A DNA stretch of 64,000 nt from assembly GCF_000332135.1 (NCBI RefSeq), contig NZ_KB235896.1, forward strand, positions 434,001 to 498,000, written 5' to 3'. The notes under the pieces were generated by a model. That model did not search any database, had not been told where the DNA came from, and worked only from the letters and a program-made list of their open reading frames with translations. Position numbers and translations under genes: made by a program. Source of the DNA: Anabaena sp. PCC 7108. GTDB lineage: Bacteria > Cyanobacteriota > Cyanobacteriia > Cyanobacteriales > Nostocaceae. Of the stretch, positions 1 through 64,000 are shown in pieces (the first letter of the stretch is position 1; each line of letters opens with the position of its first letter).

Positions 1-791
1 CGTAACTGTATACCTCTGCTACCATCGGCACGATGCACCGCAGTTTTTACCAATGGTGAAGCCGCAGACATAACAATTTCATCCGGTGAAACTAACTCTC
101 GCACCCTATCATCCCGGATTTTTTGATAAATTGCCATTCTGTCAGCTTCTGGATATTGATCAACCTTGTTAAATACCAAAATTATCGGTTTACCAGCTTC
201 TCGCAACTGGGAAAGTGCTTCATGTTCCATCTTTGTCATATCCGCAGTAATCACAAAAAGAATCAAATCTGCTTGTTTGGCGATTTTTTCAGCTAATACA
301 GCGCGGGTTTCTCCATCTACTTCATCTAGTCCAGGAGTATCAATTAATTCTACTTGGGATTGATTATTGGTACGCAAAGTAACTCGTAAAGCCCGTTCAG
401 TTTCACCAATTATTTCTTCAGTAATAGTCCAATTAACTTTTTGTTCTGTACGGGTGACACCGTGTAATGGTCCAGTCTCAAATACTGATTGTCCAACTAA
501 AGCATTTAATAAGGAAGACTTTCCTCGTCCTACCATACCAAAAGCTGCAATCTGTACTACCATGCTGTCTAATTTACTCAACATGGTTTCTAAATCAGTA
601 ATTTCTGCTTCCAAACCTGATTTTTCCTGAGTAGTCAGGTCAAGATTATTAACTAAATTTCTCAGTGCCGTTTTCGCTTGTTTATAGTTAAGTTCGGCTT
701 GAATGTCTTCAAATGTGAAAATAGCACTGTCCAGTTCTTCTTGCCATTTAGTTGATTCGTTTGCAGAAGGTTCAGGTAATTTCGAGGTCAT
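1..791 (-). CDS. Dynamin/Era-like GTPase, C-terminus outside the window
   Basis: The reverse strand reads open from an ATG at 791 to the window edge (263 codons), so the C-terminus is missing. A helical N-terminus of about 80 residues precedes a G domain. G1 is GMVGRGKSS (about residues 85-93), G3 is DTPG (about 151) and G4 is NKVD (about 208). The alanine-rich stretch after G3 and an acidic helical N-terminus fit the cyanobacterial HSR1-related/DUF697 GTPases, which usually carry a C-terminal membrane domain that cannot be seen here. The substrate is GTP. The cellular role is unknown, with membrane or stress functions only inferred. The gene is divergent from the methyltransferase at 930, with a 138-base AT-rich gap that should hold both promoters. 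The GTPase call is sure; the subfamily is tentative. Confidence 0.8.
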   Translation of the reverse strand, partial: MTSKLPEPSANESTKWQEELDSAIFTFEDIQAELNYKQAKTALRNLVNNLDLTTQEKSGLEAEITDLETMLSKLDSMVVQIAAFGMVGRGKSSLLNALVGQSVFETGPLHGVTRTEQKVNWTITEEIIGETERALRVTLRTNNQSQVELIDTPGLDEVDGETRAVLAEKIAKQADLILFVITADMTKMEHEALSQLREAGKPIILVFNKVDQYPEADRMAIYQKIRDDRVRELVSPDEIVMSAASPLVKTAVHRADGSRGIQL

Positions 792-929
792 ATTAATTTT
801 GGGATTTTGGATATAGCTAATTTTTAATGAATTTAGTTATTTGTATATTAAATAATTGATGTTATAATGATTCCATCATATTATCCACAGAAAAGAATTA
901 TTAAAAACTATTTCATTATATCATAACTC

Positions 930-1751
930 ATGAAAAAACCAGACCAACTTGAAAAGTTATATCTCCAAGATTTAGAACTGAGAAAAAATTGGTATTCTCC
1001 TGTAGCAGATGCTTATAACAAAGTCAGACCACGCTATTCTCAAGAAATTATTAATCGTACTATAGAATTAGCTGAACTGACTCCTGAAAGCAAAATACTT
1101 GAATTAGGATGCGGACCAGGAAATGCAACTGTATCTTACGCTCAATTAGGATGTTCATTGTCTTGTTTAGAACCGAGTCAAGAAGCTTGTAAGTTTGCCA
1201 GACAAAACTGTGCAGCATATCCAAACGTAGAGATTAAGCAAACAACTTTTGAAGAATGGCAACTAGAACCAGGGAAATTTAAGGCGGTTTTAGCAGCAAC
1301 TTCTTTTCATTGGATGAATCCTAATATTGCTTATGCAAAATCCGCTGAGACTTTAGAGAAAAATGGTTCTTTGATTTTGCTGTGGAATATGACACCTCAA
1401 CCTAATTATGAGGTATATAAAACATTGCATGAGGTTTATCAAATTCATGCTCCATCTTCAGCCAGATATGAAGATAGTACAACTCAAGTAAAGATAGTCA
1501 AATCTTTAGGAGAAAAAGCTATTGACTCAGGTTATTTTCAAGATTTAGTTACCGATCATATTCTCTGCCAAGTGACTTATAGTATTGATAATTATTTGCT
1601 GCTTTTAAATACTCTTTCACCGTATTTAAAGTTAGAAGCATCGATTAGAAATGCTTTATTTGCTGGTCTACGGGAAAAAATAGAGCAGCATTATGGAGGC
1701 AGTATTGAGATTACATATGTTTCCGCTTTTCAGGTAGCAAAAAAGGTTTAG
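930..1751 (+). CDS. Class I SAM-dependent methyltransferase
   Basis: A 273-residue protein with the Rossmann-type SAM-binding signature ILELGCGPGN at residues 56-65. An acidic residue ends strand 2 (CLEPS, near 80), and SFHWM near 120 is typical of the UbiE/trans-aconitate-methyltransferase-like Methyltransf_11/25 families. The substrate cannot be deduced. The start ATG at 930 follows an AT-rich stretch. The next gene, at 1801, begins 49 bases after the stop, so weak co-transcription is possible, but the functions do not obviously connect. Methyltransferase activity is likely from the motif and the target is unknown. Confidence 0.85.
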   Translation: MKKPDQLEKLYLQDLELRKNWYSPVADAYNKVRPRYSQEIINRTIELAELTPESKILELGCGPGNATVSYAQLGCSLSCLEPSQEACKFARQNCAAYPNVEIKQTTFEEWQLEPGKFKAVLAATSFHWMNPNIAYAKSAETLEKNGSLILLWNMTPQPNYEVYKTLHEVYQIHAPSSARYEDSTTQVKIVKSLGEKAIDSGYFQDLVTDHILCQVTYSIDNYLLLLNTLSPYLKLEASIRNALFAGLREKIEQHYGGSIEITYVSAFQVAKKV

Positions 1752-1800
1752 TAGAGGTTTTTCGGTAAGTAAACCCCAAAGTAGAAAATAAATCTAAAAA

Positions 1801-2130
1801 ATGCTAATTGTCGTGATTGTCATTAATATCATTATCTCCGTAATTTTGCTATATTTCGCCAATAAAATGTGGCAAATCAAACAAGAATTGGTAGCAGTAA
1901 CTGATAAATTAACCAACTATGAACGTGCTACCCATGTAACGTTAAATACAGCACCACAAAGTATACATACAGGACAGCAGCAGATATATAACCTGCGCCA
2001 AATTAATCAAAGACTAGAACTGCAAATCCAACAAATGCAGCAAATTCTCAATCTCATTTTACTAGGAAGAAAAATTTGGCAGCAATCTTTTTGGAACATA
2101 GGGTCTTGCCAGAGGAGAAAACCCACCTAA
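1801..2130 (+). CDS. Small membrane-anchored coiled-coil protein
   Basis: A 109-residue protein with one N-terminal hydrophobic segment (about residues 3-22) followed by a glutamine-rich helical region predicted to form a coiled coil. It has no signal peptidase site, so it is probably membrane-anchored. The C-terminal 20 residues look atypical (basic, with two Cys/Trp), and the gene ends two bases before the reading frame of the next one. It sits first in a run of three small membrane or membrane-associated proteins (this gene, YtxH-like, DUF948-like) that is likely one transcript. No function is recognised. The order and the membrane theme suggest a joint role at the cell envelope or thylakoid. 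Confidence 0.6.
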   Translation: MLIVVIVINIIISVILLYFANKMWQIKQELVAVTDKLTNYERATHVTLNTAPQSIHTGQQQIYNLRQINQRLELQIQQMQQILNLILLGRKIWQQSFWNIGSCQRRKPT

Positions 2131-2158
2131 AATGGGTGTAAAGAGAAAAATAATTAAA

Positions 2159-2515
2159 ATGTCTAATAACCGTTCTGGAGTATTTATTGGTGGCTTGATG
2201 CTAGGAGCGACTATTGGTGCTTTAACCAGCTTACTTGTTGCTCCACGCACAGGACGCGAAACACGTAAACTTTTGAAAAAATCTGCGGATGCTTTACCCG
2301 AATTGGCAGAAGATATATCAACAAGCGTGCAAATTCAGGCAGATCGTCTTTCTAATAGCGCCTTGCGAAACTGGGATGATACTTTAGAGAGACTGCGGGA
2401 TGCGATCGCAGCTGGGGTAGATGCTACACAGCGAGAAAACCAAGCCATACAAAGGCAAACACCTGCTAATGCCGAAAATCAAGATTCTCTCACCCAGCAT
2501 CTAGAACGCTCATAA
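2159..2515 (+). CDS. YtxH domain protein
   Basis: The preferred start is ATG 2159 (MSNNRSG). An upstream ATG at 2132 would add nine basic residues and is less typical of the family. The N-terminus has a glycine-rich hydrophobic helix (residues about 6-28) that ends in the hallmark APRTGRETR of YtxH/GvpP-like proteins. A charged amphipathic helix and a glutamine-rich tail follow. Family members are small, membrane-anchored, stress-associated proteins of unclear biochemistry. It lies between a coiled-coil membrane protein and a DUF948-like protein, a pairing also known in Bacillus (YtxH with YtxG), which supports the family call. A HIP1 site lies inside the gene near 2402. Confidence 0.8.
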   Translation: MSNNRSGVFIGGLMLGATIGALTSLLVAPRTGRETRKLLKKSADALPELAEDISTSVQIQADRLSNSALRNWDDTLERLRDAIAAGVDATQRENQAIQRQTPANAENQDSLTQHLERS

Positions 2516-2526
2516 ATAACATAACT

Positions 2527-3072
2527 GTGATTGATCCTCTGTTTTGGCTGGGACTGTCCCTCCTCTTAGTCGCTGCTAGTCTAACTACTTTGTTAGTGGC
2601 GGCTATACCGGCTTTGCAGGAATTAGCACGCGCTGCTCGCAGTGCCGAAAAATTCTTTGATACTCTCTCACGGGAGTTACCCCCCACTCTCAACGCCATT
2701 CGCAATACTAGTTTAGAAATAACAGATTTAACCGATGATGTTAGTGAAGGTGTCAAAAGTGCCAGTCAAGTTGTTAAGCAAGTAGATCACAGCTTAGACA
2801 GTGCCAAAAAGCAAGCCCAAAATGTTCAAGTTACTACACGTAGCGTTTTAGTTGGTGTTAAAGCTGCATGGAAAACATTTACCCGCCCAAAGCCTACTAG
2901 ACGAAGCACCGAATGCTTGCCCATGAACGAAAAACCACCGCTAACGTTGCGAGAGCGAGAAGCACAGAGACAAGAAAATCGGCGCACACAACTAGAAACC
3001 TACCGTCTAAATAACGGTTATGGTGAAACTGCTAGTTGGGAAAGGGATTTAAATCAGGAAGATTTAAGTTGA
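2527..3072 (+). CDS. DUF948-like membrane protein
   Basis: A 181-residue protein starting at GTG 2527, eleven bases after the stop of the YtxH-like gene. An N-terminal transmembrane helix (about residues 5-28) is followed by a long helical region rich in Ala, Val, Ser and Asp with regular spacing, as in DUF948 (YtxG-like) proteins. The tail is basic and polar (about 125-181). DUF948 and YtxH genes are neighbours in many bacteria, so the two calls support each other. The molecular function is not established. It is probably co-transcribed with the two preceding genes. Confidence 0.7.
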   Translation: MIDPLFWLGLSLLLVAASLTTLLVAAIPALQELARAARSAEKFFDTLSRELPPTLNAIRNTSLEITDLTDDVSEGVKSASQVVKQVDHSLDSAKKQAQNVQVTTRSVLVGVKAAWKTFTRPKPTRRSTECLPMNEKPPLTLREREAQRQENRRTQLETYRLNNGYGETASWERDLNQEDLS

Positions 3073-3098
3073 AGAAGATGGGGAGATTGGGGAAAATC

Positions 3099-3128
3099 AC
3101 CCATCACCAATCACCCATCACCAATTAC
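3099..3128. repeat. Short heptamer repeat array
   Basis: Four or five tandem 7-bp units close to ATCACCC/ATCACCA follow the DUF948-like gene. They resemble the much longer array at 12335-12559 and belong to the short tandemly repeated sequences typical of heterocyst-forming cyanobacteria. Confidence 0.6.
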
Positions 3129-3249
3129 ACTTTGTCCAGATGTCTTAGATTAGAGTAAAGTAAACAAGTGTAAAGAAGTATCATTTTTCCCATACTTGTT
3201 TAAAACAACTTGTTCACTTCCACCCGTTAATACTTATATAAAAAAGTCC

Positions 3250-4059
3250 ATGCAGCTTTGTTTTTGGCGACTAGTTTTAGTATTCATTGCAGTCTTTTGC
3301 TTTTCTGGGTCAATTTGGGCAATGCAATCTCCATCAGCCCTAGCTTACGAAAATCCTGACCTACTACCTGCCATATTCACTCCAGTTGTAGATTTAGCTA
3401 AATCGCTCCCTGATCCACAAGAAGAAAAATTGGTCAGAGAACTAGAACAATTTGAAACGGATACTGGTTGGAAATTGCGAGTATTGACCCAGTATGACCG
3501 TACCCCAGGTAGAGCAGTAATCAAATATTGGGGTTTAGATGACAAAAGTATTCTCCTAGTTGCCGACTCTCGTGGTGGTAATATCCTCAGTTTTAGTGTT
3601 GGTGACGCAGTTTATGAATTTTTACCCAGGACTTTCTGGATTGAACTGCAAACCCGGTTTGGTAACTTGTACTTTGTGAGGGAACAAGGGGAAGACCAAG
3701 CCATCCTGCAAGCCTTAGATTCAGTTAAAGGTTGTTTACTTAAAGGTGGTTGTAATGTCGTTCCCGGACTACCAAGAGAACAATGGATATTAACCCTCAT
3801 TACTTCCGCTGTGGGTGGGGTTATTTGTGGCTTTGCTGCTCAACCTCGCAATGATAAACAAGTTTTTGCTTGGCAATGGGCTTTAATTTTCTCACCATTA
3901 TGGGGAATTTTGTTTATTGCCTTCGGTATTGGACCTGTGGTTACTCGTACAAGCGATTGGTTGCCTCTAGTTCGCAATATCTCCGCTTTTTTAATTGGTG
4001 TTTTAGTCGCTTATTTATCTCCAGTTTTCAGTCGTCCTTCTTCCAGTCACGAGTCTTAA
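3250..4059 (+). CDS. TPM domain protein, Psb32-like
   Basis: The preferred start is ATG 3250 (MQLCFWR). A TTG at 3196 would put 18 polar residues before what looks like a clean signal sequence. Hydrophobic residues 1-25 end near an Ala-x-Ala site (SALA), so the domain is probably exported to the lumen or periplasm. The TPM fold follows (about 35-165), with the family's TGWKLRVLTQYDRTPGRAV and DKSILLVADSRGGN stretches. Two C-terminal transmembrane segments (about 185-205 and 222-262) anchor it. Relatives include Psb32/TLP18.3, which aid photosystem II repair. The Psb32-type role is inferred from the domain and the cyanobacterial context. The gene appears monocistronic. Confidence 0.8.
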   Translation: MQLCFWRLVLVFIAVFCFSGSIWAMQSPSALAYENPDLLPAIFTPVVDLAKSLPDPQEEKLVRELEQFETDTGWKLRVLTQYDRTPGRAVIKYWGLDDKSILLVADSRGGNILSFSVGDAVYEFLPRTFWIELQTRFGNLYFVREQGEDQAILQALDSVKGCLLKGGCNVVPGLPREQWILTLITSAVGGVICGFAAQPRNDKQVFAWQWALIFSPLWGILFIAFGIGPVVTRTSDWLPLVRNISAFLIGVLVAYLSPVFSRPSSSHES

Positions 4060-4154
4060 CTTTAAGAAGAAGGTAACAGGTAAGAATATCCCTCTGCCTT
4101 GTTCCTGCATTCTGATGATAAGCTGAAAGCTAATGTGTGAGAAGCTGAACAGCA

Positions 4155-4784
4155 ATGGAATGGCACGTAACTGATGCTCAAAGCTTGGCAATAATTGATA
4201 GTGAAATTGGCGATCATGTCTTTTCACCAGCAGAGTATGAGATAGTCCGGCGAGTAATATACGCAACATCGGATTTTGAGTATAAGTCCTTAATCCGGTT
4301 TTCGGAACACGCTTTACAATCAGGAGCAGCAGCACTAGCAGCACGCACCACAATTGTAGTAGATGTGCCAATGGTACAAGTCGGTATCGCCTACGATATT
4401 CAAAATACTTTTGCCAACCCAGTATATTGCAGCATGGAAGCGCTGACACGCCCACAAAAAGAAAAAACTCGTGCTGCTTGGGGAATTGAAACTCTTGCCA
4501 AGCGTTATCCAGAGGGTATCTTTGTGGTCGGTCAAGCCCAAACAGCATTAACTGCACTTGTAGAGTTAATTGAAACTGAAGAAATTCGACCGGCGTTGAT
4601 AATTGCCACCCCAGTGGGATTTGTCAATGTAGATACTGTTAAAGAACGGTTGCAAGAATCTTTAGTACCTTATATTACTATTGACAGTCGCAAAGGTAAT
4701 GCAGTTGTGGCATCTGCAATTGTCGATGGCTTGGTTGATTTAGCCTGGCAGGCTTATGGACAAGATCGGAATGGGGGAAATTAA
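4155..4784 (+). CDS. cobH: Precorrin-8X methylmutase
   Basis: A 209-residue protein of the CobH/CbiC family, which moves a methyl group from C-11 to C-12 of precorrin-8X to give hydrogenobyrinate in cobalamin synthesis. Seen in the sequence: an N-terminal helix pair, the FSEHAL segment with a conserved-looking His near residue 57, the ALAARTTIVVDVPMV strand, IIATPVGFVN, and the closing RKGNAVVASAIVDGL block typical of the family. Its length is normal. No cobalamin riboswitch was recognised upstream, and no other cob genes are adjacent, as usual for dispersed cyanobacterial cobalamin genes. An out-of-frame open frame on the opposite strand is an overlap artefact. Confidence 0.9.
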   Translation: MEWHVTDAQSLAIIDSEIGDHVFSPAEYEIVRRVIYATSDFEYKSLIRFSEHALQSGAAALAARTTIVVDVPMVQVGIAYDIQNTFANPVYCSMEALTRPQKEKTRAAWGIETLAKRYPEGIFVVGQAQTALTALVELIETEEIRPALIIATPVGFVNVDTVKERLQESLVPYITIDSRKGNAVVASAIVDGLVDLAWQAYGQDRNGGN

Positions 4785-4809
4785 CCGAGAAATGAGGAAG
4801 TGGGGAGAA

Positions 4810-5511
4810 TTAATATCTATCATCCCCTCTCCTTCTGTTCTTTTCTGGACGACGACGCGGCTTTTCCCACTGGTCTTCACGTAAGCGGAGACTGACTTCA
4901 TTAAAGAAATCCTGTCGCACTAATGGATAGTCGCTGATCCATAAGTTGCGACTAGGAATGTAGATATTGCTAAATTCTTCAATGCGACTTAAATCTGAGC
5001 TATTTGACATTACTATCATTTCTGCTATTTGACCACGTGCGATCGCTTTGTGGGCAGGACGTAATGGCGCTTCAAATTCTACAGTAAATCCTGTGTCGTC
5101 TCCCAATTCTAAGTTAATTCGTTTTTCGCGGTTTTCGATAATTACCAACTCGCCTTTATTATTGACGGTTTCTTGTTTACCCATTAACCGATCTGTAATC
5201 CACCAGTCTAGTACCCGCCCGCGAAAAAAGCCGCTGTACTTGTAACGTCGGCACTTTGAGTTACGGATACTCGCTTGAAAGACTGGATACCACAACCAAA
5301 AAAAAGCGCCAAATACCCCGAATATCAAAATAAACCCAAAATCTAGCTTGAAAAGGGTTTGAACCAGTAAAATTAAAACTACAGTAACTACAGAAATTAA
5401 TAGTCGCTGTAACAAATTGCTGAATTTTCCCCAATAGTACTTATACTGTGTCCCAGTACCAATCAAAGGAATGATTTGTTCAAATTTTTGGCGAGTTAGA
5501 GGAACAAGCAT
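4810..5511 (-). CDS. Conserved cyanobacterial membrane protein
   Basis: A 233-residue protein with two close hydrophobic segments (about residues 36-56 and 58-76). A soluble domain of about 150 residues follows, and the tail is very basic (RRRPEKNRRRGDDRY). The soluble part mixes beta-strand-like stretches with conserved-looking aromatic and charged residues but shows no catalytic motif I know. Relatives have sometimes been labelled phosphate transporter permease, but nothing here supports that. The gene converges with cobH and lies 39 bases upstream of the dapB start region on the same strand. Function unknown; it is a real gene by length, start and composition. Confidence 0.65.
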   Translation of the reverse strand: MLVPLTRQKFEQIIPLIGTGTQYKYYWGKFSNLLQRLLISVVTVVLILLVQTLFKLDFGFILIFGVFGAFFWLWYPVFQASIRNSKCRRYKYSGFFRGRVLDWWITDRLMGKQETVNNKGELVIIENREKRINLELGDDTGFTVEFEAPLRPAHKAIARGQIAEMIVMSNSSDLSRIEEFSNIYIPSRNLWISDYPLVRQDFFNEVSLRLREDQWEKPRRRPEKNRRRGDDRY

Positions 5512-5550
5512 GAGTTGTGAGTGCTGAGTGCTGAGTTGTGAGGTGAAAAT

Positions 5551-6387
5551 TTAGAGTATTTTTTCTAATCCATATACTAAAGACTTTAGCTGGTTTACTT
5601 TACGAATTGCGAGTAAAACTCCAGGCATATAGCAGGCGCGATCGCTTGTATCATGGCGTAAAGTGTAAATTTGACCAGCCGCGCCAAAAATCACTTCTTG
5701 ATGGGCAATCAGTCCTGGTAAGCGGATACTATGAATTCTAATCCCTTCATCAGCAAGAGAGCCTCTGGCTCCGGGTATCTTCTCAGTTTCTTCGACTTGA
5801 GGCGGGTTAAAGCTTTTACCCAATTCGGCTAATAATTGTGCTGTTTGAATTGCTGTACCACTAGGAGCATCTGCTTTTTGGTTATGATGAAGTTCAATAA
5901 TTTCTACATGATCAAAATATTTAGAAGCTGTAACGGCGGCTTGTTGTAGCAATACCATACCAATAGAGAAATTAGGAATCAGCAAGCAACCAGTACTGGC
6001 TTTTTCCGCAAAATCTGTCAAATCTTGAATTTGTTCAGGACTTAAACCTGTGGTTCCGACCACCGGACGAATACCGTAAGCGATCGCACTGCGAATATTA
6101 CTATAAACTGAGTCAGGATGGGTAAAATCTACCATCACTCCAGGAGCCATCTGTCTTTCACCCGCCACATAGCCTAACATTGGCTCTAGTTGGTTAGTAA
6201 TTGGCACTTCTAAAGGTTCGCTTAAACCTGCCAATTCCCCTGCGTCTTTTCCCTGATGTTCAGCAGAAGTATCCAGAGCGCCCATTAAAATCATATCAGG
6301 TGCTTGAGCCACCGCTTTAATTACTTCCCGTCCCATTTTGCCAGCTGCACCGTTGACAATTACCGGGATAGTAGATTGATTAGTCAT
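5551..6387 (-). CDS. dapB: 4-hydroxy-tetrahydrodipicolinate reductase
   Basis: A 278-residue enzyme that reduces 4-hydroxy-tetrahydrodipicolinate with NAD(P)H in the diaminopimelate/lysine pathway, feeding peptidoglycan synthesis. The N-terminal nucleotide-binding loop [10 protein letters not shown] (about residues 14-23) and the VVGTTG turn (about 112) are visible. The catalytic block [15 protein letters not shown] (about 165-180) carries the family's His-His and Lys, with the substrate-binding SGTA. The length matches the family. The start ATG at 6387 faces a divergent DUF29 gene. The shared gap holds a 12-bp tandem repeat that could regulate either gene. Confidence 0.95.
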
Positions 6388-6448
6388 AATTTCAGAAATG
6401 CGTTTTTAGTCATTTTACTTACATTTGGCACCAAATCCGACAATTGAG

Positions 6449-6472
6449 TGATAATCAATTTGATAATCAATT
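6449..6472. promoter_or_regulatory. Tandem 12-bp direct repeat in a divergent promoter
   Basis: Two exact, adjacent copies of TGATAATCAATT lie between dapB (minus) and the DUF29 gene (plus). Exact back-to-back repetition in a divergent promoter suggests an operator. The TGATAAT part resembles one half of a Zur-type site, but there is no inverted partner, so no regulator can be named. Confidence 0.4.
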
Positions 6473-6501
6473 TCAGCGATTTAACTCAGGAGGCATGAGT
6501 T

Positions 6502-6933
6502 ATGGAAGAATTACTAGAACTTCAACAATTGCTGATTAGTGGCAATATTTCTGAGGCGTTGTTGCTAGTCGAAGAGATGACAGAAATGAGCAAAGATGAC
6601 AAGCTAAATAAAATTTTTAGTTTTGGCATTATTTTACTAATGCATTTGATTAAACAATCTGCCGAAAAGCGTTCAACAAAATCCTGGGAAATATCTATTG
6701 CTAATGCAGTTAAGCAAATTCAACGCACCAACAAACGACGCAAAACTGGTGGAAATTACATCACTACAGCAGAATTACAAGAAACTTTAGAAGATGCCTA
6801 TCAGTCTGCTTTAAATCAGGCAGCATTGGAAGCATTTGCAGGTAAATATGATCCAGAAACAGTGGCGAAGATGGTAGATAAAGAGATGATATTAGAACAA
6901 GCGATTGCATTAATATTAGGTAATGCTACATGA
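6502..6933 (+). CDS. DUF29 family protein
   Basis: A 143-residue, mostly helical protein. The central stretch, with LLMHLIKQ followed by charged residues and SWEISIANAV, resembles DUF29, a family abundant in cyanobacteria with no known activity. An AGGAGG-like ribosome site (caggaggcatgag) lies just before ATG 6502. The neighbours are dapB (divergent) and a convergent Uma2 gene. Because DUF29 and Uma2 genes are both expanded, mobile-looking families in cyanobacteria, this spot may be a small accessory insertion. The function cannot be inferred. Confidence 0.65.
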   Translation: MEELLELQQLLISGNISEALLLVEEMTEMSKDDKLNKIFSFGIILLMHLIKQSAEKRSTKSWEISIANAVKQIQRTNKRRKTGGNYITTAELQETLEDAYQSALNQAALEAFAGKYDPETVAKMVDKEMILEQAIALILGNAT

Positions 6934-6962
6934 ATTATTAAATAACCATTAAATAACCATAA

Positions 6963-7574
6963 TTATATTCGTTGTAAAATGTGAGAAATAGTTAATTGTA
7001 ATTCTGTAAATAGTGGAGATATGATTAGATCATCACCTTTAAATTGATTAACTTGATATTCTCCATCAATTAAAGAATAAACTGAGAGAGTCGGTTGTTT
7101 AGGATTACCAATAAATCTTCTACCACCGAAAGCAGCATAATCAACAATCCAATATTCAGGAATACCCATAGATTCATATTCATCAGCTTTAGTAGAATAA
7201 TCTGTTTTCCAATTACTACTAACAATTTCTATTACCAAAGGAACAGAAGCAGCTTGAGTAATGGTTGATTCCTTTTTCCAGAAAGGTTCATTCACTAAAT
7301 TTTCAGGATTTAGTAATAAGATATCAGGTGAATAAGCAGATTTAGAATTTGATGGTTTTATAAATGTTGTTTTTGGTATTAGATAGTTAAGGTCAAGTTT
7401 ATCTAATTCTGCTGATAATTTACGGACTAAAAAACCAATAACTAATTCATGATCTCCTACTGGTGGATTCATTTCAATAATTACTCCATCATGTAACTCA
7501 TAGCGTAAACCTGTTTCTGGATACCATTGGATAAATTCGTCAAAGGTTACTGGTTTCGTTAATATTTGTACCAT
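6963..7574 (-). CDS. Uma2 family putative endonuclease
   Basis: A 203-residue protein of the Uma2 (DUF820) family, which has a PD-(D/E)xK nuclease-like fold. Visible elements are the N-terminal FIQWYPETGLRYELHDGVIIEM, the SPDILLLNPE segment with the family Asp, and LVIEIVSSNWKTDYSTKADEYESMGIPEYWIVD, which carries the E-x-VS and K-x-xEY core. The length is standard. Biological targets of Uma2 proteins are not established, and they are present in many copies per cyanobacterial genome. A second member lies at 23792. The gene converges with the DUF29 gene. Confidence 0.85.
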   Translation of the reverse strand: MVQILTKPVTFDEFIQWYPETGLRYELHDGVIIEMNPPVGDHELVIGFLVRKLSAELDKLDLNYLIPKTTFIKPSNSKSAYSPDILLLNPENLVNEPFWKKESTITQAASVPLVIEIVSSNWKTDYSTKADEYESMGIPEYWIVDYAAFGGRRFIGNPKQPTLSVYSLIDGEYQVNQFKGDDLIISPLFTELQLTISHILQRI

Positions 7575-7649
7575 AATTGACCTCTTACATGATTATTGCT
7601 AACGAATAATTATGATGATGGCATTTCCCAATCAGATAAAATAGATTAT

Positions 7650-7685
7650 AGCCCCTTGCGGGGGTTGGGGGTGGGGTTTTTCTCA
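7650..7685. repeat. G-rich palindromic repeat
   Basis: The stretch has CCCC, a short TTGC loop, then runs of G interrupted by T. It resembles a dispersed cyanobacterial repeat and could fold into a hairpin. It sits upstream of the truncated AAA-like gene. No gene overlaps it with confidence. Confidence 0.35.
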
Positions 7686-7748
7686 ACCAAGAAACGCTAT
7701 ATTATTCTATATCATCTGCAAGTTTTACATCCATCACCCACGAAAACC

Positions 7749-8138
7749 ATGACTTCCCCTGTTCAACAATATTATCAATTTGGTGGTAGTCTTCCTCCTC
7801 ATGCACCGACTTACGTCACACGCAAAACAGATGAAGATTTATATCAAGCTGTGAAAGCTGGAGAGTTTTGTTTTGTTCTCAACTCTCTACAAATGGGAAA
7901 ATCAAGTTTGCGTGTCCGCACTATGCAAAGATTACAAACAGAAAAAATCGCTTGTGTCGCTATAGATTTAACAGCCATTGGCACATCAGGATTAAATTCT
8001 GAACAATGGTATAATGGCATTATTAATAATATTTCTGAAAGTTTAAAATTAGAAGATAAATTTGATTTAGATGCTTTATGGGAAGAAAATAAACCACTTT
8101 ATAAATTTGGCAAAATACACAATAATGATTATCATTAA
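7749..8138 (+). pseudogene. Truncated AAA-like (AAA_35/WD40-type) ATPase fragment
   Basis: From ATG 7749 the frame encodes about 115 residues matching the N-terminus of the large cyanobacterial AAA-like proteins that often carry WD40 repeats. It shows YYQFGGSLPPHAPTYVTRKTD, then a P-loop variant NSLQMGKSS, RTMQRL and a strand ending AIDLTAIGT. In intact relatives hundreds of residues follow. Here similarity ends near DLDALWEEN and the frame closes at 8138 after an unrelated tail that runs through the Zur-like box of the next gene. It is therefore a 5-prime remnant left by deletion or insertion. An earlier in-frame start at 7596 has no support. Any product would lack the Walker B and sensor regions. 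Confidence 0.75.
8120..8134. promoter_or_regulatory. Putative Zur box
   Basis: The sequence CAATAATGATTATCA matches the 7-1-7 palindrome TGATAATnATTATCA, recalled as the Anabaena Zur operator, at 7 of 7 positions in the right half and 5 of 7 in the left. It ends seven bases before the ATG of a COG0523-type GTPase gene, so Zur with zinc bound would block transcription or translation start. A second, closer match lies at 13478. Confidence 0.6.
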
Positions 8139-8141
8139 AAT

Positions 8142-8921
8142 ATGAATATACCAATCATCACAGTTGTTGCTGGACTTGCTGGCTGTGGGAAAACTACTTG
8201 GATTTGCCAAAAGTTGCAAAATACCGTTTCCCTTGACAATGTAATTTATTATAGTCCTGGAAATGGCAAGGTTCCCATAGACCAAACGCGCATAGCTGCG
8301 GAATTCCCAGAAGTAAAAGTCTTTGGAGACGGACAAGAAATCGAATTTTACACCCAGCTAGAAACCGCCAAACTAGCCTATATTGAACTGGGGTTTTATT
8401 TGGAATTAAGTGCCATTCAGCAAATATTAAATGATGTACCCTATATTGCTATAGCAATTTTACCACCACAGATCCAAGATTCTGAATATCATCATTGGGC
8501 AGAAAAAATTGTCAAAGGTGCAAATATTGATATCAGTATTTCCCCAAGTCAACTTTGGCGCGTTCCCAGCAGTGGTCAAGTAATTGACGAAGATAGTTTA
8601 AATGAATTTTGGTATGAAATTACTCATCATGCTTATGGTCAAGTTACCCGTGCTAAAGGAATTTTTGATGTAGCCGATGGTCGGTCAATTTACGGTGATT
8701 TTGTCGCGGGTATCCCAGCAACAGATTTTCTAGAATTGGACTTACCACGTCATTTAGAAGGCAGACCAGAGCGATTTAGTGGTATGGAAGTATGGGGTAA
8801 AAATTTAGACGAGTCAGCAATTAAACAAACTTTGCAAGATTGTTATTTATCAGACATCGGCATTAAACAATACCAAGAACAGGTTAAACTGATTTTATCA
8901 GAAGGGGAAATAAATCAGTGA
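8142..8921 (+). CDS. COG0523 (CobW-like) GTPase, divergent short form
   Basis: A 259-residue protein beginning with a strand and Walker A loop GLAGCGKTT (residues 11-19), as in the COG0523 metallochaperone family. Unlike the second member at 13520 it lacks the CxCC metal motif and I see no NKxD guanine-specificity loop. The C-terminal half (QVTRAKGIFDVADGR, then ERFSGMEVWG) resembles the CobW C-terminal domain. COG0523 proteins are linked to zinc, cobalt or nitrile-hydratase metal delivery. A Zur-like box immediately upstream suggests induction in zinc starvation. The stop overlaps the GTG start of the next gene (GTGA), so it is co-translated with a metallophosphoesterase-like protein. Metal specificity is inferred only. 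Confidence 0.7.
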   Translation: MNIPIITVVAGLAGCGKTTWICQKLQNTVSLDNVIYYSPGNGKVPIDQTRIAAEFPEVKVFGDGQEIEFYTQLETAKLAYIELGFYLELSAIQQILNDVPYIAIAILPPQIQDSEYHHWAEKIVKGANIDISISPSQLWRVPSSGQVIDEDSLNEFWYEITHHAYGQVTRAKGIFDVADGRSIYGDFVAGIPATDFLELDLPRHLEGRPERFSGMEVWGKNLDESAIKQTLQDCYLSDIGIKQYQEQVKLILSEGEINQ

Positions 8922-9730
8922 AAATAGCGGTAATGTCATGTATTCATGGCAACTCTGAAGCCTTGGATGCAGTTTTATCAGATATAGATCACCAAAAAGC
9001 GGAAAAAATCTTTTGTCTGGGAGATTTAGTCGGATATGGCCCTTATCCAAATGAGGTAGTCACACAAATTCGTTCTTTGGAAATTCCTACTTGTGCGGGT
9101 TGTTGGGATGAAGATATTGTTGAAGGGTTGAATGCGTGTGATTGCAGTTATCCTTCTTTGTTGGCTGAAAATCGGGGGAAAATAGCTCATGAATGGACAA
9201 ATCACCAAATTAATCCTGAAAATAGAGAATTTTTAGCTCAATTACCCCATAGTTTCCATGAAGAAAATTTAGCTTTTGTTCACGGTAGTCCCCACAGCAA
9301 CCACGAATACTTATTACCTGAACTGGACGCTTTTGCCGCTTTAGAACGAGTACTTTCCACAGATGCAGATGTGCTTTTTTGTGGTCATACTCATGTCCCC
9401 TATGTCCGTGACTTAGACGCAAGTAGTTTGCAAGTGCGTGTTCAAAGTCAAGGAACAGCAGCAAGAGAAATCAATTTTACAGCTAACTTGAAACGGATTA
9501 TTAATGTCGGTTCTGTGGGAGAACCTCGACATGGCAGACCCAATGCAACTTATGTGATTTATGACACCGATAATCAAGAAGTGAAGTTGCGGGAAGTTGC
9601 TTACGATTATCAAAAAACCTGTGCTGCAATTATTGAAAAGGGTTTACCTGCTATTTTTGCTTGGCGTTTGTCTCAAGGTTTGGAATATGCTGAAAGGGCT
9701 GATGATGCGACTCATGTTTGTACTAAGTAG
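8918..9730 (+). CDS. Metallophosphoesterase-fold protein with altered ligands (1)
   Basis: A 270-residue protein of the YfcE-like calcineurin phosphoesterase fold, starting at GTG 8918 and overlapping the previous stop by four bases. The second motif (GDLVGYG, Asp36), the VHGSP histidine and the final GHTH (His157, His159) are intact. The first motif, normally S-D-x-H-G-N, reads SCIHGN (Asp to Cys8), and the GNHD/GNHE motif reads GCWDE (Asn to Cys62, His to Trp63). Two canonical metal ligands are thus replaced by cysteine. The protein is unusually Cys-rich (also FCLGD, NACDCS, HVC). It may bind a thiophilic metal such as zinc or have lost phosphatase activity. Its position behind a Zur-boxed GTPase supports a metal role. 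Confidence 0.75.
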   Translation: MKIAVMSCIHGNSEALDAVLSDIDHQKAEKIFCLGDLVGYGPYPNEVVTQIRSLEIPTCAGCWDEDIVEGLNACDCSYPSLLAENRGKIAHEWTNHQINPENREFLAQLPHSFHEENLAFVHGSPHSNHEYLLPELDAFAALERVLSTDADVLFCGHTHVPYVRDLDASSLQVRVQSQGTAAREINFTANLKRIINVGSVGEPRHGRPNATYVIYDTDNQEVKLREVAYDYQKTCAAIIEKGLPAIFAWRLSQGLEYAERADDATHVCTK

Positions 9731-9808
9731 CGATTTACGGTTTTCCAAGAAATAAATTATCTAAGAAAACGAACCGCAGAGGCGCAGAGGGCGCAGAGAA
9801 ATAAGAAA

Positions 9809-10558
9809 ATGACTAAATGGGCGATTTTGAGCGGAATAGAGGGTAATTTAGCGGCTTATGAGGCTGTAATGGCTGATGTTAAGCTGCTGTGTGATGTTGA
9901 GGCTTTATATATTTTGGGCGATTTGGTGGGGCCAAATCCAGATTCTGAGAAGTTGGTAGCAAGAGTTCGTAACCCAAAGCGCGGGGAGTTGGAACCTTTA
10001 GTTTGTAAGGGTTGGTGGGAAGAACAATGTTTTATTCTCCACGGTGTGGCTGGAACTGGGGAACCGACGGAGTTAATGGCTAAGTATGGGGGAGATACTG
10101 TGAAGTTACTTTGGGATTCGGTTTCTCGTCCGACTGTAGAATGGTTGCGAAATTTAGATTTTGGTTTTTTTGAACTTGATTGTTTATTAATTCATGGTTC
10201 AACTGTAGCAATTGATGAAGCATTAACGCCAGAAACGCCTCCTATCCAAATGCTTGACCGTTTGGGACGTATGCAAGCTAATAATTTGTTTTGTGGTCGT
10301 TCTGGTTTGGCTTTTAGATATCAGCTAGAAGCAGGTTCTATTACTACTGGTGTGACGACTTTGGATAGTTCCTCTACTTCTGAAACTGTGGAAATTTCTT
10401 CGCGTCAAGTGATAGGTGTGGGTAATGTGGGCAGAAATCTGGGAGAAGCGATTTATACTGTTTATGATCCAGAGACGAATTTTTTAGAATTTAAAACTGT
10501 GCGTTACCGAGTTGAGAAAGATTATCAGGTTTTGGCTAGGGCAATTTCTGCTGAGTAA
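9809..10558 (+). CDS. Metallophosphoesterase-fold pseudoenzyme (2)
   Basis: A 249-residue paralogue-like protein downstream of gene 8918. The fold-defining order is kept (LSGIEGN, LGDLVGPNP, KGWWEE, IHGST, CGRSG) but most metal ligands are gone. The D-x-H motif is G-x-E, GNHD is GWWE, and GHTH is GRSG. Only the GD motif and the IHG histidine remain. Catalysis by the usual two-metal mechanism is therefore unlikely, and a binding or regulatory partner of the first protein is plausible. The shared W-D/W-E at the third motif suggests both descend from the same altered ancestor. The 78-base gap contains a cgcagaggcgcagag-type dispersed repeat, so co-transcription is uncertain. Confidence 0.75.
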   Translation: MTKWAILSGIEGNLAAYEAVMADVKLLCDVEALYILGDLVGPNPDSEKLVARVRNPKRGELEPLVCKGWWEEQCFILHGVAGTGEPTELMAKYGGDTVKLLWDSVSRPTVEWLRNLDFGFFELDCLLIHGSTVAIDEALTPETPPIQMLDRLGRMQANNLFCGRSGLAFRYQLEAGSITTGVTTLDSSSTSETVEISSRQVIGVGNVGRNLGEAIYTVYDPETNFLEFKTVRYRVEKDYQVLARAISAE

Positions 10559-10726
10559 TTTTGGATCTTGTTTCCCTAACCAGGAGTCAAGATCAGAATA
10601 TTGTATGGATTCTATTTAATTAAGTCAGATATTTTCAATGAATTTGGATAAGATGGACTGATTAACAATCAACTGGTCTGAAAAGATGGTTGGCTTGTTT
10701 TCCCAGTCACAAACTTTTTTCTAGAA

Positions 10727-11098
10727 ATGAACAGAAAATTTATCTTGGCCTTGCTTTCTAGTCCTGTCTTGTTTACGTCTATGCTATCTATGGTAATGAT
10801 GGCTAGACCTGCTCATGCTAGTCAAACAGTTACCCCTGTTGGAACTCATCTTTCTTGCGTTCGTTCTCCCCACTCAGCAACTGTGCGTCAAGTATGTATC
10901 CAGGCGGATAATGTTGCGCCTACGACAGCAAAACCAAAGATGGAATTGGCACAAGTTCAACCTAGTCAAAATCAGCCAGATGAACTAGTATTCACTGATG
11001 CAGAAAGTGATGAAGCGATTAAGTTATTTGGCTGTGATTGCCCAGTTTGCCTAAATGCTGTGCGTCAGTTGCATGGTATGGCACCTTTGGCCGTGTAG
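10727..11098 (+). CDS. Small exported protein with C-terminal GCxCxxC motif (1)
   Basis: A 123-residue protein with a clear signal peptide: basic MNRK, a hydrophobic core, and cleavage expected after PAHA at about residue 32. The middle is low-complexity and polar (Pro, Gln, Thr) with a Cys pair (LSCVRS, QVCIQ). The C-terminus ends in FGCDCPVCLNAVRQLHG, a compact three-cysteine cluster. A second gene at 15961 ends in a very similar motif, so the two form a family I do not recognise. The cysteines could bind metal or form disulfides after export. The gene lies in the region with Zur-like boxes, but no such box was found directly upstream. Confidence 0.65.
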   Translation: MNRKFILALLSSPVLFTSMLSMVMMARPAHASQTVTPVGTHLSCVRSPHSATVRQVCIQADNVAPTTAKPKMELAQVQPSQNQPDELVFTDAESDEAIKLFGCDCPVCLNAVRQLHGMAPLAV

Positions 11099-11212
11099 TT
11101 TGAAAAACCGTATTTATAGATAATCCAACGTTCATAAAGAAATACAACCGAGAATATCTGTCTTCATGATCAGGTAATCTAGCTGGATAATTGAGACAAA
11201 AGGGAAGAAGTA

Positions 11213-11242
11213 AAGAGTCAGAAAGTTAAATTTCTGGCTCTT
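11213..11242. terminator. Hairpin between convergent genes
   Basis: A 12-bp stem (AAGAGTCAGAAA with TTTCTGGCTCTT, one G-T pair) and a 6-base loop lies between the small Cys-motif gene (plus) and psaK (minus). The minus-strand read-out is followed by a T-rich stretch, so it best fits psaK termination and may act in both directions. Confidence 0.6.
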
Positions 11243-11300
11243 AGCTAGAAGAAGAATAACCAATAAATCAATTTAATACCAGCAAAATTGGGACTCAAGC

Positions 11301-11561
11301 TTAGATTCTGCCGATGTTGTGGAGTCCTAAGATGATTCCTGCACCTAAGATATGACCAAAGGAGGTGGTTGCTAATACAGCAGGTAAACCAAAACCACCA
11401 AAGAAATTGGGTGCGGGTAAAGCAGGTTCTGCACTAGGATACTTGATTGTAAATTTGCCAACTGCGATCGCTATAATGTTGGCGAGAATCATGATGATGC
11501 CAACATTGGGAGTCCATTCTAGAGCTGCGGGTACAGTAGCAAGTAAGGTTGATGTCAACAT
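11301..11561 (-). CDS. psaK: Photosystem I reaction centre subunit PsaK
   Basis: An 86-residue protein from ATG 11561, preceded by a good AGGAGAG ribosome site. The frame stays open upstream, but that extension does not fit the family. Two transmembrane helices (about residues 15-38 and 57-80) are joined by a short PAP/FFGGFGLPA loop. The family hallmarks TPNVGIIMILANIIAIA and FGHILGAGIILGL are present. PsaK sits at the edge of photosystem I and contributes antenna chlorophyll binding and state-transition functions. The gene is monocistronic, with a likely terminator at 11213-11242 and a promoter region upstream to about 11760. Confidence 0.92.
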   Translation of the reverse strand: MLTSTLLATVPAALEWTPNVGIIMILANIIAIAVGKFTIKYPSAEPALPAPNFFGGFGLPAVLATTSFGHILGAGIILGLHNIGRI

Positions 11562-11845
11562 CGGTTTCTCTCCTGAGATTATGGAATCATTGACAATATA
11601 ATCTTCAAAATTCGCCTTAAAAATCAACAAAAAGCCCATTTTTGCAGCAATATTTAACAGTTGTTGCCAATACTTAATATAAACAATTACTTTACGGATG
11701 CCATTTGGTCATCAGCAATACAATTACCAAATGAATTGTCTTGTTTTGACGGAGAAGACAATGAGCAATCGCTAAACTGAATAAGAGCGATCGCTCTCCA
11801 GATAATTTAAACTCAAGATGAGACTGACTATTTATTTACTCTATT

Positions 11846-12280
11846 ATGTCCTCAAGTATTGATTCCTTACCACCTGCTTTAGCTAAAATCGTCCAACGCT
11901 TCCAACGTGCTACCGAACCAAAGCGACGTTACGAACAGTTAATTTGGTATGCTCAAAAGTTGCCAGAGTTTCCCGAAGCTGATAAATTACCCGAAAACAA
12001 AGTTCCTGGTTGCGTCTCACAGGTATATGTGACAGCATCACTGGATGATGGGAAAGTTGTTTTTCAGGGAGATTCTGATTCCCAGCTAACTAAGGGATTA
12101 TTAGCGCTGTTAATCGAAGGATTAAACGGACTAGCACCAACCGAAATTGTCCAATTAACTCCTGATTTTATTCAAGCTACTGGTTTAAATGTTAGCTTGA
12201 CACCTTCCCGCGCTAACGGTTTTTACAACATTTTCAAAACCATGCAGAAAAAAGCTTTGGAATGTAAGTTAGAGAATTAG
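11846..12280 (+). CDS. sufE: SufE family sulfur acceptor
   Basis: A 144-residue protein of the SufE/CsdE family. It takes persulfide sulfur from the cysteine desulfurase SufS and stimulates it for iron-sulfur cluster assembly. The sulfur-accepting cysteine lies in the hallmark KVPGCVSQVYV (Cys56). Other family elements are RYEQLIWYAQKLP near residue 29-40 and the LTPSRANGFYNIF block near the C-terminus. Its length is typical. It stands alone, without suf operon genes beside it, as usual for cyanobacterial sufE. Downstream comes a G-rich degenerate repeat and a large heptamer array. Confidence 0.92.
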   Translation: MSSSIDSLPPALAKIVQRFQRATEPKRRYEQLIWYAQKLPEFPEADKLPENKVPGCVSQVYVTASLDDGKVVFQGDSDSQLTKGLLALLIEGLNGLAPTEIVQLTPDFIQATGLNVSLTPSRANGFYNIFKTMQKKALECKLEN

Positions 12281-12334
12281 GACGCGGAGAAGAAGAGACG
12301 CGGGGACGCGGAGAGGGGGAGACACGGAGGAATG

Positions 12335-12559
12335 ACCAATCACCAATCACCAATCACCAATCACCAATCACCAATCACCAATCACCAATTACCAATTACC
12401 AATTACCAATTACCAATTACCAATTACCAATCACCAATCACCAATCACCAATCACCAATCACCAATCACCAATTACCAATTACCAATTACCAATTACCAA
12501 TTACCAATTACCAATCACCAATCACCAATCACCAATCACCAATTACCAATTACCAATTA
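12335..12559. repeat. Large heptamer tandem array (ACCAATC/ACCAATT)
   Basis: About 32 tandem copies of a 7-bp unit alternate in blocks of ACCAATC and ACCAATT. Because 7 is not a multiple of 3, the array reads open in several frames and produces a false protein of repeated TNHQSPI/TNYQLPI. It resembles the STRR heptanucleotide repeats of heterocyst-forming cyanobacteria and abuts the start of the hydrolase gene at 12567. The 45 bases before it (about 12286-12330) are a degenerate GACGCGGAGA-type repeat also seen at 19498-19611. Confidence 0.92.
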
Positions 12560-12566
12560 AATCAAG

Positions 12567-13475
12567 ATGTCTACCAATTTATTAACAAAACCTGCTGGTG
12601 CATTTGGTGGTGAAGTTCAAGAATTTCTCTGGAATTGGGAAAATCAGCAATTGCAGGTGATTTATGAAACTCTTGGCCAAGGTTCTCCGCTTTTGTTGCT
12701 TCCCGCATTTAGTAGTGTTTCTACAAGGGGAGAAATGGGAGAACTTGCTAAATTACTCGCTTCCCATTTTCAAGTTACCGCGTTAGACTGGCCAGGTTTT
12801 GGGGAATCGTCCCGACTAAAATTAGATTACAACTCGGCAATATATCAGCAATTTTTGGCAGATTTCGTGAAATCTGTGTTTAGTATCCCTATTATTGTAG
12901 TTGCTGCTGGTCATGCTGCTGGTTATGTGCTGCAACTAGCCGTTAAACAGCCAAATGCTTTTTCGCGGATTGTTCTAGTAGCACCAACTTGGCGTGGTCC
13001 TCTACCGACAATGGGAGCAAATCCAAATATAGCTGCTATGGTGAGGGGATTAGTACAAACGCCTATTCTCGGTCAAGCACTTTATAAACTTAACACTACC
13101 CCATCTTTCTTAAGTTGGATGTACAGCCGCCATGTCTTCACCGACACAGCGAAACTTACACCCAGTTTCATCACCGAAAAATGGCAAAGCACTCAACAAC
13201 CAAACGCCAGATTTGCTTCTGCGGCCTTTGTCACCGGCAATATAGATACTATTCATAGTCAATCAGAGTTTCTATACCTAGCACAGTCCTTATCTGCCCC
13301 ACTAATGGCGGTAATTAGCGAATCTAGCCCCCCGAAGTCACGACAAGAAATGGACGCATTGGCAGCTTTACCAGGCGTTAGCAGCGTTGTAGTTCCTGGT
13401 TCTTTGGGACTGCATGAAGAATACCCAGCAGTAGTTTTTGAGGCAATATTACCATTTTTAACAAGGGTGTGTTAG
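12567..13475 (+). CDS. Alpha/beta-hydrolase fold protein lacking the nucleophile serine
   Basis: A 302-residue alpha/beta-hydrolase with the fold's landmarks: LLLLPAFSS near residue 48-57 as oxyanion loop, ALDWPGFGES near 72-81, and a terminal LHEEYP with the catalytic-type His283. The nucleophile elbow, usually G-x-S-x-G, reads GHAAG with Ala117, so the standard serine is absent. A helical cap region spans about 145-230. Either it is a non-hydrolytic family member or it uses different chemistry. The start ATG 12567 sits directly after the heptamer array, and its ribosome site would lie in repeat-derived sequence. The stop is three bases before the Zur-like box of the next gene, so the genes are probably separately controlled. 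Confidence 0.75.
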   Translation: MSTNLLTKPAGAFGGEVQEFLWNWENQQLQVIYETLGQGSPLLLLPAFSSVSTRGEMGELAKLLASHFQVTALDWPGFGESSRLKLDYNSAIYQQFLADFVKSVFSIPIIVVAAGHAAGYVLQLAVKQPNAFSRIVLVAPTWRGPLPTMGANPNIAAMVRGLVQTPILGQALYKLNTTPSFLSWMYSRHVFTDTAKLTPSFITEKWQSTQQPNARFASAAFVTGNIDTIHSQSEFLYLAQSLSAPLMAVISESSPPKSRQEMDALAALPGVSSVVVPGSLGLHEEYPAVVFEAILPFLTRVC

Positions 13476-13477
13476 AC

Positions 13478-13492
13478 AGATAATGATTATCA
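13478..13492. promoter_or_regulatory. Putative Zur box
   Basis: AGATAATGATTATCA matches the 7-1-7 palindrome TGATAATnATTATCA at 13 of 14 defined positions. It lies 27 bases upstream of the ATG of a CobW/COG0523 gene, between the hydrolase stop and that start. This is the position expected for a repressor site that responds to zinc. The palindrome is seen directly; the regulator is inferred from the motif. Confidence 0.75.
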
Positions 13493-13519
13493 ACAAATCA
13501 TCAAATTTGGTTTAAGATT

Positions 13520-14491
13520 ATGATGGCTTCAGAAACATTAACGACCGTGCCTGTAACCGTTTTAACTGGCTATTTAGGTGCAGGTAAAACCACTCTACTC
13601 AATCACATTCTGACTTACGAACACGGTAAAAAAGTTGCTGTCATCGTCAATGAATTTGGGGAAGTAGGCATTGATAATCAACTAGTTATTGATGCAGATG
13701 AAGAAATCTTTGAAATGAACAATGGCTGTATTTGTTGTACAGTTCGGGGTGACTTAATTCGCATCATCGGCAATTTGATGAAGCGTCGTGATAAATTTGA
13801 CCATTTAGTAATTGAAACCACTGGATTAGCAGATCCTGCACCTGTAATTCAGACATTTTTTGTAGATGAAGATATGCAGAGTCAATTGTCATTAGATGCA
13901 GTAGTTACAGTTGTCGATGCCAAGCATATTTGGCAACATTGGGAAGCAGATGAAGCCCAAGAACAAATTGCATTTGCTGATGTAATTTTATTGAATAAAA
14001 CCGATTTAGTCACCCCAGAAAATTTACAAGAATTAGAAAAGCGGATTCGGTCGATGAATGCGATCGCTAAAATCTACCGCACCCAAAACTCAGAATTAGG
14101 AATGGATGCATTATTAGGTGTAAAAGCCTTTGATTTAGACCGCGCTTTAGAAATTGACCCCAACTTCTTAGGTGAAGATGCCCATGTACATGATGAAAGC
14201 GTTTATTCTGTAGCTTTTGTAGAAAAAGGCGAAATAGACGGACAAAAATTAAACGAATGGTTAAGTGAATTATTACGTACTCAAGGACCAGATATCTTTC
14301 GCATGAAAGGCATTTTAAACATTGCAGGAGAAGATGATCGCTTTGTTTTTCAAGGAGTACACATGATATTTGATGGTAAACCAGATAGACCTTGGAAAGC
14401 CAGCGAAACCCGGAAAAATGAACTTGTATTTATTGGTCGGAATCTTGATGAAGCTAAATTAAAACAAGATTTTCTAGCCTGTCTGGTGTAA
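13520..14491 (+). CDS. CobW/COG0523 GTP-dependent metallochaperone
   Basis: A 323-residue protein with all expected motifs: Walker A GYLGAGKTT (17-25), the NEFGE loop (44-48), the metal-binding GCICC (Cys70, Cys72, Cys73), ETTGLADP near 107, NKTD guanine loop (159-162), and a CobW C-terminal domain from about 230. There is a short AHVHDE linker rather than a long His-rich stretch. COG0523 proteins deliver metal to client enzymes using GTP. The Zur-like box upstream points to a zinc-starvation role, as proposed for ZNG1/ZagA-type members. A WD40 gene follows after a gap holding an inverted-repeat element. The identity as COG0523 is sure and the client protein unknown. Confidence 0.92.
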   Translation: MMASETLTTVPVTVLTGYLGAGKTTLLNHILTYEHGKKVAVIVNEFGEVGIDNQLVIDADEEIFEMNNGCICCTVRGDLIRIIGNLMKRRDKFDHLVIETTGLADPAPVIQTFFVDEDMQSQLSLDAVVTVVDAKHIWQHWEADEAQEQIAFADVILLNKTDLVTPENLQELEKRIRSMNAIAKIYRTQNSELGMDALLGVKAFDLDRALEIDPNFLGEDAHVHDESVYSVAFVEKGEIDGQKLNEWLSELLRTQGPDIFRMKGILNIAGEDDRFVFQGVHMIFDGKPDRPWKASETRKNELVFIGRNLDEAKLKQDFLACLV

Positions 14492-14543
14492 ATCCAAATA
14501 TTCTCTCTTCGTAAGTATTCAGCCATAGCACTTGTTCATACCC

Positions 14544-14609
14544 AGATCCCCGACTTCTGACATCAATTTATAATTTGTGGACACAATAAACAAAAGAAGT
14601 CGGGGATCT
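14544..14609. mobile_element. Inverted-repeat element (agatccccgacttct)
   Basis: Perfect 15-bp inverted repeats, AGATCCCCGACTTCT at 14544-14558 and AGAAGTCGGGGATCT at 14595-14609, enclose 36 bases. The element lies in the 362-base gap between the CobW gene and the WD40 gene. It looks like a dispersed miniature element, and could also form a strong hairpin that ends transcription after the CobW gene. The rest of the gap (14610-14853) contains a degenerate palindromic repeat near 14660-14700 and no gene. Confidence 0.7.
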
Positions 14610-14853
14610 TATTGCCCTACCTGAATTCTTACCTCTCTTCTTCCTTCTTCCTTCGCGATCTTCGCGCCTATCCCTACGGGACACTGCGTGAACGCGGTTC
14701 AATAAATCATATTCTCAGATGCAAATCGAGGTATTAGAAATAAAATGTAAAACTAGGCGTTGGTGAATAAAAATGATAAATTTATATCCTAAATCAACAA
14801 CGCCATTTTCTTTTCGTTTAGTAAAAAAATAATATTGTCCATCATATCCAGAC

Positions 14854-15909
14854 ATGAACCCTACAACTAATAAATCTCCAGAATTTACAGCTTACTATTC
14901 AGGTCAGCTTGCAGATTATGTAACATCTTTAACTTGGTCAAACCAAGGAGAAAAACTAGCTGCAACTTCCGCTGCTGGAGAAGTTATCCTCTGGGAAAAT
15001 AGCGAAATTACAACCTTACAAACTGCCACAAATAAATCAGTAGATTGCGTGGCATTTTCTGCCGATAGTAAATATTTAGCCGTCGGTGGACAAGATGGAA
15101 AAGTGAAAATCTGGCGAGAAAATCAATTAATTACCACTTTAGAAAACGCCCCGGCTTGGGTTGATAAATTAGCTTGGAATCATACCAACAACCAACTAGC
15201 ATTTAGTTTAGGGCGTTACGTCCAGGTATGGGATGCATACACATCAGAAATTATCATCACCCTCAATTTTGAAAACTCATCAATTTTAGGAATTGATTGG
15301 CGTAAAGATGGGCAATATTTAGCCATTAGCGGTTATCAAGGAGTAAAAATTTGGAATACTCAAGATTGGGATGAAGAACCTTATATTTTAGCCACGACTA
15401 CAGTGAGTGTAGCAATGGCTTGGTCTCCTGACGGCAAATACTTAGCTTCTGGCAATATGGATCGTAGTATCACCGTCTTGGAATGGGGAAATCCCGATCC
15501 TTGGGTAATGCGAGGCTTTCCGGGGAAAATTCGCCAATTAGCTTGGTCAGAAGCCACTACAGCCGTTGGTGCGCCACTTTTAGCCTCTTCCAGTGTTGAG
15601 GGCGTAGTCGTTTGGGAAAAATCAGAGGATGAGTCATTGGGTTGGGAATCGCGCATATTGACTAATCATGTGGATATAATTAATGCGATCGCATTCGCAC
15701 CTTCAAGTTTTCTTCTCGCTTCCGCAGCAGCTGATGGTTGGCTGTGCTTGTGGAACCAAGCCACCGAAGTATCCCAAATTCTCACAGGTGTCCATGCTGG
15801 ATTTTCTACCCTAGCTTGGCATCCCAGTAGGAGTGGAGTTTCCCCACCCTTAATCGCCGCAGGTGGGGAACAAGGGGAACTACTTATTTGGTCAAAAACT
15901 ACTGACTAA
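14854..15909 (+). CDS. WD40 repeat protein
   Basis: A 351-residue protein made almost wholly of WD40 repeats. About seven can be counted by the recurring pattern of a W-S/D-P-D-G-K-x-L-A-x-x turn and a closing W (for example FSADSKYLAVGG...VKIW, WSPDGKYLASG, FAPSSFLLASAAADGWLCLW). This suggests one seven-bladed propeller without extra domains, signal peptide or membrane helix. Such proteins act as scaffolds. It follows the Zur-boxed CobW gene and precedes a small GCxCxxC protein and a ZnuA-like gene, so a role in metal handling is possible but unproven. No Zur-type site was found directly upstream. Confidence 0.85.
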   Translation: MNPTTNKSPEFTAYYSGQLADYVTSLTWSNQGEKLAATSAAGEVILWENSEITTLQTATNKSVDCVAFSADSKYLAVGGQDGKVKIWRENQLITTLENAPAWVDKLAWNHTNNQLAFSLGRYVQVWDAYTSEIIITLNFENSSILGIDWRKDGQYLAISGYQGVKIWNTQDWDEEPYILATTTVSVAMAWSPDGKYLASGNMDRSITVLEWGNPDPWVMRGFPGKIRQLAWSEATTAVGAPLLASSSVEGVVVWEKSEDESLGWESRILTNHVDIINAIAFAPSSFLLASAAADGWLCLWNQATEVSQILTGVHAGFSTLAWHPSRSGVSPPLIAAGGEQGELLIWSKTTD

Positions 15910-15960
15910 TCACTAATAATTGGCTATGCTGTATCAGCAGCGGCCTCTAAAGTGTGAACT

Positions 15961-16224
15961 ATGAACATAGCCAAACTGATTTTGCTTGCTTGTCCTGTTT
16001 TTCTGGCATCTCTGCTACTGGTAGCTAATCCAGCCCATGCATTGGGTAGAAACGGAGTCATCACTCTAGCTACACCATCTGCACACAACAATATTGAAAT
16101 AACAGCACCAAATTTTGGTTTAGTAACCAATCCAATTATTGATCAATTAGGTTGCGGTTGCTCAACTTGTGTTCAGGCTAAATTTCAGATGTTACAAGGT
16201 CAGTTACCTGCTGCTGGCTTTTAG
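15961..16224 (+). CDS. Small exported protein with C-terminal GCxCxxC motif (2)
   Basis: An 87-residue protein with a signal peptide (MNIAK, hydrophobic core, predicted cleavage after AHA near residue 27). A short polar middle follows, and then a C-terminal LGCGCSTCVQAKFQMLQG. The three cysteines and the following helix with a closing L-x-G match the C-terminus of the protein at 10727, while the rest differs. It is therefore the second member of an apparently unrecognised family. A strong terminator follows at 16252. The neighbours are a WD40 gene and a metal-binding lipoprotein gene, which favours metal binding over a purely structural disulfide role. Confidence 0.65.
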   Translation: MNIAKLILLACPVFLASLLLVANPAHALGRNGVITLATPSAHNNIEITAPNFGLVTNPIIDQLGCGCSTCVQAKFQMLQGQLPAAGF

Positions 16225-16251
16225 TAAAGTTAGGAGTTATGAAAATTTCCT

Positions 16252-16277
16252 AGGCACAGCATGACTGTGCCTTTATT
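16252..16277 (+). terminator. Intrinsic terminator
   Basis: A perfect 8-bp stem (AGGCACAG with CTGTGCCT), a five-base loop and a following TTATT stretch lie 27 bases after the stop of the small Cys-motif gene. They separate it from the ZnuA-like gene. Confidence 0.75.
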
Positions 16278-16313
16278 AATTTGAGATATGTAAGTTTTCA
16301 GGATAATTAGAGG

Positions 16314-17321
16314 ATGTTAGAAAAGTCAAAAAACATACTATTTAATCAATTATTAAATGCCGCTTTTTTTACTATTACACTTGGATTTGCAGGGTGTAGA
16401 AATCAACCTATAAATACAGCATACACCCAAACTAATCAAAACAGCAGCATTAACAGAAATCTTCCTCAAGTTGTAGCAACGACAAGTATACTCTGTGATT
16501 TAACTAAACAGATTGCCGGGACAAGCATTAACCTTACCTGTTTGATTCCCCCTGGTTTAGATCCTCGCTTTTATCAACCCACACCAGAAGATAGACAAGC
16601 CATTGCACAAGCTAATCTTATTTTCTATCATGGCTACAACTTTGAACCAGCTTTAATCAAAATTATTACAACCAAACAAAACCGAGCGCGGAAAATAGCT
16701 GTCGCCCAACTCGCCGTAGCACAGCCTCAAAAATTACAAAATCAAGGTAAAGAAATTACTGAACCACATATTTGGCACAATCCCAAAAATGCTATCAAAA
16801 TAGTAGAGATAATTAATAGTAATTTAGGAAAAATATCGCCTAAAAATGCCAAAAACTATAGTAGTAATACCAAAAAAGTTACAAAAGAATTAAACCAACT
16901 CAATATCTGGATTAAATCTAGACTTGCTAGTATTCCTACCAAAAATCGCAAACTAATGATCAATCATCCAGCAATGATTTATTATATTAAAGCTTATGGA
17001 TTGCCCTATAAAGGAAGTTTGCTAAATATTAGTGATGAAGAAAATTTAACAAATACAAAAGTTAAAAACATGGCTAAAGATATTCAAAAAGCTAAAGTCA
17101 TAACAATTTTTGCAGACACAAAAACCAACTCTAATTTGCTAAAAAATATAGCCAAACAAGCTAATGTCAAACTTTTCCCTAGAGAACTTTATACAAATGG
17201 ACTAGGTGAACCAGGTAGTGATGGAGAAACCTATCAAAAAATGATGGATGCTAATACACGCAGCATTGTAGAAGGATTGGGTGGAACTTATCTGAAATTT
17301 GCACCGAACATTTCCCCCTAG
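16314..17321 (+). CDS. Metal ABC transporter substrate-binding protein (ZnuA/MntC/TroA family)
   Basis: A 335-residue lipoprotein-type binding protein. The N-terminus has a hydrophobic stretch ending in a lipobox-like FAGC (Cys near residue 28). Cluster A-1 features are VVATTSILCDLTKQI, a first His in YHGYNFEP, a second in EPHIWHNP (His152, with His155 close), a third in NHPAMIYY (His218), and a late acidic residue in the GSDGETY region. There is no His-rich loop, which is often present in ZnuA, so zinc and manganese both remain possible. No permease or ATPase gene is beside it. The stop is only six bases before ackA, so the two may share a transcript. Confidence 0.88.
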   Translation: MLEKSKNILFNQLLNAAFFTITLGFAGCRNQPINTAYTQTNQNSSINRNLPQVVATTSILCDLTKQIAGTSINLTCLIPPGLDPRFYQPTPEDRQAIAQANLIFYHGYNFEPALIKIITTKQNRARKIAVAQLAVAQPQKLQNQGKEITEPHIWHNPKNAIKIVEIINSNLGKISPKNAKNYSSNTKKVTKELNQLNIWIKSRLASIPTKNRKLMINHPAMIYYIKAYGLPYKGSLLNISDEENLTNTKVKNMAKDIQKAKVITIFADTKTNSNLLKNIAKQANVKLFPRELYTNGLGEPGSDGETYQKMMDANTRSIVEGLGGTYLKFAPNISP

Positions 17322-17327
17322 GTAAAT

Positions 17328-18551
17328 ATGAATATATTAGTATTAAATGCCGGATCAAGTAGCCAGAAAGTTTGTCTGTATGAAATTACAGATCACACTA
17401 TTCTCAACCAAGCACCACAACCTCTTTGGGAAGGAAAAATTAGCTGGACTCAAGACCAAGGTGGAGCAGAAATCGAGGTAAAAACAGCAACAGGTGCAGT
17501 GCTGCAAGAATATATCGACGGTGACTCCCGCAGCGCACATTTTGCCTATATACTCCATACTCTCAGTCACGGTGCGACTAAAGTTATCAGTCAATTGTCA
17601 GACATCGATCTAGTCGGACATCGGATAGTACATGGTGGACAAGACTACCGCCAAACTGTGGTAATTACAGAAGATGTCAAAAACGCCATCGCTCGTCTTT
17701 CTACCCTGGCTCCAGCCCATAATCCAGCGGCTGTGGATGGCATAGAAGCCATTGAACAAAGCTTGGGAGATGTTATCCAATTTGCAGTATTTGATACTGG
17801 GTTTCATAGTACTTTACCTGATGCAGCCGCTATTTATCCTGGCCCCTATGAATGGGTAGAACAAGGTATCCGCCGCTACGGGTTTCATGGTATCAGTCAC
17901 CAGTACTGTTCTAGTCGTGCAGCACAAATCCTGGGTCGAGATTTAAACGAACTGCGGTTAATAACCTGTCATTTAGGTAATGGTTGCTCTTTAGCGGCAG
18001 TTAAAAATGGTCGCAGTATTGATACAACTATGGGTTTTACGCCTCTTGATGGCTTGATGATGGGTAGTCGTTGTGGATCAATTGATCCGGGGATTCTGAT
18101 TTATCTATTGCGTCAATGTGATTACTCAGCAGAAAGGCTAGATTATGTTTTAAATAAGGCTTCTGGATTACGGGGAATTTCGGGCGTTTCTAATGATTTA
18201 CGGGAAATAATAGCCGCAATTAACCAAGGCAATGAACGCGCCCAATTAGCTTGGGATATATACGTACATCGCTTACAGGCTGGTATCGGTTCTATGCTGG
18301 CTAGTTTGGGAGGTTTAGATGCTTTAGTTTTCACTGGTGGGGTAGGGGAAAAATCTCCCAGAATTCGTCAAGAGGCTTGTACAGCTTGGGAATTTTTGGG
18401 ATTGAAAATAGATGTTGTCAAAAATCAGCAGCAGCCAATTGATGTAGATATTGCTACATCTGATTCCGCTGTGCGAGTATTAGTTATACATACTCAAGAA
18501 GATTGGGCTATAGCACAACAATGTTGGCAATTATATAAAATCAATAATTAG
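17328..18551 (+). CDS. ackA: Acetate kinase
   Basis: A 407-residue enzyme that interconverts acetate and ATP with acetyl phosphate and ADP. The phosphate-binding NAGSSSQK lies at residues 7-14. The family stretches VFDTGFHSTLPDAAAIYPGPYEW (about 152-175) and RRYGFHGISHQY (about 182-194), the adenosine-binding HLGNGCSLAA, and GGVGEKSPRIR near the C-terminus are all present. The length is as expected. It begins six bases after a metal-binding protein gene, which looks like chance adjacency rather than shared function. No phosphotransacetylase gene is near. Confidence 0.95.
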   Translation: MNILVLNAGSSSQKVCLYEITDHTILNQAPQPLWEGKISWTQDQGGAEIEVKTATGAVLQEYIDGDSRSAHFAYILHTLSHGATKVISQLSDIDLVGHRIVHGGQDYRQTVVITEDVKNAIARLSTLAPAHNPAAVDGIEAIEQSLGDVIQFAVFDTGFHSTLPDAAAIYPGPYEWVEQGIRRYGFHGISHQYCSSRAAQILGRDLNELRLITCHLGNGCSLAAVKNGRSIDTTMGFTPLDGLMMGSRCGSIDPGILIYLLRQCDYSAERLDYVLNKASGLRGISGVSNDLREIIAAINQGNERAQLAWDIYVHRLQAGIGSMLASLGGLDALVFTGGVGEKSPRIRQEACTAWEFLGLKIDVVKNQQQPIDVDIATSDSAVRVLVIHTQEDWAIAQQCWQLYKINN

Positions 18552-18612
18552 GAATTACAAAGAAAGTGTATTATATACAATGATGTAAATTGTCTAAAAA
18601 ATTAGAAAGACT

Positions 18613-19398
18613 ATGTTTATATCTCGTGAAGCTATTACTACTCCTTTGGTAGCCTGTTTATGTATTTTAGGAATTAGCATAAGTCAATTTCCTAGATTAC
18701 AAAAACTGTTAATTAGTAAACAGAATACATCTTTAGAAAGCTTACAAAAAAACCAGGAAAAAGAAAATTTACGGCTTAATTTACTGAATAAATCTCCCAG
18801 CTTTAGTTATAACAATATTATTGCTGATTGGACATATATCGATTTTTTGCAATATTTTGGGGATAATGACATCCGAGACCAAACAGGTTATAACTTGAGT
18901 CCAGAATATTTTGAAGTTATAATAGGACGAGATCCCAGATTTTTAGCAGCTTATTTGGGTCTTTCTATTAGTACTTCTTTATATGCTGGTATGCCAGAGA
19001 GGTCTATTGCTTTAATGGAGAAAGGTTTAAAATCTTTATCTCCTACTGTACCTAATAAATCTTATTATGTATGGCGATATAAAGGAACAGATGAATTATT
19101 ATTTTTAGGCAAATCCCAAGCCGCAAAGGAATCTTTTTTACAAGCCGCTAATTGGGCAAGTGAGCAAACTGATCAAGAAAGTAAAAATGTGGCTTTTCTA
19201 TCTGCAAAAACGGCTGAATTTCTGAGTAATAATCCTGATAGCAGATTTGCCCGTATTGCTGGTTGGACAATGGTTTTACAAAATAAGGTGGATGACAAAA
19301 CCTTCAAAAGAGCAGTTAGAGAAATTGAAGCTTTGGGAGGTGAGGTAACTATTGATGCAAATGGGATACCAATAATTAAATTGCCGGAGAAAGATTAA
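18613..19398 (+). CDS. Conserved hypothetical protein with TPR-like helices
   Basis: A 261-residue protein with one N-terminal hydrophobic segment (about 10-28), probably an uncleaved membrane anchor, and a mainly helical soluble part. The sequence around FLAAYLGLSISTSLYAGMPERSIALMEKGLKSL and the later AKESFLQAANWA looks like degenerate TPR helices. The C-terminus ends in a small strand-rich tail (GGEVTIDANGIPIIKL). No enzymatic motif is visible. It follows ackA by 61 bases and precedes a heptamer array, and no operon partner suggests its role. Confidence 0.55.
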   Translation: MFISREAITTPLVACLCILGISISQFPRLQKLLISKQNTSLESLQKNQEKENLRLNLLNKSPSFSYNNIIADWTYIDFLQYFGDNDIRDQTGYNLSPEYFEVIIGRDPRFLAAYLGLSISTSLYAGMPERSIALMEKGLKSLSPTVPNKSYYVWRYKGTDELLFLGKSQAAKESFLQAANWASEQTDQESKNVAFLSAKTAEFLSNNPDSRFARIAGWTMVLQNKVDDKTFKRAVREIEALGGEVTIDANGIPIIKLPEKD

Positions 19399-19401
19399 AA
19401 T

Positions 19402-19496
19402 AATTCGTAATTCGTAATTCGTAATTCGTAATTCGTAATTCGTAATTCGTAATTCGTAATTCGTAATTCGTAATTCGTAATTCGTAATTCGTAATT
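19402..19496. repeat. Heptamer array (AATTCGT)
   Basis: Thirteen exact tandem copies of the 7-bp unit AATTCGT plus a partial unit lie just after the hypothetical gene at 18613. The unit differs from those at 12335 and 32319, so several heptamer families coexist in this window. Confidence 0.95.
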
Positions 19497-19497
19497 T

Positions 19498-19611
19498 TCC
19501 CCGCGTCTCCGTGTCCCCGCGTCCCCGTGTCTCCGTGTCCCCGCGTCTCCGTGTCCCCGCGTCCCCGTGTCTCCGCGTCTCCGCGTCTCCGTCTCCTCTG
19601 CCCCTCTTCCC
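19498..19611. repeat. Degenerate C-rich repeat (CCGTGTCTCCGCGTC type)
   Basis: About 110 bases of loosely repeated CCGCGTCTCCGTGTCCCCG units. The complementary form occurs at 12286-12330, and a shorter copy at 29860-29893. It supplies a false 19-residue extension to the following aminotransferase frame. Confidence 0.85.
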
Positions 19612-19623
19612 CATTCCCTATTT

Positions 19624-20415
19624 ATGTATTGGTATTGTGGTAAATTAATTGATGCTAAAACTCTGGAATTGGATATTAATGATCCGGGTTTGCTTTATGG
19701 GGCAACGGTTTTTACCACACTGCGGGTTTACGGTGATTCCCTTGATAGCAGTTTAACTAATTGGCAAGCACACTGCGATCGCTTGAAATTTAGTTTACAC
19801 GCTTTTGGCTGGACAGAACCGGACTGGAATTTTGTGCGCCATGGCGCACAAATCCTGTTGAAACATTTTCCAGTTATCAGAATCACTATCTTTCCAGATG
19901 GGAGAGAATGGATTATTGGCAGATTATTACCGCTTAACTTGACAGAAAAGCAAAGTCATGGTATTGTCTGCGCCCTTGCCAAACCAGAATTAGCTCGTTC
20001 TCTTCCTGATCATAAAACTGGCAACTACTTGAGCGCTTGGTTAGCAAAAAATACTGTTCAAACCTTAACAGCCGAAGAAGCGATTTTAGTAAATTCTCAA
20101 GGAAATTGGCTAGAAACCAGCACCGGTAATCTTTGGGGCTGGGGAGAAGGCTGTTGGTGGACACCACCTCTAGAAGAAAGAATTTTACCAGGAATAGAGC
20201 GATCGCATTTACTCAAAGAACTACAAAACCGTGAAACCAGCGTACAGCAGGAACCTTGGACAGTGGAAATAGTCAAAAAATTCACAGCCATAGCCTACAC
20301 TAATAGTGTTGTCGAGATTATTCCCATCCATACCGTTCAACAGCCTACAGGGTCGCTACAATATAATCCCTACCATGATTGTTTCTCAAAAATCAGAGAA
20401 TTATTTTTACCATGA
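19624..20415 (+). CDS. Class IV aminotransferase (PabC/IlvE type)
   Basis: The start is ATG 19624 (MYWYCGKLID), because the open frame upstream is repeat-derived. The 263-residue protein has the class IV PLP fold. It shows NDPGLLYGATVFTTLRVYG near residue 18-36, the PLP lysine in HKTGNYL (Lys131), ETSTGNLWGW near 163 for phosphate binding, and PGIERSHLL near 190. The length and the EAILVNSQGNWLET segment suit 4-amino-4-deoxychorismate lyase, which makes p-aminobenzoate for folate. A branched-chain or D-amino acid aminotransferase cannot be excluded. A HIP1 site lies within. ftsH follows after 112 bases. Confidence 0.85.
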   Translation: MYWYCGKLIDAKTLELDINDPGLLYGATVFTTLRVYGDSLDSSLTNWQAHCDRLKFSLHAFGWTEPDWNFVRHGAQILLKHFPVIRITIFPDGREWIIGRLLPLNLTEKQSHGIVCALAKPELARSLPDHKTGNYLSAWLAKNTVQTLTAEEAILVNSQGNWLETSTGNLWGWGEGCWWTPPLEERILPGIERSHLLKELQNRETSVQQEPWTVEIVKKFTAIAYTNSVVEIIPIHTVQQPTGSLQYNPYHDCFSKIRELFLP

Positions 20416-20527
20416 CACGAACACCATTTTGGTATACGTTAAGATAAGTTAACATAATTCTAATAATCCCCTCTCTTTTTTAGAGAAGTTACGCGCAAGC
20501 ACAAAAAAATCAGAAGGATAGACCTCG

Positions 20528-22369
20528 GTGAATAAAAAATGGAGAAATGCTGGGCTGTATGCGCTACTTTTTATAGTTGTAATTGCTTTAGGGACTGCGT
20601 TCTTTGACAACCAACCCCCTCAAGTAGAAACATGGCGCTACAGTCAATTTATTCAAGAAGTAGAAACGGGTAAAGTAGAAAAGGTCAGTCTCAGTTCAGA
20701 CCGTTCTACAGCAATGGTTACACCTAAATACGACCCCAATAAAAAGCGCGTCACTTTAGTTAACGACCCAGACTTAATCAATACTTTGACAGCTAAAGGT
20801 GTTGATATTGCAGTATTACCCCAAACCGACGAAGGATTTTGGTTTAAAGCACTCAGCAGTTTATTTTTCCCTGTATTGCTTTTAGTTGGTTTATTTTTCT
20901 TGTTACGTCGCGCTCAAAGTGGCCCCGGTAGCCAAGCGATGAACTTTGGTAAATCTAAAGCCAGAGTGCAAATGGAACCCCAAACCCAAGTTACATTTGG
21001 TGACGTTGCTGGTATTGACCAAGCCAAATTGGAATTAAACGAAGTTGTAGACTTTCTGAAAAACGCCGACCGCTTTACCGCCATTGGTGCAAAAATTCCT
21101 AAAGGTGTACTCTTAGTTGGACCTCCTGGTACAGGTAAAACCCTCCTCGCTCGTGCTGTAGCTGGGGAAGCTGGTGTACCTTTCTTCTCAATCTCCGGTT
21201 CAGAATTTGTGGAAATGTTCGTTGGTGTGGGTGCTTCCCGCGTCCGCGATTTATTTGAACAAGCAAAAACCAACGCTCCTTGTATCGTCTTTATTGATGA
21301 AATTGACGCAGTCGGTCGTCAACGGGGTGCTGGTTTAGGTGGTGGTAACGACGAACGGGAACAAACCCTCAACCAGTTGCTCACCGAAATGGATGGTTTT
21401 GAAGGTAATACAGGCATTATTATTATTGCTGCTACCAACCGTCCTGATGTACTTGATGCTGCTTTATTGCGTCCCGGTCGTTTTGACCGTCAAGTTGTCG
21501 TAGACCGTCCTGACTACGGTGGACGCAGCGAAATCCTCAAAGTTCACGCACGGGGTAAAACCTTATCGAAAGATGTGGATTTGGATAAAATCGCTCGTCG
21601 TACCCCTGGTTTTACAGGTGCAGATTTATCCAACTTGTTGAACGAAGCCGCAATTTTAGCAGCACGTCGCAATTTAACCGAAATTTCGATGGATGAAATC
21701 AATGATGCCATCGACCGCGTATTAGCTGGGCCAGAGAAGAAAGACCGAGTAATGAGCGAAAAGCGCAAAACCTTGGTTGCATATCACGAAGCCGGTCACG
21801 CTTTAGTTGGTGCGTTGATGCCTGACTATGACCCTGTACAAAAGATTAGCATCATTCCTCGTGGTCGTGCCGGTGGCTTGACTTGGTTTACTCCCAGTGA
21901 AGACCGCATGGATACAGGTTTATATAGCCGTGCTTACCTGGAAAATCAGATGGCTGTGGCTTTAGGTGGTCGTTTAGCTGAAGAGATTATCTTTGGTGAA
22001 GATGAAGTTACCACAGGTGCTTCCAATGACTTGCAACAGGTAGCACGAGTTGCTAAACAGATGATAACTCGGTTTGGCATGAGCGATCGCTTGGGTCCTG
22101 TGGCTTTAGGTCGTCAACAAGGTAATATGTTCCTCGGTCGGGATATCATGTCTGAGCGTGATTTCTCCGAAGAAACCGCAGCCGCAATTGATGAAGAAGT
22201 TCGGAAATTAGTCGATACTGCTTATATTCGCGCTAAAGAAGTGTTGGTAAATAATCGCCACATTTTGGATGAAATCGCCCAAATGTTGGTTGATAAAGAA
22301 ACCGTAGACGCTGATGAATTGCAAGAAATTCTGACAAATAACGATGTTAGAACTGCTGCTTTTGCATAG
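20528..22369 (+). CDS. ftsH: ATP-dependent zinc metalloprotease FtsH
   Basis: A 613-residue membrane AAA protease starting at GTG 20528. Two transmembrane helices (about 9-27 and 108-126) flank a lumenal/periplasmic domain. The AAA module has Walker A GPPGTGKT (198-205), the pore loop FVEMFVGVG, Walker [10 protein letters not shown], and the SRH ending RPGRFDRQ. The M41 protease has the zinc motif HEAGH (420-424), and the third zinc ligand is in ASNDLQQ. In cyanobacteria such proteases degrade damaged D1 in photosystem II repair or control iron responses. Which paralogue this is was not settled. The gene ends in a strong terminator at 22389. Confidence 0.96.
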
Positions 22370-22388
22370 TAGTTAATCAGTTTTGAAG

Positions 22389-22433
22389 ATTGGGGTATTT
22401 CTGGGTTTTCTGGAAGTACCCCAATTTTTTTTT
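22389..22433 (+). terminator. Intrinsic terminator of ftsH
   Basis: A perfect 9-bp stem (ATTGGGGTA with TACCCCAAT), a 19-base loop, and a run of nine T residues lie directly downstream of ftsH. This is a textbook rho-independent terminator. Confidence 0.9.
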
Positions 22434-22532
22434 ATTTCATACCATTTTTGCTATAAACTTGCATGATATGATTGCTTAATTTATTATTCGATTCCATAAA
22501 GGCATCAGTAGAGCCGTAAAGCATTAGATATC

Positions 22533-22847
22533 ATGGAAGTTTTACCATTACCCAATAATTGGCAAGATATTCAACCTGACGTTGTATATTCTTCAACTTA
22601 TGATTTGCAAGTTTCATTTAGCGACAAACAAATAAAATTAGGTATAAGATATGATAGTAAAGGAAAGCATTTAAAAGCAATTGCAAAAGGGCAGGTACAT
22701 CCAGAAAATAGTAGTGGGCTTGTTGATTCTGAAGAAAAAGGATATGATTTAAAATCTAAAGTATTAGGTAACGGTGGCGATAGACGGTTTCACGCCAAAT
22801 ATATTAATGGTATATTACATTTTCCTGGTTTTGTAACACAACATTAA
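22533..22847 (+). CDS. Unrecognised 104-residue protein
   Basis: A small protein without signal peptide or membrane helix. It looks like a beta-rich domain (alternating hydrophobic residues in VVYSSTYDLQVSFSDKQIKLGIRYDS). The C-terminal half has several glycine, basic and histidine residues (GNGGDRRFHAKY). No family is recognised. It is followed 13 bases later by another small protein of 160 residues, so the two likely form one transcript. The pair could be a toxin-immunity or toxin-antitoxin unit, but nothing in the sequence proves this. Confidence 0.5.
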   Translation: MEVLPLPNNWQDIQPDVVYSSTYDLQVSFSDKQIKLGIRYDSKGKHLKAIAKGQVHPENSSGLVDSEEKGYDLKSKVLGNGGDRRFHAKYINGILHFPGFVTQH

Positions 22848-22860
22848 TCCAGAATAGATT

Positions 22861-23343
22861 ATGACTACACTTCAATTAAAAAATCACCAAATCTGGCAAG
22901 ATTTAACTGAGATATTAGAAAATTTAGATACTAATTCTCTTGTTCAAAAACATCTTGAAAAATGCTGTTATACAATCAATGGTTATTGGGATGAACAGGA
23001 TGAATATTATGACTCAATTAGTTTACCTCGCACCATAGAAGCAGAATTAGTCAGCAGTTTTGTAGGTGTTACCCAAGATAAACGCTTTCTAAAACTCAAA
23101 TTTTCTCTTATTGGTACTGGTTATCCCGATTCTGACAACCCACTTAATTCACTTAATATTGCTGCTGCTATTCATGCTGTAGCGTTCCCTGATGATAGAT
23201 CTTACCCATTCGGATCTCCAACTATTCAAAATATAGGTGAGTTAGTTCTTATCTATAATGAAAATCTGGAATTTGTTGATGAAAATTGGCTTTTAGATAT
23301 CGATTCTCCTCTGCTTGATAAAAAACAAGTTACTAACACCTAA
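22861..23343 (+). CDS. Unrecognised acidic 160-residue protein
   Basis: A clearly acidic protein with aromatic residues (YWDEQDEYYDS), no membrane segment and no catalytic motif I recognise. It begins 13 bases after the stop of the 104-residue gene, which suggests coupled expression. Acidic small proteins behind a basic or His-containing partner often act as immunity or antitoxin proteins, and that is only an analogy here. The following 448 bases (23344-23791) hold at most one weak small frame and a hairpin. Confidence 0.5.
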   Translation: MTTLQLKNHQIWQDLTEILENLDTNSLVQKHLEKCCYTINGYWDEQDEYYDSISLPRTIEAELVSSFVGVTQDKRFLKLKFSLIGTGYPDSDNPLNSLNIAAAIHAVAFPDDRSYPFGSPTIQNIGELVLIYNENLEFVDENWLLDIDSPLLDKKQVTNT

Positions 23344-23455
23344 CTCGTAATTTATCAAATCAATTAAATAAATTCTCTGAAAAAAACGTAAATAAATATC
23401 TAATTTCCCATTAAAGTCTAGATTACTTTCAGCAAGGTGTAGAGTATATTGCTGT

Positions 23456-23668
23456 TCAACTTATTCTGTTTTTGATAGCATGAGCCGCACCTGCGATTCC
23501 CTTCATAACAATGCTAGTACAAGCGGCTCGTGGCATTATGTTCTTAATTGATTCTATCAAACGCTTAACTACCTCCTTAATTAAACTTGGCATTTGAGTA
23601 AGCGGTCTCCAAAATAAATCTGACACCAATAGCAACACGAGAACAAAGGCAGTGAATGAAGGTTCCAA
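23456..23668 (-). CDS. Possible small membrane protein
   Basis: A 70-codon frame from a TTG start, with a hydrophobic segment (about residues 6-18) followed by a basic amphipathic part and two cysteines or small residues (PRAACTS, GIAGAAHA). No ribosome site is obvious and no family is known. It is the only plausible coding frame in a 448-base gap. It may be a chance frame or overlie a small RNA, since a CTTTCTC...GAGAAAG hairpin with a TTCG-like loop lies upstream at about 23689-23710. Confidence 0.22.
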   Translation of the reverse strand: MEPSFTAFVLVLLLVSDLFWRPLTQMPSLIKEVVKRLIESIKNIMPRAACTSIVMKGIAGAAHAIKNRIS

Positions 23669-23791
23669 AGAGGTTATGATCGGCCATACACTTTCTCCCG
23701 AAGAGAAAGAAAGTATTTTCAGCTTATATAGAGCATTATTGATTCATATTATAAGACAAGTTTGAAAATTATTCAAAAAATTAAATTTTTT

Positions 23792-24577
23792 TCAATATTC
23801 TTTCAAGTTGTCGTGCTTTAGATTTTCAGGATCTACACCCATAGCTAAAAGTCTTTCTGCTAGTAATTGGGCGCGATTTTCTGCGGTTTGAGCGCGGGTT
23901 TCGGCATTTTCAGCCCGTTGTTGTGCTTCTTCCTTTTGCAGCCGTTCCATTTCTGCACGTTCATCACCAGTAGGCAAAACATTACCATCTTGGTAACACC
24001 AACGTAACCAATTATCTTGCTTCCCTTCAAATTCACCTGACCACAAAGTTACACCTAAACCAACTTGTTCTAACCAAGTTTCTTGAGTTTCCATATAATA
24101 TCTACCATTGAGGCGATAAATACGCAGAATCTCTTCTCCTAATTGTTGACAGGGGTCATAAACAATATAGTAAATAACCCGCATTTTTTCATAAATTCTC
24201 AGCTTTTTCTCTAATTCTTCACCTTCTTGATTAGAAACAATTTCAATCACAACTTCTGGAACTTTACCAAACTTCCAAACTAAATAAGAACGATTTTGTT
24301 TTTCCCACCAATTTTCAGGAACTTGCACATCAAAACTAATAAATACATCAGGAACAATAGGCGGTTCACCAGCAGTATGGTAAACTCCCACATTAGCTGT
24401 TGCTAAAAAAGTCTGATTTTGTAAAGAACTGTAAAGAGAACGGACTAAAAGGCGTTGTTGTTTGGCAGATGCGAGATTATCCACAGGTGTATCATCTTCA
24501 GTGACTAGCAGGTTGGCATCTGGCACATCGTAATCATCAACGTTGATTAAAAGTTGCTCAACCATGATTTTATCCAC
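23792..24577 (-). CDS. Uma2 family putative endonuclease with coiled-coil tail
   Basis: A 261-residue Uma2 protein. ATG 24577 (MDKIM) or 24565 (MVEQL) may be used. The nuclease-like core is visible as PPIVPDVFISFD with the family Asp, VVIEIVSNQEGEE, and EKMRVIYYIVYDP. It ends in a charged coiled coil of about 50 residues (repeating RAENAETRAQTAENRAQ pattern), a common addition to one Uma2 subgroup. A canonical Lys after the EIVS motif is less clear than in the gene at 6963. Role unknown. It stands alone between intergenic regions. Confidence 0.82.
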   Translation of the reverse strand: MDKIMVEQLLINVDDYDVPDANLLVTEDDTPVDNLASAKQQRLLVRSLYSSLQNQTFLATANVGVYHTAGEPPIVPDVFISFDVQVPENWWEKQNRSYLVWKFGKVPEVVIEIVSNQEGEELEKKLRIYEKMRVIYYIVYDPCQQLGEEILRIYRLNGRYYMETQETWLEQVGLGVTLWSGEFEGKQDNWLRWCYQDGNVLPTGDERAEMERLQKEEAQQRAENAETRAQTAENRAQLLAERLLAMGVDPENLKHDNLKEY

Positions 24578-24637
24578 TAATTGAGAGGGTTACTTATAGA
24601 TTAACTGATTGTTGACGGGAGAGTTTTATAGCTGTTT

Positions 24638-25252
24638 TCATGTTTGAGGATTTGGCAATAATTTAATCAAAAATAAACCACTAATGCCACCATAGATGAA
24701 TCCACTCACCATACTACCTGCCACTGCTGCCGAAAATAAAATTTCAATCAGTGTCTGTAAATCGCCTTTAAATATCTTCTCAGCAGTAACAGCCGCCAGA
24801 ATACAGGCCAATGTACCTATACCTGCGCCTACTATGACACCTATAGTAGTGGCAATAAGCCAGTTAAGAGTCTTTTCTCTCGGCCATTTCATAACTAGTG
24901 CTTGGGCAAAACTCAGCGAAATAATGCCACTGGCTATGCCCAAAATTGGACTCATAATGGCATTAGATGTAATCACAAGTATTAACCCACCTATCCCACA
25001 GCCCATGCTAAAACCGAAAGTTGTGGCTAATATCCATTTAGCAGAAACTTTCTTGCGTAAAACTAATTTTTGGGCAATACCTACACATAAACCACCCAAT
25101 GCACCACCCCAAAAACCGGAAATTGCAGATAAAGAAGAGTTTATCCCCAGCAAGCTGGAAAACAAGCCTAAAAAAAAGCCTAAAGAAAAGCCGATAGTAG
25201 TAGCTAATACCCACCGCCACCAAAATTTCCATCTCACAGTTGGATTTGACAT
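24638..25252 (-). CDS. Glycine-zipper multi-pass membrane protein
   Basis: A 204-residue protein with about six hydrophobic segments in three similar pairs. Each pair carries WxxATTIGFxxGxxxG-like stretches (residues about 13-30, 73-90 and 132-150), so it seems built from an internally triplicated unit of two glycine-rich helices. Small residues every fourth position favour tight helix packing. No transporter signature is recognised. It lies upstream of a repeat-dense gap, and no neighbour hints at a function. Confidence 0.6.
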   Translation of the reverse strand: MSNPTVRWKFWWRWVLATTIGFSLGFFLGLFSSLLGINSSLSAISGFWGGALGGLCVGIAQKLVLRKKVSAKWILATTFGFSMGCGIGGLILVITSNAIMSPILGIASGIISLSFAQALVMKWPREKTLNWLIATTIGVIVGAGIGTLACILAAVTAEKIFKGDLQTLIEILFSAAVAGSMVSGFIYGGISGLFLIKLLPNPQT

Positions 25253-25266
25253 TTTGTTACATACTT

Positions 25267-25390
25267 AGGACTTATGCAATTGTCACAATAAAAATCTATT
25301 GTAGGGTGCGTCAGACTGCATAAATTCTGCAAATAAACATATTTTTGGCATTTGACGCATCTTACAAATAGTGACAGTTACGTAAGTCCT
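25267..25390. mobile_element. MITE-like element, 124 bp, copy A
   Basis: The terminal inverted repeats AGGACTTATGCAATTGTCAC and GTGACAGTTACGTAAGTCCT agree at 17 of 20 positions. Inside lies TAGGGTGCGTCAG with a diverged partner (TTGACGCATCTTAC). The flanks show a possible short duplication (ATACTT on both sides, one extra base on the right). It has exactly the length of copy B at 44058-44181, and no coding capacity. Confidence 0.8.
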
Positions 25391-25426
25391 GATACTTTTG
25401 TTTTTTAACGTCGTTTTAATAAATCT

Positions 25427-25627
25427 AGGACTTACGCACGCTAACTAAACTTACCATGATATGTATGAACGAAATTGCGCCCTTTCAGACTCTTTAAGTA
25501 CTATAGTTCAGTAAGGTGCGTCAGATACAGGACATCTGTTTTTTGCCAAATTATCGGGTCTGACGCACCCTACAAGAGACAAAATGGATAATCCATATTT
25601 GATCTATTTTATCAATAGACCAGTCCT
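25427..25627. mobile_element. MITE-like element, longer variant, copy C
   Basis: It starts with AGGACTTACGCA and ends near CCAGTCCT. Inside, GTAAGGTGCGTCAGA pairs with TCTGACGCACCCTAC. The right part (aatccatatttgatc) matches the element at about 33651-33820, so a second, longer subtype exists. It fills most of the gap between the glycine-zipper gene and the membrane protein at 25649. Confidence 0.7.
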
Positions 25628-25648
25628 AAAATTAATGAAATTGAAGTT

Positions 25649-27046
25649 TTAACGCGGTGCTGGCAAATTATCCCAACCATACCAATGACGTACTGCTAAC
25701 CACGCAACTGAAAGTAAACCTGCAAGGCTCAGAGTTAAACCACTCCAGGGTATCAATAATCCAAATACAGGTAAAATTGCCCCAGCAATAGTACAGATAA
25801 TAGCAGCTAAGGAAGCATGAAGATTTGACCCTAAACCATAGGTCAAAATTAGTAATATAAATGAAATTATGATCCAAGCTAATTCGGCATTTATTAACCG
25901 CGCCATGTAGGTTAAAGTTAGTAAACAAGCAAAGAAAATACCACCAGCTATAGCGACATTTTTTAAACTCATTGGTAGAGATAAATATAGTAGTAATATC
26001 CACCACAAAAATAATGCCGGCGCTAATAGTAATAATCTGGGAATAATGCCAGTATTTTTAATAGCTTGAGTACTGGTAAAGACACCAAAGGGATTTTTTA
26101 CAGAAACATTATCAGCAAAAATCCAAGTAAATTGAGTGCCGTCACCAGCGATTTTCTTCTGATTAGTGGGTTCAATGCCACTGGCAAAGTCGGCATTACT
26201 AAAATTCGCTGTTGCTGTAAGACGGAATTGAGAAAGTATTTGATTGGCTGCATTATAAACCCAGCGTGGTCCACCTCGTGCCTGATAAGTAACTCTAAAT
26301 GTTGTTTCTTCGCCAGGTTCTAAACGAAAGGGAAAACCATAATCACCGGGATTAGTTTGTTTTAATCTTGTTCCGTTTCGTTCTACTTTGTAATTAGTTA
26401 AAAGTGAGGAACCGTAAGGTGGTGGTGCTTCAAAGAAAAAACTATTTATATCACTTAGTTGGTTAACAACTTTGTAATCAGCAGTGTAGTCGGTAAGATA
26501 AATAGAACTACGATTTTGAACGTTGACACTTTGGTCTATTTTGACTTGAATTTGTGAGCCAGATAATGTTAGATAACGTGTGACTTTTTGTTTATCATTA
26601 ACTTTGACTATTTTGTTGTTAACTTGGGTGGTATAGGTGTATGGTTCTTCGGTAATGTAGCGGATTTGAGGTGCGGTTTGTTCTAATTTATCACCTGCAA
26701 CACTTTCGGCTACTTGTGAGACTTTGGCTTGTTCCCAGTAGTGGTAACGGTTGCTTAAAGTTGAAGTTAGGAAAAATCCCGTGACTAAGAGAACTAAAAT
26801 TAGAGCTAAATGCTGTAGTCCCCGCAATAATTGAGAATAGCGAATCGCCCATTCGCCAAAGAAAACGGCTTGTTCGGTGGTATTTCGTCTGAGGGAAAAA
26901 CTTATTAGTGCGATCGCTACTCCTAAAGCTACAATCAAAAATACAAATAACAGTGAACCTTGGAGTAATTGAGTGCCAAATTGGACTAACTCATGGGGAT
27001 GTGTCAAATCTGGCAATCCGGGAATGCCTTGAGCAGAAGGAGTCAT
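25649..27046 (-). CDS. Large conserved cyanobacterial membrane protein
   Basis: A 465-residue protein with two N-terminal transmembrane helices (about 30-50 and 77-95), a long extracytoplasmic domain (about 96-330) rich in beta-strand patterns and Tyr, Asn and Thr, and about five C-terminal helices (338-455). The domain includes RLEPGEETTFRVTYQARG, which looks like a beta-sandwich edge. No enzyme motif is seen. It is divergent from an Hsp70-like gene across a 232-base gap that contains an inverted-repeat element, so shared regulation or function is possible but only suggested by position. Confidence 0.65.
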   Translation of the reverse strand: MTPSAQGIPGLPDLTHPHELVQFGTQLLQGSLLFVFLIVALGVAIALISFSLRRNTTEQAVFFGEWAIRYSQLLRGLQHLALILVLLVTGFFLTSTLSNRYHYWEQAKVSQVAESVAGDKLEQTAPQIRYITEEPYTYTTQVNNKIVKVNDKQKVTRYLTLSGSQIQVKIDQSVNVQNRSSIYLTDYTADYKVVNQLSDINSFFFEAPPPYGSSLLTNYKVERNGTRLKQTNPGDYGFPFRLEPGEETTFRVTYQARGGPRWVYNAANQILSQFRLTATANFSNADFASGIEPTNQKKIAGDGTQFTWIFADNVSVKNPFGVFTSTQAIKNTGIIPRLLLLAPALFLWWILLLYLSLPMSLKNVAIAGGIFFACLLTLTYMARLINAELAWIIISFILLILTYGLGSNLHASLAAIICTIAGAILPVFGLLIPWSGLTLSLAGLLSVAWLAVRHWYGWDNLPAPR

Positions 27047-27074
27047 AATTAGTTATTTGGGTAATTTGAACCAC

Positions 27075-27197
27075 TAGTACAGTACGGCGTAAGTAAGATA
27101 ACCATTAAAAAATCTCTGAAAAGCTTATACAATCTGCTTTTTTAATTTTTAATTTTTAATTTTTAATTCCGCCCTGCGGTACTTGACCGATGTACTA
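27075..27197. mobile_element. Inverted-repeat element between divergent genes
   Basis: Imperfect terminal repeats (TAGTACAGTACGGCGTAAGTA on the left, TACTTGACCGATGTACTA on the right) enclose a TTTTTAA heptamer array at 27140-27168 and a CCGCCCTGCGG hairpin. The element fills the promoter gap between the membrane protein and the Hsp70-like gene and likely contributes to, or displaced, promoter sequence. Confidence 0.5.
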
Positions 27198-27278
27198 TGA
27201 CAAAAGTTGCAGAAACTTAACTTTGTATATTGAAGTTTTAGCGTTTCAGCGTGTAATTAATATATTGCTTGAATAAAT

Positions 27279-28877
27279 ATGCCGATTGCTATCGATTTTG
27301 GAACTAGTAACACTGTCATTACCCGCTGGAATCCCGTCACCCAGCAGCCAGAAACTATAAATTTACCGGGTTTATCCATTCAACAAAATCTCAACCCTCC
27401 ACTGATTCCCAGCTTGGTCTATGTGGAAGATGCTACTCAAGGTAATATCTTAGTTGGGCAACAAGTGCGCGATCGCGGTTTGGATCTCAAAAGTGATAGT
27501 AGATTTTTCCGCAGCTTCAAACGGGGAATTGGGGCAAATATCCAAGGCTTCTTACCCGAATTAGATGGACAAAATATCACTTTTGAACAAGTAGGAACAT
27601 GGTTTTTAACTAAGGTAATTTCAGAATTAGCTCCCACAGAAGGTGGTTTAGATTCTTTAGTTTTAACAGTTCCTGTAGATAGCTTTGAAGCTTATCGTTA
27701 CTGGTTAGGCAATGTTTGTCAAGCACTGCCTGTTGAACAAGTGAGAATGTTAGATGAACCTACGGCAGCTGCTTTGGGTTATGGTTTGGCAGAACAAGAA
27801 AATTTGTTGGTAATTGATTTTGGTGGTGGTACTTTAGATTTATCTTTAGTGTGTTTAGATAAAAATCCCCAAGCTAATATTAAACCAGTAGGATTTCTAC
27901 TCAAATGGGGTAATAAATCTCTGGCTGAAAATTCTCAGCAAAAGGTAAAAACTGCCCGTATTTTGGCAAAAGCTGGACAAAATTTAGGTGGAACTGATAT
28001 TGATAATTGGATAGTTGATTACTTTGCTAAAACCCAAGGATTACCGATTAATTCCCTGACAACTCGACTGGCAGAACGGTTAAAAATTCAGCTATCAACC
28101 CAAGACAGAGCTAGTGAATTCTTTTTTGATAATGAGACTTTTGAAAGCTATGAAATGGAACTTAACCGCAAGGGACTAGAAGAACTCCTCAAAGAAAACG
28201 GATTTTTTGATAGATTACATGATGCCATGATGACACTGTTGCAGCAAGCCCGTCGTCAAGGAATAGAACTTAATGATATTAATGCTGTGTTGTTAGTTGG
28301 TGGTTCTATACAATTACACGCAGTGCAGACATGGGTAAACCAATATTTTGAGCCAGAAAAAATCCGCTGTGAACGTCCTTTTGAAGCGATCGCTCAAGGT
28401 GCGCTGCAAATCACCCAAGGAATGGAAATCAAAGACTATCTCTATCATAGTTATGGAGTCCGTTACTGGGATCGTCGTAACCAGCGTCACAGCTGGCAAC
28501 CGATTGTCAAAGCAGGACAGGCTTATCCCATGACTCAACCAGTAGAATTAATCTTGGGGGCTTCGGTGGAAAATCAACCCAGTATCGAGTTGATTTTGGG
28601 GGAATTGGGAACAGACACCGGCAGTACAGAAGTTTATTTTGATGGAGATCGCCTAATTACTCGCAATATTAAGTGTTTAACAACCCCAGTCAAACCCCTC
28701 AACGACAAAGAAGGGGCTAGAAAAATTGCCCAACTATCACCCCCAGGATTTCCGGGGAGCGATCGCATTAAAATCCTCTTTCAAGTTGATGATAAATGCT
28801 GTTTACGTATCACCGTTGAGGACTTGTTGACAAATGACACCCTGGTTGAAAATCAACTTGTAGCACAGTTGAAATGA
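27279..28877 (+). CDS. Hsp70-like ATPase (short, divergent)
   Basis: A 532-residue protein with the actin/Hsp70 ATPase motifs: phosphate loop AIDFGTSNT (4-12), DEPTAAALGYG near 160, LVIDFGGGTLDLSLV near 178-192, GGTDIDNW near 236, and adenosine loop LLVGGSIQLHAV near 338. It is about 100 residues shorter than DnaK. The substrate-binding part is reduced and lacks a C-terminal lid, and no EEVD-like end is present. A dedicated chaperone or scaffold for particular clients is more likely than general folding. The divergent membrane protein at 25649 is a candidate partner by position only. A HIP1 site lies inside. Confidence 0.88.
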   Translation: MPIAIDFGTSNTVITRWNPVTQQPETINLPGLSIQQNLNPPLIPSLVYVEDATQGNILVGQQVRDRGLDLKSDSRFFRSFKRGIGANIQGFLPELDGQNITFEQVGTWFLTKVISELAPTEGGLDSLVLTVPVDSFEAYRYWLGNVCQALPVEQVRMLDEPTAAALGYGLAEQENLLVIDFGGGTLDLSLVCLDKNPQANIKPVGFLLKWGNKSLAENSQQKVKTARILAKAGQNLGGTDIDNWIVDYFAKTQGLPINSLTTRLAERLKIQLSTQDRASEFFFDNETFESYEMELNRKGLEELLKENGFFDRLHDAMMTLLQQARRQGIELNDINAVLLVGGSIQLHAVQTWVNQYFEPEKIRCERPFEAIAQGALQITQGMEIKDYLYHSYGVRYWDRRNQRHSWQPIVKAGQAYPMTQPVELILGASVENQPSIELILGELGTDTGSTEVYFDGDRLITRNIKCLTTPVKPLNDKEGARKIAQLSPPGFPGSDRIKILFQVDDKCCLRITVEDLLTNDTLVENQLVAQLK

Positions 28878-28928
28878 GACTTTCAGCTAAAACGAGTGTT
28901 GTTTATTCCCAACTCCAAAATTGAAACC

Positions 28929-29462
28929 CTACCGACGCACAATCACCACAGTTCCCATTGCAGCCCAATTGTATAACTTCCGCGCTTGACTAACTGGCAA
29001 ATTAACGCAACCATGACTAACTGGAGTGCCAAAACGGTTGTGCCAGTAAGCACCATGAATGGCATATCCTTCATAAAAATACATGGCGTATGGAACATCA
29101 GGAATGTCGTAACCTCTACCACGCATCCGATTAATCCGATATTTAGAATTAATTTGAAATCTACCAATGGGTGTAGGAGTTTTACTCTTTCCCGTAGAAA
29201 TTCGGTAGGAGTACACTAAATTTTTACCTTCCCAAGCACGTAATCTCTGCTCAGATAAATCAATTTCAATCCGGCGAGATTGGGATATTTGATTATTTTT
29301 GGAGACAGTAATACTTTGATTTACTGTATATGCATTAGCTGTAGTAGTTTTGGGGTTACTGGTTGGTGAAGACCAAGAAAATGAAGTCATCAGCATTAAC
29401 AGTATACCTGTACAAAAAGTTCCAGAGGAACGCATTAAAGCACTGCGAATCCAGCTTGGCAT
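28929..29462 (-). CDS. L,D-transpeptidase (YkuD family)
   Basis: A 177-residue protein with an N-terminal signal sequence (about residues 1-30) for export, and a YkuD catalytic domain. The domain starts at IEIDLSEQRLRAWEG, runs through TPIGRFQI, and ends with the active site HGAYWHNRFGTPVSHGCVNL (catalytic Cys in SHGC, near residue 151). Such enzymes form 3-3 cross-links in peptidoglycan or attach proteins to it. A close paralogue of the same length lies at 29936 on the same strand, separated by a gap with a mobile-element-like palindrome. Confidence 0.92.
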   Translation of the reverse strand: MPSWIRSALMRSSGTFCTGILLMLMTSFSWSSPTSNPKTTTANAYTVNQSITVSKNNQISQSRRIEIDLSEQRLRAWEGKNLVYSYRISTGKSKTPTPIGRFQINSKYRINRMRGRGYDIPDVPYAMYFYEGYAIHGAYWHNRFGTPVSHGCVNLPVSQARKLYNWAAMGTVVIVRR

Positions 29463-29709
29463 AATCCAATTACCTTTGAAGATTTACTGTTATTAGTTCG
29501 CGCAGGAATTCTGAGGATTTACGCCAAATTCTGGAAAACAGAGATTTAGAGATGTTTGATACCCCCTCATTATCTTATTTCTAATTTACTTATTCTGTAA
29601 AGCAGGAAACGGTTTGATACTTGTCATGATTCTCAATATCTAGAAACTCCTATTCTATTTTTGGGCGTTGCATAATTGCGGGATGATTTGAGAATCTGCA
29701 TCAATATAC

Positions 29710-29835
29710 AATACCTTGTCCAAATTGGAAAAAGCCTTGATTTGTAGGTTGGGTTGAAGTATGAAACCCAACAAATGCGTTGGGTTGCGCTGTCGCTTAA
29801 CCCAACCTACAGAAAATGGACATGGACAAGGTATT
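29710..29835. mobile_element. Nested palindromic MITE-like element
   Basis: The outer inverted repeats AATACCTTGTCCA and TGGACAAGGTATT are perfect at 29710-29722 and 29823-29835. The inner repeats are GTAGGTTGGGTT (29744-29755) and AACCCAACCTAC (29799-29810). The inner palindrome also occurs alone at 35295-35320 and 36823-36854. No coding frame is present. The rest of the gap 29463-29935 holds a C-rich degenerate repeat (29860-29893) and no gene. Confidence 0.75.
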
Positions 29836-29935
29836 CATATATAATCACCACATAATCACCGCGTCTCCCTGTCTCCGCGTCCCCGCGTCCGCCTCAATCA
29901 TCCCCTTATTCAGCAACGCCTATTTTTGAAATTGC

Positions 29936-30469
29936 CTATTCCTGCACAATTACTGGTGTCCCTACGTCAGCCCACTCAAATACCCATTTAGCATGATTAG
30001 GTGCAAGATTTACACAACCATGACTGACAGGAGTACCAAATCTGTGATGCCAATATGCTCCGTGAATGGCATAACCGCCTTGATAATACATAGTATGGGG
30101 AACGTTGGGAACATCATAACCCCTACCGCGCATCCGAGCTTTTTTCAGCTTTGTTTGAATTTTAAAAGTGCCAACGCGAGTAGGTGTAGATTTTTTACCA
30201 GAAGAAATGGTGATTGCATAGACAGGATTGCTACCTTCCCACGCAATTAAATTTTGCTTGGAGAGATCAATTTGAATCCAGCGTTGATCAGATTGTTTGA
30301 GTGTTTGAATAGCTGTAGCAATTTTATTGTTATCGGGATTTGCCCAAACTTGACTTGATACAGTACTAAAAATACCAGTATAAATTACTGTACTTGCAAG
30401 TAATATTTTTAAGGAACGCACCCAGTGAGGATAAATCAGACTTTTCATGGTACACACACTCCTCTTCAC
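29936..30469 (-). CDS. L,D-transpeptidase (YkuD family), paralogue
   Basis: A 177-residue exported enzyme with the signal segment at residues about 12-42. The YkuD domain begins IQIDLSKQNLIAWEG and includes STPTRVGTFKI. The active site HGAYWHHRFGTPVSHGCVNL holds the catalytic Cys (near 151). It is nearly identical in the catalytic block to the gene at 28929, while the N-termini differ. This suggests tandem duplication followed by divergence of the export and linker region. Start ATG 30469 is preceded by a plausible AGGAGT site. Confidence 0.92.
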   Translation of the reverse strand: MKRSVCTMKSLIYPHWVRSLKILLASTVIYTGIFSTVSSQVWANPDNNKIATAIQTLKQSDQRWIQIDLSKQNLIAWEGSNPVYAITISSGKKSTPTRVGTFKIQTKLKKARMRGRGYDVPNVPHTMYYQGGYAIHGAYWHHRFGTPVSHGCVNLAPNHAKWVFEWADVGTPVIVQE

Positions 30470-30538
30470 TAACTGAATAATTGGGGAAGAAGTAACTCAG
30501 AAAAGTTTACCCACTACCAATTACTCACTACATAACTA

Positions 30539-31171
30539 TTAATTTAACGTGCGTATGAGCTTTTTGGCTTGGAGTGCGATCGCACCCCAATTTTCCTCTA
30601 ATAGCCATTTTTTTGGGAATAATTCCCCACTTAAGCCGACAGCGACTGCTCCAAATCGTAAAAAATCTTTAGCATTCTCTAGTGTCACACCACCGGTAGG
30701 AATTAGGGGAATATGACCAAGAGGAGCTTGTAAACTTTGAATATAGCTAGTTCCCCCCACTGATTGCACAGGGAAGACTTTGACACTACTTACTCCCTGA
30801 TTCCAAGCAGTAACAATTTCTGTAGGTGTAAGTGCGCCTGGGATAATTGGAACATCTTTGGCTATTGCAGCTTTAATCATTTCTGAGTCAGTATGGGGAG
30901 TAAACAGAAATTGCGCCCCAGCTGCGATCGCATCTTTTAACTGCTGAACATTAAATAGTGTTCCTGTACCAATGATACAGTTAGGCAATTCGGCACGGAG
31001 TAAAGAAATTAAATCAGCAGCGCGATCACTATTCCAAGTAATCTCTATTAGCTGCATTCCCCCAGCAGCTACAGAAGAAGCCATTTTTTCACCCCATGCT
31101 ATTTTAGGAGCGCGAATAACTGCGATCGCTCGATTTTGCTGCAATTGTGATAACCAAACTTGATTCGACAT
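30539..31171 (-). CDS. eda: KDPG/KHG aldolase
   Basis: The start is ATG 31171 (MSNQVWL). The frame remains open nine codons further, but those residues do not fit. The 210-residue class I aldolase cleaves 2-keto-3-deoxy-6-phosphogluconate to pyruvate and glyceraldehyde 3-phosphate (Entner-Doudoroff pathway), and may act on 4-hydroxy-2-oxoglutarate. The catalytic Glu lies in LIEITWNS (near residue 42), and the Schiff-base Lys in GVSSVKVFPV (near residue 130). Phosphate binding is by IGTGTLF and PTGGV. The gene contains several HIP1 sites and has no edd gene beside it. Confidence 0.88.
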   Translation of the reverse strand: MSNQVWLSQLQQNRAIAVIRAPKIAWGEKMASSVAAGGMQLIEITWNSDRAADLISLLRAELPNCIIGTGTLFNVQQLKDAIAAGAQFLFTPHTDSEMIKAAIAKDVPIIPGALTPTEIVTAWNQGVSSVKVFPVQSVGGTSYIQSLQAPLGHIPLIPTGGVTLENAKDFLRFGAVAVGLSGELFPKKWLLEENWGAIALQAKKLIRTLN

Positions 31172-31220
31172 TTTTACGATAATTTGTAATTGCTGCAATT
31201 TAGATAAAAAATAGGATTGC

Positions 31221-31358
31221 TATAGAAGTCATATTTGATTTTTGAAAAAAATTAGGTATTGTAGGGTGCGTCAGATATTACAAATCTGTTTATTAATAGA
31301 ATTTATGGAGTCTGACGCACCCTACGTATCTTTTCATAAATCAAATATTATTCCTATA
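31221..31358. mobile_element. Palindromic element with the TAGGGTGCGTCAGA core
   Basis: The core TGTAGGGTGCGTCAGA pairs with TCTGACGCACCCTACG, as in the 124-bp MITE family. Here the outer arms are different: imperfect repeats around CATATTTGATTTTTGAAAA and TTTTCATAAATCAAATATT, bounded by TATAG and CCTATA. It is thus a chimeric relative with the same centre and other ends. It sits between eda and desC. Confidence 0.7.
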
Positions 31359-31391
31359 TATTATTTTCATCAACAAAAAACACAACAAAAA

Positions 31392-31421
31392 TTACCTCAA
31401 TTATTTTTTGTATTGAGGTAA
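31392..31421 (-). terminator. Intrinsic terminator of the desaturase gene
   Basis: A perfect 10-bp inverted repeat (TTACCTCAAT with ATTGAGGTAA), followed on the minus strand by a T-rich run (TTTTTGTTGTGTTTTTTG), lies about 55 bases downstream of the desaturase stop. Confidence 0.7.
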
Positions 31422-31475
31422 ATTACAAGTTTATAACTAATACCTATTCTATTAAAGATATCCAGATTTAATCGT

Positions 31476-32315
31476 CTAATCAGGCGGTAAGTTGACATTT
31501 GTTGCTAAACCGACTGTTTTCAATAACGCAATTTCCCACCAAGTAACATCAATTTCCCACCAACGCCAACCGCACTTGGCTACGTGAGGATAAGCATGGT
31601 GATTATTGTGCCACCCTTCACCATAAGTAAGAATTGCTGCCCACCAGAGATTACGGGAATTATCATCGCTTGCAAAGGTACGATATCCCCACATATGGGT
31701 TACTGAGTTAATCAGCCAGGTGGTATGCCAGAGAAGGACAGACCTCAAAAACACGCCATAGATCACAAATGACCAGCCTCCCAGGGCATACAGCAACAAG
31801 CCAACGGGAATTTGCAGCAGCAGGAAGTAACGATTTAGCCAAACGTAAACAGGATCTCGCGCTAAATCAGGAGCAAATCGCTGATAGCAATCATAATCAA
31901 AGAAGTCGGAACGGGGATAAAAAATCCATAGCATATGACTCCACCAAAAACCTTTACGGGCAGAATAGGGATCTTTTTCTTCGTCTTCGGTGTAAGCATG
32001 ATGCAAACGATGTCCAGCCACCCAGAAAATCGGACCACCTTGGATGGATAATGCACCTAAAATAGCGATCGCATACTCTAACAACTTGGGAACTCGAAAA
32101 CTGCGATGACTCAGCAATCGGTGATAACCTAAACACACTCCGATGCTGCCAAATAGCCAGTGAAGTAACAAAGTTACACCCACAGCACCCCAGGAAAAAA
32201 ACCAGGGTGACAGCAATGCTAGTCCATGAATAGTACCGAAAAATGCCACCGGCACCCAATTAAGTCGCAGAGGTTGGGGGTTCTCTAGCTGATTTGATGA
32301 AAAATTTAATGTCAT
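31476..32315 (-). CDS. desC: Acyl-lipid delta-9-type fatty acid desaturase
   Basis: The start is ATG 32315 (MTLNFSS). The longer frame to 32426 is translated heptamer repeat and is not credible. The 279-residue membrane di-iron enzyme has the three histidine boxes: HRLLSH, HRLHH and HNNHH (in GEGWHNNHHAYP). There are four hydrophobic segments in two pairs. The box spacing fits the stearoyl/delta-9 group that places the first double bond in membrane acyl chains. Expression at low temperature is known for the family, but no regulatory element was identified. A repeat array directly upstream may affect its promoter. Confidence 0.9.
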   Translation of the reverse strand: MTLNFSSNQLENPQPLRLNWVPVAFFGTIHGLALLSPWFFSWGAVGVTLLLHWLFGSIGVCLGYHRLLSHRSFRVPKLLEYAIAILGALSIQGGPIFWVAGHRLHHAYTEDEEKDPYSARKGFWWSHMLWIFYPRSDFFDYDCYQRFAPDLARDPVYVWLNRYFLLLQIPVGLLLYALGGWSFVIYGVFLRSVLLWHTTWLINSVTHMWGYRTFASDDNSRNLWWAAILTYGEGWHNNHHAYPHVAKCGWRWWEIDVTWWEIALLKTVGLATNVNLPPD

Positions 32316-32318
32316 AAA

Positions 32319-32429
32319 GAGGGAACAGGGAACAGGGAACAGGTGACAGGTGACAGGTGACAGGGAATAGGTGACAGGTGACAGGGAATAGGTGACAGGG
32401 AATAGGTGACAGGTGACAGGTAACAAGGG
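32319..32429. repeat. Heptamer array (AGGTGAC/AGGGAAC/AGGGAAT)
   Basis: About fifteen tandem 7-bp units with mixed endings lie directly upstream of the desaturase ATG, between it and hemF. Translated, they yield the false repeated LFPVTYSLSPVT extension. Confidence 0.9.
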
Positions 32430-32469
32430 AAAAAATTAGAAATTAATTCTTTCTCCTAACGGTTAATAT

Positions 32470-33546
32470 CTAAATGCTGTATTCCGCTGCTATCAAACCA
32501 TTCGCCCAATCCTGGGGCTGAAGAAAGATTTCCGTGAGTTTTGCTTCGGGGCTTCCTGGTTCTGGTTCATAGCCATATTCCCAGCGTGTCAGCGGTGGTA
32601 GAGACATGAGAATAGATTCCGCCCGGCCATTGGTTTGCAGCCCGAAAACCGTTCCCCGGTCATACACTAGATTAAACTCAACATAACGACCGCGACGGTA
32701 TAATTGAAATTGACGCTGGCGATCGCCATATTCCATCTCTTGTCGTCGTTCCGCAATGGGCAAATAAGCCGGTAAAAATGCCTGACCACAGCGTTGTACA
32801 AACGCAAACATATCTTCCCAATTACGAGATACAGTTCCCACTTGCTGGCTGTAAAGTGCTGCTTGACTATCGGCTTGAGAACCGACGTAAAGTCTACCAC
32901 TAGCATCTTGATAATCAAAAAAGATCCCGCCAATCCCCCGCTGTTCCTGACGATGCTTTAAATAAAAGTATTCATCACACCAGCGTTTGAACGTCGGATA
33001 ATATTCTGGATGGGAAGCATCACAAGCAGCTTTTAAAGTTTGGTGAAAATGAACAGCATCTTCCACAAAAGGATAGTATGGCGTTAAATCAGCCCCGCCA
33101 CCAAACCACCAAATCGGACCAGCTTCAAAATAACGGTAGTTGAGGTGTACCGTCGGGACATATGGATTACGAGGATGCAGCACCATCGAAGTTCCAGCCA
33201 CAAAGAAATCATGTCCGGCTGCTTCTGGGCGTTGAGTCAGAATTGCCGGAGGTAAGCTATCTCCCCAAACTTCTGAAAAATTAACACCACCTTGTTCAAA
33301 TACCCGCCCTTCCCGAATCACACGGGTGCGTCCTTGACCACCTTCGGCTCGTTCCCAGAGGTCTTCCCGAAAACGAGCTTCTCCATCAAGTTGTTCTAGA
33401 CCAGCACAAATTTCATCCTGTATGTCCTGCATCAACTGCTTCGCCCGTTGGCGGGAATCTACAGGTGGATTGACTGAATTTGGAGTTGCGAGCAATATTG
33501 TTTGACTTGTAGATTTCCGCAGATGATTCTCTGAATGACGACCCAT
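32470..33546 (-). CDS. hemF: Aerobic coproporphyrinogen III oxidase
   Basis: A 358-residue enzyme that converts coproporphyrinogen III to protoporphyrinogen IX with oxygen, for heme and chlorophyll. The family signatures are the [10 protein letters not shown] region near residue 86-95, [18 protein letters not shown] near 122-140, [15 protein letters not shown] near 145-160 and [10 protein letters not shown] near 203-213. The C-terminus has [16 protein letters not shown] and RWEYGYEP. The N-terminus of about 30 residues is low-complexity. The length is slightly longer than usual because of it. The oxygen-dependent acsF gene lies divergently beyond the MITE-rich gap at 33547-34231. Confidence 0.95.
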
Positions 33547-33650
33547 GCTGAATACCTCTTAATCTCTTGGTAAGAGTGGTTACTTCAATTAATAACTCTA
33601 TAGCTATTAAGCTAATAAGATATCGGGTAGTTACAAAACTTAATCAACTC

Positions 33651-33945
33651 AGGATTTACAGATTTAGTAGGGTGCGTCAGATGGCAAAATTTTGTTAATT
33701 GTGGGCTAATTATCGGGTCTGACGTGGTTGGTGAGCTTGCCGAACCACACCATAGAAGAGATAAAATCCACAATCCATATTTGATAAATTTTGTTAATGG
33801 GTAAGTCCTAAAATACTGCAAATAAACAGATATTTGATATCTGACACACCATAAAATAGATGTTTGGTGTGACACTTGCGTAAATCCTATTAACTCAGGA
33901 CTTACAAATTTAGTAGGTTTTTCATATCTGATGCACCCAGCCCCT
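33651..33945. mobile_element. Cluster of rearranged MITE-like elements
   Basis: This part of the 685-base hemF-acsF gap holds at least three pieces of the AGGACTTACGCAA family. A left end (AGGATTTACAGA, 33651) with TAGGGTGCGTCAG; a right-hand piece ending GTGACACTTGCGTAAATCCT (33869-33888) whose inside matches copy B in reverse; and another left end (AGGACTTACAAA, 33897) followed by a partial core to about 33945. The left part shares its interior with copy C at 25427. The order suggests nested or repeated insertion. Confidence 0.65.
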
Positions 33946-34077
33946 ACCGAACTCAACTTTGCTTAAAAATTGTAAAGCTTTAACTACAGAATCTAGTCAA
34001 AGAACTATAGTAATCATAACTTGATAGCTATGTAAGTATTAACCCAAGTTGCTAGTTATCTAGTTGAGGCTGGTAAT

Positions 34078-34126
34078 GGGTGATTGGTAATTGGTGATTG
34101 ATGATTGGTGATTGATGATTGGTGAT
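34078..34126. repeat. Heptamer array (TGATTGG/TGATTGA)
   Basis: About seven 7-bp units lie upstream of acsF, the reverse complement of the ACCAATC type in part. Together with 33946-34077 they make up the remainder of the gap, where no gene was seen. Confidence 0.75.
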
Positions 34127-34231
34127 AAAATCCCAGGCTTCATCCTGTTCATCCTTAAATCCTGTTCATCTTGATTCAGACAGTTTCCCTAACTAGCAAC
34201 TTACGTTATTAAACAAACTACTAGAGGAATC

Positions 34232-35287
34232 ATGGTAAATACCCTACCCAAACCAGGAATTAAAGCCCCAACCAAAGAAACCGTACTTACTCCCCGGTTT
34301 TACACCACAGACTTTGAAACCGCTGCTAATTTGGATCTTTCCGCCCAAGAAACAGAGTTACAGGCAATGTTGGCAGAAATGCGAGCCGACTACAACCGCC
34401 ACCATTTCGTCCGGGATGACGAGTTTGAGCAGTCTTGGGAACACATTGATGGTGAAGCACGCAGCGCCTTTATTGAGTATTTGGAACGCTCTTGTATTTC
34501 CGAGTTTTCCGGGTTTTTGCTATTTAAAGAATTATCACGGAAGCTAAAACAACGTAATCCGTTATTAGCGGAAATATTTCAACTGATGGCGCGTGATGAA
34601 GCTCGTCATGCGGGATTTCTCAATAAAGCAATGGGTGATTTTAAACTTTCTCTGGACTTGGGTGAGGTAACAAAAACCCGCACCTATACATTTTTCCCAT
34701 TGGAGTGGGTGCTTTATAGTGTTTATTTATCAGAAAAAATTGGTTATTGGCGTTACATCATTATCTATCACCATTTACAAAAGCATCCAGAGCATCAGTT
34801 TTACCCAATTTTTCGTAAATTTGAGAGTTGGTGTCAAGATGAAAACCGACATGGGGATATATTCAAGGCTTTGTTACGTTCTCAACCCAAACTCTGGAAC
34901 AACTGGAAATCAAGACTTTGGAGTCGGTTTTTCTTGTTATCGGTATTTGCTACTCACACTTTGACAGTTCACGAACGAGGTAGTTTCTACCATTTGCTAG
35001 GACTTGAACCCACAGAATTTGATCAGCAAGTGGTTCGCAACACCAACGAAACTGCTGGACGCGCTTTTCCAGTCATGTTAAATACCGAACATCCTCAGTT
35101 TTTCCCACTTCTACAACAATGCTCAGATTACAATTTAAAAATATCCGAGATTTCCCGCAGTTCTAGTAACAAAGTCGTGAAATTTATCCGCAAACTACCT
35201 TTAATAACAGCAATTGTTTGGAATCTCCTTCTCGTTTATTTAATTAAACCGATTGATACTGAAGCTTTACGGGGAACTGTGCGTTAA
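34232..35287 (+). CDS. acsF: Mg-protoporphyrin IX monomethyl ester oxidative cyclase
   Basis: A 351-residue di-iron protein that forms the isocyclic ring of chlorophyll (divinyl protochlorophyllide) using oxygen. The di-iron ligands are in ISEFSGFLLFKELSRKLK and in MARDEARHAGFLNKAM (the E-x-x-H pair), and in the second pair around CQDENRHGDIFKALLRSQP. The N-terminal TDFETAANLDLS and the C-terminal RKLPLI segment are typical. The length matches CHL27/AcsF. Cyanobacteria often have two copies for high and low oxygen. Which copy this is was not determined. The divergent hemF on the other side of the gap belongs to the same pathway. Confidence 0.95.
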   Translation: MVNTLPKPGIKAPTKETVLTPRFYTTDFETAANLDLSAQETELQAMLAEMRADYNRHHFVRDDEFEQSWEHIDGEARSAFIEYLERSCISEFSGFLLFKELSRKLKQRNPLLAEIFQLMARDEARHAGFLNKAMGDFKLSLDLGEVTKTRTYTFFPLEWVLYSVYLSEKIGYWRYIIIYHHLQKHPEHQFYPIFRKFESWCQDENRHGDIFKALLRSQPKLWNNWKSRLWSRFFLLSVFATHTLTVHERGSFYHLLGLEPTEFDQQVVRNTNETAGRAFPVMLNTEHPQFFPLLQQCSDYNLKISEISRSSSNKVVKFIRKLPLITAIVWNLLLVYLIKPIDTEALRGTVR

Positions 35288-35294
35288 ATGATTG

Positions 35295-35411
35295 GGGTTG
35301 GGTTGCTTTTAACCCAACCTATTAAATGTAAATGTCTCACGCAAAGGCGCAGCAGCGGAGCGTTCGCGGAGCGTGCCGTAGGCTTTAGCACGAAGTGCGT
35401 TAGGCGCAAAG
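35295..35411. repeat. Palindrome and dispersed repeat after acsF
   Basis: GGTTGGGTT/AACCCAACC at 35295-35320 can form a hairpin just after the acsF stop. It is followed by a dispersed repeat with the motif GCGTTCGCGGAGCGTGCCG and its relatives (about 35337-35411), a common type in Nostoc-like genomes. Confidence 0.6.
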
Positions 35412-35470
35412 GTAAGAATTTTCACAATTAAAGCCAGTGAATTTCATACCTAAATTTAGCCACGCCATTT

Positions 35471-36802
35471 TTATTCGCTATTTTTGGTTTGAAGCAGAGA
35501 AGATATAGAATTTGACTGTAGCCATGTGAATATTTTTATCCTATTACTATCATTTGGCTTTAATGTGTACTCACCCTTTTGAATCTCTTCTATAACATTA
35601 CTACTAACCCCTGACTTGTCTTTCATTAGGTCTTCAAACATAGCTAGTGGAAGTAGTACACTTTCAACTTCAACATCATCTTCACTAAATTTAATTATCT
35701 CAAATCTAAACCTATAGCCAGACCATCTGATAGTAGGTAATCTATCAACTGCATTTTGGGTATTTTCTATGATATTACTATACTGGCGGCTGGGATTTTT
35801 TTGTCCGTGCATTATCCACCAGTAAACATTGTGCCTAACAAAATGCTTTCCATTTTCGTTATCACAAACCTCTATTTCCACATCATCAACATATACAAAC
35901 TGACGAGTCATTACTCTAACTTCACCTTCAGCCATTGCTTCTAATTCCTCCCAAGATTCAACTTCACCGACATCTTTATCCTTTCCATTTGTAGATTTAT
36001 TTTTATCAACCATTTCTACAGAAATAGGATCATCTTCCAAAGCACCTAAACCTGATGTATTCTGCTCATTATCTGGCATTTTTTCTAAAATTATTTCTAG
36101 TTGTTCGCTACTAAAAGCCATAAGTTCTACTCCAGCTAAAGTCCGACGAGTAGAATATTGCATAAAGTCAACTAAACTTTGAGCAGGAGATATATCTATT
36201 CTTAATCCATTATATTCAGTCTCCCAATATCCGAATTTACCTGAAGATTTACGTTCTGTTTTATATTCTTTCCACTTTAAAGCACTAGCCTTTTTATTAA
36301 TGTTTTTTAATGCAGTTCTAATACTTCCAGAGAATCCTTTCATTCCATAAACAGGATACAATAAATATATTGTTGGTGGTTCTTTGTCTAAAATTGGGTC
36401 AAACCCAAATATCATAACATTGAACCTGGATAACTGCTGAAGACTTTGCTGTAATGCAATTTCGGCTGGAGTTATTTTTTTAATTGGTGCTATTACTTTT
36501 GACCAGTTTAGCGGTGGTTTGTATAACCTAATAAACTCATTTTCGAGATTTGCGAGAGTTTCTAAATCACGGTTACAAGTCAACCAACAAATATTGAGTC
36601 TATTCTTTTTATTAAATCTTCTTAGTTGATGAAATCTATGGTGTGCTTTCCATCTTTCACATAAGTTGACAGTTCGACCTATATAAATAATCTGACCTTG
36701 ACTATCAGAGATAAAGTAGATAGCTGCACAATTAGGAAGACGATCTTTTTCAAGTAAATAGACTGATGGTAGTTCAGATAAATTGATATTTTCTAATAAC
36801 AT
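35471..36802 (-). CDS. GIY-YIG nuclease domain protein
   Basis: A 443-residue protein. The N-terminal domain has the GIY-YIG order: AAIYFISD near residue 26, IIYIGRTVNLCERWKAHH near 38-56 with the catalytic-type Arg, and a Glu in LANLENEFIRLYKPPLNW near 86-100. The remaining about 330 residues, including a segment with acidic low-complexity (SVEMVDKNKSTNGKDKDVGEVESWEE), contain no motif I know. It could be an orphan homing-type or repair-related nuclease. The neighbouring dispersed repeats do not form a recognisable mobile element around it. The nuclease-domain call is good; the target is unknown. Confidence 0.75.
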   Translation of the reverse strand: MLLENINLSELPSVYLLEKDRLPNCAAIYFISDSQGQIIYIGRTVNLCERWKAHHRFHQLRRFNKKNRLNICWLTCNRDLETLANLENEFIRLYKPPLNWSKVIAPIKKITPAEIALQQSLQQLSRFNVMIFGFDPILDKEPPTIYLLYPVYGMKGFSGSIRTALKNINKKASALKWKEYKTERKSSGKFGYWETEYNGLRIDISPAQSLVDFMQYSTRRTLAGVELMAFSSEQLEIILEKMPDNEQNTSGLGALEDDPISVEMVDKNKSTNGKDKDVGEVESWEELEAMAEGEVRVMTRQFVYVDDVEIEVCDNENGKHFVRHNVYWWIMHGQKNPSRQYSNIIENTQNAVDRLPTIRWSGYRFRFEIIKFSEDDVEVESVLLPLAMFEDLMKDKSGVSSNVIEEIQKGEYTLKPNDSNRIKIFTWLQSNSISSLLQTKNSE

Positions 36803-36822
36803 TGCACCACTTAAATAAAAAT

Positions 36823-36854
36823 GTAGGTTGGGTTTTTTACATCAACCCAACTTA
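36823..36854. repeat. AACCCAAC palindrome
   Basis: GTAGGTTGGGTT and AACCCAACTTAAC form an inverted repeat between the GIY-YIG and pentapeptide genes. It is the same inner palindrome as in the element at 29710-29835. Confidence 0.65.
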
Positions 36855-36920
36855 ACATAAAACACCAAAAACCTCTGCGTCACTTTGCGTTAACCTCAGC
36901 GTGACTCCGCGTTTAAAAAA

Positions 36921-37634
36921 TTATCCAGATACTGTACCATCAGGCATAATCGCTCCTTCCAAATCAGCATCGGTGAGAATTGTTCCTGTTAAATCGGCTC
37001 CTTGTAAATTGGCGTTTCGCAATATTGTATTAGTGAGATTTGCATAACTTAAATCCGTACCTTGCAAACTAGCTCCAGTCAAATCAGTTGCTAAATCTCC
37101 CCACTGTATACTTCGGCTGAGATTGGCTCGACATAACTTTGCATGATCCAAATTAGCATGGTGCAGTGAAGCGGCTCGTAAGTCAGCGTAACTCAAATCT
37201 GCTTCACTCAAAACTGCATACCCTAAATCTGTGCGTTGGTCGGAACTAGGACGAAAATCAGCTTTAATTATCAGCGCACGAGAGAGTTTTGCACCATGCA
37301 AATTAGCACCACATAAACTAGCCTTAATTAAGTTTGCTTCATCTAAACGAGCCAGAATTAGCTTTGCACCAGTCAAATCAGCTTCACGTAGAATGGCACG
37401 ATACAAGTCTGCTTTGCTCAAGTTTGTTCCCCAAAGGATGGCTTCACTCAGGTCTGCTTCCCGTAAACAAGCTTGGCTGAAGTTGGTTTTACCTAGCCGT
37501 GTTTGACGTAAATCAGCATAGCTAAAATCTGAGCCTGTAAGGTTAGCATTCGTTAGCTCTGCTTCTTGTAGATTAACTCGCTGAAAGCTGCGTTCTCCCG
37601 CTAGATAACGGTTTAAAATTTCATTTACATCCAT
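36921..37634 (-). CDS. Pentapeptide repeat protein
   Basis: A 237-residue protein composed of about 38 consecutive A(D/N)Lxx pentapeptides after a short N-terminal helical cap (MDVNEILNRYLAGERSF). It should fold as a right-handed four-sided beta-helix. There is no signal peptide, so the protein is probably cytoplasmic. One repeat run is interrupted near residues 127-136 (IKADFRPSSDQRTDLGYAV). Some family members mimic DNA to inhibit gyrase, and many cyanobacterial ones are uncharacterised. Start ATG 37634 is AT-rich upstream. No partner genes are evident. Confidence 0.92.
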   Translation of the reverse strand: MDVNEILNRYLAGERSFQRVNLQEAELTNANLTGSDFSYADLRQTRLGKTNFSQACLREADLSEAILWGTNLSKADLYRAILREADLTGAKLILARLDEANLIKASLCGANLHGAKLSRALIIKADFRPSSDQRTDLGYAVLSEADLSYADLRAASLHHANLDHAKLCRANLSRSIQWGDLATDLTGASLQGTDLSYANLTNTILRNANLQGADLTGTILTDADLEGAIMPDGTVSG

Positions 37635-37896
37635 AAATAATTACAAGTTTGTGATTGGAGATTCAGAACAGGATCAAAGCAATAACGAAATTAGTGACTA
37701 ATTAACTAAATAACTTTTTAGTAATCTTACCATTTTCGTCTTACTTCTGAGTATTGGAATGTGAAATAAAAGAGTATTTCCTCTATTGATACCAGCAAAC
37801 TCTGAAATTAGCCCAAATAATCTGTTTTATTCGCCGCTGTTAATTGACAGTTAGTTATAATACTAATTAGTGATTAAACAATTATTTTGCTAAAGA

Positions 37897-38271
37897 TTGA
37901 GTCTCCCTATGCCCAAAAAGAAGCCATCCAAAACTGATCCAGCTATTCTCGCGGCAGTTGCTGACTATTTTAAAGTGCTATCAGAGGGGAGTAGATTACA
38001 AATTTTGACCTGTCTGAAATCAGGTGCGATGAATGTGATGGAGATTGCAGAGGCGACTGGTTTAGGGCAAGCAAATCTGTCTAAGCACCTAAAAGTATTA
38101 ACTCAGGCGGGGATTTTAGCTCGTCAGCCCAAGGGTACTAGTGCTTTTTATGAGATTGCAGATCCGATAATTTTTGAGCTTTGTGAGTTAGTATGCGATC
38201 GCATTACCGAAAGAGTATTACAGCAAGCTGAAAGTCTGAAAGCTCTTCGTAGCAGAACTGGAGTTTTTTGA
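37897..38271 (+). CDS. ArsR family transcription regulator
   Basis: A 124-residue winged-helix repressor of the ArsR/SmtB type. ATG 37909 is an alternative, and probably better, start. The recognition helix region reads NVMEIAEATGLGQANLSKHLKVLTQAGIL (about residues 46-74), followed by the wing with QPKGTSAFYEI. The canonical metal-binding ELCVCDL motif of ArsR/SmtB is not present at helix alpha3. Instead two cysteines lie near the C-terminus (LCELVCDRI), which may sense redox or a metal. No SmtB-like 12-2-12 operator was seen upstream, and no transporter gene follows in the same orientation, so its targets are unknown. Confidence 0.88.
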   Translation: MSLPMPKKKPSKTDPAILAAVADYFKVLSEGSRLQILTCLKSGAMNVMEIAEATGLGQANLSKHLKVLTQAGILARQPKGTSAFYEIADPIIFELCELVCDRITERVLQQAESLKALRSRTGVF

Positions 38272-38348
38272 AAGAATTCCATACAACTGACATCCAAACC
38301 GCTGTCAACAACCACTTTAGTTGTTAAATAGCATCTTGCCCAGAAATA

Positions 38349-39281
38349 TCAACCTACTTTATCTACAGGCAAGACATCATGAAAATGATTGTAGTCCACA
38401 TAGCGATGTCCATCAGGGGTGTGGTGCATAATATCAACAAATCTACGATTCCAGAGAATTTGATTAGCACTATAACTATGACGAGCATGGACAACTTGTG
38501 CCACCGTTTCATCAATACCACTAACAGAAACCATCAGCAAAGAATTAGTCTGAGTTAGTAATTCTGCTGTCATTCCATAAAGAGGACTAGACTCATCAAT
38601 AATATGCATTACTAACCAGGACAAAGAAAAGTTAGGTGTTTGATGACGTAAAAGTTTGAGATCATAAATTCGCCGCATGGAATATCCTTCTACTGTGATT
38701 TCATCGCGCATTAAATACATCCGCATCTGAGCTTCTAAAATCATGTTACGGCGCTGATTAGCAGTACGAAATGCCAGCGTTGGCACTCCTTGATGGGGTG
38801 TAATAACAGCTACACGGCTAAAGATCACACGGGCAGTTGGTCGAGAGAAACGGGCAAAGGCTAATCCTGTCATCACCGCAATTCCCACCACACCAATCAT
38901 TGCTTCAATAGTGACAATGATATTGGCATAAGTTGTTTTTGGATACATAGCACCGTAACCAATAGATGCCAAGGTTTGCACACTAAAGAAAAAGGCATCT
39001 GCAAAAGAACCTGGTTGAGCATTAGCTATACAATCTCCTCCTAGCCAATAAGCGGAGGCAAACAAAGCATTAATAGCTACATAAAACACACAAATTAAGA
39101 TCAAGAAACCAACCCAGGGAATCGTTAGTAGCAGATGGTAAGGATCACGCCAGTAAGAATGCCAAGCACCCATACCTATGATTTCAAATTGTCCATTGTG
39201 GATTTTGATGTGAACTCGTGGGATGATAACTTTTTTTTGCTTCCTAGACTGTCTCTGCAATCGAAATTTCCGAAATTTCAT
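38349..39281 (-). CDS. Inward-rectifier K+ channel (KirBac type)
   Basis: A 310-residue channel protein with a basic cytoplasmic N-terminus, TM1 (about 52-76), pore helix (93-104), selectivity filter SIGYG at 106-110 (TVGYG/TIGYG in most K+ channels), TM2 (about 118-143), and an immunoglobulin-like cytoplasmic IRK domain (150-305). The domain carries VPTLAFRTANQRRNMILEAQMRMYL and DESSPLYGMT, both hallmarks of Kir channels. It should form tetramers in the plasma membrane and pass potassium. The Ser at the first filter position is a modest departure. The gene is divergent from the MFS transporter at 39372. Confidence 0.92.
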   Translation of the reverse strand: MKFRKFRLQRQSRKQKKVIIPRVHIKIHNGQFEIIGMGAWHSYWRDPYHLLLTIPWVGFLILICVFYVAINALFASAYWLGGDCIANAQPGSFADAFFFSVQTLASIGYGAMYPKTTYANIIVTIEAMIGVVGIAVMTGLAFARFSRPTARVIFSRVAVITPHQGVPTLAFRTANQRRNMILEAQMRMYLMRDEITVEGYSMRRIYDLKLLRHQTPNFSLSWLVMHIIDESSPLYGMTAELLTQTNSLLMVSVSGIDETVAQVVHARHSYSANQILWNRRFVDIMHHTPDGHRYVDYNHFHDVLPVDKVG

Positions 39282-39371
39282 GGGGAGTAACCAAAAGCAT
39301 GATGAATGGTAGTATGACAGAAGTGTTAAATACAGTTATAAGATCACATATCTGGTGATTATTTAATCCTG

Positions 39372-40553
39372 ATGAATCGCAACTTTTGGATTACTGCTTT
39401 AATTGCCTTTGTGAACTCCCTGAGTTTTACAATTTTAATTCCCATTATCTATCTTTATGGTAAACAATTTGGTTTAAGCGATTTCCAAACCAGTTTACTA
39501 TTTTCTATTTACTCTATCGCTCAATTTTTTGCCACTCCTGTCATTGGTAAATTGTCTGATCGTTTTGGACGTAAGCCTTTATTAATAATCAGTTTAGCGG
39601 GAACTGTTATCGCTAACTCCATAGCTGGAACTGCAACAACTGCGGGGCTGCTTTTTTTCGCCCGATTTTTAGATGGTATCACCGGAGGGAATGCTTCTGT
39701 TGCTCAAGCGGTAATTTCTGATCTCACCAGTCCCAAAAATCGCGCTCAAGCCTTTGGAATTTATGGAGCAGCTATGGGTTTAGGCTTTGTCTTAGGGCCA
39801 GCTACTAGCTTATTAGCACAACAGTTTTCTTTAGGGGCTGCCTTTTTAGTTTCTGGTGCAGTGGCGTTTGTAGCCCTGTTAATGACAATATTCTTTTTAC
39901 CGGAAACTCTTCAAAGTCAAGCTACCAAATCCAAGAATATTTTTGATTTAGGCTTAGGAAATTTAATTAAAGGTTTAGCAATGCCGGGAGTCGGTATTTT
40001 GCTCTTAATTAATTTTTTAACGGGAACAACTTTTACTATGTTTACCTATGCTTTCCAACCTTACTTTATTCAAGTATTAGGTCAAAACAGTAAGTCTTTA
40101 ACATTATTATTTTTATTATTTGGGATTCTAGGTGTACTTATGCAAACCTGGGGAGTGTCCGTAATGAGCAAGAAAATTGATGTAGTTAAAATATTATTTT
40201 TAGGTTTGTTTTTTCGGAGTTTGTCATTTGCTTTGATGCCACTTTTACCTAATATTACATATTTTGTGATTGTCAGTATAATCTTTTCAATATTTAATTC
40301 TCTCGTTCAACCTATGATTAGCACGTTAATTTCTCTTAATGCTCAACCACAAGATCAGGGAACTGCTTTAGGTTTGAATGCATCTTATTTAAGTATTTCT
40401 AATGGTATTGGTCCTGTAATTGCCGGAGTGATTGTCAAACAATCTAACCCCATAACCTATGGCTATCCTTTATATTTAGCAGGATTATTAACATTTTGTG
40501 TTTTAGTTTTTGCCATATATAATCGCAGAAGATATACACCTCATAACTCATAA
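39372..40553 (+). CDS. MFS transporter
   Basis: A 393-residue membrane protein with twelve predicted transmembrane helices and the MFS motif A-type loop GKLSDRFGRKPLL after TM2 (residues about 57-69). The motif-C-like region GAAMGLGFVLGPATSLL lies in TM5. It resembles the tetracycline/multidrug exporters (DHA1 group) more than sugar importers. The substrate is unknown. Start ATG 39372 lies 90 bases from the divergent KirBac start. A hairpin at 40565-40581 separates its end from the convergent DUF2382 gene. Confidence 0.88.
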   Translation: MNRNFWITALIAFVNSLSFTILIPIIYLYGKQFGLSDFQTSLLFSIYSIAQFFATPVIGKLSDRFGRKPLLIISLAGTVIANSIAGTATTAGLLFFARFLDGITGGNASVAQAVISDLTSPKNRAQAFGIYGAAMGLGFVLGPATSLLAQQFSLGAAFLVSGAVAFVALLMTIFFLPETLQSQATKSKNIFDLGLGNLIKGLAMPGVGILLLINFLTGTTFTMFTYAFQPYFIQVLGQNSKSLTLLFLLFGILGVLMQTWGVSVMSKKIDVVKILFLGLFFRSLSFALMPLLPNITYFVIVSIIFSIFNSLVQPMISTLISLNAQPQDQGTALGLNASYLSISNGIGPVIAGVIVKQSNPITYGYPLYLAGLLTFCVLVFAIYNRRRYTPHNS

Positions 40554-40558
40554 TTCAT

Positions 40559-40581
40559 AAAAAAGGTGGGGATTACCCACC
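40559..40581 (-). terminator. Hairpin terminator between convergent genes
   Basis: A 6-bp stem GGTGGG/CCCACC with a 5-base loop is followed on the minus strand by six T residues. It probably ends transcription of the DUF2382 gene at 40598, and perhaps of the MFS gene from the other side. Confidence 0.65.
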
Positions 40582-40597
40582 ATAAAATTAACTACTA

Positions 40598-41125
40598 TCA
40601 AAACTTTGGTTGTTGATCTTGAGCGCAGCGGTTAAACCATTCTTGATACTTTTGCTGTTGGGACTCAGTTTCTAGGATAATTGCCAATTTTATATGCTGG
40701 CACCCATTATTTTGGTCTAGAGCAATTGCGTTTAAAAGTAAACTAGCAATTTTTGGAGAACTAAACTCACCATAGACCATTAAATTACTATCAAAACTTG
40801 GAAATTGTGAGATTTGACCTGTAGTTAACTCTACACCAGAAATTTCTCCTTGACGTAAATCAATTTCTGCGAGTTTTTGATATTCTGGGCTAATTTGTTC
40901 AACAATTAAAGTTTCTCGACGAGCAGGAACTTGTATAATGTGAGTTTTAATTTGTTTACGAACAATAACCTCTCCCACTTTTTGCTTTTTACTATCAACA
41001 ATTAGTTTTTCTTCTAAAAGAGGAATAATTTTTTCCTCAACCACCGCTAAATTTTCTAAATTAACAGACGCATTTATTTCTGGATTTTGTGTTCCTAGTT
41101 TTTCCGAAATTAAATATTCAGGCAT
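40598..41125 (-). CDS. DUF2382 domain protein, short
   Basis: A 175-residue protein with a single DUF2382-like repeat: VEEKIIPLLEEKLIVDSKKQKVGEVIVRKQIKTHIIQVPARRETLIVEQ at about residues 29-77. A C-terminal 80 residues of unknown type follow. The larger paralogue at 41294 has the full PRC-barrel plus DUF2382 arrangement. These proteins are often upregulated by desiccation and oxidative stress in cyanobacteria. This one may be a truncated duplicate or a specialised form. It lies downstream of 41294 on the same strand, with a hairpin between, so transcription may be separate. Confidence 0.7.
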   Translation of the reverse strand: MPEYLISEKLGTQNPEINASVNLENLAVVEEKIIPLLEEKLIVDSKKQKVGEVIVRKQIKTHIIQVPARRETLIVEQISPEYQKLAEIDLRQGEISGVELTTGQISQFPSFDSNLMVYGEFSSPKIASLLLNAIALDQNNGCQHIKLAIILETESQQQKYQEWFNRCAQDQQPKF

Positions 41126-41200
41126 ATAGTTTATTGATTAGTGTTATGTGTTTATGTAAACCGATTTAATAGTTTTCTTGGAAAATGAATGAAATTATTT

Positions 41201-41218
41201 AGCCCGCCTATGCGGGCT
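41201..41218 (-). terminator. Hairpin terminator
   Basis: AGCCCGC and GCGGGCT form a 7-bp stem with a four-base loop. The minus-strand transcript continues into TAAATAATTTC, so it would terminate the PRC-barrel/DUF2382 gene, weakly by sequence. Confidence 0.55.
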
Positions 41219-41293
41219 AGGTTAGTTTAGACGACTCAGTCTTACTTAAAAAAATGAAAATCAAATATCAAATTGTCATTTTTTACAAACCAG

Positions 41294-42193
41294 TTATCGT
41301 TCTTCAATTGGTAGATTAGGGGAACTTACATCTAACTCCTCACGACGCACAGTTTCTTGAGTTTCAACCTGATCATGCTCAATTACTTTTTTAACTCTAA
41401 CTTCTTCCCTGACAAATGCCTCTTTGCGAATTTCAGGTGTTTCTTCGTAAATTTCCATGCGAGCAACTTCACCTTCATGGAAGTCAGCTTCACGAGAAGA
41501 AACAGTTCTACCAGCGTCATCTGGTGTGACACGTTCAATGACAACGTGTTCTCTGTCAATTGGTACTGAAACTCGTGTTTTTTCAGTTTCTACGTGCTTA
41601 CCAACTGTGACTTCCCCCATCTTGCGACGGTTTTTATTGGCAATAAGTCTTTCTTCATACAATTTTAGAGTTTGATGATCTTGCTCATTCAAGTTGAACA
41701 AATCAGGCTCATGTTCGTAGCTATAGGTATCGCGGTCGTAAGCTGATGTAGTTCTTGGTGCCGAGGTTGTTGATGAGTCTACAGGTACTGATGATTCGAG
41801 GGGAGATGATGTTTCCAAAGGTGTGGTGACATACTGGGGATTGCGATATATTCCCCGTACCCGTTCTTCATAGTCGTAATCTGCAACTAGACGTTCATTA
41901 AATTCGGGTAAATTGTCAGCTTGTTCTCTTGTTAATGCAATGGCGTAAACCCGATTGGTATTGTACTCGATACGAGTCCTACCAATGGGGAGTAATACTT
42001 TCTTACCGAAAATCCACAACCCTAAGTCAATGACTAAATAACGAAAATGACCTTCATCATCAACTAAAATATCATTAACACTACCAATCTTTTCGTTAGT
42101 TCCTTGGCTGTAAACTCCGAATCCTTTAATATCTTTACCTTCAAGGGTATCACGATAGTTAGGATCAAACTCTTGTAATTTGTAAAGAGCCAT
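41294..42193 (-). CDS. PRC-barrel and DUF2382 stress protein
   Basis: A 299-residue protein with an N-terminal PRC-barrel domain (residues about 15-85: KDIKGFGVYSQGTNEKIGSVNDILVDDEG). A Ser/Thr-rich linker (about 119-150) follows, then a DUF2382 domain (about 170-285) with LYEERLIANKNRRKMGEVTVGKHVETEKTRVSVPIDREHVVIER and its second charged half. The domain pair is common in cyanobacteria and Deinococcus and linked to stress tolerance, biochemical role unknown. No signal peptide. The upstream gap holds a tandem 13-bp repeat at 42387-42446. Confidence 0.85.
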   Translation of the reverse strand: MALYKLQEFDPNYRDTLEGKDIKGFGVYSQGTNEKIGSVNDILVDDEGHFRYLVIDLGLWIFGKKVLLPIGRTRIEYNTNRVYAIALTREQADNLPEFNERLVADYDYEERVRGIYRNPQYVTTPLETSSPLESSVPVDSSTTSAPRTTSAYDRDTYSYEHEPDLFNLNEQDHQTLKLYEERLIANKNRRKMGEVTVGKHVETEKTRVSVPIDREHVVIERVTPDDAGRTVSSREADFHEGEVARMEIYEETPEIRKEAFVREEVRVKKVIEHDQVETQETVRREELDVSSPNLPIEER

Positions 42194-42386
42194 TATATTA
42201 GACCTCTTGCAATTATAGAATTTCTTAACTTCTATATGCCTATCGTAAAATTTTATCCAATTGCTATCCTCTTCCTAGAGACCTAATTTGCATGGGCTTA
42301 TTTTTACCAAAAGTGATATGAGTGAGCTTTTAAAGCTATCCTTAGTAATAATAGTGAAAACCCAAAGTTATAGATTCATAAAGCCG

Positions 42387-42446
42387 ATTTATTTATAGGA
42401 TTTATTTATAGGATTTATTTATAGTTTGTTGTAGGATTTATTTATA
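42387..42446. repeat. Tandem 13-bp repeat
   Basis: Three direct copies of GGATTTATTTATA-like units and a fourth after a TTTGTTGTA spacer lie in the 319-base gap between the DUF2382 gene and a small membrane protein gene. No gene is visible in the gap. Confidence 0.75.
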
Positions 42447-42518
42447 GCAATATGAAAAATATAAAATGTTTAATTTTTTCAAAGCTTCAATATTGCAGTC
42501 AGGAATTTAAAAGTGTTT

Positions 42519-42800
42519 ATGAACAACCTAGGAAAAATAAAAGCAGATAGATATATGAATGTAATTACTAAATACTTACCAATAACAAATAAGAATATTC
42601 AAGCAACACCTTCCAAAAGCACACCACCTCCAGATATATTAATTGCTAGGGGTTGGCAAAAAGAACAATATGTTGGTATCGCTATTCTACTCCTGGGATT
42701 AATTGCTGCTATTGGATTTATAAATCGTAGATTTGAATATGCATTAATCTTTGCTCTTACTCTGAGTGTTATCTTAATTTTTTTCTTTATTACCGTTTAA
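42519..42800 (+). CDS. Small two-helix membrane protein
   Basis: A protein of about 93 residues. ATG 42519 is preferred over GTG 42513. Polar N-terminus, then two hydrophobic helices (about 52-66 and 72-93) separated by a charged NRRFEYA turn. No family recognised. The following 398 bases (42801-43198) show no gene and no clear repeat. Confidence 0.45.
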   Translation: MNNLGKIKADRYMNVITKYLPITNKNIQATPSKSTPPPDILIARGWQKEQYVGIAILLLGLIAAIGFINRRFEYALIFALTLSVILIFFFITV

Positions 42801-43198
42801 AAGATAGTAATCTTCCTTAAAGATCAGGAGAAAATTTAAGGTTAATTTACAGATGTTTTCGAGGAAATCAACTACATTTTTATATCTCACACAAAGGAAG
42901 AGCCGAAATAGAAAACTTAGCGTGTGGTACAAATACATAAAAACTGCTGTCAGTACATCCCCATATCCTCAGAGTAAATTTAGATGATAGTATTTTTGTT
43001 AACTAATATCTTAACAAACTTGTATTGAATACTACTTTAGTGTAATATATTTTGTTGTTTGTGAAAATGACCTTTTTCAGGCTTTTCACCCAATTTTCAA
43101 GGGATTATTAGACAAGGACTATTTAAAAAATAGCAAATTTTAAGCATCCAATTGAAAATTGCCCATACATCTCATTCGTTTTTTTATCAGGTGAAAAA

Positions 43199-43990
43199 AT
43201 GTTGTTGTTTTTAAGGCTGATTGATTATTTATTAGCAGCTGTTTTTATCAGTGCTGCTATCATCATTTATTTCGATTCCGCTAATCAAGAATATGTCATA
43301 GCTGGTTCAGCAGCCTTAGCTATTGCGATTTTTTTGTTTCTACTCAACAGAAGCTCAGTTAACACTGCTCAGAAGGAAGCACAAAAAATTGAACTTGAAA
43401 AAAAAGCTGAACTTTATACCTCTTTATTAACCCTTAGTAATTCCTTGGAAAACAATACCATTATCCCTGCTAGAGCCAAAGCTTTAGAGTATTGTCAAGA
43501 TTTGATTAATGATTATAAAAACATTAGAAATTGGGCAAGAAATCTTTACTACATTCTGCAAATTTCTACTGTTATTTTGTCTGGTGTTACACCAATTCTA
43601 GTATTGGTAGATAAGTTAGAAGCGGGACAAGCTTGGCTGAAATGGCTGCCGGTAATCTGTCCGGCTCTTGCTTCTATTGTTGCCAGTATAGTCACTTCTT
43701 TTCCTTTTCAGAAGAATGCAATTGTTGCTAACACAATTGTTGAGTTATTAGAAGCAGAACAAGAAAAGTTTATTTTGGGAATTACACCAGCTTATCGTTG
43801 TTATGACATTACTGATGAATCTGAACAAAAACAACGGATAAGTCAATCTGTGGAACAATTCATTACCCAAGTTAATAACATTCACCTGCAACAAGTACAA
43901 CAATCTCCTGAACAGCAAAATGATAAGAAGGAACAAGCCACTACTGAACAACCCAGTTCTGATACAACTAAAACCGAACAACCTGCTTAG
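43199..43990 (+). CDS. DUF4231/SLATT-like two-pass membrane protein
   Basis: A 263-residue protein. An N-terminal pair of hydrophobic segments (about 7-25 and 33-48) leads into a coiled-coil region (about 52-100). A second pair (119-138 and 146-167) has the ICPALASIVASIVTSFPFQKN stretch typical of DUF4231, part of the SLATT group of 2TM effectors found in nucleotide-sensing conflict systems. The C-terminus is Gln- and Glu-rich and disordered. In conflict systems SLATT proteins are thought to perforate membranes after a signal. Here no SMODS, SLOG or reverse transcriptase partner is adjacent, so function is unproven. A terminator at 44199 follows. Confidence 0.75.
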   Translation: MLLFLRLIDYLLAAVFISAAIIIYFDSANQEYVIAGSAALAIAIFLFLLNRSSVNTAQKEAQKIELEKKAELYTSLLTLSNSLENNTIIPARAKALEYCQDLINDYKNIRNWARNLYYILQISTVILSGVTPILVLVDKLEAGQAWLKWLPVICPALASIVASIVTSFPFQKNAIVANTIVELLEAEQEKFILGITPAYRCYDITDESEQKQRISQSVEQFITQVNNIHLQQVQQSPEQQNDKKEQATTEQPSSDTTKTEQPA

Positions 43991-44057
43991 AGGATGTTTT
44001 AACAGTATTGGGCGAATATAAAAAAGCCTTCGACTACTGTCAGAGATACAAATAATG

Positions 44058-44181
44058 AGGACTTACGCAACTGGCACATTGGTAGGGTGCGTCAGATATC
44101 AACAATCTGTTTATTTGCAGGATTTATGCAGTAGTAAAGCACCCTACAACAGATTTTTAGTGTGACACTTGCGTAAGTCCT
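44058..44181. mobile_element. MITE-like element, 124 bp, copy B
   Basis: Terminal repeats AGGACTTACGCAACTGGCAC and GTGACACTTGCGTAAGTCCT agree at 18 of 20 positions when inverted. The core has TAGGGTGCGTCAGA and a diverged partner AAGCACCCTAC. It is exactly the length of copy A at 25267-25390, which argues for a mobile unit. Confidence 0.85.
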
Positions 44182-44198
44182 AATAATAACAGAAATTC

Positions 44199-44224
44199 AA
44201 CCCACTCAGGTGGGTTTTCTCTTT
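44199..44224 (+). terminator. Intrinsic terminator between convergent genes
   Basis: AACCCAC and GTGGGTT form a 7-bp stem with a TCAG loop followed by TTCTCTTT. It ends the DUF4231 transcript before the convergent CheA gene. Confidence 0.75.
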
Positions 44225-44275
44225 GGTATATGTGACTTCTAGTCGGTTTATCAACATCCTTTTAAAGTGATCTAT

Positions 44276-47230
44276 TCAATTATTAGATGATATTGTTTCT
44301 GCCATTCTCATAATCATATCTTCCAAAGTTCTCAATAAATCTTGCTCATTATAAGGTTTAGAAAAATAAGCTCGCGCACCTAATTGCATAGCCATTTGAC
44401 GATGTTTATTACTGCTACGAGAAGTCAACATAGCAATAGGAATATTTTTAAATTCTGTGTTGGATTTAACACGATCTAGAAAGCTATAACCATCAAGACG
44501 TGGCATTTCAATATCACAAATTACAGCTTGAACTTTTAAGCCGCTTTCTAACTTTTCCCAAGCATCTTGGCCATCTTTAGCCTGTTCAACTTGATACCCT
44601 CCTTTTTCTAAAGTGAGAGCTAAGTAACGGCGGACATTAATTGAGTCATCGACAATTAAAATCATGCCTTTTTGGTGAGCAGGTCTAGCTATAGGTTTAT
44701 CTTTTTGTGGTTTAAGAAAAGCTGTTTTTAATCTAGTTTTAGGTAATTTATTACTTCTGTGGGGACGTTGATTATTCGTAATCCAAGATACCAACTCATT
44801 AGTATTTACCAGTGGTACTACCCGACCATCACCGAGAATTGTGCAGTTGCTAAAACCTTCGGGTAAAGGTATATTTCCTTCAACTTGGCGAATTGCCACT
44901 TCTTGTTCACCCCAGCAACGGTCTACTTGCACAGCCACTGGTTGATGATCATTTTTGACTATTAACACGCTACTGGCATTAATGCCTGTGGGACTTTCTA
45001 TGTCTAAACTATTGTAGTGGGAACAATTAAACTCAAAGTAATTACCTAGACGCATTAAAGGTAACATAGTATCTTGCCAGTTGAGGAATTCTCCACCATC
45101 CATTGAGAAAACCTGATCGTTTTGCAGTAAGAAGATTTCCGCAACTACGTCTGTAGGAACTGCCAAGACCATACGCTGATGTCGTACATTATTAGTATCA
45201 ATCTCTACCAATAACACTCGTGCAACTGACAGTGTAAAGGGTACTGATAAAGTAAAGGTCGTGCCAATTCCTGGCTGTGTATCAACTTTAATATCACCCC
45301 GCACCAGTGTCAGGTTATTGCGAACAACATCCATACCTACACCACGACCAGATAAAGCTGTGACTTGATCAGAAGTCGTAAACCCAGGTTCAAAAATCAG
45401 GGATAGTAGTTCTTCATCATTAGCACCAGCTATTAATGCTGTATCTAAACCCATTGTGATGGCGCGTTGGCGGATTTTTTCTAGAGAAATGCCTCTACCA
45501 TCATCACGCATTGTAATGATAGTGCGATCGCTGCGGTGATATCCTTTAATTTCAATTAATCCCTGTTCTGGCTTCCCTTGAGCATGACGAGTTGCTGGAT
45601 CTTCAATTCCATGATCAAAAGCATTACGTAACAAATGCATTAAAGGTTCATTCAAAGCCTCTAAAATGCTGCGTTCAATTAAAGTTTTCCCACCTTCAAT
45701 ATTTAATTGGACATTTTTGCCATACTCAACATTTAAATCACGAATTGCTCTGGGAAAACGTTCTACCAAATCAGATAAAGGACGCATCCTCACTTGTGTT
45801 AACTTTCTCTGAGCTTGCTTAGATGTCTTATTTAGCTTTCGCGCAATTTGATCTGTATCATCAACACTCAATTGAATATCGCTAGTGACTTCTGCTACTT
45901 GAACAATAGTTTCCATCACTTCCTGAGATAACAAATTTAATTTTTGATAGGCATCCATTTCTAACCCATTGACATCTGCATCTCTGTCTGGTGTCTGATG
46001 ATTAGCTGCCAAAGTTTCCGTAATAATTTTTTCATATGCTAACCGTACTTCTTGATGTTCTTGATCAAGAATTTGTACTCGTTGGCTAAGACCAAAGACT
46101 AATTTTCGTAATCTTTCTAATTGTAAATTTAGTCCATTCCTCTGGATAGTTATTTCTCCAAATAAATCATTAATCTCCTCTAGTTGCTTACTAGGAACTC
46201 GAACTGTATTTTCATGATTTTCTTTATCTTTAGAAACAGTGATAATATCACCTTTACGTTCAATTTGTTTATAATCTAAAGATGGAATTTCTGGAGTAAC
46301 CGTTTTGTTTGGTTCAGGAAAATTAACAGCATTAATTTCTGGTGGTAACTCTATCTCTAATGATTCAGAATCAGTAATTACCTCCTCATCTACCAATAAA
46401 TTTTCATTAATTGGGACTATTGGCGAGGTAATAACCTGCTTTTGAATATTTCTAACTGCACCTAGATGAATATCTCTTGGTAAGCTATTTTTTTGATTTG
46501 TCAGCACTAAAGCTTGCGATCGCCGCCATGCTTGCAATGCTAACTGAGCAATTTCTACAAAGCGATCAGGAGCAGTTTTTAAGTGATGATTAACTGATTC
46601 ACAAAGCTGAGTAAAAGCAGTTAACTGAAGCATTTCCCCCAACCCACCCAACTCTGCCGCCATTATCCCCACTTCTTGCTGTAACTCCAGTTGAGAACTA
46701 TTTGCTAACAGAGATTCTAGTCGCTGCAAATACTCTTCTACTTCGGTTTCAAATAACAATGGAATAATTCCCTGACTATCTTCTGAGGATAGCATGGTTC
46801 TAATATCTTCAGGAGACGGATCACCCAACCGCTGATGTAATTCATCAAAAATCGGATAGCAAAATGTTTTTAACCACTTATCATCTAGAGCTTTTCTTTG
46901 TGATAACAAATCTACAATTTGCCGCAGCCAGTCAACACCAGATAACAATAAACTCTGTAAATGAGTGTCAATTTCTAGGGAATTTTTACTGGTTTTCAGA
47001 ACCTTAAAAGAATCTTCTAGCCGATGAGACAAATCACTCAATACCCGAAACCCCATCATAGCCGCGCCACCTTTAATAGAATGAGCGGCTCGCATTGCAG
47101 CATTGATATTATCTAAATCGATATGCTTGCTAGTATCGATTTCTAGCAAGATACTTTCTAATGTGTTTAAATAATCAGTTGCCTCTTCCAGAAACTGCAT
47201 CTGGATTTCCAGTTCTTTATCATTCGTCAT
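44276..47230 (-). CDS. CheA-type hybrid histidine kinase (PilL/TaxAY type)
   Basis: A 984-residue kinase. An N-terminal Hpt domain carries the phosphorylated His50 in AAHSIKGGAAM. A second helical domain (about 140-250) may be a degenerate Hpt. A dimerisation helix pair follows from about 360. The HATPase has N-box LLRNAFDHGIEDP (near 530), DDGRGIS and GRGVGMDV. Then come a CheW-like domain (about 690-830) and a C-terminal receiver whose Asp lies in ICDIEMP (near 906). It is the signalling core of a phototaxis/pilus-type system. It is the last gene of the PATAN-REC, CheW, MCP, CheA run on this strand. Confidence 0.93.
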   Translation of the reverse strand: MTNDKELEIQMQFLEEATDYLNTLESILLEIDTSKHIDLDNINAAMRAAHSIKGGAAMMGFRVLSDLSHRLEDSFKVLKTSKNSLEIDTHLQSLLLSGVDWLRQIVDLLSQRKALDDKWLKTFCYPIFDELHQRLGDPSPEDIRTMLSSEDSQGIIPLLFETEVEEYLQRLESLLANSSQLELQQEVGIMAAELGGLGEMLQLTAFTQLCESVNHHLKTAPDRFVEIAQLALQAWRRSQALVLTNQKNSLPRDIHLGAVRNIQKQVITSPIVPINENLLVDEEVITDSESLEIELPPEINAVNFPEPNKTVTPEIPSLDYKQIERKGDIITVSKDKENHENTVRVPSKQLEEINDLFGEITIQRNGLNLQLERLRKLVFGLSQRVQILDQEHQEVRLAYEKIITETLAANHQTPDRDADVNGLEMDAYQKLNLLSQEVMETIVQVAEVTSDIQLSVDDTDQIARKLNKTSKQAQRKLTQVRMRPLSDLVERFPRAIRDLNVEYGKNVQLNIEGGKTLIERSILEALNEPLMHLLRNAFDHGIEDPATRHAQGKPEQGLIEIKGYHRSDRTIITMRDDGRGISLEKIRQRAITMGLDTALIAGANDEELLSLIFEPGFTTSDQVTALSGRGVGMDVVRNNLTLVRGDIKVDTQPGIGTTFTLSVPFTLSVARVLLVEIDTNNVRHQRMVLAVPTDVVAEIFLLQNDQVFSMDGGEFLNWQDTMLPLMRLGNYFEFNCSHYNSLDIESPTGINASSVLIVKNDHQPVAVQVDRCWGEQEVAIRQVEGNIPLPEGFSNCTILGDGRVVPLVNTNELVSWITNNQRPHRSNKLPKTRLKTAFLKPQKDKPIARPAHQKGMILIVDDSINVRRYLALTLEKGGYQVEQAKDGQDAWEKLESGLKVQAVICDIEMPRLDGYSFLDRVKSNTEFKNIPIAMLTSRSSNKHRQMAMQLGARAYFSKPYNEQDLLRTLEDMIMRMAETISSNN

Positions 47231-47312
47231 AAATCATTAGTCCTCAGTCATTCAGTTTTAGATTTGGAATTGATAATTTAGGAATTTATGCCACTGGTAA
47301 TTAATGACTGAC

Positions 47313-49565
47313 TTAATTGACTTTAAAAGTCTCGACAGTCTGTTGTAAATGCTGGGAAATTTCCACAGTTTTTTGTAGAGATTGAGAAACTTGGTGCGAA
47401 GAATTGCTGGTGTGTTCGGAGGTAGCAGCAATATCTTTCATCAATTGGCTCACAACTTGAGATGTTTGTACCTGAGAAATAGTAGCTGTAGAAATTGACT
47501 GGACTAAAGCATCTATTTGCTGGGACACATCTAAAATTTCACCCAAACTCTGTTTAGCATCTTCAACAATTTGGGTACTTTCAATTACTTGAGTAGTTCC
47601 TATCTCCATCGCCTTGACTACTTCATTAGTTTCTCGTTGAATTTTCTCGACAATTTGCTCAATTTCTTGAGTAGCAGCCGCACTCCGAGCCGCTAATTCT
47701 CCAACTTCTTCAGCAACTACCGCAAAACCTTGACCTTCTTCCCCAGCCCGCGCCGCTTCAATACCTGCATTAATCGCTAATAAATTAGTTTGGATGGCAA
47801 TTTGATTAATTAAAGACACTACGCGGGAAATTTGCTGGGAGGATTCTCCTAAATGCCTAACTTTCTTAGCAGTTTCACCGACTGTTTCTTGCAAAGACAG
47901 AATATTCTGCACTGTCAAATCCATCGCTTTTCCACTTTTAGTAGCGGTGTGGTTAGCATGATTTGCAATCGCAGTAACTTGTTGAGCGTCATCAGCTACA
48001 GCTTGCATGGAACTGGTCATTTGTTCGACAGCTTCTAAGGTGCGATTGATCTCAGAAGCTTGTGTAAGTGATATCTCTGCTAATTGTTGGATAGCATCTT
48101 GATTTGAGCCAAGGGCTGTATTGACTTGTATCGCAGTCTGTTTGACTTGGGTGACAATATCTCGTAGGGTTTCTACAATTGAGTTGAAAACATTGGCAAC
48201 AGTACCAACTTCCCCAGATACGATATCAGCTTGTACCGTCAAATCTCCGTGAGCAGCATTTTCTACCTCGGTAATTAACTTCAAAAGTTGCAGATGTAGT
48301 GTGTCTTTTTGTTGCCATTGCTGCTCTGAGGTAGCTTCTCTATTCGCTTGAATTTCCGACTCTTTGACAGAGATGGGTATTTCATTCTCTCTGGGAATTT
48401 CTACAGGAGTTTTGATTTCATCTTCAGCCCGGATTGCTACTACCGCAGATTTATCTGAATTTGGCTTTGTCATTTCCTGAGCTAACCAAGCTACAAGTAA
48501 TGTCATTAAGAATGCTATCAGTGCTGTTCTATTAGCAATAAAAATCAGAAATTGTCTTTGCGGCTCAACAGCTGTTTTTGCATCTTGAGACATAATTACC
48601 TGCCAGTTGAGTTCCGGTAAACCTTTTATTTTTCTCAATGGCACATAACTGATTATTTCTGGCTTTTGATTAATTGTTTGAACTCCTGTTAAATCATTGA
48701 TGTTTTGCCTAGCCAGTAAGTTCGCTAAACTAGGATATATTACTGTAGCCTCTTGCCCTAATAAATCTGACTTAGGACTGAGGAATAGTTTTCCTGAAGC
48801 ATCAACCAAATAATAGTTATTATTATTGGTTAGTTCATTTTTAATGGAATTTTCTAAAAGTTGTAAAGGTATCCGGGTTCGCACTATCGCAATAGTTTTT
48901 CCTGTGGCTCCTTCTTTAACTGGTGCAGCTATATAAATTACTAAACCAACAGTTTCTAATTTTTCGGGTTGACTAATCACAACAGCGTTTTTTTGCAAAA
49001 CCTCTGGGAAATATTTTTTGGTTCTTTCCTCTTGTATTGCTTTACCGCTATTTTGCAGAATTATTCGCCCATTCAGATCCAATACTGCTACACTGTCATA
49101 GGCTTTATAAGCCGTGATAAAGCGGTTTAATACTGCCTGTTTTTGGGGAAGAACAGTAGTTTGACTAACTTGAGCATTTGTCAAAAAGGGGAGATTAGAA
49201 AGTATCTGAATATCTCCATACCTTGCCAACAAAAACCGATTAATAGTGTCGCTGAAGCTAGTCACTCCAGTTTCTTGATTTATGATAATTTGCTTATTAA
49301 TCGATTTACTACCAGATATGTAGGCAATTATTCCCATTCCCATTACTGGTAATGTACCAATAGCAAGTGCAAAAAATATCGCTTTTGTGCTTAATTTAAG
49401 CCGCTGCAAATATTTAAATGCAGAATTGCCAAAGTAATTTTTATTTGTCTCATTATCAGACTTAATAGCTATCTCGATTTTAGTATCAGTAACTTTTGGT
49501 GATGCCATTATAGATGCTTTATTTTTAGTATCACCATTTTGATCAGCCTTGGTTTTATTAAACAT
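47313..49565 (-). CDS. Methyl-accepting chemotaxis protein (PilJ type)
   Basis: A 750-residue receptor. After a polar N-terminus of about 55 residues comes TM1 (about 60-80), an extracytoplasmic sensor domain resembling dCache (about 85-330) with [26 protein letters not shown], and TM2 (about 345-365). The HAMP region is short, and a long coiled coil carries the signalling tip [19 protein letters not shown] (about 600-620). The ligand cannot be predicted. Part of an operon with cheW (58 bases upstream) and cheA (82 bases downstream). In related cyanobacteria the receptor of this type governs type IV pilus motility. Confidence 0.93.
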
Positions 49566-49623
49566 GAAATAATTCCCCTGATGTTATTAAAAATAACAGT
49601 AAAGAGCGATTCTTTATGATGAC

Positions 49624-50121
49624 TTAATCACTGCGAAGATTAGCATAATTTACAATATTTTGTGCATCTAATACGAGTAAAGTTTCTTCTTTCTGCTCTA
49701 CGCAGCCACATAAATAAGGAACTAAACTAGAAGCCACTTGTCCTACAGGAGAATGAATATTATCAGACATCAATTTAGTTGTACCTTTAATTTCTTGCAC
49801 AACTAAGCCCAACAGCAATGATTCAACTTTGATAACGATGATATTATACTGTCGAAGTCGATGATCTAAGCATTCTAAATTAAACATTTTTGGCAGATCA
49901 ATTACCCAAATAATCCGACTACGCCAATTCATTAATCCTAATACGCAAGTGGGCATATTCGGCATTGCTGTCACGGATTCAACTGGTATAATAATCGCCT
50001 CTTGGGTATGATTAATTGATAAAACAGCCGTAGTTTGTTGATTGAGTTGAAATTTAAGATAGCTGTTTCCTAAGGAGCTTTGGATGGGTTGATAGTACAG
50101 GGTTATTTTGGAATTTGCCAT
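49624..50121 (-). CDS. CheW coupling protein
   Basis: A 165-residue CheW domain protein without other domains. The beta-barrel pattern is visible around AIIIPVESVTAMPNMPTCVLGLMNWRSRIIWVIDLPKMF (about residues 42-80) and the later LLLGLVVQEIKGTTKL. It couples the receptor to the kinase. It is located between the PATAN-receiver gene and the receptor gene, as expected in a pil/hmp-like operon. The 176-base gap to the upstream gene contains no cheY-like coding sequence. Confidence 0.9.
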   Translation of the reverse strand: MANSKITLYYQPIQSSLGNSYLKFQLNQQTTAVLSINHTQEAIIIPVESVTAMPNMPTCVLGLMNWRSRIIWVIDLPKMFNLECLDHRLRQYNIIVIKVESLLLGLVVQEIKGTTKLMSDNIHSPVGQVASSLVPYLCGCVEQKEETLLVLDAQNIVNYANLRSD

Positions 50122-50297
50122 ATATGGAAGATTTTTAGCTTATTGATGGCATATTTATTTACTAATATCATTTAATTGGCTATTTTTATCGTCAAATATC
50201 GAAATTATCATCAGTAAGTTTCAACTTCACGATAAGTATTATTAAAATCTCCATTGCCAGTATTAATAATTTATCTATTTGACTGGCAATTACTCAA

Positions 50298-51338
50298 TTA
50301 GCTAATGTGTTTAGACACCATTACTAGTAAATCTGCTCTAGTGAACGGCTTGGTTAAATAGCCTGATGATCTGACAATTTTAGCTTTTGCTTTGTCAATA
50401 AAGCCTGTTCTTCCCGTTACCATAATAATAGGTGTATTTTTAAATGCTGAATGTCTCCGTAATAATGAGCAGAGTTCATAACCATCTAAATTGGGCATTT
50501 CTACATCTAACAAAATCAGATCAGGTTTACTTCTGATAATTTGCATTAAAGCTTTAATTGGGTCATTAATCAAGACTACTATGAATGTCTGTTCGTCTAA
50601 GAAATGCCTAAGAGAATTTAAAACTGCTTGACTATCATCAATACAGGCAATTGTATAATGATTTTTGCTAAGAGACGACTGCTTATTTTTGTGATTTTTC
50701 TGGTTAGCAAGAGATATTTTTGGTAATTTAGCTGATTTTTCTTCTGGTTGATTTTCTGGTAATACCTGAGTTGGTGAACTACTATGAGATGATATTACTG
50801 GTTTGATATTCTGGCGATAGCGTAACTGCTTTTGACAATGTTCTACAATCAATTGCAAATCTAAATGACAGAACTTTGGTAGTTCATCCCAAGAATTATC
50901 AGAATTAAGTTTATAGTTACCTTCTTTTAGACATAGAAATGATTCCAGGACTTCTTTTGCTAATTCTTCTATCAGCATTCCAGCTTGTGCAGAGGTAATA
51001 TAGTCTTGTTTTACTAACCAGCAAATAGCATGATAGTCTGCGTTTGCTATTAACTCGGTTTGGGCTGCGGAAATTAGCCCCATCTGTTCATAAGTTACAC
51101 TGTTAAAAGTGGGAATTTTCTGATTTAAGCGTTGTAAGTGACTTTCAAGACGCTCAAATACTTTAACTGAATAAGTAGCATAAGTTAGTTTACCGTCTTG
51201 TAAATAGATTGACCAAGAAACTATATTAGTAAATACATTTAAGCATCCTGTCACTCGTCGAGTACTGAGTTGTGCTAACAGGGACAGTGGATGTAGTTTC
51301 TGAAACAACCTGTAGCTACCTAGAGGAGTTGTCATCAT
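50298..51338 (-). CDS. PATAN-domain response regulator (PilG/PatA type)
   Basis: A 346-residue protein with an N-terminal PATAN domain (about 1-165: LYLQDGKLTYATYSVKVFERLESHL and the later GMLIEELAKEVLESFLCLKEGNY) and a C-terminal receiver (about 225-346). The receiver has acidic pair CIDDSQ, phosphorylated Asp near 277 in LLDVEMPNLDGY, and Lys in TKPF. PatA controls heterocyst pattern and PixG/PilG controls motility, so one of these roles is likely. It is the first gene in the chemotaxis run. A cheY-like pilH normally follows in such operons but is absent here. Confidence 0.9.
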   Translation of the reverse strand: MMTTPLGSYRLFQKLHPLSLLAQLSTRRVTGCLNVFTNIVSWSIYLQDGKLTYATYSVKVFERLESHLQRLNQKIPTFNSVTYEQMGLISAAQTELIANADYHAICWLVKQDYITSAQAGMLIEELAKEVLESFLCLKEGNYKLNSDNSWDELPKFCHLDLQLIVEHCQKQLRYRQNIKPVISSHSSSPTQVLPENQPEEKSAKLPKISLANQKNHKNKQSSLSKNHYTIACIDDSQAVLNSLRHFLDEQTFIVVLINDPIKALMQIIRSKPDLILLDVEMPNLDGYELCSLLRRHSAFKNTPIIMVTGRTGFIDKAKAKIVRSSGYLTKPFTRADLLVMVSKHIS

Positions 51339-51988
51339 TTTGCTTTTACTTTAGCTAAATTCAATACTTGTGATTTGAATCTGCACATAGCAATCCTATC
51401 TAATTTGTGACGTATGATTTTAGCATTGCTAGACTCTTACTAATACAGAAAATGAAACAAGCAACTGATTTGCTTAACATAGATTTAGGATTGCCACAGC
51501 ATATACTTCACAATTAAAATCAAGTATAAAACATCAAATACTTTGTCATCCTAAATACAAAATTTGATGTTCTAATTTGTAGTCAGCGTCACTGGAGGCT
51601 CAAACCTCCACAAGCAGCTGAAGATGGCTGTAAATGAGTAGACACTTCTAAGCGAGAATGTAAAGCGTTTAATATATTTTCAATCCCCCATTCCATATCA
51701 ATTGGATTGATATCAACATATATTTAGACACAATTGTGAAGAAAAATTCACGCCGTTTAACTCCTCTTCCCTCCTGTCTCCTGCCTGATCCTAACGATAA
51801 GTATTCACGTCCAGCTATTTATCCCCCTGACGGGAGGAATAGCATGAAAAGTGTAGATGCGTTGCTGTTTCTCCAGAGTTTTCAGTTGCCTTGCTTATCA
51901 ATAAGATGCGTTGCAACTTTACAAGAATGCACTATCCGTTGACTATGGTTTAGAGTAGAATTAGCAACTAAGCTCAAGAAAATTGCCA
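51339..51988. other. Long gap with hairpins, no convincing gene
   Basis: This 650-base gap separates the divergent chemotaxis operon and DUF760 gene. TGGAGG and CCTCCA at 51593-51610 form a short hairpin without a T run. A stronger one is at 51814-51843 (GCTATT...AATAGC outside, a C/G-rich inner stem). A 68-codon GTG frame at 51736-51942 covers it but contains repeat-like CTCTTCCCTCCTGTCTCC sequence and is not credible. The gap may hold a 5-prime leader or a small RNA. Confidence 0.45.
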
Positions 51989-52333
51989 ATGGTGTTTGAT
52001 CCTGACTTTTTGAATGACAACTCTGAGCAACACCCTAATCAGCTTTTGAACGATCACTTTGGGGAAAATCCGAACCAGTTACTCAAATATTTGCAGCATC
52101 AGTCTCCCGAAGTCCTAGCCCGTGTAGCCCAGTCAGTTAGCCCGGAAATTAAACAAATCATTTCCCAGAACGTCCAAGGGCTGATAGGAATGCTCCCAGG
52201 AGAAAGTTTTAATGTGCAAATTACTACAGACCGGGATAATTTAGCAGGGCTGTTAGCATCAGCAATGATGACCGGATATTTCTTGCGCCAAATGGAACAA
52301 CGAATGCAATTAGAGCATTTGTCTAATCAATAG
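51989..52333 (+). CDS. DUF760 family protein
   Basis: A 114-residue protein from ATG 51989 (a TTG six bases earlier is possible). The family block includes LLKYLQHQSPEVLARVAQSVSPEIKQIISQNVQGLIGMLP (about residues 30-70) and a helix with LAGLLASAMMTGYFLRQMEQRMQLE. DUF760 is found in cyanobacteria and plastids. A plastid member has been proposed as a degradation-related factor, but no function is established for the bacterial form. It has no signal peptide. It converges with the HtrA gene and both share a hairpin at 52339-52368. Confidence 0.88.
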   Translation: MVFDPDFLNDNSEQHPNQLLNDHFGENPNQLLKYLQHQSPEVLARVAQSVSPEIKQIISQNVQGLIGMLPGESFNVQITTDRDNLAGLLASAMMTGYFLRQMEQRMQLEHLSNQ

Positions 52334-52338
52334 TCAAG

Positions 52339-52368
52339 AGTACAGGCGCAATTTACCACGTCTGTACT
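52339..52368. terminator. Bidirectional hairpin terminator
   Basis: AGTACAGGCG and CGTCTGTACT form a 10-bp stem with one G-T pair and a 10-base loop between the DUF760 stop and the HtrA stop. Both sides lack long T runs (ATTAACTA on the plus strand), so its strength is uncertain. Confidence 0.55.
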
Positions 52369-52373
52369 ATTAA

Positions 52374-53579
52374 CTACTGCTGAGGATATGTTCCTGATAG
52401 CACTTTCAAGGTTTGAGTTTTTCCCCTGCGGTTGACTTCGATTCCGAGAATGTCACCTACTGTACTTGAATCAACAATCTTCTGTACTTGGGCTGTAATT
52501 TTTACTGCTTTACCGTTGATTTTTTGAATCACGTCTCCGGGAAGTAATCCGGCTTGTTCTGCTGGAGAATTTTTCAAAACTTCCTTAATGACAACACCAA
52601 CATCTGGCTGAATGTTGAGTTTGTTAACCTGATTCAACTGTTGTTTTTTGGACGGAGAAAGATCCGTCATTTCAATTCCCAAAAAGGGATGATCTGCCTT
52701 TCCTTTGATAAATAGCTCATTAGCAATGCGGGCAGCGGTTTCTATGGGGATAGCGAAACCGAGTCCTTGAGCATTGGCGCGGATAGCTGTATTAACGCCA
52801 ATAACTTCACCTTGGGCATTTAAGAGTGGTCCACCAGAGTTACCAGGGTTAATTGCGGCATCAGTTTGGATAAAACTAACGCGCTTATCGGGAACACCAA
52901 CTTGGGAACTAGTGCGGTCTGTGGCGCTGATAATGCCGATAGTGACAGTATTATCTAAACCTAAAGGATTGCCAATAGCGATCGCCCATTGACCAGGAAT
53001 TAAGTTTTGTGAATTACCTAACTTCACTGTCGGCAATTTATCAGCGGGAATTTTCACCACTGCTACATCTGTTACAGTATCAACTCCTACCACTTTCCCC
53101 TCAAAAGTTCGACCGTCTTTCAGGGTAACTTGGACAGTATCTGTCTCTGCTACTACGTGAGCATTGGTTAGTAATTCCCCATTTTCGCTCAAAATAAATC
53201 CTGAGCCTGTACCTCGCTCAATTCTTTCGTCAGGAATTGGTTTTTCATCCTCTGGGAAAAAACGCCGCCACAGAGGATTGTTGAAGGCTTCAGAAATCGG
53301 ATTTGCCACTTTACGGGTTGCATTAATTCGCACAACCGCAGGGCCAACTTTCTGTACAGCAGTAGCAATAAAATTTACATTATCGCCGCCAACAGCATTC
53401 CCCACTCCTGGGACAGAATATGGAACAACAGCCTCTGGAGGTAAGGCCGCTGTGACATTTTTTAACTCTAGAAATGAGGGATTATGTGGCAAAAGATATC
53501 GACTGCCAAATACACCAAAACCACCGCCCATTACTACTAAAAACAGATAAATGGCTAGTTGCTTCACAGATAACTTCAT
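52374..53579 (-). CDS. HtrA/Deg family serine protease
   Basis: A 401-residue exported or membrane-anchored trypsin-type protease. An N-terminal hydrophobic segment (about 9-26) is a signal or anchor. The catalytic triad is His141 (LTNAHVV), Asp171 (TDVAVVKI) and Ser248 (PGNSGGPL). One C-terminal PDZ domain (about 290-395) contains GVVIKEVLKNSPAEQAGLLPGDVIQKI. It acts in protein quality control in the periplasm or lumen, and belongs with the cyanobacterial HhoA/HhoB/HtrA trio, with no further assignment attempted. Its start is ATG 53579. Confidence 0.93.
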   Translation of the reverse strand: MKLSVKQLAIYLFLVVMGGGFGVFGSRYLLPHNPSFLELKNVTAALPPEAVVPYSVPGVGNAVGGDNVNFIATAVQKVGPAVVRINATRKVANPISEAFNNPLWRRFFPEDEKPIPDERIERGTGSGFILSENGELLTNAHVVAETDTVQVTLKDGRTFEGKVVGVDTVTDVAVVKIPADKLPTVKLGNSQNLIPGQWAIAIGNPLGLDNTVTIGIISATDRTSSQVGVPDKRVSFIQTDAAINPGNSGGPLLNAQGEVIGVNTAIRANAQGLGFAIPIETAARIANELFIKGKADHPFLGIEMTDLSPSKKQQLNQVNKLNIQPDVGVVIKEVLKNSPAEQAGLLPGDVIQKINGKAVKITAQVQKIVDSSTVGDILGIEVNRRGKTQTLKVLSGTYPQQ

Positions 53580-53774
53580 ATTAATTAATTAAGAATAATT
53601 GCGCTCACAGCAAAACAGTTACTAATTTCTAAGTGTAGTCAAAAAAGAAGAAAGCAGGCAGGGTGCAAGGAACAATTTTGTAGGGGAGAAAACTTGGAAT
53701 CAAGCCAAAAAAATATCCCATCTTTAAGATTCCCCAACTAAAATCTAGAATTAGCGCTCTCTGAACTTGTGAAC

Positions 53775-54659
53775 ATGACTTTTTCCTATCGTTCAATGTT
53801 TTTATATGGCTTAGTTAGCACTTTGGGGTTAATATCCACAATGCCACAACCACAAAGCGCCAATGCTGTACCAAGTTGTCCAATTCCTGCCCTATCTCGC
53901 ATTCAACGCCATCAAGTTTCTCGTGGTGAGACTTTAGAGGGCATAGCACAGGGCTACAAGCTGATGCCAGCAACAATTATCGCCATGAATCCATCTATCA
54001 ACAACGGGACAGTAACGGTTGGTACTGAACTGCAAATTCCTCCCTTCAATGGGGTTGTAGTCGAAGTACCCCGCACTCAAACTTGGCGACAAGTCGCTGC
54101 AAAGTACAAAGTTCGTCCAGATACCCTGTTTGAGATGAACGGTTGTCAACAAAATCCTAGAGTTGTTTTTGTTCCCGTTGTTCCCGGAGTAACTGCTGCA
54201 TCTAATCGTATTATTGCTGCTTCCCCAGCACAAACTGCACCATCTGCAACAATAGCAGGCTATCCCTTACCAAGTGGTACAACTGTAGCTTTACCTTATG
54301 GCTGGCAAATCAACCCCATCAATAAGGCAGTTTTTTTTCATAGTGGTGTAGATTTGATCGCACCAGTGGGTACACCTGTGGAAGCGATCGCCCCAGGTAT
54401 TGTAGTATTTGCTAAAGACCAAAATAGTTATGGCAAGTTAGTAATTATTAACCACATTGGTGGATATCAAAGCCGTTACGCCCAACTTGAGACGATAAAT
54501 GTCACTTTGGGTCAAAACATTAAAGCAGGTGACATCCTCGGTACTGTAGGTACTACTGGCATCCCAACTTCTGGAGAACCCCATCTACATTTTGAAATGC
54601 GTTTTAATGGTCTTTTAGGTTGGGAAGCAAAAGATCCAAAACCTTATCTCACAAAATAG
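53775..54659 (+). CDS. LysM and M23 metallopeptidase
   Basis: A 294-residue exported protein. ATG 53775 is preferred over GTG 53769. A signal peptide (about 1-30, ending near SANA) is followed by two LysM modules. The first has QVSRGETLEGIAQGYKL...NPSINNG, and the second has TWRQVAAKYKVRPDTLFEMNGC, both for peptidoglycan binding. The M23 domain has HSGVDLIAP with the metal His and Asp, and the GEPHLHFEMR with the H-x-H. The three metal ligands look intact, so it is probably an active endopeptidase or an amidase activator with activity. It is divergent from the HtrA gene. Confidence 0.92.
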   Translation: MTFSYRSMFLYGLVSTLGLISTMPQPQSANAVPSCPIPALSRIQRHQVSRGETLEGIAQGYKLMPATIIAMNPSINNGTVTVGTELQIPPFNGVVVEVPRTQTWRQVAAKYKVRPDTLFEMNGCQQNPRVVFVPVVPGVTAASNRIIAASPAQTAPSATIAGYPLPSGTTVALPYGWQINPINKAVFFHSGVDLIAPVGTPVEAIAPGIVVFAKDQNSYGKLVIINHIGGYQSRYAQLETINVTLGQNIKAGDILGTVGTTGIPTSGEPHLHFEMRFNGLLGWEAKDPKPYLTK

Positions 54660-54684
54660 GTTTTCGGGACTGGGTAAAAGTTGT

Positions 54685-54723
54685 TTCCAATAACCAATTA
54701 TCAGTAACCAATTACCAATTTTT
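54685..54723. repeat. Short heptamer-like repeats
   Basis: Several imperfect copies of ACCAATT/AACCAAT lie just downstream of the peptidase gene and overlap the end of the convergent hydrolase gene. Confidence 0.5.
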
Positions 54724-55732
54724 CAGTGGATTTAATAATGTGCATTCCTGCTTCAGCAAATCTAGCAAATGTCGCGTTAGCTTGTTCTGTATAATCAATA
54801 ATTCCCGGAACCACAACAGGAGAAGTGCAATCTTCTAGTAGATATATTTTATTTGTCAGGGTAGAATCTATCTGTTTTATTTCTGTTAATAAATCGTCAA
54901 TTGTCCAAGCCACACAATGACTTTTAGCTTGTCCAGCAATAATCACCGCATCGAATTCTAAAAGTTGTTTAATTAAATTTGTGTTTTTTTCAGCAATTGG
55001 CTTTTCGTCAAAACCTACTAAAACTTCTGGACGTAAAATAGAATAATTTTCTGTTAACAGATTTTCACCTTTTAATTCAAATTGGGTTTGACTTTGACGA
55101 GCGATACTATGAAAAAATATCGCTTCTTCTACCGATGAAACTAAAGCATGACCAATTCCCCCTAACATAGAATGATAAGGCCAAACTGTCAGCGGGTATT
55201 TACCATTTTCGCTAAGTTGGTTAACGTAATGAAAAGCCTGTTTTTTTAATAATTCATAATCGCCATTTCTCACACTATTAGCAACTGCTGGATTAACTTG
55301 CCAAATTCCCATTTCTATATCTGCGGGTGTAATGTTAGTAGCTGCTGGTGTGGGGTGTTCTCCATCTGCATTTATCCAAAAAATCGGATGGAATATTTGC
55401 ATCGCTGTATGAGTATCTAGGGTGGGGATAATTTTGGTAATTATGCCCAAATTGCGATAAATGAATTCACACAATCTTGTATTATCATCAACTGCACCAG
55501 TTCCCGTTTGTCCACCTACATATAATTCAAAATCAGGAATACAAAAGGTGTTTTGGACATCAATTAATAATAGACAAATGTGGGTTTTATCTAATGTTGC
55601 TGGTTGGATATTTTGTTGTTTTGCAAATGTTTCTGCTTCAGCAGCAAGTTGTTGGTAAGGTACGCGGTATACTTCACCGACTTTTGCGGGGTTGAAGTGG
55701 GAGGGAATGGGGAGTTGGGTTGGGTTAGTCAT
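54701..55732 (-). CDS. Cysteine hydrolase (isochorismatase/nicotinamidase-like)
   Basis: A 343-residue hydrolase, clearly longer than the usual 180-220. The catalytic Asp is in LLLIDVQNTFC (near residue 58). WPYHSMLGGIGHAL (near 190) corresponds to the family Trp-Pro-x-His segment. The nucleophile Cys is in AGQAKSHCVAWT (near 276), followed by a YLLEDCTSP strand. An extra N-terminal extension of about 45 residues and an insertion between strands explain the length. The substrate could be nicotinamide or another amide. It is a stand-alone gene at the left edge of the AT-rich block beginning at about 55.8 kb. Confidence 0.85.
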   Translation of the reverse strand: MTNPTQLPIPSHFNPAKVGEVYRVPYQQLAAEAETFAKQQNIQPATLDKTHICLLLIDVQNTFCIPDFELYVGGQTGTGAVDDNTRLCEFIYRNLGIITKIIPTLDTHTAMQIFHPIFWINADGEHPTPAATNITPADIEMGIWQVNPAVANSVRNGDYELLKKQAFHYVNQLSENGKYPLTVWPYHSMLGGIGHALVSSVEEAIFFHSIARQSQTQFELKGENLLTENYSILRPEVLVGFDEKPIAEKNTNLIKQLLEFDAVIIAGQAKSHCVAWTIDDLLTEIKQIDSTLTNKIYLLEDCTSPVVVPGIIDYTEQANATFARFAEAGMHIIKSTEKLVIGY

Positions 55733-55878
55733 AAGTGTATTAAAATTTGCGAACAGATAGGTTTGAGTAGCGGAAAACCATAGTAACCAATGTAAAGAAA
55801 AGTAACCTGATACTTGATAATTTTAATTCTGTCAGGTATTCTGATGAAACCCAATAAGTATATTTTAATGCTTTTGCT

Positions 55879-57156
55879 GTGTTAACGCCACTAATTGACC
55901 AGTATGAAAAAGAACTTCATCTTTTAGAAGAATCTACTGAACTATCAGAAGAAGCAATTTTGCAAGTTTTCCTGGTGCGCGATCGCATTCAGAAATTATT
56001 AAGTGACAAAACAGATGTTTCAGCCGACATCCTATTGGATTTGTTTAAATTGGATAGTCGCTTAAAAAAACAAGCAAATAGAATTAACCAAAAAGCACAA
56101 TTAGTCACATGGCGGAGTAGTTTAGAAATACCTGTCAATTATTGGTGGTGGTTTTTAAAACCAGAAAGTCATCGTTTTGATAAAAATGATTGGTTATGGA
56201 ACTCTTTAACTATTGCTTCCTTGACTGCATCATTGAGTTTAGTAGTAGATATTTCTACAAGATTTCTAGGTGGTGGAGTAGGATTTGGTAGTGCTTTAGG
56301 AACAATTTTTCCTAGTGTTTTAACTTTATTTACAGCAGGAGGAGTATTAACAGCAACCGGAAAAATAGTCATTGAAAAATTGTTATCTAAAATGCTAATT
56401 CCGGCATATTTTTTAGCAGAAGCTAAATTGGTAATTTCATTATTACTAGTAGGATTTTTAGTAGCAATTAAAGTTGGATTACCTTCCATAGCTGAAAATT
56501 GGTACATTCAACCAGCATATCAAGATTATAAAAATGATGATTGGGATAGCGCCATCTCTAAATACGAAAAAGCTATTAGTCTTGATCCAGATAATGCTCA
56601 AGCGCATAATCAATTAGGATTTATTTATGAACAATTACAGGACTTAGAAAAAGCGAGAAGTGAATATAAATTAGCAGTACAGGGAAAAATATTAATAGCA
56701 TATAATCGGTTAGCTAGGCTATATTTATTAGAAAAAAAGCCAAATGAGGCTATTTCTCTTCTTTACATATTGGAATCATTAATAGAGAAAACAAAAAATG
56801 ATAAAAACTCAGACAAGAGTTTATTACAATATCAATTTTATAAAAATCTTGGTTGGACAAGATTTCAGCAAGGAAATACTGAAGATGATAAAAAAATGAT
56901 CCGTAGTGCCAAAAGGCGTTATCAAGAAGCAAAAACATCACTAAACAATGCAATTTCAAATTCAGGTTTACCAGAAAATGAACAAGAAGGTACTGCTGAT
57001 TGTTTGATGGCTCAAGTTTTAGAAAAATTAAAGGAGACAGAAACATCTAAGAAATATTGGAATTTGTGCCTAGATGCTAATAAACGTCTACCGGAAGTAG
57101 ATGGATGGAAATTTATAGCTCGTGAACGTTTAACAACAAACAAAGGAGAAAAATAA
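55879..57156 (+). CDS. TPR membrane protein, first gene of the CHAT cassette
   Basis: A 425-residue protein with a GTG start. The N-terminus is helical and acidic (about 1-75). A stretch of two to three transmembrane segments (about 112-170 and 185-203) has glycine-rich FLGGGVGFGSALGTIF. A C-terminal TPR domain (about 210-420) opens with YKNDDWDSAISKYEKAISLDPDNAQAHNQLGFIYEQ. The stop overlaps the next ATG (TAATG), so translation is coupled. TPRs on the inner face may recruit the CHAT protease encoded downstream. Function is inferred from linkage; the architecture itself is clear. Base composition is more AT-rich than the flanking genes. Confidence 0.75.
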   Translation: MLTPLIDQYEKELHLLEESTELSEEAILQVFLVRDRIQKLLSDKTDVSADILLDLFKLDSRLKKQANRINQKAQLVTWRSSLEIPVNYWWWFLKPESHRFDKNDWLWNSLTIASLTASLSLVVDISTRFLGGGVGFGSALGTIFPSVLTLFTAGGVLTATGKIVIEKLLSKMLIPAYFLAEAKLVISLLLVGFLVAIKVGLPSIAENWYIQPAYQDYKNDDWDSAISKYEKAISLDPDNAQAHNQLGFIYEQLQDLEKARSEYKLAVQGKILIAYNRLARLYLLEKKPNEAISLLYILESLIEKTKNDKNSDKSLLQYQFYKNLGWTRFQQGNTEDDKKMIRSAKRRYQEAKTSLNNAISNSGLPENEQEGTADCLMAQVLEKLKETETSKKYWNLCLDANKRLPEVDGWKFIARERLTTNKGEK

Positions 57157-58154
57157 TGCCTCAGATTAAAGTTACTCAAGATACTGTACAATTCCAAGAA
57201 AAACTTGATAGTCCTTGGAACCCTCTAACAAAAGGTACTATTCGGACAATTGTTAAGGGAAATAGAATTCAAAAAACAGATGACTCTGGTAGAATTGCAG
57301 TTGATTGTGGCGGAGGTTTCCAAGTATTTAATAATCTATCTACTGTAAATGAACCATTTGCTTTATCTGATTTATGCTCTGCTCCGGTTCCCCAATCATC
57401 AGAGAATAATGAGATTCCTTTTATTTATATTCCACGTAAGACTTCCCTGCTCTCAAATCAACCAATTATACGCTGGAATAAGGTTACTGATGCCACAACT
57501 TACACTATTGAATTAATTGACAAAGACGCAAATAAAATCTGGACACAAGATGTCGATAGTAGTGATGTTTGTCAAGGGGGTATTTGTAAAATTGATTATT
57601 CAGGCACTCCTTTAGAAACCAATCAAATTCACAACTTAATCATTACTACAGATACTGGACGCTCTACCGAGGAAAGTGTTGTCCCAAATACGGGTTTTCA
57701 AGTCATAGTTGCTGCTAGAGCATTAGAAATCAATCAGAAAATAAATGACATTAAAAATCTAGGATTATCAAATACAGAACAGGGATTAAAAATATCTGAA
57801 ATCTATGAACAAAATAATTTAATTGCCGAGGCAATTTTGATTTTAGAAAACTTAAGCGACGTTGATAAAACTTCTGATGTTTATTGTCAGCTTGGTGAAT
57901 TTTATTACTATTATCTTGATTTACCAATAAAAGGTGCAGAACTATTACAAACGGCGATAAATAAAGCAACAGACATAAAGCAAGCAGCAGTAGCACAAAT
58001 AGAACTAGCCGAACTGAAAATCATTTTTGGTAAAAAAGATGAAGCTAAAGCTTTATTAGAGGAATCTCTCAATAAATATACAACATTGGGAGCAGTAGAG
58101 CATCAAGATCACATTGATTACATAAATCAAAAACTTAAACAATTATTACCATAA
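57156..58154 (+). CDS. FecR-like/TPR protein, second gene of the CHAT cassette
   Basis: A 332-residue protein translationally coupled to the first gene. The N-terminal domain (about 1-75) reads VQFQEKLDSPWNPLTKGTIRTIVKGNRIQKTDDSGRIAVDCGGG, which resembles the FecR domain beta-helix. A fibronectin-like repeat (PIIRWNKVTDATTYTIELID, about 107-160) is followed by a TPR-like helical part (175-330). No signal peptide was recognised, so location is uncertain. Such domain orders occur beside CHAT proteases in cyanobacteria. It may act as a sensor, adaptor or substrate of the protease. No enzymatic residue is seen. Confidence 0.68.
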   Translation: MPQIKVTQDTVQFQEKLDSPWNPLTKGTIRTIVKGNRIQKTDDSGRIAVDCGGGFQVFNNLSTVNEPFALSDLCSAPVPQSSENNEIPFIYIPRKTSLLSNQPIIRWNKVTDATTYTIELIDKDANKIWTQDVDSSDVCQGGICKIDYSGTPLETNQIHNLIITTDTGRSTEESVVPNTGFQVIVAARALEINQKINDIKNLGLSNTEQGLKISEIYEQNNLIAEAILILENLSDVDKTSDVYCQLGEFYYYYLDLPIKGAELLQTAINKATDIKQAAVAQIELAELKIIFGKKDEAKALLEESLNKYTTLGAVEHQDHIDYINQKLKQLLP

Positions 58155-58253
58155 ATTGTTTCAAATATAAAAATTACTTTGTCTTGTTTATTAATTTCTA
58201 TAAATTTAGAAATAATAAGCAAGATAGAGTTTTTATACATAGTAAATTGAATT

Positions 58254-59801
58254 ATGAAAAATACTGAAAATCAAGTAGAATTAGCAAAAATCTTAGTAGA
58301 ATCAGCAGAAAAATGGGCAGCACAGTCGAAAATTTCTAGAGCAATTAAAGAATACAAGAAAGCTATTGATATTGTAGAATCAATAAACTTTATTTTTCAA
58401 GGAATAGAGGATGTAGAAAAAGAGTTTTATCAAACCTGGGCTATTTTTTATGAAAAACTAATCATATTACTTTGGCATAAAAAATGTTATAGAGAAGCAT
58501 TTAATTATATTGAAAGAAGAAAAGCTAGAATTTTAATTGATAGACTTGCCAACAATCTTGACAAATTAGAATTTGCTAACAATTCTAATAGTAAGCATTT
58601 TAATCAAGAAGAATTAAAGAATAAATTATTTCAGTTAAAAAGTAATGGTAATGAACAGAAAAGTTCCTTGCTAAAACAAGAGTGCCAAAAATTATTAAAT
58701 GACATAGAAAGAAAAGAGCCAGAAATAGCTTCCTTGTTTAAAGTTAAAACTATTTGTACTATCCGTCTTCAACAATATTTAGATAATCAAATTACTTTAT
58801 TAGAATATTTTGTTACTAAAAACTTTACTTTGGCTTTTGTAATTACTCGGTATAAATTTCGAGTATTTAAGTTGAGTATTACTAAGGAAGAAATCGCTGA
58901 AAAAATAAGGGCTTTTAGATTTTCAAACACAAATATTAATCATCCTGAAGAATTACAACAACTTTATGAGTGGTTAATTCAACCTATAAAATCTCAATTG
59001 AAGACAAATAAACTAATTATTGTTCCCCATAATATTCTGCATCATTTACCATTTGCAGCCTTGACTGACGGTGATGAATATTTAGTTGAAAAGTACACTT
59101 TAGTTAATCTTCCTAGTGCTAATGTTTTGCGGTTCTTGCCTAAGAAACGTGTTTCCAGAGATAAACTTACGCTTTTTGCACTGGGAAATCCTCAAAATAC
59201 CTCAGCACCTTCAGGACTCAAAGACTTACCATCTGCAAAGGATGAGGTGGAAAAAATTTCTACATTTTATAAAGAAAGTACCTGTTATGTTGAGAAAAAT
59301 GCCACTGAAAGTAAATTTTGGGAAGAATCTCCTAAAACGTCTATTCTACACATTTCTGCTCATGGAGAATTTCAACCAACTAAACCTTTAGAAAGTTGTA
59401 TTTATTTAGCTAAAGATGAAGAATATTCTGAAATTTATCAAGATGGGAAATTACAAGTTTATGAAATCTATAAATTGGATTTAAGTCATACAGATTTAGT
59501 AGTTTTGAGTGCTTGTCAAACTTATATTGGTAACACATATAAAGTTGGAAATGGAGACGAAGTAATTGGGCTAAATTGGGCGTTTATTTATGCAGGTAGT
59601 CCTACGGTAGTTGCCAGCCTATGGAATGTACCCAGTAACACAACTTCTAAATTAATGGTAGCTTTTCATGAAAACTTACATCAAGGAATGAGTAAAGCAG
59701 AAGCATTCCAAAAAGCTCAAATACAAGTATTGAAGAGCGAAAACTCAGAAAAGTTACACCCTTATAATTGGGCGGGTTTTATTTTAACTGGAGACGGATA
59801 A
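58254..59801 (+). CDS. CHAT domain caspase-like protease
   Basis: A 515-residue protein with a helical N-terminus (about 1-180), probably two or three degenerate TPRs and a linker, and a C-terminal CHAT domain (about 200-515). The caspase-like dyad is intact: His370 in HISAHGEF and Cys421 in LSACQT. The flanking IVPHNILHHLPFAAL (near 255), GLKDLPSAKDEV (near 320) and ASLWNVP (near 460) stretches are typical. CHAT proteases cleave partner proteins, and some (TPR-CHAT/Csx29) act in immunity. It is the third gene of a run after two TPR genes, spaced 99 bases from the second. Confidence 0.88.
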   Translation: MKNTENQVELAKILVESAEKWAAQSKISRAIKEYKKAIDIVESINFIFQGIEDVEKEFYQTWAIFYEKLIILLWHKKCYREAFNYIERRKARILIDRLANNLDKLEFANNSNSKHFNQEELKNKLFQLKSNGNEQKSSLLKQECQKLLNDIERKEPEIASLFKVKTICTIRLQQYLDNQITLLEYFVTKNFTLAFVITRYKFRVFKLSITKEEIAEKIRAFRFSNTNINHPEELQQLYEWLIQPIKSQLKTNKLIIVPHNILHHLPFAALTDGDEYLVEKYTLVNLPSANVLRFLPKKRVSRDKLTLFALGNPQNTSAPSGLKDLPSAKDEVEKISTFYKESTCYVEKNATESKFWEESPKTSILHISAHGEFQPTKPLESCIYLAKDEEYSEIYQDGKLQVYEIYKLDLSHTDLVVLSACQTYIGNTYKVGNGDEVIGLNWAFIYAGSPTVVASLWNVPSNTTSKLMVAFHENLHQGMSKAEAFQKAQIQVLKSENSEKLHPYNWAGFILTGDG

Positions 59802-59912
59802 ATAAAAACCTGTTCAGGAGTTGAAAAAGTTTCACAAGATAAATTTGCTTGTGAAGCTGATGCTATGAAAGCATTATCAAAACTATCAAAACAAAGTTAT
59901 CGAATAAATTAG
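59802..59912 (+). pseudogene. Possible transposase C-terminal scrap
   Basis: From about 59820 the frame reads GVEKVSQDKFACEADAMKALSKLSKQSYRIN then a stop at 59910-59912. This resembles the end of a transposase or other large protein, with no start codon. It lies between the CHAT gene and the convergent GNAT gene. It may mark an old insertion-sequence boundary, and the identity is uncertain because the piece is only about 31 residues. Confidence 0.35.
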
Positions 59913-59928
59913 GTTTTTACTCCTTTAT

Positions 59929-60432
59929 TCACTTGCTTAAAAACAGCTTTTTAATAGTTTCCAAAGGTAAAAACATTTCCAAAGGAATATCTACAAGACT
60001 AACAAAACCATAACGTTGATAATAAGTTTGAGCTTTTTCGTCTTTAGCATCAACAAATAGACCAATTACTCCCGCATTGTCAGCAATTACTAAAGCTCGT
60101 TTCATCGCTTCAATCATCAGTATTTCACCAATCCCTTGATGTTGCCAGTCTTGGGTAACAGCCAAACGAGCAAGTTTAACACCAGGAACTTTTGTAGGGT
60201 ATTTTTTAGCAAGCTGTGGTGGTAATTTTTCCGTTTGTACCTCACAAATAGACAAAGTAAAAAAGCCAATAATAGTTTTGGGTTGTTCTGTTTCAACTAA
60301 AATAAAAGTGCGAGAAATCCCTTTTTGAATATGCTGACGTGCGGTGCGTATCAGAAATTGATTTAGTATCTCATTACCACAATTAAAACTTTCGCGGTTA
60401 TGGGATTTATTGAGCAGTTCAATGATTTTCAC
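59929..60432 (-). CDS. GNAT acetyltransferase toxin (TacT/AtaT-like)
   Basis: A 167-residue GNAT acetyltransferase. The acetyl-CoA loop is in KLARLAVTQDWQHQGIGEILM (near residues 90-110, Q-x-x-G-x-G as HQGIGE), and the C-terminal AKDEKAQTYYQRYGF (near 128-142) carries the family tyrosine. The N-terminal segment FNCGNEILNQFL is typical of the TA acetyltransferases that block aminoacyl-tRNAs. The gene overlaps the preceding DUF1778 gene by 14 bases on the same strand, which is the normal antitoxin-first order. The toxin role follows from this pair. Confidence 0.85.
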   Translation of the reverse strand: MKIIELLNKSHNRESFNCGNEILNQFLIRTARQHIQKGISRTFILVETEQPKTIIGFFTLSICEVQTEKLPPQLAKKYPTKVPGVKLARLAVTQDWQHQGIGEILMIEAMKRALVIADNAGVIGLFVDAKDEKAQTYYQRYGFVSLVDIPLEMFLPLETIKKLFLSK

Positions 60433-60709
60433 GAAAAAATTCTTGATGTTTAACAGCGGCAGCTTTTAAGGCTGAATTAGGTTCAGGAGGATTTTCAATT
60501 AGGCTAAAAACTGTATCAGCATCCTGTTTGGATAAGTTAATTACCCGTTCTGCTTCTAGAATTTTGTGAGCTTCTTTGAGGGCTGATTGAACCAAAAACT
60601 GGTTTAAAGTCGCTCCAGATAGGGCTGCTGCTTGTTCCAAAGTTTCCTTTACCTGAGTGGAAATCCTTGCTGTCACCCTGGCATCATTGACAGAAGAAGT
60701 GGAAGACAT
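60419..60709 (-). CDS. DUF1778 (TacA-like) antitoxin
   Basis: A 96-residue protein with a ribbon-helix-helix-like N-terminus: VTARISTQVKETLEQAAALSGATLNQFLVQSALKEAHKIL at residues about 12-52. This is the DUF1778 pattern for DNA binding and autorepression. A flexible acidic C-terminus (SLIENPPEPNSALKAA) should wrap around and neutralise the acetyltransferase. The next gene, the GNAT toxin, starts before this one ends. The AT-rich upstream region to ispG probably includes the operator. Confidence 0.85.
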   Translation of the reverse strand: MSSTSSVNDARVTARISTQVKETLEQAAALSGATLNQFLVQSALKEAHKILEAERVINLSKQDADTVFSLIENPPEPNSALKAAAVKHQEFFRENH

Positions 60710-60906
60710 AGCTGATTTTGGATGTGTATGAAATTTTATTTTAACGCTAAGGTGTCATTTTGTCACCACAATATATAAAATGACGTAACTGATATTCTAA
60801 CTTTTCACCACTCCATCCCCCAAAACAGCCCCAACTGTGGCAATCTGAGAAGCAGAACCCCTTGCAATCTGATATTTTAGCTACAGAAAATCTACTTATT
60901 AAGGTT

Positions 60907-62133
60907 ATGCAAACTCTGCCGACTCTGGAAACTACCAACACTATATCTAGCCAACCTGCCTTTGATACAGCCATCAAACGCCGCAAAACCCGTCCTGTTA
61001 AAGTGGGAGATGTCACCATTGGGGGAGGCTACCCCGTCGTGGTGCAGTCGATGATTAATGAAGACACCTTAGATATTGATGGTTCCGTAGCCGGTATTCG
61101 TCGTCTCCACGAAATAGGCTGCGAAATAGTCCGCGTTACAGTTCCCAGTCTAGGACACGCCAAAGCGTTGGCGGAAATTAAACAGAAATTAATTAAAACT
61201 TACCGTGATGTGCCAATTGTGGCTGACGTACATCACAACGGTATGAAAATCGCCTTGGAAGTCGCCAAACATATTGAAAAAGTGCGAATTAATCCAGGGT
61301 TATATGTATTTGAAAAGCCAAATACTACCCGCACCGAATATACAAAAGCTGAATTTGACGAAATCGGCGAAAAAATCCGCGAAACCCTAGCACCTTTGGT
61401 AATTTCCTTGCGTGATCAAGGTAAAGCGATGAGAATTGGCGTAAATCATGGTTCTCTTGCCGAAAGAATGCTATTTACCTATGGTGACACCCCCGAAGGT
61501 ATGGTGGAATCTGCCATAGAATTTATTAGAATTTGTGAATCTTTGGATTTTCACAATGTGGTAATTTCCATGAAAGCGTCACGAGTTCCTGTAATGGTAG
61601 CTGCCTACCGCTTAATGGCTAAACGCATGGATGATTTAGGTATGGATTATCCCCTACATCTGGGGGTGACAGAAGCCGGTGATGGTGAATATGGCAGAAT
61701 TAAATCTACAGCCGGCATTGCCACATTACTAGCTGATGGTATTGGTGACACCATTCGCGTATCTCTAACCGAAGCACCAGAAAAAGAAATTCCTGTCTGT
61801 TACAGCATTCTGCAAGCCTTAGGTTTGCGGAAAACAATGGTTGAGTATGTCGCTTGTCCTTCTTGCGGACGGACGTTATTTAATCTAGAGGAAGTGCTGC
61901 ACACAGTCCGGGAAGCTACCAAACACTTAACAGGGTTAGATATTGCCGTCATGGGTTGTATCGTTAACGGACCAGGAGAAATGGCAGATGCTGACTATGG
62001 CTATGTCGGCAAAACACCTGGTTACATTTCTTTATATCGTGGCCGAGAAGAAATTAAAAAAGTCCCAGAAACACAAGGTGTAGAGGAGTTAATCAACCTC
62101 ATTAAGGCTGACGGCCGTTGGGTAGATCCTTAA
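60907..62133 (+). CDS. ispG: 4-hydroxy-3-methylbut-2-enyl diphosphate synthase
   Basis: The start is ATG 60907 (MQTLPTL). A TTG at 60862 is less likely. The 408-residue iron-sulfur enzyme converts MEcPP to HMBPP in the methylerythritol phosphate pathway for isoprenoids (carotenoids, phytol). Its TIM-barrel N-terminus begins [25 protein letters not shown]. The 4Fe-4S ligands are Cys317 and Cys320 (CPSCGRTL) and Cys351 ([10 protein letters not shown]). The family length is normal for the two-domain bacterial form. Ferredoxin is the usual electron donor in cyanobacteria. The downstream gene ctpA follows after a repeat and is unrelated in pathway. Confidence 0.96.
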
Positions 62134-62202
62134 ATCAGGTGATAGGTGAACGGAAAAGGGGGGAAAGAGGAAAGAAATCTGGAGAGATAAACAAACCAAT
62201 CC

Positions 62203-62229
62203 CCAATTACCAATCACCAATCACCAATC
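62203..62229. repeat. Short heptamer array (ACCAATC)
   Basis: Three to four copies of ACCAATC/ACCAATT lie in the leader of ctpA, the same unit as at 12335-12559. They lengthen the ctpA reading frame upstream in a misleading way. Confidence 0.7.
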
Positions 62230-62285
62230 CCTGTGTTAAATTGGGCATACTGACTATAAATTTTCCCTCTGACACAACTGTCATT

Positions 62286-63569
62286 ATGGTGATTACAAAA
62301 AGTAGACTTGTTTTAGGTGCTACGGCAGTAACGCTCTCTACAATTGCTGTTACTAGTCTTGGCATTCACTCCCGTGGTCAGGCTTTATTTAAAGCAAGTC
62401 CCAAGGAATTAGTAGATGAAGTTTGGAATATTGTTTACCGTCAATATGTAGATGGTACTTTCAATCAGGTAGATTGGCAGGCTGTTCGTAAAGAATATTT
62501 AAGCAAGTCCTACACTAATAAGGAGGAAGCTTATAAGTCCATTCGGGAAATGCTTAAAAAGCTAGAAGACCCTTACACCCGCTTTATGAACCCAGAGGAA
62601 TTCAGAAGTATGCAAGTAGATACTTCGGGAGAACTTACGGGTATTGGTATTACTATCAGTCAGGATGAGAAAACTAAGAAATTAGTTGTAATTGCCCCAA
62701 TTGAGGATACACCTGCCTTTAAAATAGGGGTTTTGGCTAAGGATATCATTCTAGAAATTGATGGCAAAAATACTGAAGGGATGGACACTAATCAGGCTGT
62801 ATCTCTGATTCGTGGTGAAGCCGGAACAGCAGTCAAGTTAAAAATTCTGCGGAATGGTCAAACAAAACAATTTAACATCACCAGGGCGCGAATTGAAATC
62901 CATCCAGTTAAGTTTTCCCAGAAGCAAACACCAGCAGGTAATATTGGCTACATTCGTTTAAACCAGTTTAGCGCCAATTCTGGCAAAGAAATGAAAGATG
63001 CTATTAACAACTTAGAAGCAAAAAAAGTACCTGGTTATATTTTAGATTTACGTGGCAACCCTGGTGGTTTACTATTTTCCAGTGTGGACATTGCCCGAAT
63101 GTGGCTAGATAAAGGTATCATTGTTTCTACTATTGACCGTCAAGGTGAACAAGAACGGGAAATAGCTAGGGGAAGAGCTTTGACTACTAAACCTTTGGTA
63201 GTTTTGGTAGATAAAGGTTCGGCTAGTGCCAGTGAAATTCTTTCAGGGGCTTTGCAGGATAACAAACGCGCTATTTTGGTGGGTACGCAAACCTTTGGTA
63301 AAGGCTTGGTACAATCCGTTCGTCCTCTAGAAGATGGTTCGGGGTTAGCAGTGACCATTGCTAAATACCATACTCCCAGTGGTAAAGATATTAACAAGCA
63401 TGGTGTTGATCCAGATGTAACAGTTGAGTTAACAGATGCTCAAAGACAAGATTTGTGGCTACGTGAGCGGGATAAACTCGCTACTCTAGAAGATCCTCAA
63501 TTTGCCAAAGCTGTGGAAATTTTAGGTAAGCAAGTTTCTCAAAAAGCTACAACAACGAATAATAATTAA
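62286..63569 (+). CDS. ctpA: C-terminal processing protease (S41)
   Basis: The start is ATG 62286 (MVITKSR). The frame remains open to 62118 but crosses repeat sequence and a stretch of GERKRGERGKK that is not family-like. The 427-residue protein has an N-terminal signal or anchor (about 5-25), a PDZ domain (about 90-180) and the S41 protease core. The catalytic Ser region is DKGSASASEIL (about 310-320), and Lys339 lies in GTQTFGKG. Family members process the D1 protein C-terminus for the oxygen-evolving complex, or other periplasmic substrates. Assignment between CtpA, CtpB and CtpC paralogues was not settled. No partner gene follows closely. Confidence 0.9.
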   Translation: MVITKSRLVLGATAVTLSTIAVTSLGIHSRGQALFKASPKELVDEVWNIVYRQYVDGTFNQVDWQAVRKEYLSKSYTNKEEAYKSIREMLKKLEDPYTRFMNPEEFRSMQVDTSGELTGIGITISQDEKTKKLVVIAPIEDTPAFKIGVLAKDIILEIDGKNTEGMDTNQAVSLIRGEAGTAVKLKILRNGQTKQFNITRARIEIHPVKFSQKQTPAGNIGYIRLNQFSANSGKEMKDAINNLEAKKVPGYILDLRGNPGGLLFSSVDIARMWLDKGIIVSTIDRQGEQEREIARGRALTTKPLVVLVDKGSASASEILSGALQDNKRAILVGTQTFGKGLVQSVRPLEDGSGLAVTIAKYHTPSGKDINKHGVDPDVTVELTDAQRQDLWLRERDKLATLEDPQFAKAVEILGKQVSQKATTTNNN

Positions 63570-63668
63570 ATTAAACCCAAAATCCCTTCGGGTGATGCCT
63601 CCAGCACGCCTAAAAACCAGTCACTCATGGTGAAATCCCCTAAGACCACGCTGACTCTCCAGAATTAA

Positions 63669-63797
63669 ATGGGTTGGCATTTTCCAGCCCTCGTTAATTC
63701 AATAAGCCCAGAAATGGTTTCTTCTGGAGTATTTAAACTTACCAATTTTTCAAAAATTTCTAGGTTTTTGTAATCAATTTTTTGCTTAGATACTATT
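63669..63797 (-). other. Open frame downstream of the SPFH gene, no start
   Basis: Right after the SPFH stop, a frame of about 43 codons runs to a stop at 63669-63671 (VSKQKIDYKNLEIFEKLV and then NTPEETISGLIEL). It lacks an ATG, GTG or TTG at the 5-prime end. It may be an old extension of the SPFH gene, a small coupled protein with an unusual start, or chance. The remaining bases 63570-63668 after ctpA contain no gene I can support. Confidence 0.25.
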
Positions 63798-64000
63798 TTA
63801 TGGTTTGGTTGTTCCTGTATCTGGCTGGATTAAAATAGGCATTCCTCCCTTTTCAGAACCAATAACTACAATTTTAGAATTATTAGATTGAGCAAGTTTT
63901 TCTGTAGCTTCAATTGCGCGTAATTGCAATAATTGATTATTCAGTCCACCAGAGATAATTTTTTGAGAATCAGCTATACCTTTAGCTTCTATTGTTTTTC
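63798..64000 (-). CDS. SPFH/prohibitin-like protein, C-terminal part
   Basis: The stop is at 63798-63800 and the N-terminus lies outside the window. The visible 67 residues include EAKGIADSQKIISGGLNNQLLQLRAIEATEKLAQS and KIVVIGSEKGGMPILI. These match the C-terminal helix and strand found after the band-7/SPFH domain in prohibitin-like proteins. They form rings at membranes and often assist proteases such as FtsH. The C-terminal end agrees with the cyanobacterial prohibitin-1 type, but this cannot be confirmed without the rest. No gene overlaps on the plus strand. Confidence 0.8.
   Translation of the reverse strand, partial: KTIEAKGIADSQKIISGGLNNQLLQLRAIEATEKLAQSNNSKIVVIGSEKGGMPILIQPDTGTTKP

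Follow-up and report, generated by a model that had tools for sequence, protein, structure and literature searches.

The DNA analyzed here (hereafter the window) is a stretch of 64,000 nucleotides from Anabaena sp. PCC 7108 that contains two short palindromes resembling Zur binding sites, each followed closely by a gene related to COG0523 (CobW). This arrangement raises the question whether the downstream genes belong to a zinc starvation response and what the unusual proteins among them might do. An earlier note on this DNA took the entire segment 8120..17321 to be one cluster. The segment instead comprises two separate operons, A and B, because the genes cobWs, MPE1 and MPE2 occur elsewhere without the intervening genes, whereas COBW and WD40 genes occur without operon A. 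The first of these operons, with its upstream site, includes the following features:

8120..8136, no strand assigned: putative Zur box A, a 7-1-7 palindrome at 8120-8134 (12/14) that shares bases with the exact core AATGATTATCATT (8124-8136)
8142..8921, + strand: cobWs, a COG0523-like NTPase of 259 aa that has a P-loop but neither CxCC nor NKxD
8918..9730, + strand: MPE1, a metallophosphoesterase with C8 in place of Asp and C62 in place of Asn; GTG start, 4-base overlap with the cobWs stop
9809..10558, + strand: MPE2, a metallophosphoesterase-like protein in which most ligand positions are lost (SGIEGN, GWWEE, GRSG)

The second operon is made up as follows:

13478..13492, no strand assigned: putative Zur box B (13/14), whose inner 13-mer is the sole exact GATAATNATTATC of the genome
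13520..14491, + strand: COBW, a full COG0523 GTPase (GYLGAGKTT, NGCICC, NKTD)
14854..15909, + strand: WD40 repeat protein, starting 362 bases after COBW
15961..16224, + strand: GC2, a short protein with GCGCSTC and, on visual inspection, a signal-like N-terminus
16314..17321, + strand: ZnuA-family binding protein (PF01297, 247 bits), with no adjoining ABC genes in the ORF list

The CobW, metallophosphoesterase, WD40 and ZnuA identities proposed earlier hold (CobW, 214 bits; Metallophos_2, 78 bits; ZnuA, 247 bits). COBW contains the P-loop, CxCC, NKxD and CobW_C (PF02492, 214.1 bits; PF07683, 96.5 bits), and GC2 follows the WD40 gene in 14 of 40 mapped regions. The first His of the ZnuA motif DPHxYQP is a metal ligand; in the protein encoded at 16314, it is Arg (DPRFYQP), as in two congeners; several other relatives keep the His. 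Operon B matches an already known association (Haas et al. 2009, PMC2770081), in which COG0523 genes of subfamily 5 occur together with WD40 genes, znuABC and Zur sites: it likewise combines a COG0523 gene, a WD40 gene, a ZnuA-type gene and a Zur-like site, and COBW is assigned to the subfamily only by this context. It differs in the addition of GC2 and in having a lone binding protein that lost one His ligand. The earlier view that such an assembly of partners had not been described thus fails for operon B; of operon A, our literature search found no description, although Napolitano 2012, RegPrecise and Additional File 5 of Haas et al. may list its genes as predicted Zur targets. Between the operons are sufE (11846) and a hydrolase gene (12567), which in relatives often precede COBW as well, though at positions ahead of its box. 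A 12/14 match lies 199 bp upstream of GC1 (10727), at 10513-10527, inside MPE2.

The gene at 8142 was originally assigned to COG0523/CobW, and this is only partly correct. The P-loop and a SIMIBI/G3E-type fold are present and the CobW_C domain barely passes (22.3 bits for PF07683, where the cut-off is 22), but none of the 41 aligned homologues, the window copy included, contains CxCC, NKxD or TKxD; six sequences (L238, L239, L245, L274, L275 and L276) were left out of this alignment. An initial AlphaFold model built from 13 close sequences (pLDDT 56.6) was excluded from the fold search, which was based on a second, good model built from 41 rows. By E-value, the top Foldseek match of this model is YjiA, the E. 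coli COG0523 GTPase (PDB 4ixm, 1nij; 1.1e-8 over 324 alignment columns); unlike YjiA, cobWs has 259 aa and lacks both motifs. Over the whole chain, the TM-score to YjiA is just 0.31 (rmsd 18.1), as would be expected if the two domains were set at another angle. Among the best 50 matches from VIA-align 2, FtsY/Ffh come first, over residues 1-132, and neither YjiA nor any other COG0523 chain appears; given this coverage, the C-terminal half of cobWs is little tested by that comparison.

The two downstream proteins were described earlier as metallophosphoesterase-like with Cys-substituted or lost ligands, and alignments of homologues bear this out. MPE1 belongs to PF12850 (78.2 bits) and agrees with the class III/calcineurin-like metallophosphoesterases (PMC4320098; best match PDB 3rqz) in fold family and at most motif positions. 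It departs from the canonical set D-x-H, GD, GN[HC]D, H, GHxH in that the Asp of DxH and the Asn of GNHD are both Cys; in the YfcE-type GNCD, by contrast, Cys occupies the His position. The substitutions C8 and C62, along with C155, are invariant in 74 of 74 aligned homologues (those of the 79 named loci that reach 85% coverage and 55% identity) and in 20 of 20 selected by hand from the 84 genomes that encode MPE1, and H10, D36, H122, H157 and H159 are invariant as well. C74 and C76 are also invariant, and both are found in a canonical homologue from Adhaeribacter, which has D, N and F at the positions of C8, C62 and C155. In MPE2 (at least 85% coverage and 45% identity; 73 of 79 loci), only GD and the His of HGS are kept among the ligand positions of the canonical motif set, and no Pfam match was found at E 0.01; MPE2 is a probable pseudoenzyme. 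A search of the genome for a canonical paralogue that MPE1 might replace yielded, at E 0.001, MPE1 and MPE2 alone.

The gene order cobWs-MPE1-MPE2 recurs as a unit in relatives. Among 242 genomes of the class, MPE1 was detected in 84, cobWs in 88, MPE2 in 84 and all three in 78 (cut-offs E 1e-60, 1e-15 and 1e-40 for MPE1, cobWs and MPE2, respectively); the whole module, being present in just 78 genomes, is therefore not essential to the zinc response. In 78 of the 81 genomes having both genes, cobWs lies upstream of MPE1 on the same strand within 2.5 kb, and in 74 of 81, no more than 2.5 kb separates MPE1 from MPE2. Here and in all other conservation counts, related genomes are not independent events, and the named loci (L172-L250) overlap the class-wide genomes, so that the respective counts are not independent either. 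Genes for zur, znu, hemB2, folE, thrS2, hisI or CobW are located nearby in 42 of the 79 named loci, which span as much as 16.8 kb and include other orders, unlike the control regions used below; some of the znuA matches are operon B's own gene in close relatives of the window. On plasmid A of T. variabilis, for example, znuC-znuA-hemB are followed by thrS-DUF1636-CobW-methyltransferase-hisI-(hypothetical)-cobWs-MPE1-MPE2. With thresholds of our choosing, zinc-type neighbors were found at 6 of 20 class-wide loci and missing at the other 14, compared to 1 of 20 arbitrarily chosen regions (round coordinates, 17 kb each, all from genomes of the window's family).

We consider it fairly probable that operons A and B are both repressed by Zur and that operon A is a zinc-economy module in which MPE1 is a Cys-liganded two-metal enzyme, MPE2 its dead partner and cobWs a helper. 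Under this scheme, zinc-bound Zur would repress both operons at 8120-8136 and 13478-13492, and zinc shortage would open them; operon B would be the known zinc-handling group of subfamily 5 and operon A a conserved cyanobacterial zinc-economy module. MPE1 would keep its two-metal site with one Cys swap per metal (D8 to C and, on the other metal, N62 to C), an exchange expected to help it retain its metal under zinc scarcity or accept a different soft metal; its catalytically inactive partner would be MPE2. The cobWs protein might use NTP to assist MPE1, either loading or checking it, and, lacking CxCC, would not itself carry metal. The metal binding, partnership and reaction of these proteins are inferred. 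A bolder formulation, which we put forward tentatively, is that many cyanobacteria, including some with genomes of about 1.7 Mb, possess three proteins that work under Zur control as one machine: a CxCC-less G3E-like NTPase matures a phosphoesterase with a thiolate at both metals, accompanied by a dead paralogue.

The same Zur control could serve a different purpose if MPE1 were no longer an enzyme but stored zinc or passed it on to priority proteins, MPE2 and cobWs serving as its docking partners. Cys in both metal shells of MPE1, the invariance of C155 and of C74/C76, a partner devoid of most ligands, and neighbors that include zinc-requiring or zinc-sparing enzymes are all compatible with such a role. 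However, the invariant H10, D36, H122, H157 and H159 would be needless for a mere store, and C74 and C76 are shared with the canonical Adhaeribacter homologue, so we view this alternative as unlikely.

Turning to the control of the two operons, a gene for a Zur-like protein is present in the genome: of its four FUR proteins, one (L002) has as its best match 7NE9, the Zur of Synechococcus WH8102, followed by 2o03, the probable zinc uptake regulator FurB. In Anabaena sp. PCC 7120, Zur is reported to control the COG0523 genes alr1197, all1751 and all4722, along with znuABC, TonB receptors and zinc-enzyme paralogues (PMC6103462, PMC10957091). The likeness to the present locus is in the COG0523 genes under Zur; the text available of these reports names no metallophosphoesterase pair, and PCC 7120 is absent from the named cobWs loci among the matches listed by a pattern-based search. 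A closer parallel is the hemB-II/folE-II/G0131/G0132 cluster of Synechococcus sp. PCC 7002, where G0131, which by gene order is a truncated cobWs (165 aa), lies behind a perfect 14/14 box and reportedly rises in a zur mutant and with TPEN; the phosphoesterase fragment G0129 is given there as not induced (Ludwig et al. 2015, PMC4628125). This region differs from operon A in that cobWs is truncated, MPE1 is missing from the region and only a 3' piece of MPE2 is left, by gene order G0129, whereas Picosynechococcus sp. PCC 7117 has the intact set. Because the operon of PCC 7002 is broken, the uninduced G0129 is no clean test of operon A, and the likely reason for its behavior is that it is an apparent remnant.

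The palindromes exist at the scores claimed for them (8120-8134, CAATAATGATTATCA, 12/14; 13478-13492, AGATAATGATTATCA, 13/14) and stop 7 bases short of the ATG at 8142 and 27 bases short of that at 13520, within the 30 bases originally noted, but the position of the first requires adjustment: there is a palindrome at 8120-8134, yet the best-centered one is 8124-8136. Motif counts alone are uninformative as evidence for the boxes, the numbers for window and genome being near chance. The window contains 12 matches with at most 3 mismatches (9.0 expected from shuffles) and 4 with at most 2 (6461, 8120, 10513, 13478), the genome contains 121 of the latter kind against 140 for the reversed pattern, and allowing one mismatch in the inner 13-mers gives ordinary numbers as well (45 vs 55 for GATAATNATTATC, 53 vs 44 for AATGATNATCATT). 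What goes beyond chance are the single exact genome matches and the positional conservation of the boxes. In the 5,886,741 bases of the genome, GATAATNATTATC occurs exactly once (13479-13491), before the 13520 gene, and AATGATNATCATT exactly once (8124-8136), before the 8142 gene; the box A core is identical to the Zur box of cyanobacteria, NTNANAATGATNATCATTNTNAN, quoted in PMC9337993. All 45 places that match GATAATNATTATC with at most one mismatch were inspected, and five have a G or C center and lie outside ORFs of at least 200 aa. This length rule was fixed after the sites were seen and ignores ORFs of 180, 54 and 126 aa; part of an AAA_35 domain (residues 64-164) lies in the 180-aa ORF. 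Four of the five precede cobWs, COBW, a znuA gene and a gene for a TonB-dependent receptor, and the fifth overlaps the beginning of the 126-aa ORF, which has a CxxC-CxxC pattern and no above-cut-off Pfam match.

Both box positions recur in other genera. Of the 30 matches listed for each gene, the window's own copy included, a site of at least 12/14 is found in 22 loci of the 8142 gene at positions -22 to -25, counted from where the match begins, and in 23 loci of the 13520 gene at -31 to -58. In a second, partly overlapping locus set, a site (12/14, or 11/12 for the inner core) is present within 300 bp of the 8142-type gene in 50 of 76 loci, compared to 12 of 1,520 shuffled upstream regions, so that the box is indeed more frequent before this COG0523-like gene than in the background; 3 of the 79 loci were left out, with no usable match or less than 200 bp upstream. 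In the remaining 26 loci, no box was detected within 300 bp of cobWs, and several of these copies sit in longer gene runs with a box further up. Among other genes of these loci, the box precedes COBW in 9 of 10 cases, WD40 in 0 of 13, sufE in 0 of 8, psaK in 0 of 10, the hydrolase in 1 of 9 and dapB in 6 of 13, all six of the latter being, from their coordinates, the cobWs box in a shared divergent gap; MPE1 (0/76) and MPE2 (4/76) are poor controls because the DNA upstream of both is mostly coding. Collectively, these comparisons make the predicted control of both operons by Zur well supported; binding of Zur at these boxes and co-transcription within each operon are predicted. The earlier zinc/Zur reading thus survives through a Zur-like protein, conserved boxes, zinc-gene neighbors in relatives and published expression of a homologue, but without its single cluster.

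Fur-family boxes overlap in sequence, and it might be argued that these are iron (Fur/FurA) or dual sites and that iron, or more than one metal, controls the operons. Against the consensus of the E. coli-type Fur box, box A scores 15/19 and box B 14/19, and Zur of Anabaena is reported to regulate furA as well (PMC10957091). Nevertheless, the Anabaena FurA consensus AAATAAATTCTCAATAAAT (PMC4005646) fits the boxes at just 12/19 and 13/19, taken as raw counts of matching positions, and the identity of the box A core with the published Zur box, the zinc genes and zur itself among the neighbors in relatives, and the response of the PCC 7002 homologue in the zur mutant all speak against iron, making this explanation quite improbable. 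That the palindromes arose by chance in AT-rich gaps before unrelated genes is highly improbable: 12/14 matches are common (the 121 and 140 above) and one sits inside MPE2 (10513), but the single exact genome matches and fixed-distance conservation in other genera contradict it.

For the question of the role and clients of COG0523-type NTPases under zinc starvation, cobWs and MPE1 present a candidate pair, cobWs being tied to this one neighbor in nearly all genomes that have both. Residues C8 and C62 of MPE1 offer a residue-level prediction on whether COG0523-like proteins metallate a specific client. If the bolder formulation is true, MPE1 would be a metalloenzyme whose two metal sites have both been remodeled to suit zinc starvation. 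Operon A, which is common to very different cyanobacteria, may help these cells live at low zinc.

In the regions of 40 relatives and in a set of 79 loci with cobWs-type genes, on which we mapped the proteins of the window, the single zinc-starvation cluster proposed in the earlier note falls into two separate units, although its attribution to Zur is upheld by conserved boxes and a Zur-like protein. The genes between the units come and go.

Operon A (box-cobWs-MPE1-MPE2)
8120-8136: box A, Zur-like palindrome
8142-8921, +: cobWs, short COG0523-like P-loop NTPase
8918-9730, +: MPE1, metallophosphoesterase-like protein
9809-10558, +: MPE2, metallophosphoesterase-like protein
Operon B (box-COBW-WD40-(GC2)-ZnuA-like)
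13478-13492: box B, Zur-like palindrome
13520-14491, +: COBW, COG0523 protein
14854-15909, +: WD40 protein
15961-16224, +: GC2, small exported-looking Cys-motif protein, variably included in the unit
16314-17321, +: ZnuA-like protein

The window's cobWs and MPE1 genes share 4 bases, and MPE2 follows MPE1 after 78 bases; the gaps in operon B are 362, 51 and 89 bases. We infer that the genes within each operon are co-transcribed. In relatives, sufE and a hydrolase gene are frequently found upstream of COBW, but ahead of its box. Between the units lie GC1 (10727-11098), an exported-looking protein with GCDCPVC that was seen in just 5 of the 40 relatives' regions and has a 12/14 palindrome match upstream, within MPE2, and a long array of 7-base repeats (CAATCAC, CAATTAC; 12332-12560), which keeps a frame of 93 codons open upstream of the hydrolase gene.

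Both palindromes of the TGATAATNATTATCA type are present as claimed, with 12/14 and 13/14 matching positions, and end 7 and 27 bases ahead of the COG0523 start codons at 8142 and 13520. The window contains four such matches at ≤2 mismatches, one of them within MPE2, and the whole genome 121, compared with 140 for the reversed pattern; the palindrome count by itself is no proof of function. The exact inner 13-mers, GATAATNATTATC ahead of the 13520 gene and AATGATNATCATT ahead of the 8142 gene, each occur once in the 5.89 Mb genome, and the latter forms the core of the Zur box that the Methods of PMC9337993 quote for cyanobacteria. With one mismatch allowed, neither is clearly enriched (GATAATNATTATC, 45 vs 55 reversed; AATGATNATCATT, 53 vs 44 reversed). 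All 45 GATAATNATTATC places were inspected, and five have a G/C centre and lie outside ORFs of at least 200 aa, a length rule chosen after the inspection. Four of these lie ahead of cobWs, COBW, a TonB-dependent receptor gene and a znuA gene. The last one, G-centred with one mismatch, covers the beginning of an ORF of 126 aa (L148:1213-1593) whose CxxC-CxxC pattern resembles a zinc ribbon, possibly a further Zur target.

The cobWs protein is present in 58 of the 99 genomes of the family and COBW in 93 (E 1e-80). Among the 30 loci listed for each gene, 22 cobWs loci have a site of at least 12/14 between -22 and -25 relative to the match start and 23 COBW loci have one between -31 and -58, and the DNA around the conserved sites differs in large part between the loci. 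In the 79-locus set (76 usable), a site lies within 300 bp of the cobWs-type gene in 50 of 76 loci, compared with 12 of 1,520 shuffled upstream regions; in several of the other 26, the gene is inside a longer gene run with the box further up. An ORF of 180 aa (7596-8138), which contains a partial AAA_35 domain, ends at box A; this piece looks recently arrived because two congeners diverge from the window directly upstream of the box.

The genome carries four FUR-family genes, three of which, judged by their neighbours, look FurA-like, PerR-like (this one next to a peroxiredoxin-like gene) and of a fourth kind. The remaining one, L002, is Zur-like: the best match of its product is 7NE9, the Zur structure from Synechococcus WH8102 (E 2.5e-28), followed by a probable zinc uptake regulator FurB. 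On comparative grounds, we judge it close to certain that Zur controls both operons.

Experimental backing for operon A is indirect, through a homologue in Picosynechococcus sp. PCC 7002. Ludwig et al. 2015 (PMC4628125) report higher expression of hemB-II, folE-II, G0131 and G0132 on pAQ7 in the zur mutant as well as under TPEN, while G0129 (phosphoesterase) and G0130 show no rise in the mutant. By gene order, through which old and new locus tags were matched rather than from a table, G0131 is a 165-aa cobWs homologue, with TGATAATTATTATCA (14/14) upstream, and G0129 the 3' end of an MPE2 gene; MPE1 is missing from this region. The operon is broken there (L273:8977-10748) and consists of a shortened cobWs, one other ORF and the 3' MPE2 piece; PCC 7117 has the full set at the same place.

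Operon B is the half that is already known: by gene context it fits COG0523 subfamily 5 of Haas et al. 2009 (PMC2770081), in which bacterial members are grouped with WD40 and znuABC genes and several have a predicted Zur site in front. In its ZnuA-like protein, as in two congeners, Arg replaces the first His of DPHxYQP. The ackA gene begins 6 bases past the ZnuA-like gene (17321-17328) and is close behind it in two congeners (L086, L087) as well, so that transcription from the Zur promoter could extend into the acetate kinase gene.

Of 242 genomes of the class, 84 have MPE1, 88 cobWs, 84 MPE2 and 78 the complete set; the carriers include genomes of about 1.7 Mb. In 78 of the 81 genomes that have cobWs together with MPE1, cobWs lies upstream of MPE1 on the same strand, no more than 2.5 kb away; MPE1 and MPE2 are no more than 2.5 kb apart in 74 of 81. 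A zur, znu, hemB2, folE, thrS2, hisI or CobW gene occurs within 42 of the 79 loci, and two or more within 30, part of the znuA matches being operon B's own ZnuA-like gene; the counts are 1 and 0 in 20 arbitrary regions, and 6 of 20 class-wide regions have a zinc-type neighbour. The module also lies within typical zinc-sparing islands on plasmid A of T. variabilis ATCC 29413 and on a Dolichospermum plasmid. In three cyanobacterial loci (L233, L239, L243), MPE1 and MPE2 are separated by a methyltransferase gene, an identity that Pfam supports for L233, and a gene for an FAD/NAD(P)-binding protein is divergent from operon A, with a Zur-like box in the gap. At L113:11218-12187 (G075), the box is kept, cobWs is down to two short pieces and the MPE1 start runs into MPE2.

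MPE1 is a metallophosphoesterase family member (best PDB match, 3rqz). The usual signature, as given in PMC4320098, is DxH-GD-GNH[E/D]-H-GHxH. In MPE1, Cys replaces the DxH Asp and the GNHD Asn in all sequences of two aligned sets (74/74 and 20/20), and C155, before GHTH, is equally invariant; an Adhaeribacter homologue, in contrast, has D, N and F at these positions. In structures of the superfamily, the Asp is on one metal and the Asn on the other; each MPE1 metal would therefore gain one thiolate. In MPE2 the DxH, GNHD and GHxH ligands are gone, yet the near-invariance of the replacements GWWEE and GRSG (73 sequences) argues for a retained, non-catalytic role.

The cobWs protein keeps the P-loop, but none of the 41 aligned homologues has CxCC or NKxD. 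For its predicted structure (pLDDT 91.7), Foldseek ranks YjiA first by E-value (1.1e-8; TM-score 0.31, rmsd 18.1 over the whole chain), and SIMIBI GTPases are on top by structural Z (12.2, rmsd 3.0, residues 1-129). YjiA is a zinc-binding COG0523 GTPase.

Neither Zur regulons nor Zur-controlled COG0523 genes are new; for the Cys-substituted phosphoesterase module, we found no description in the literature searched. We propose that cobWs, the CxCC-less NTPase, helps MPE1 to keep its metal site functional when zinc is low, and that MPE2 serves as a partner.
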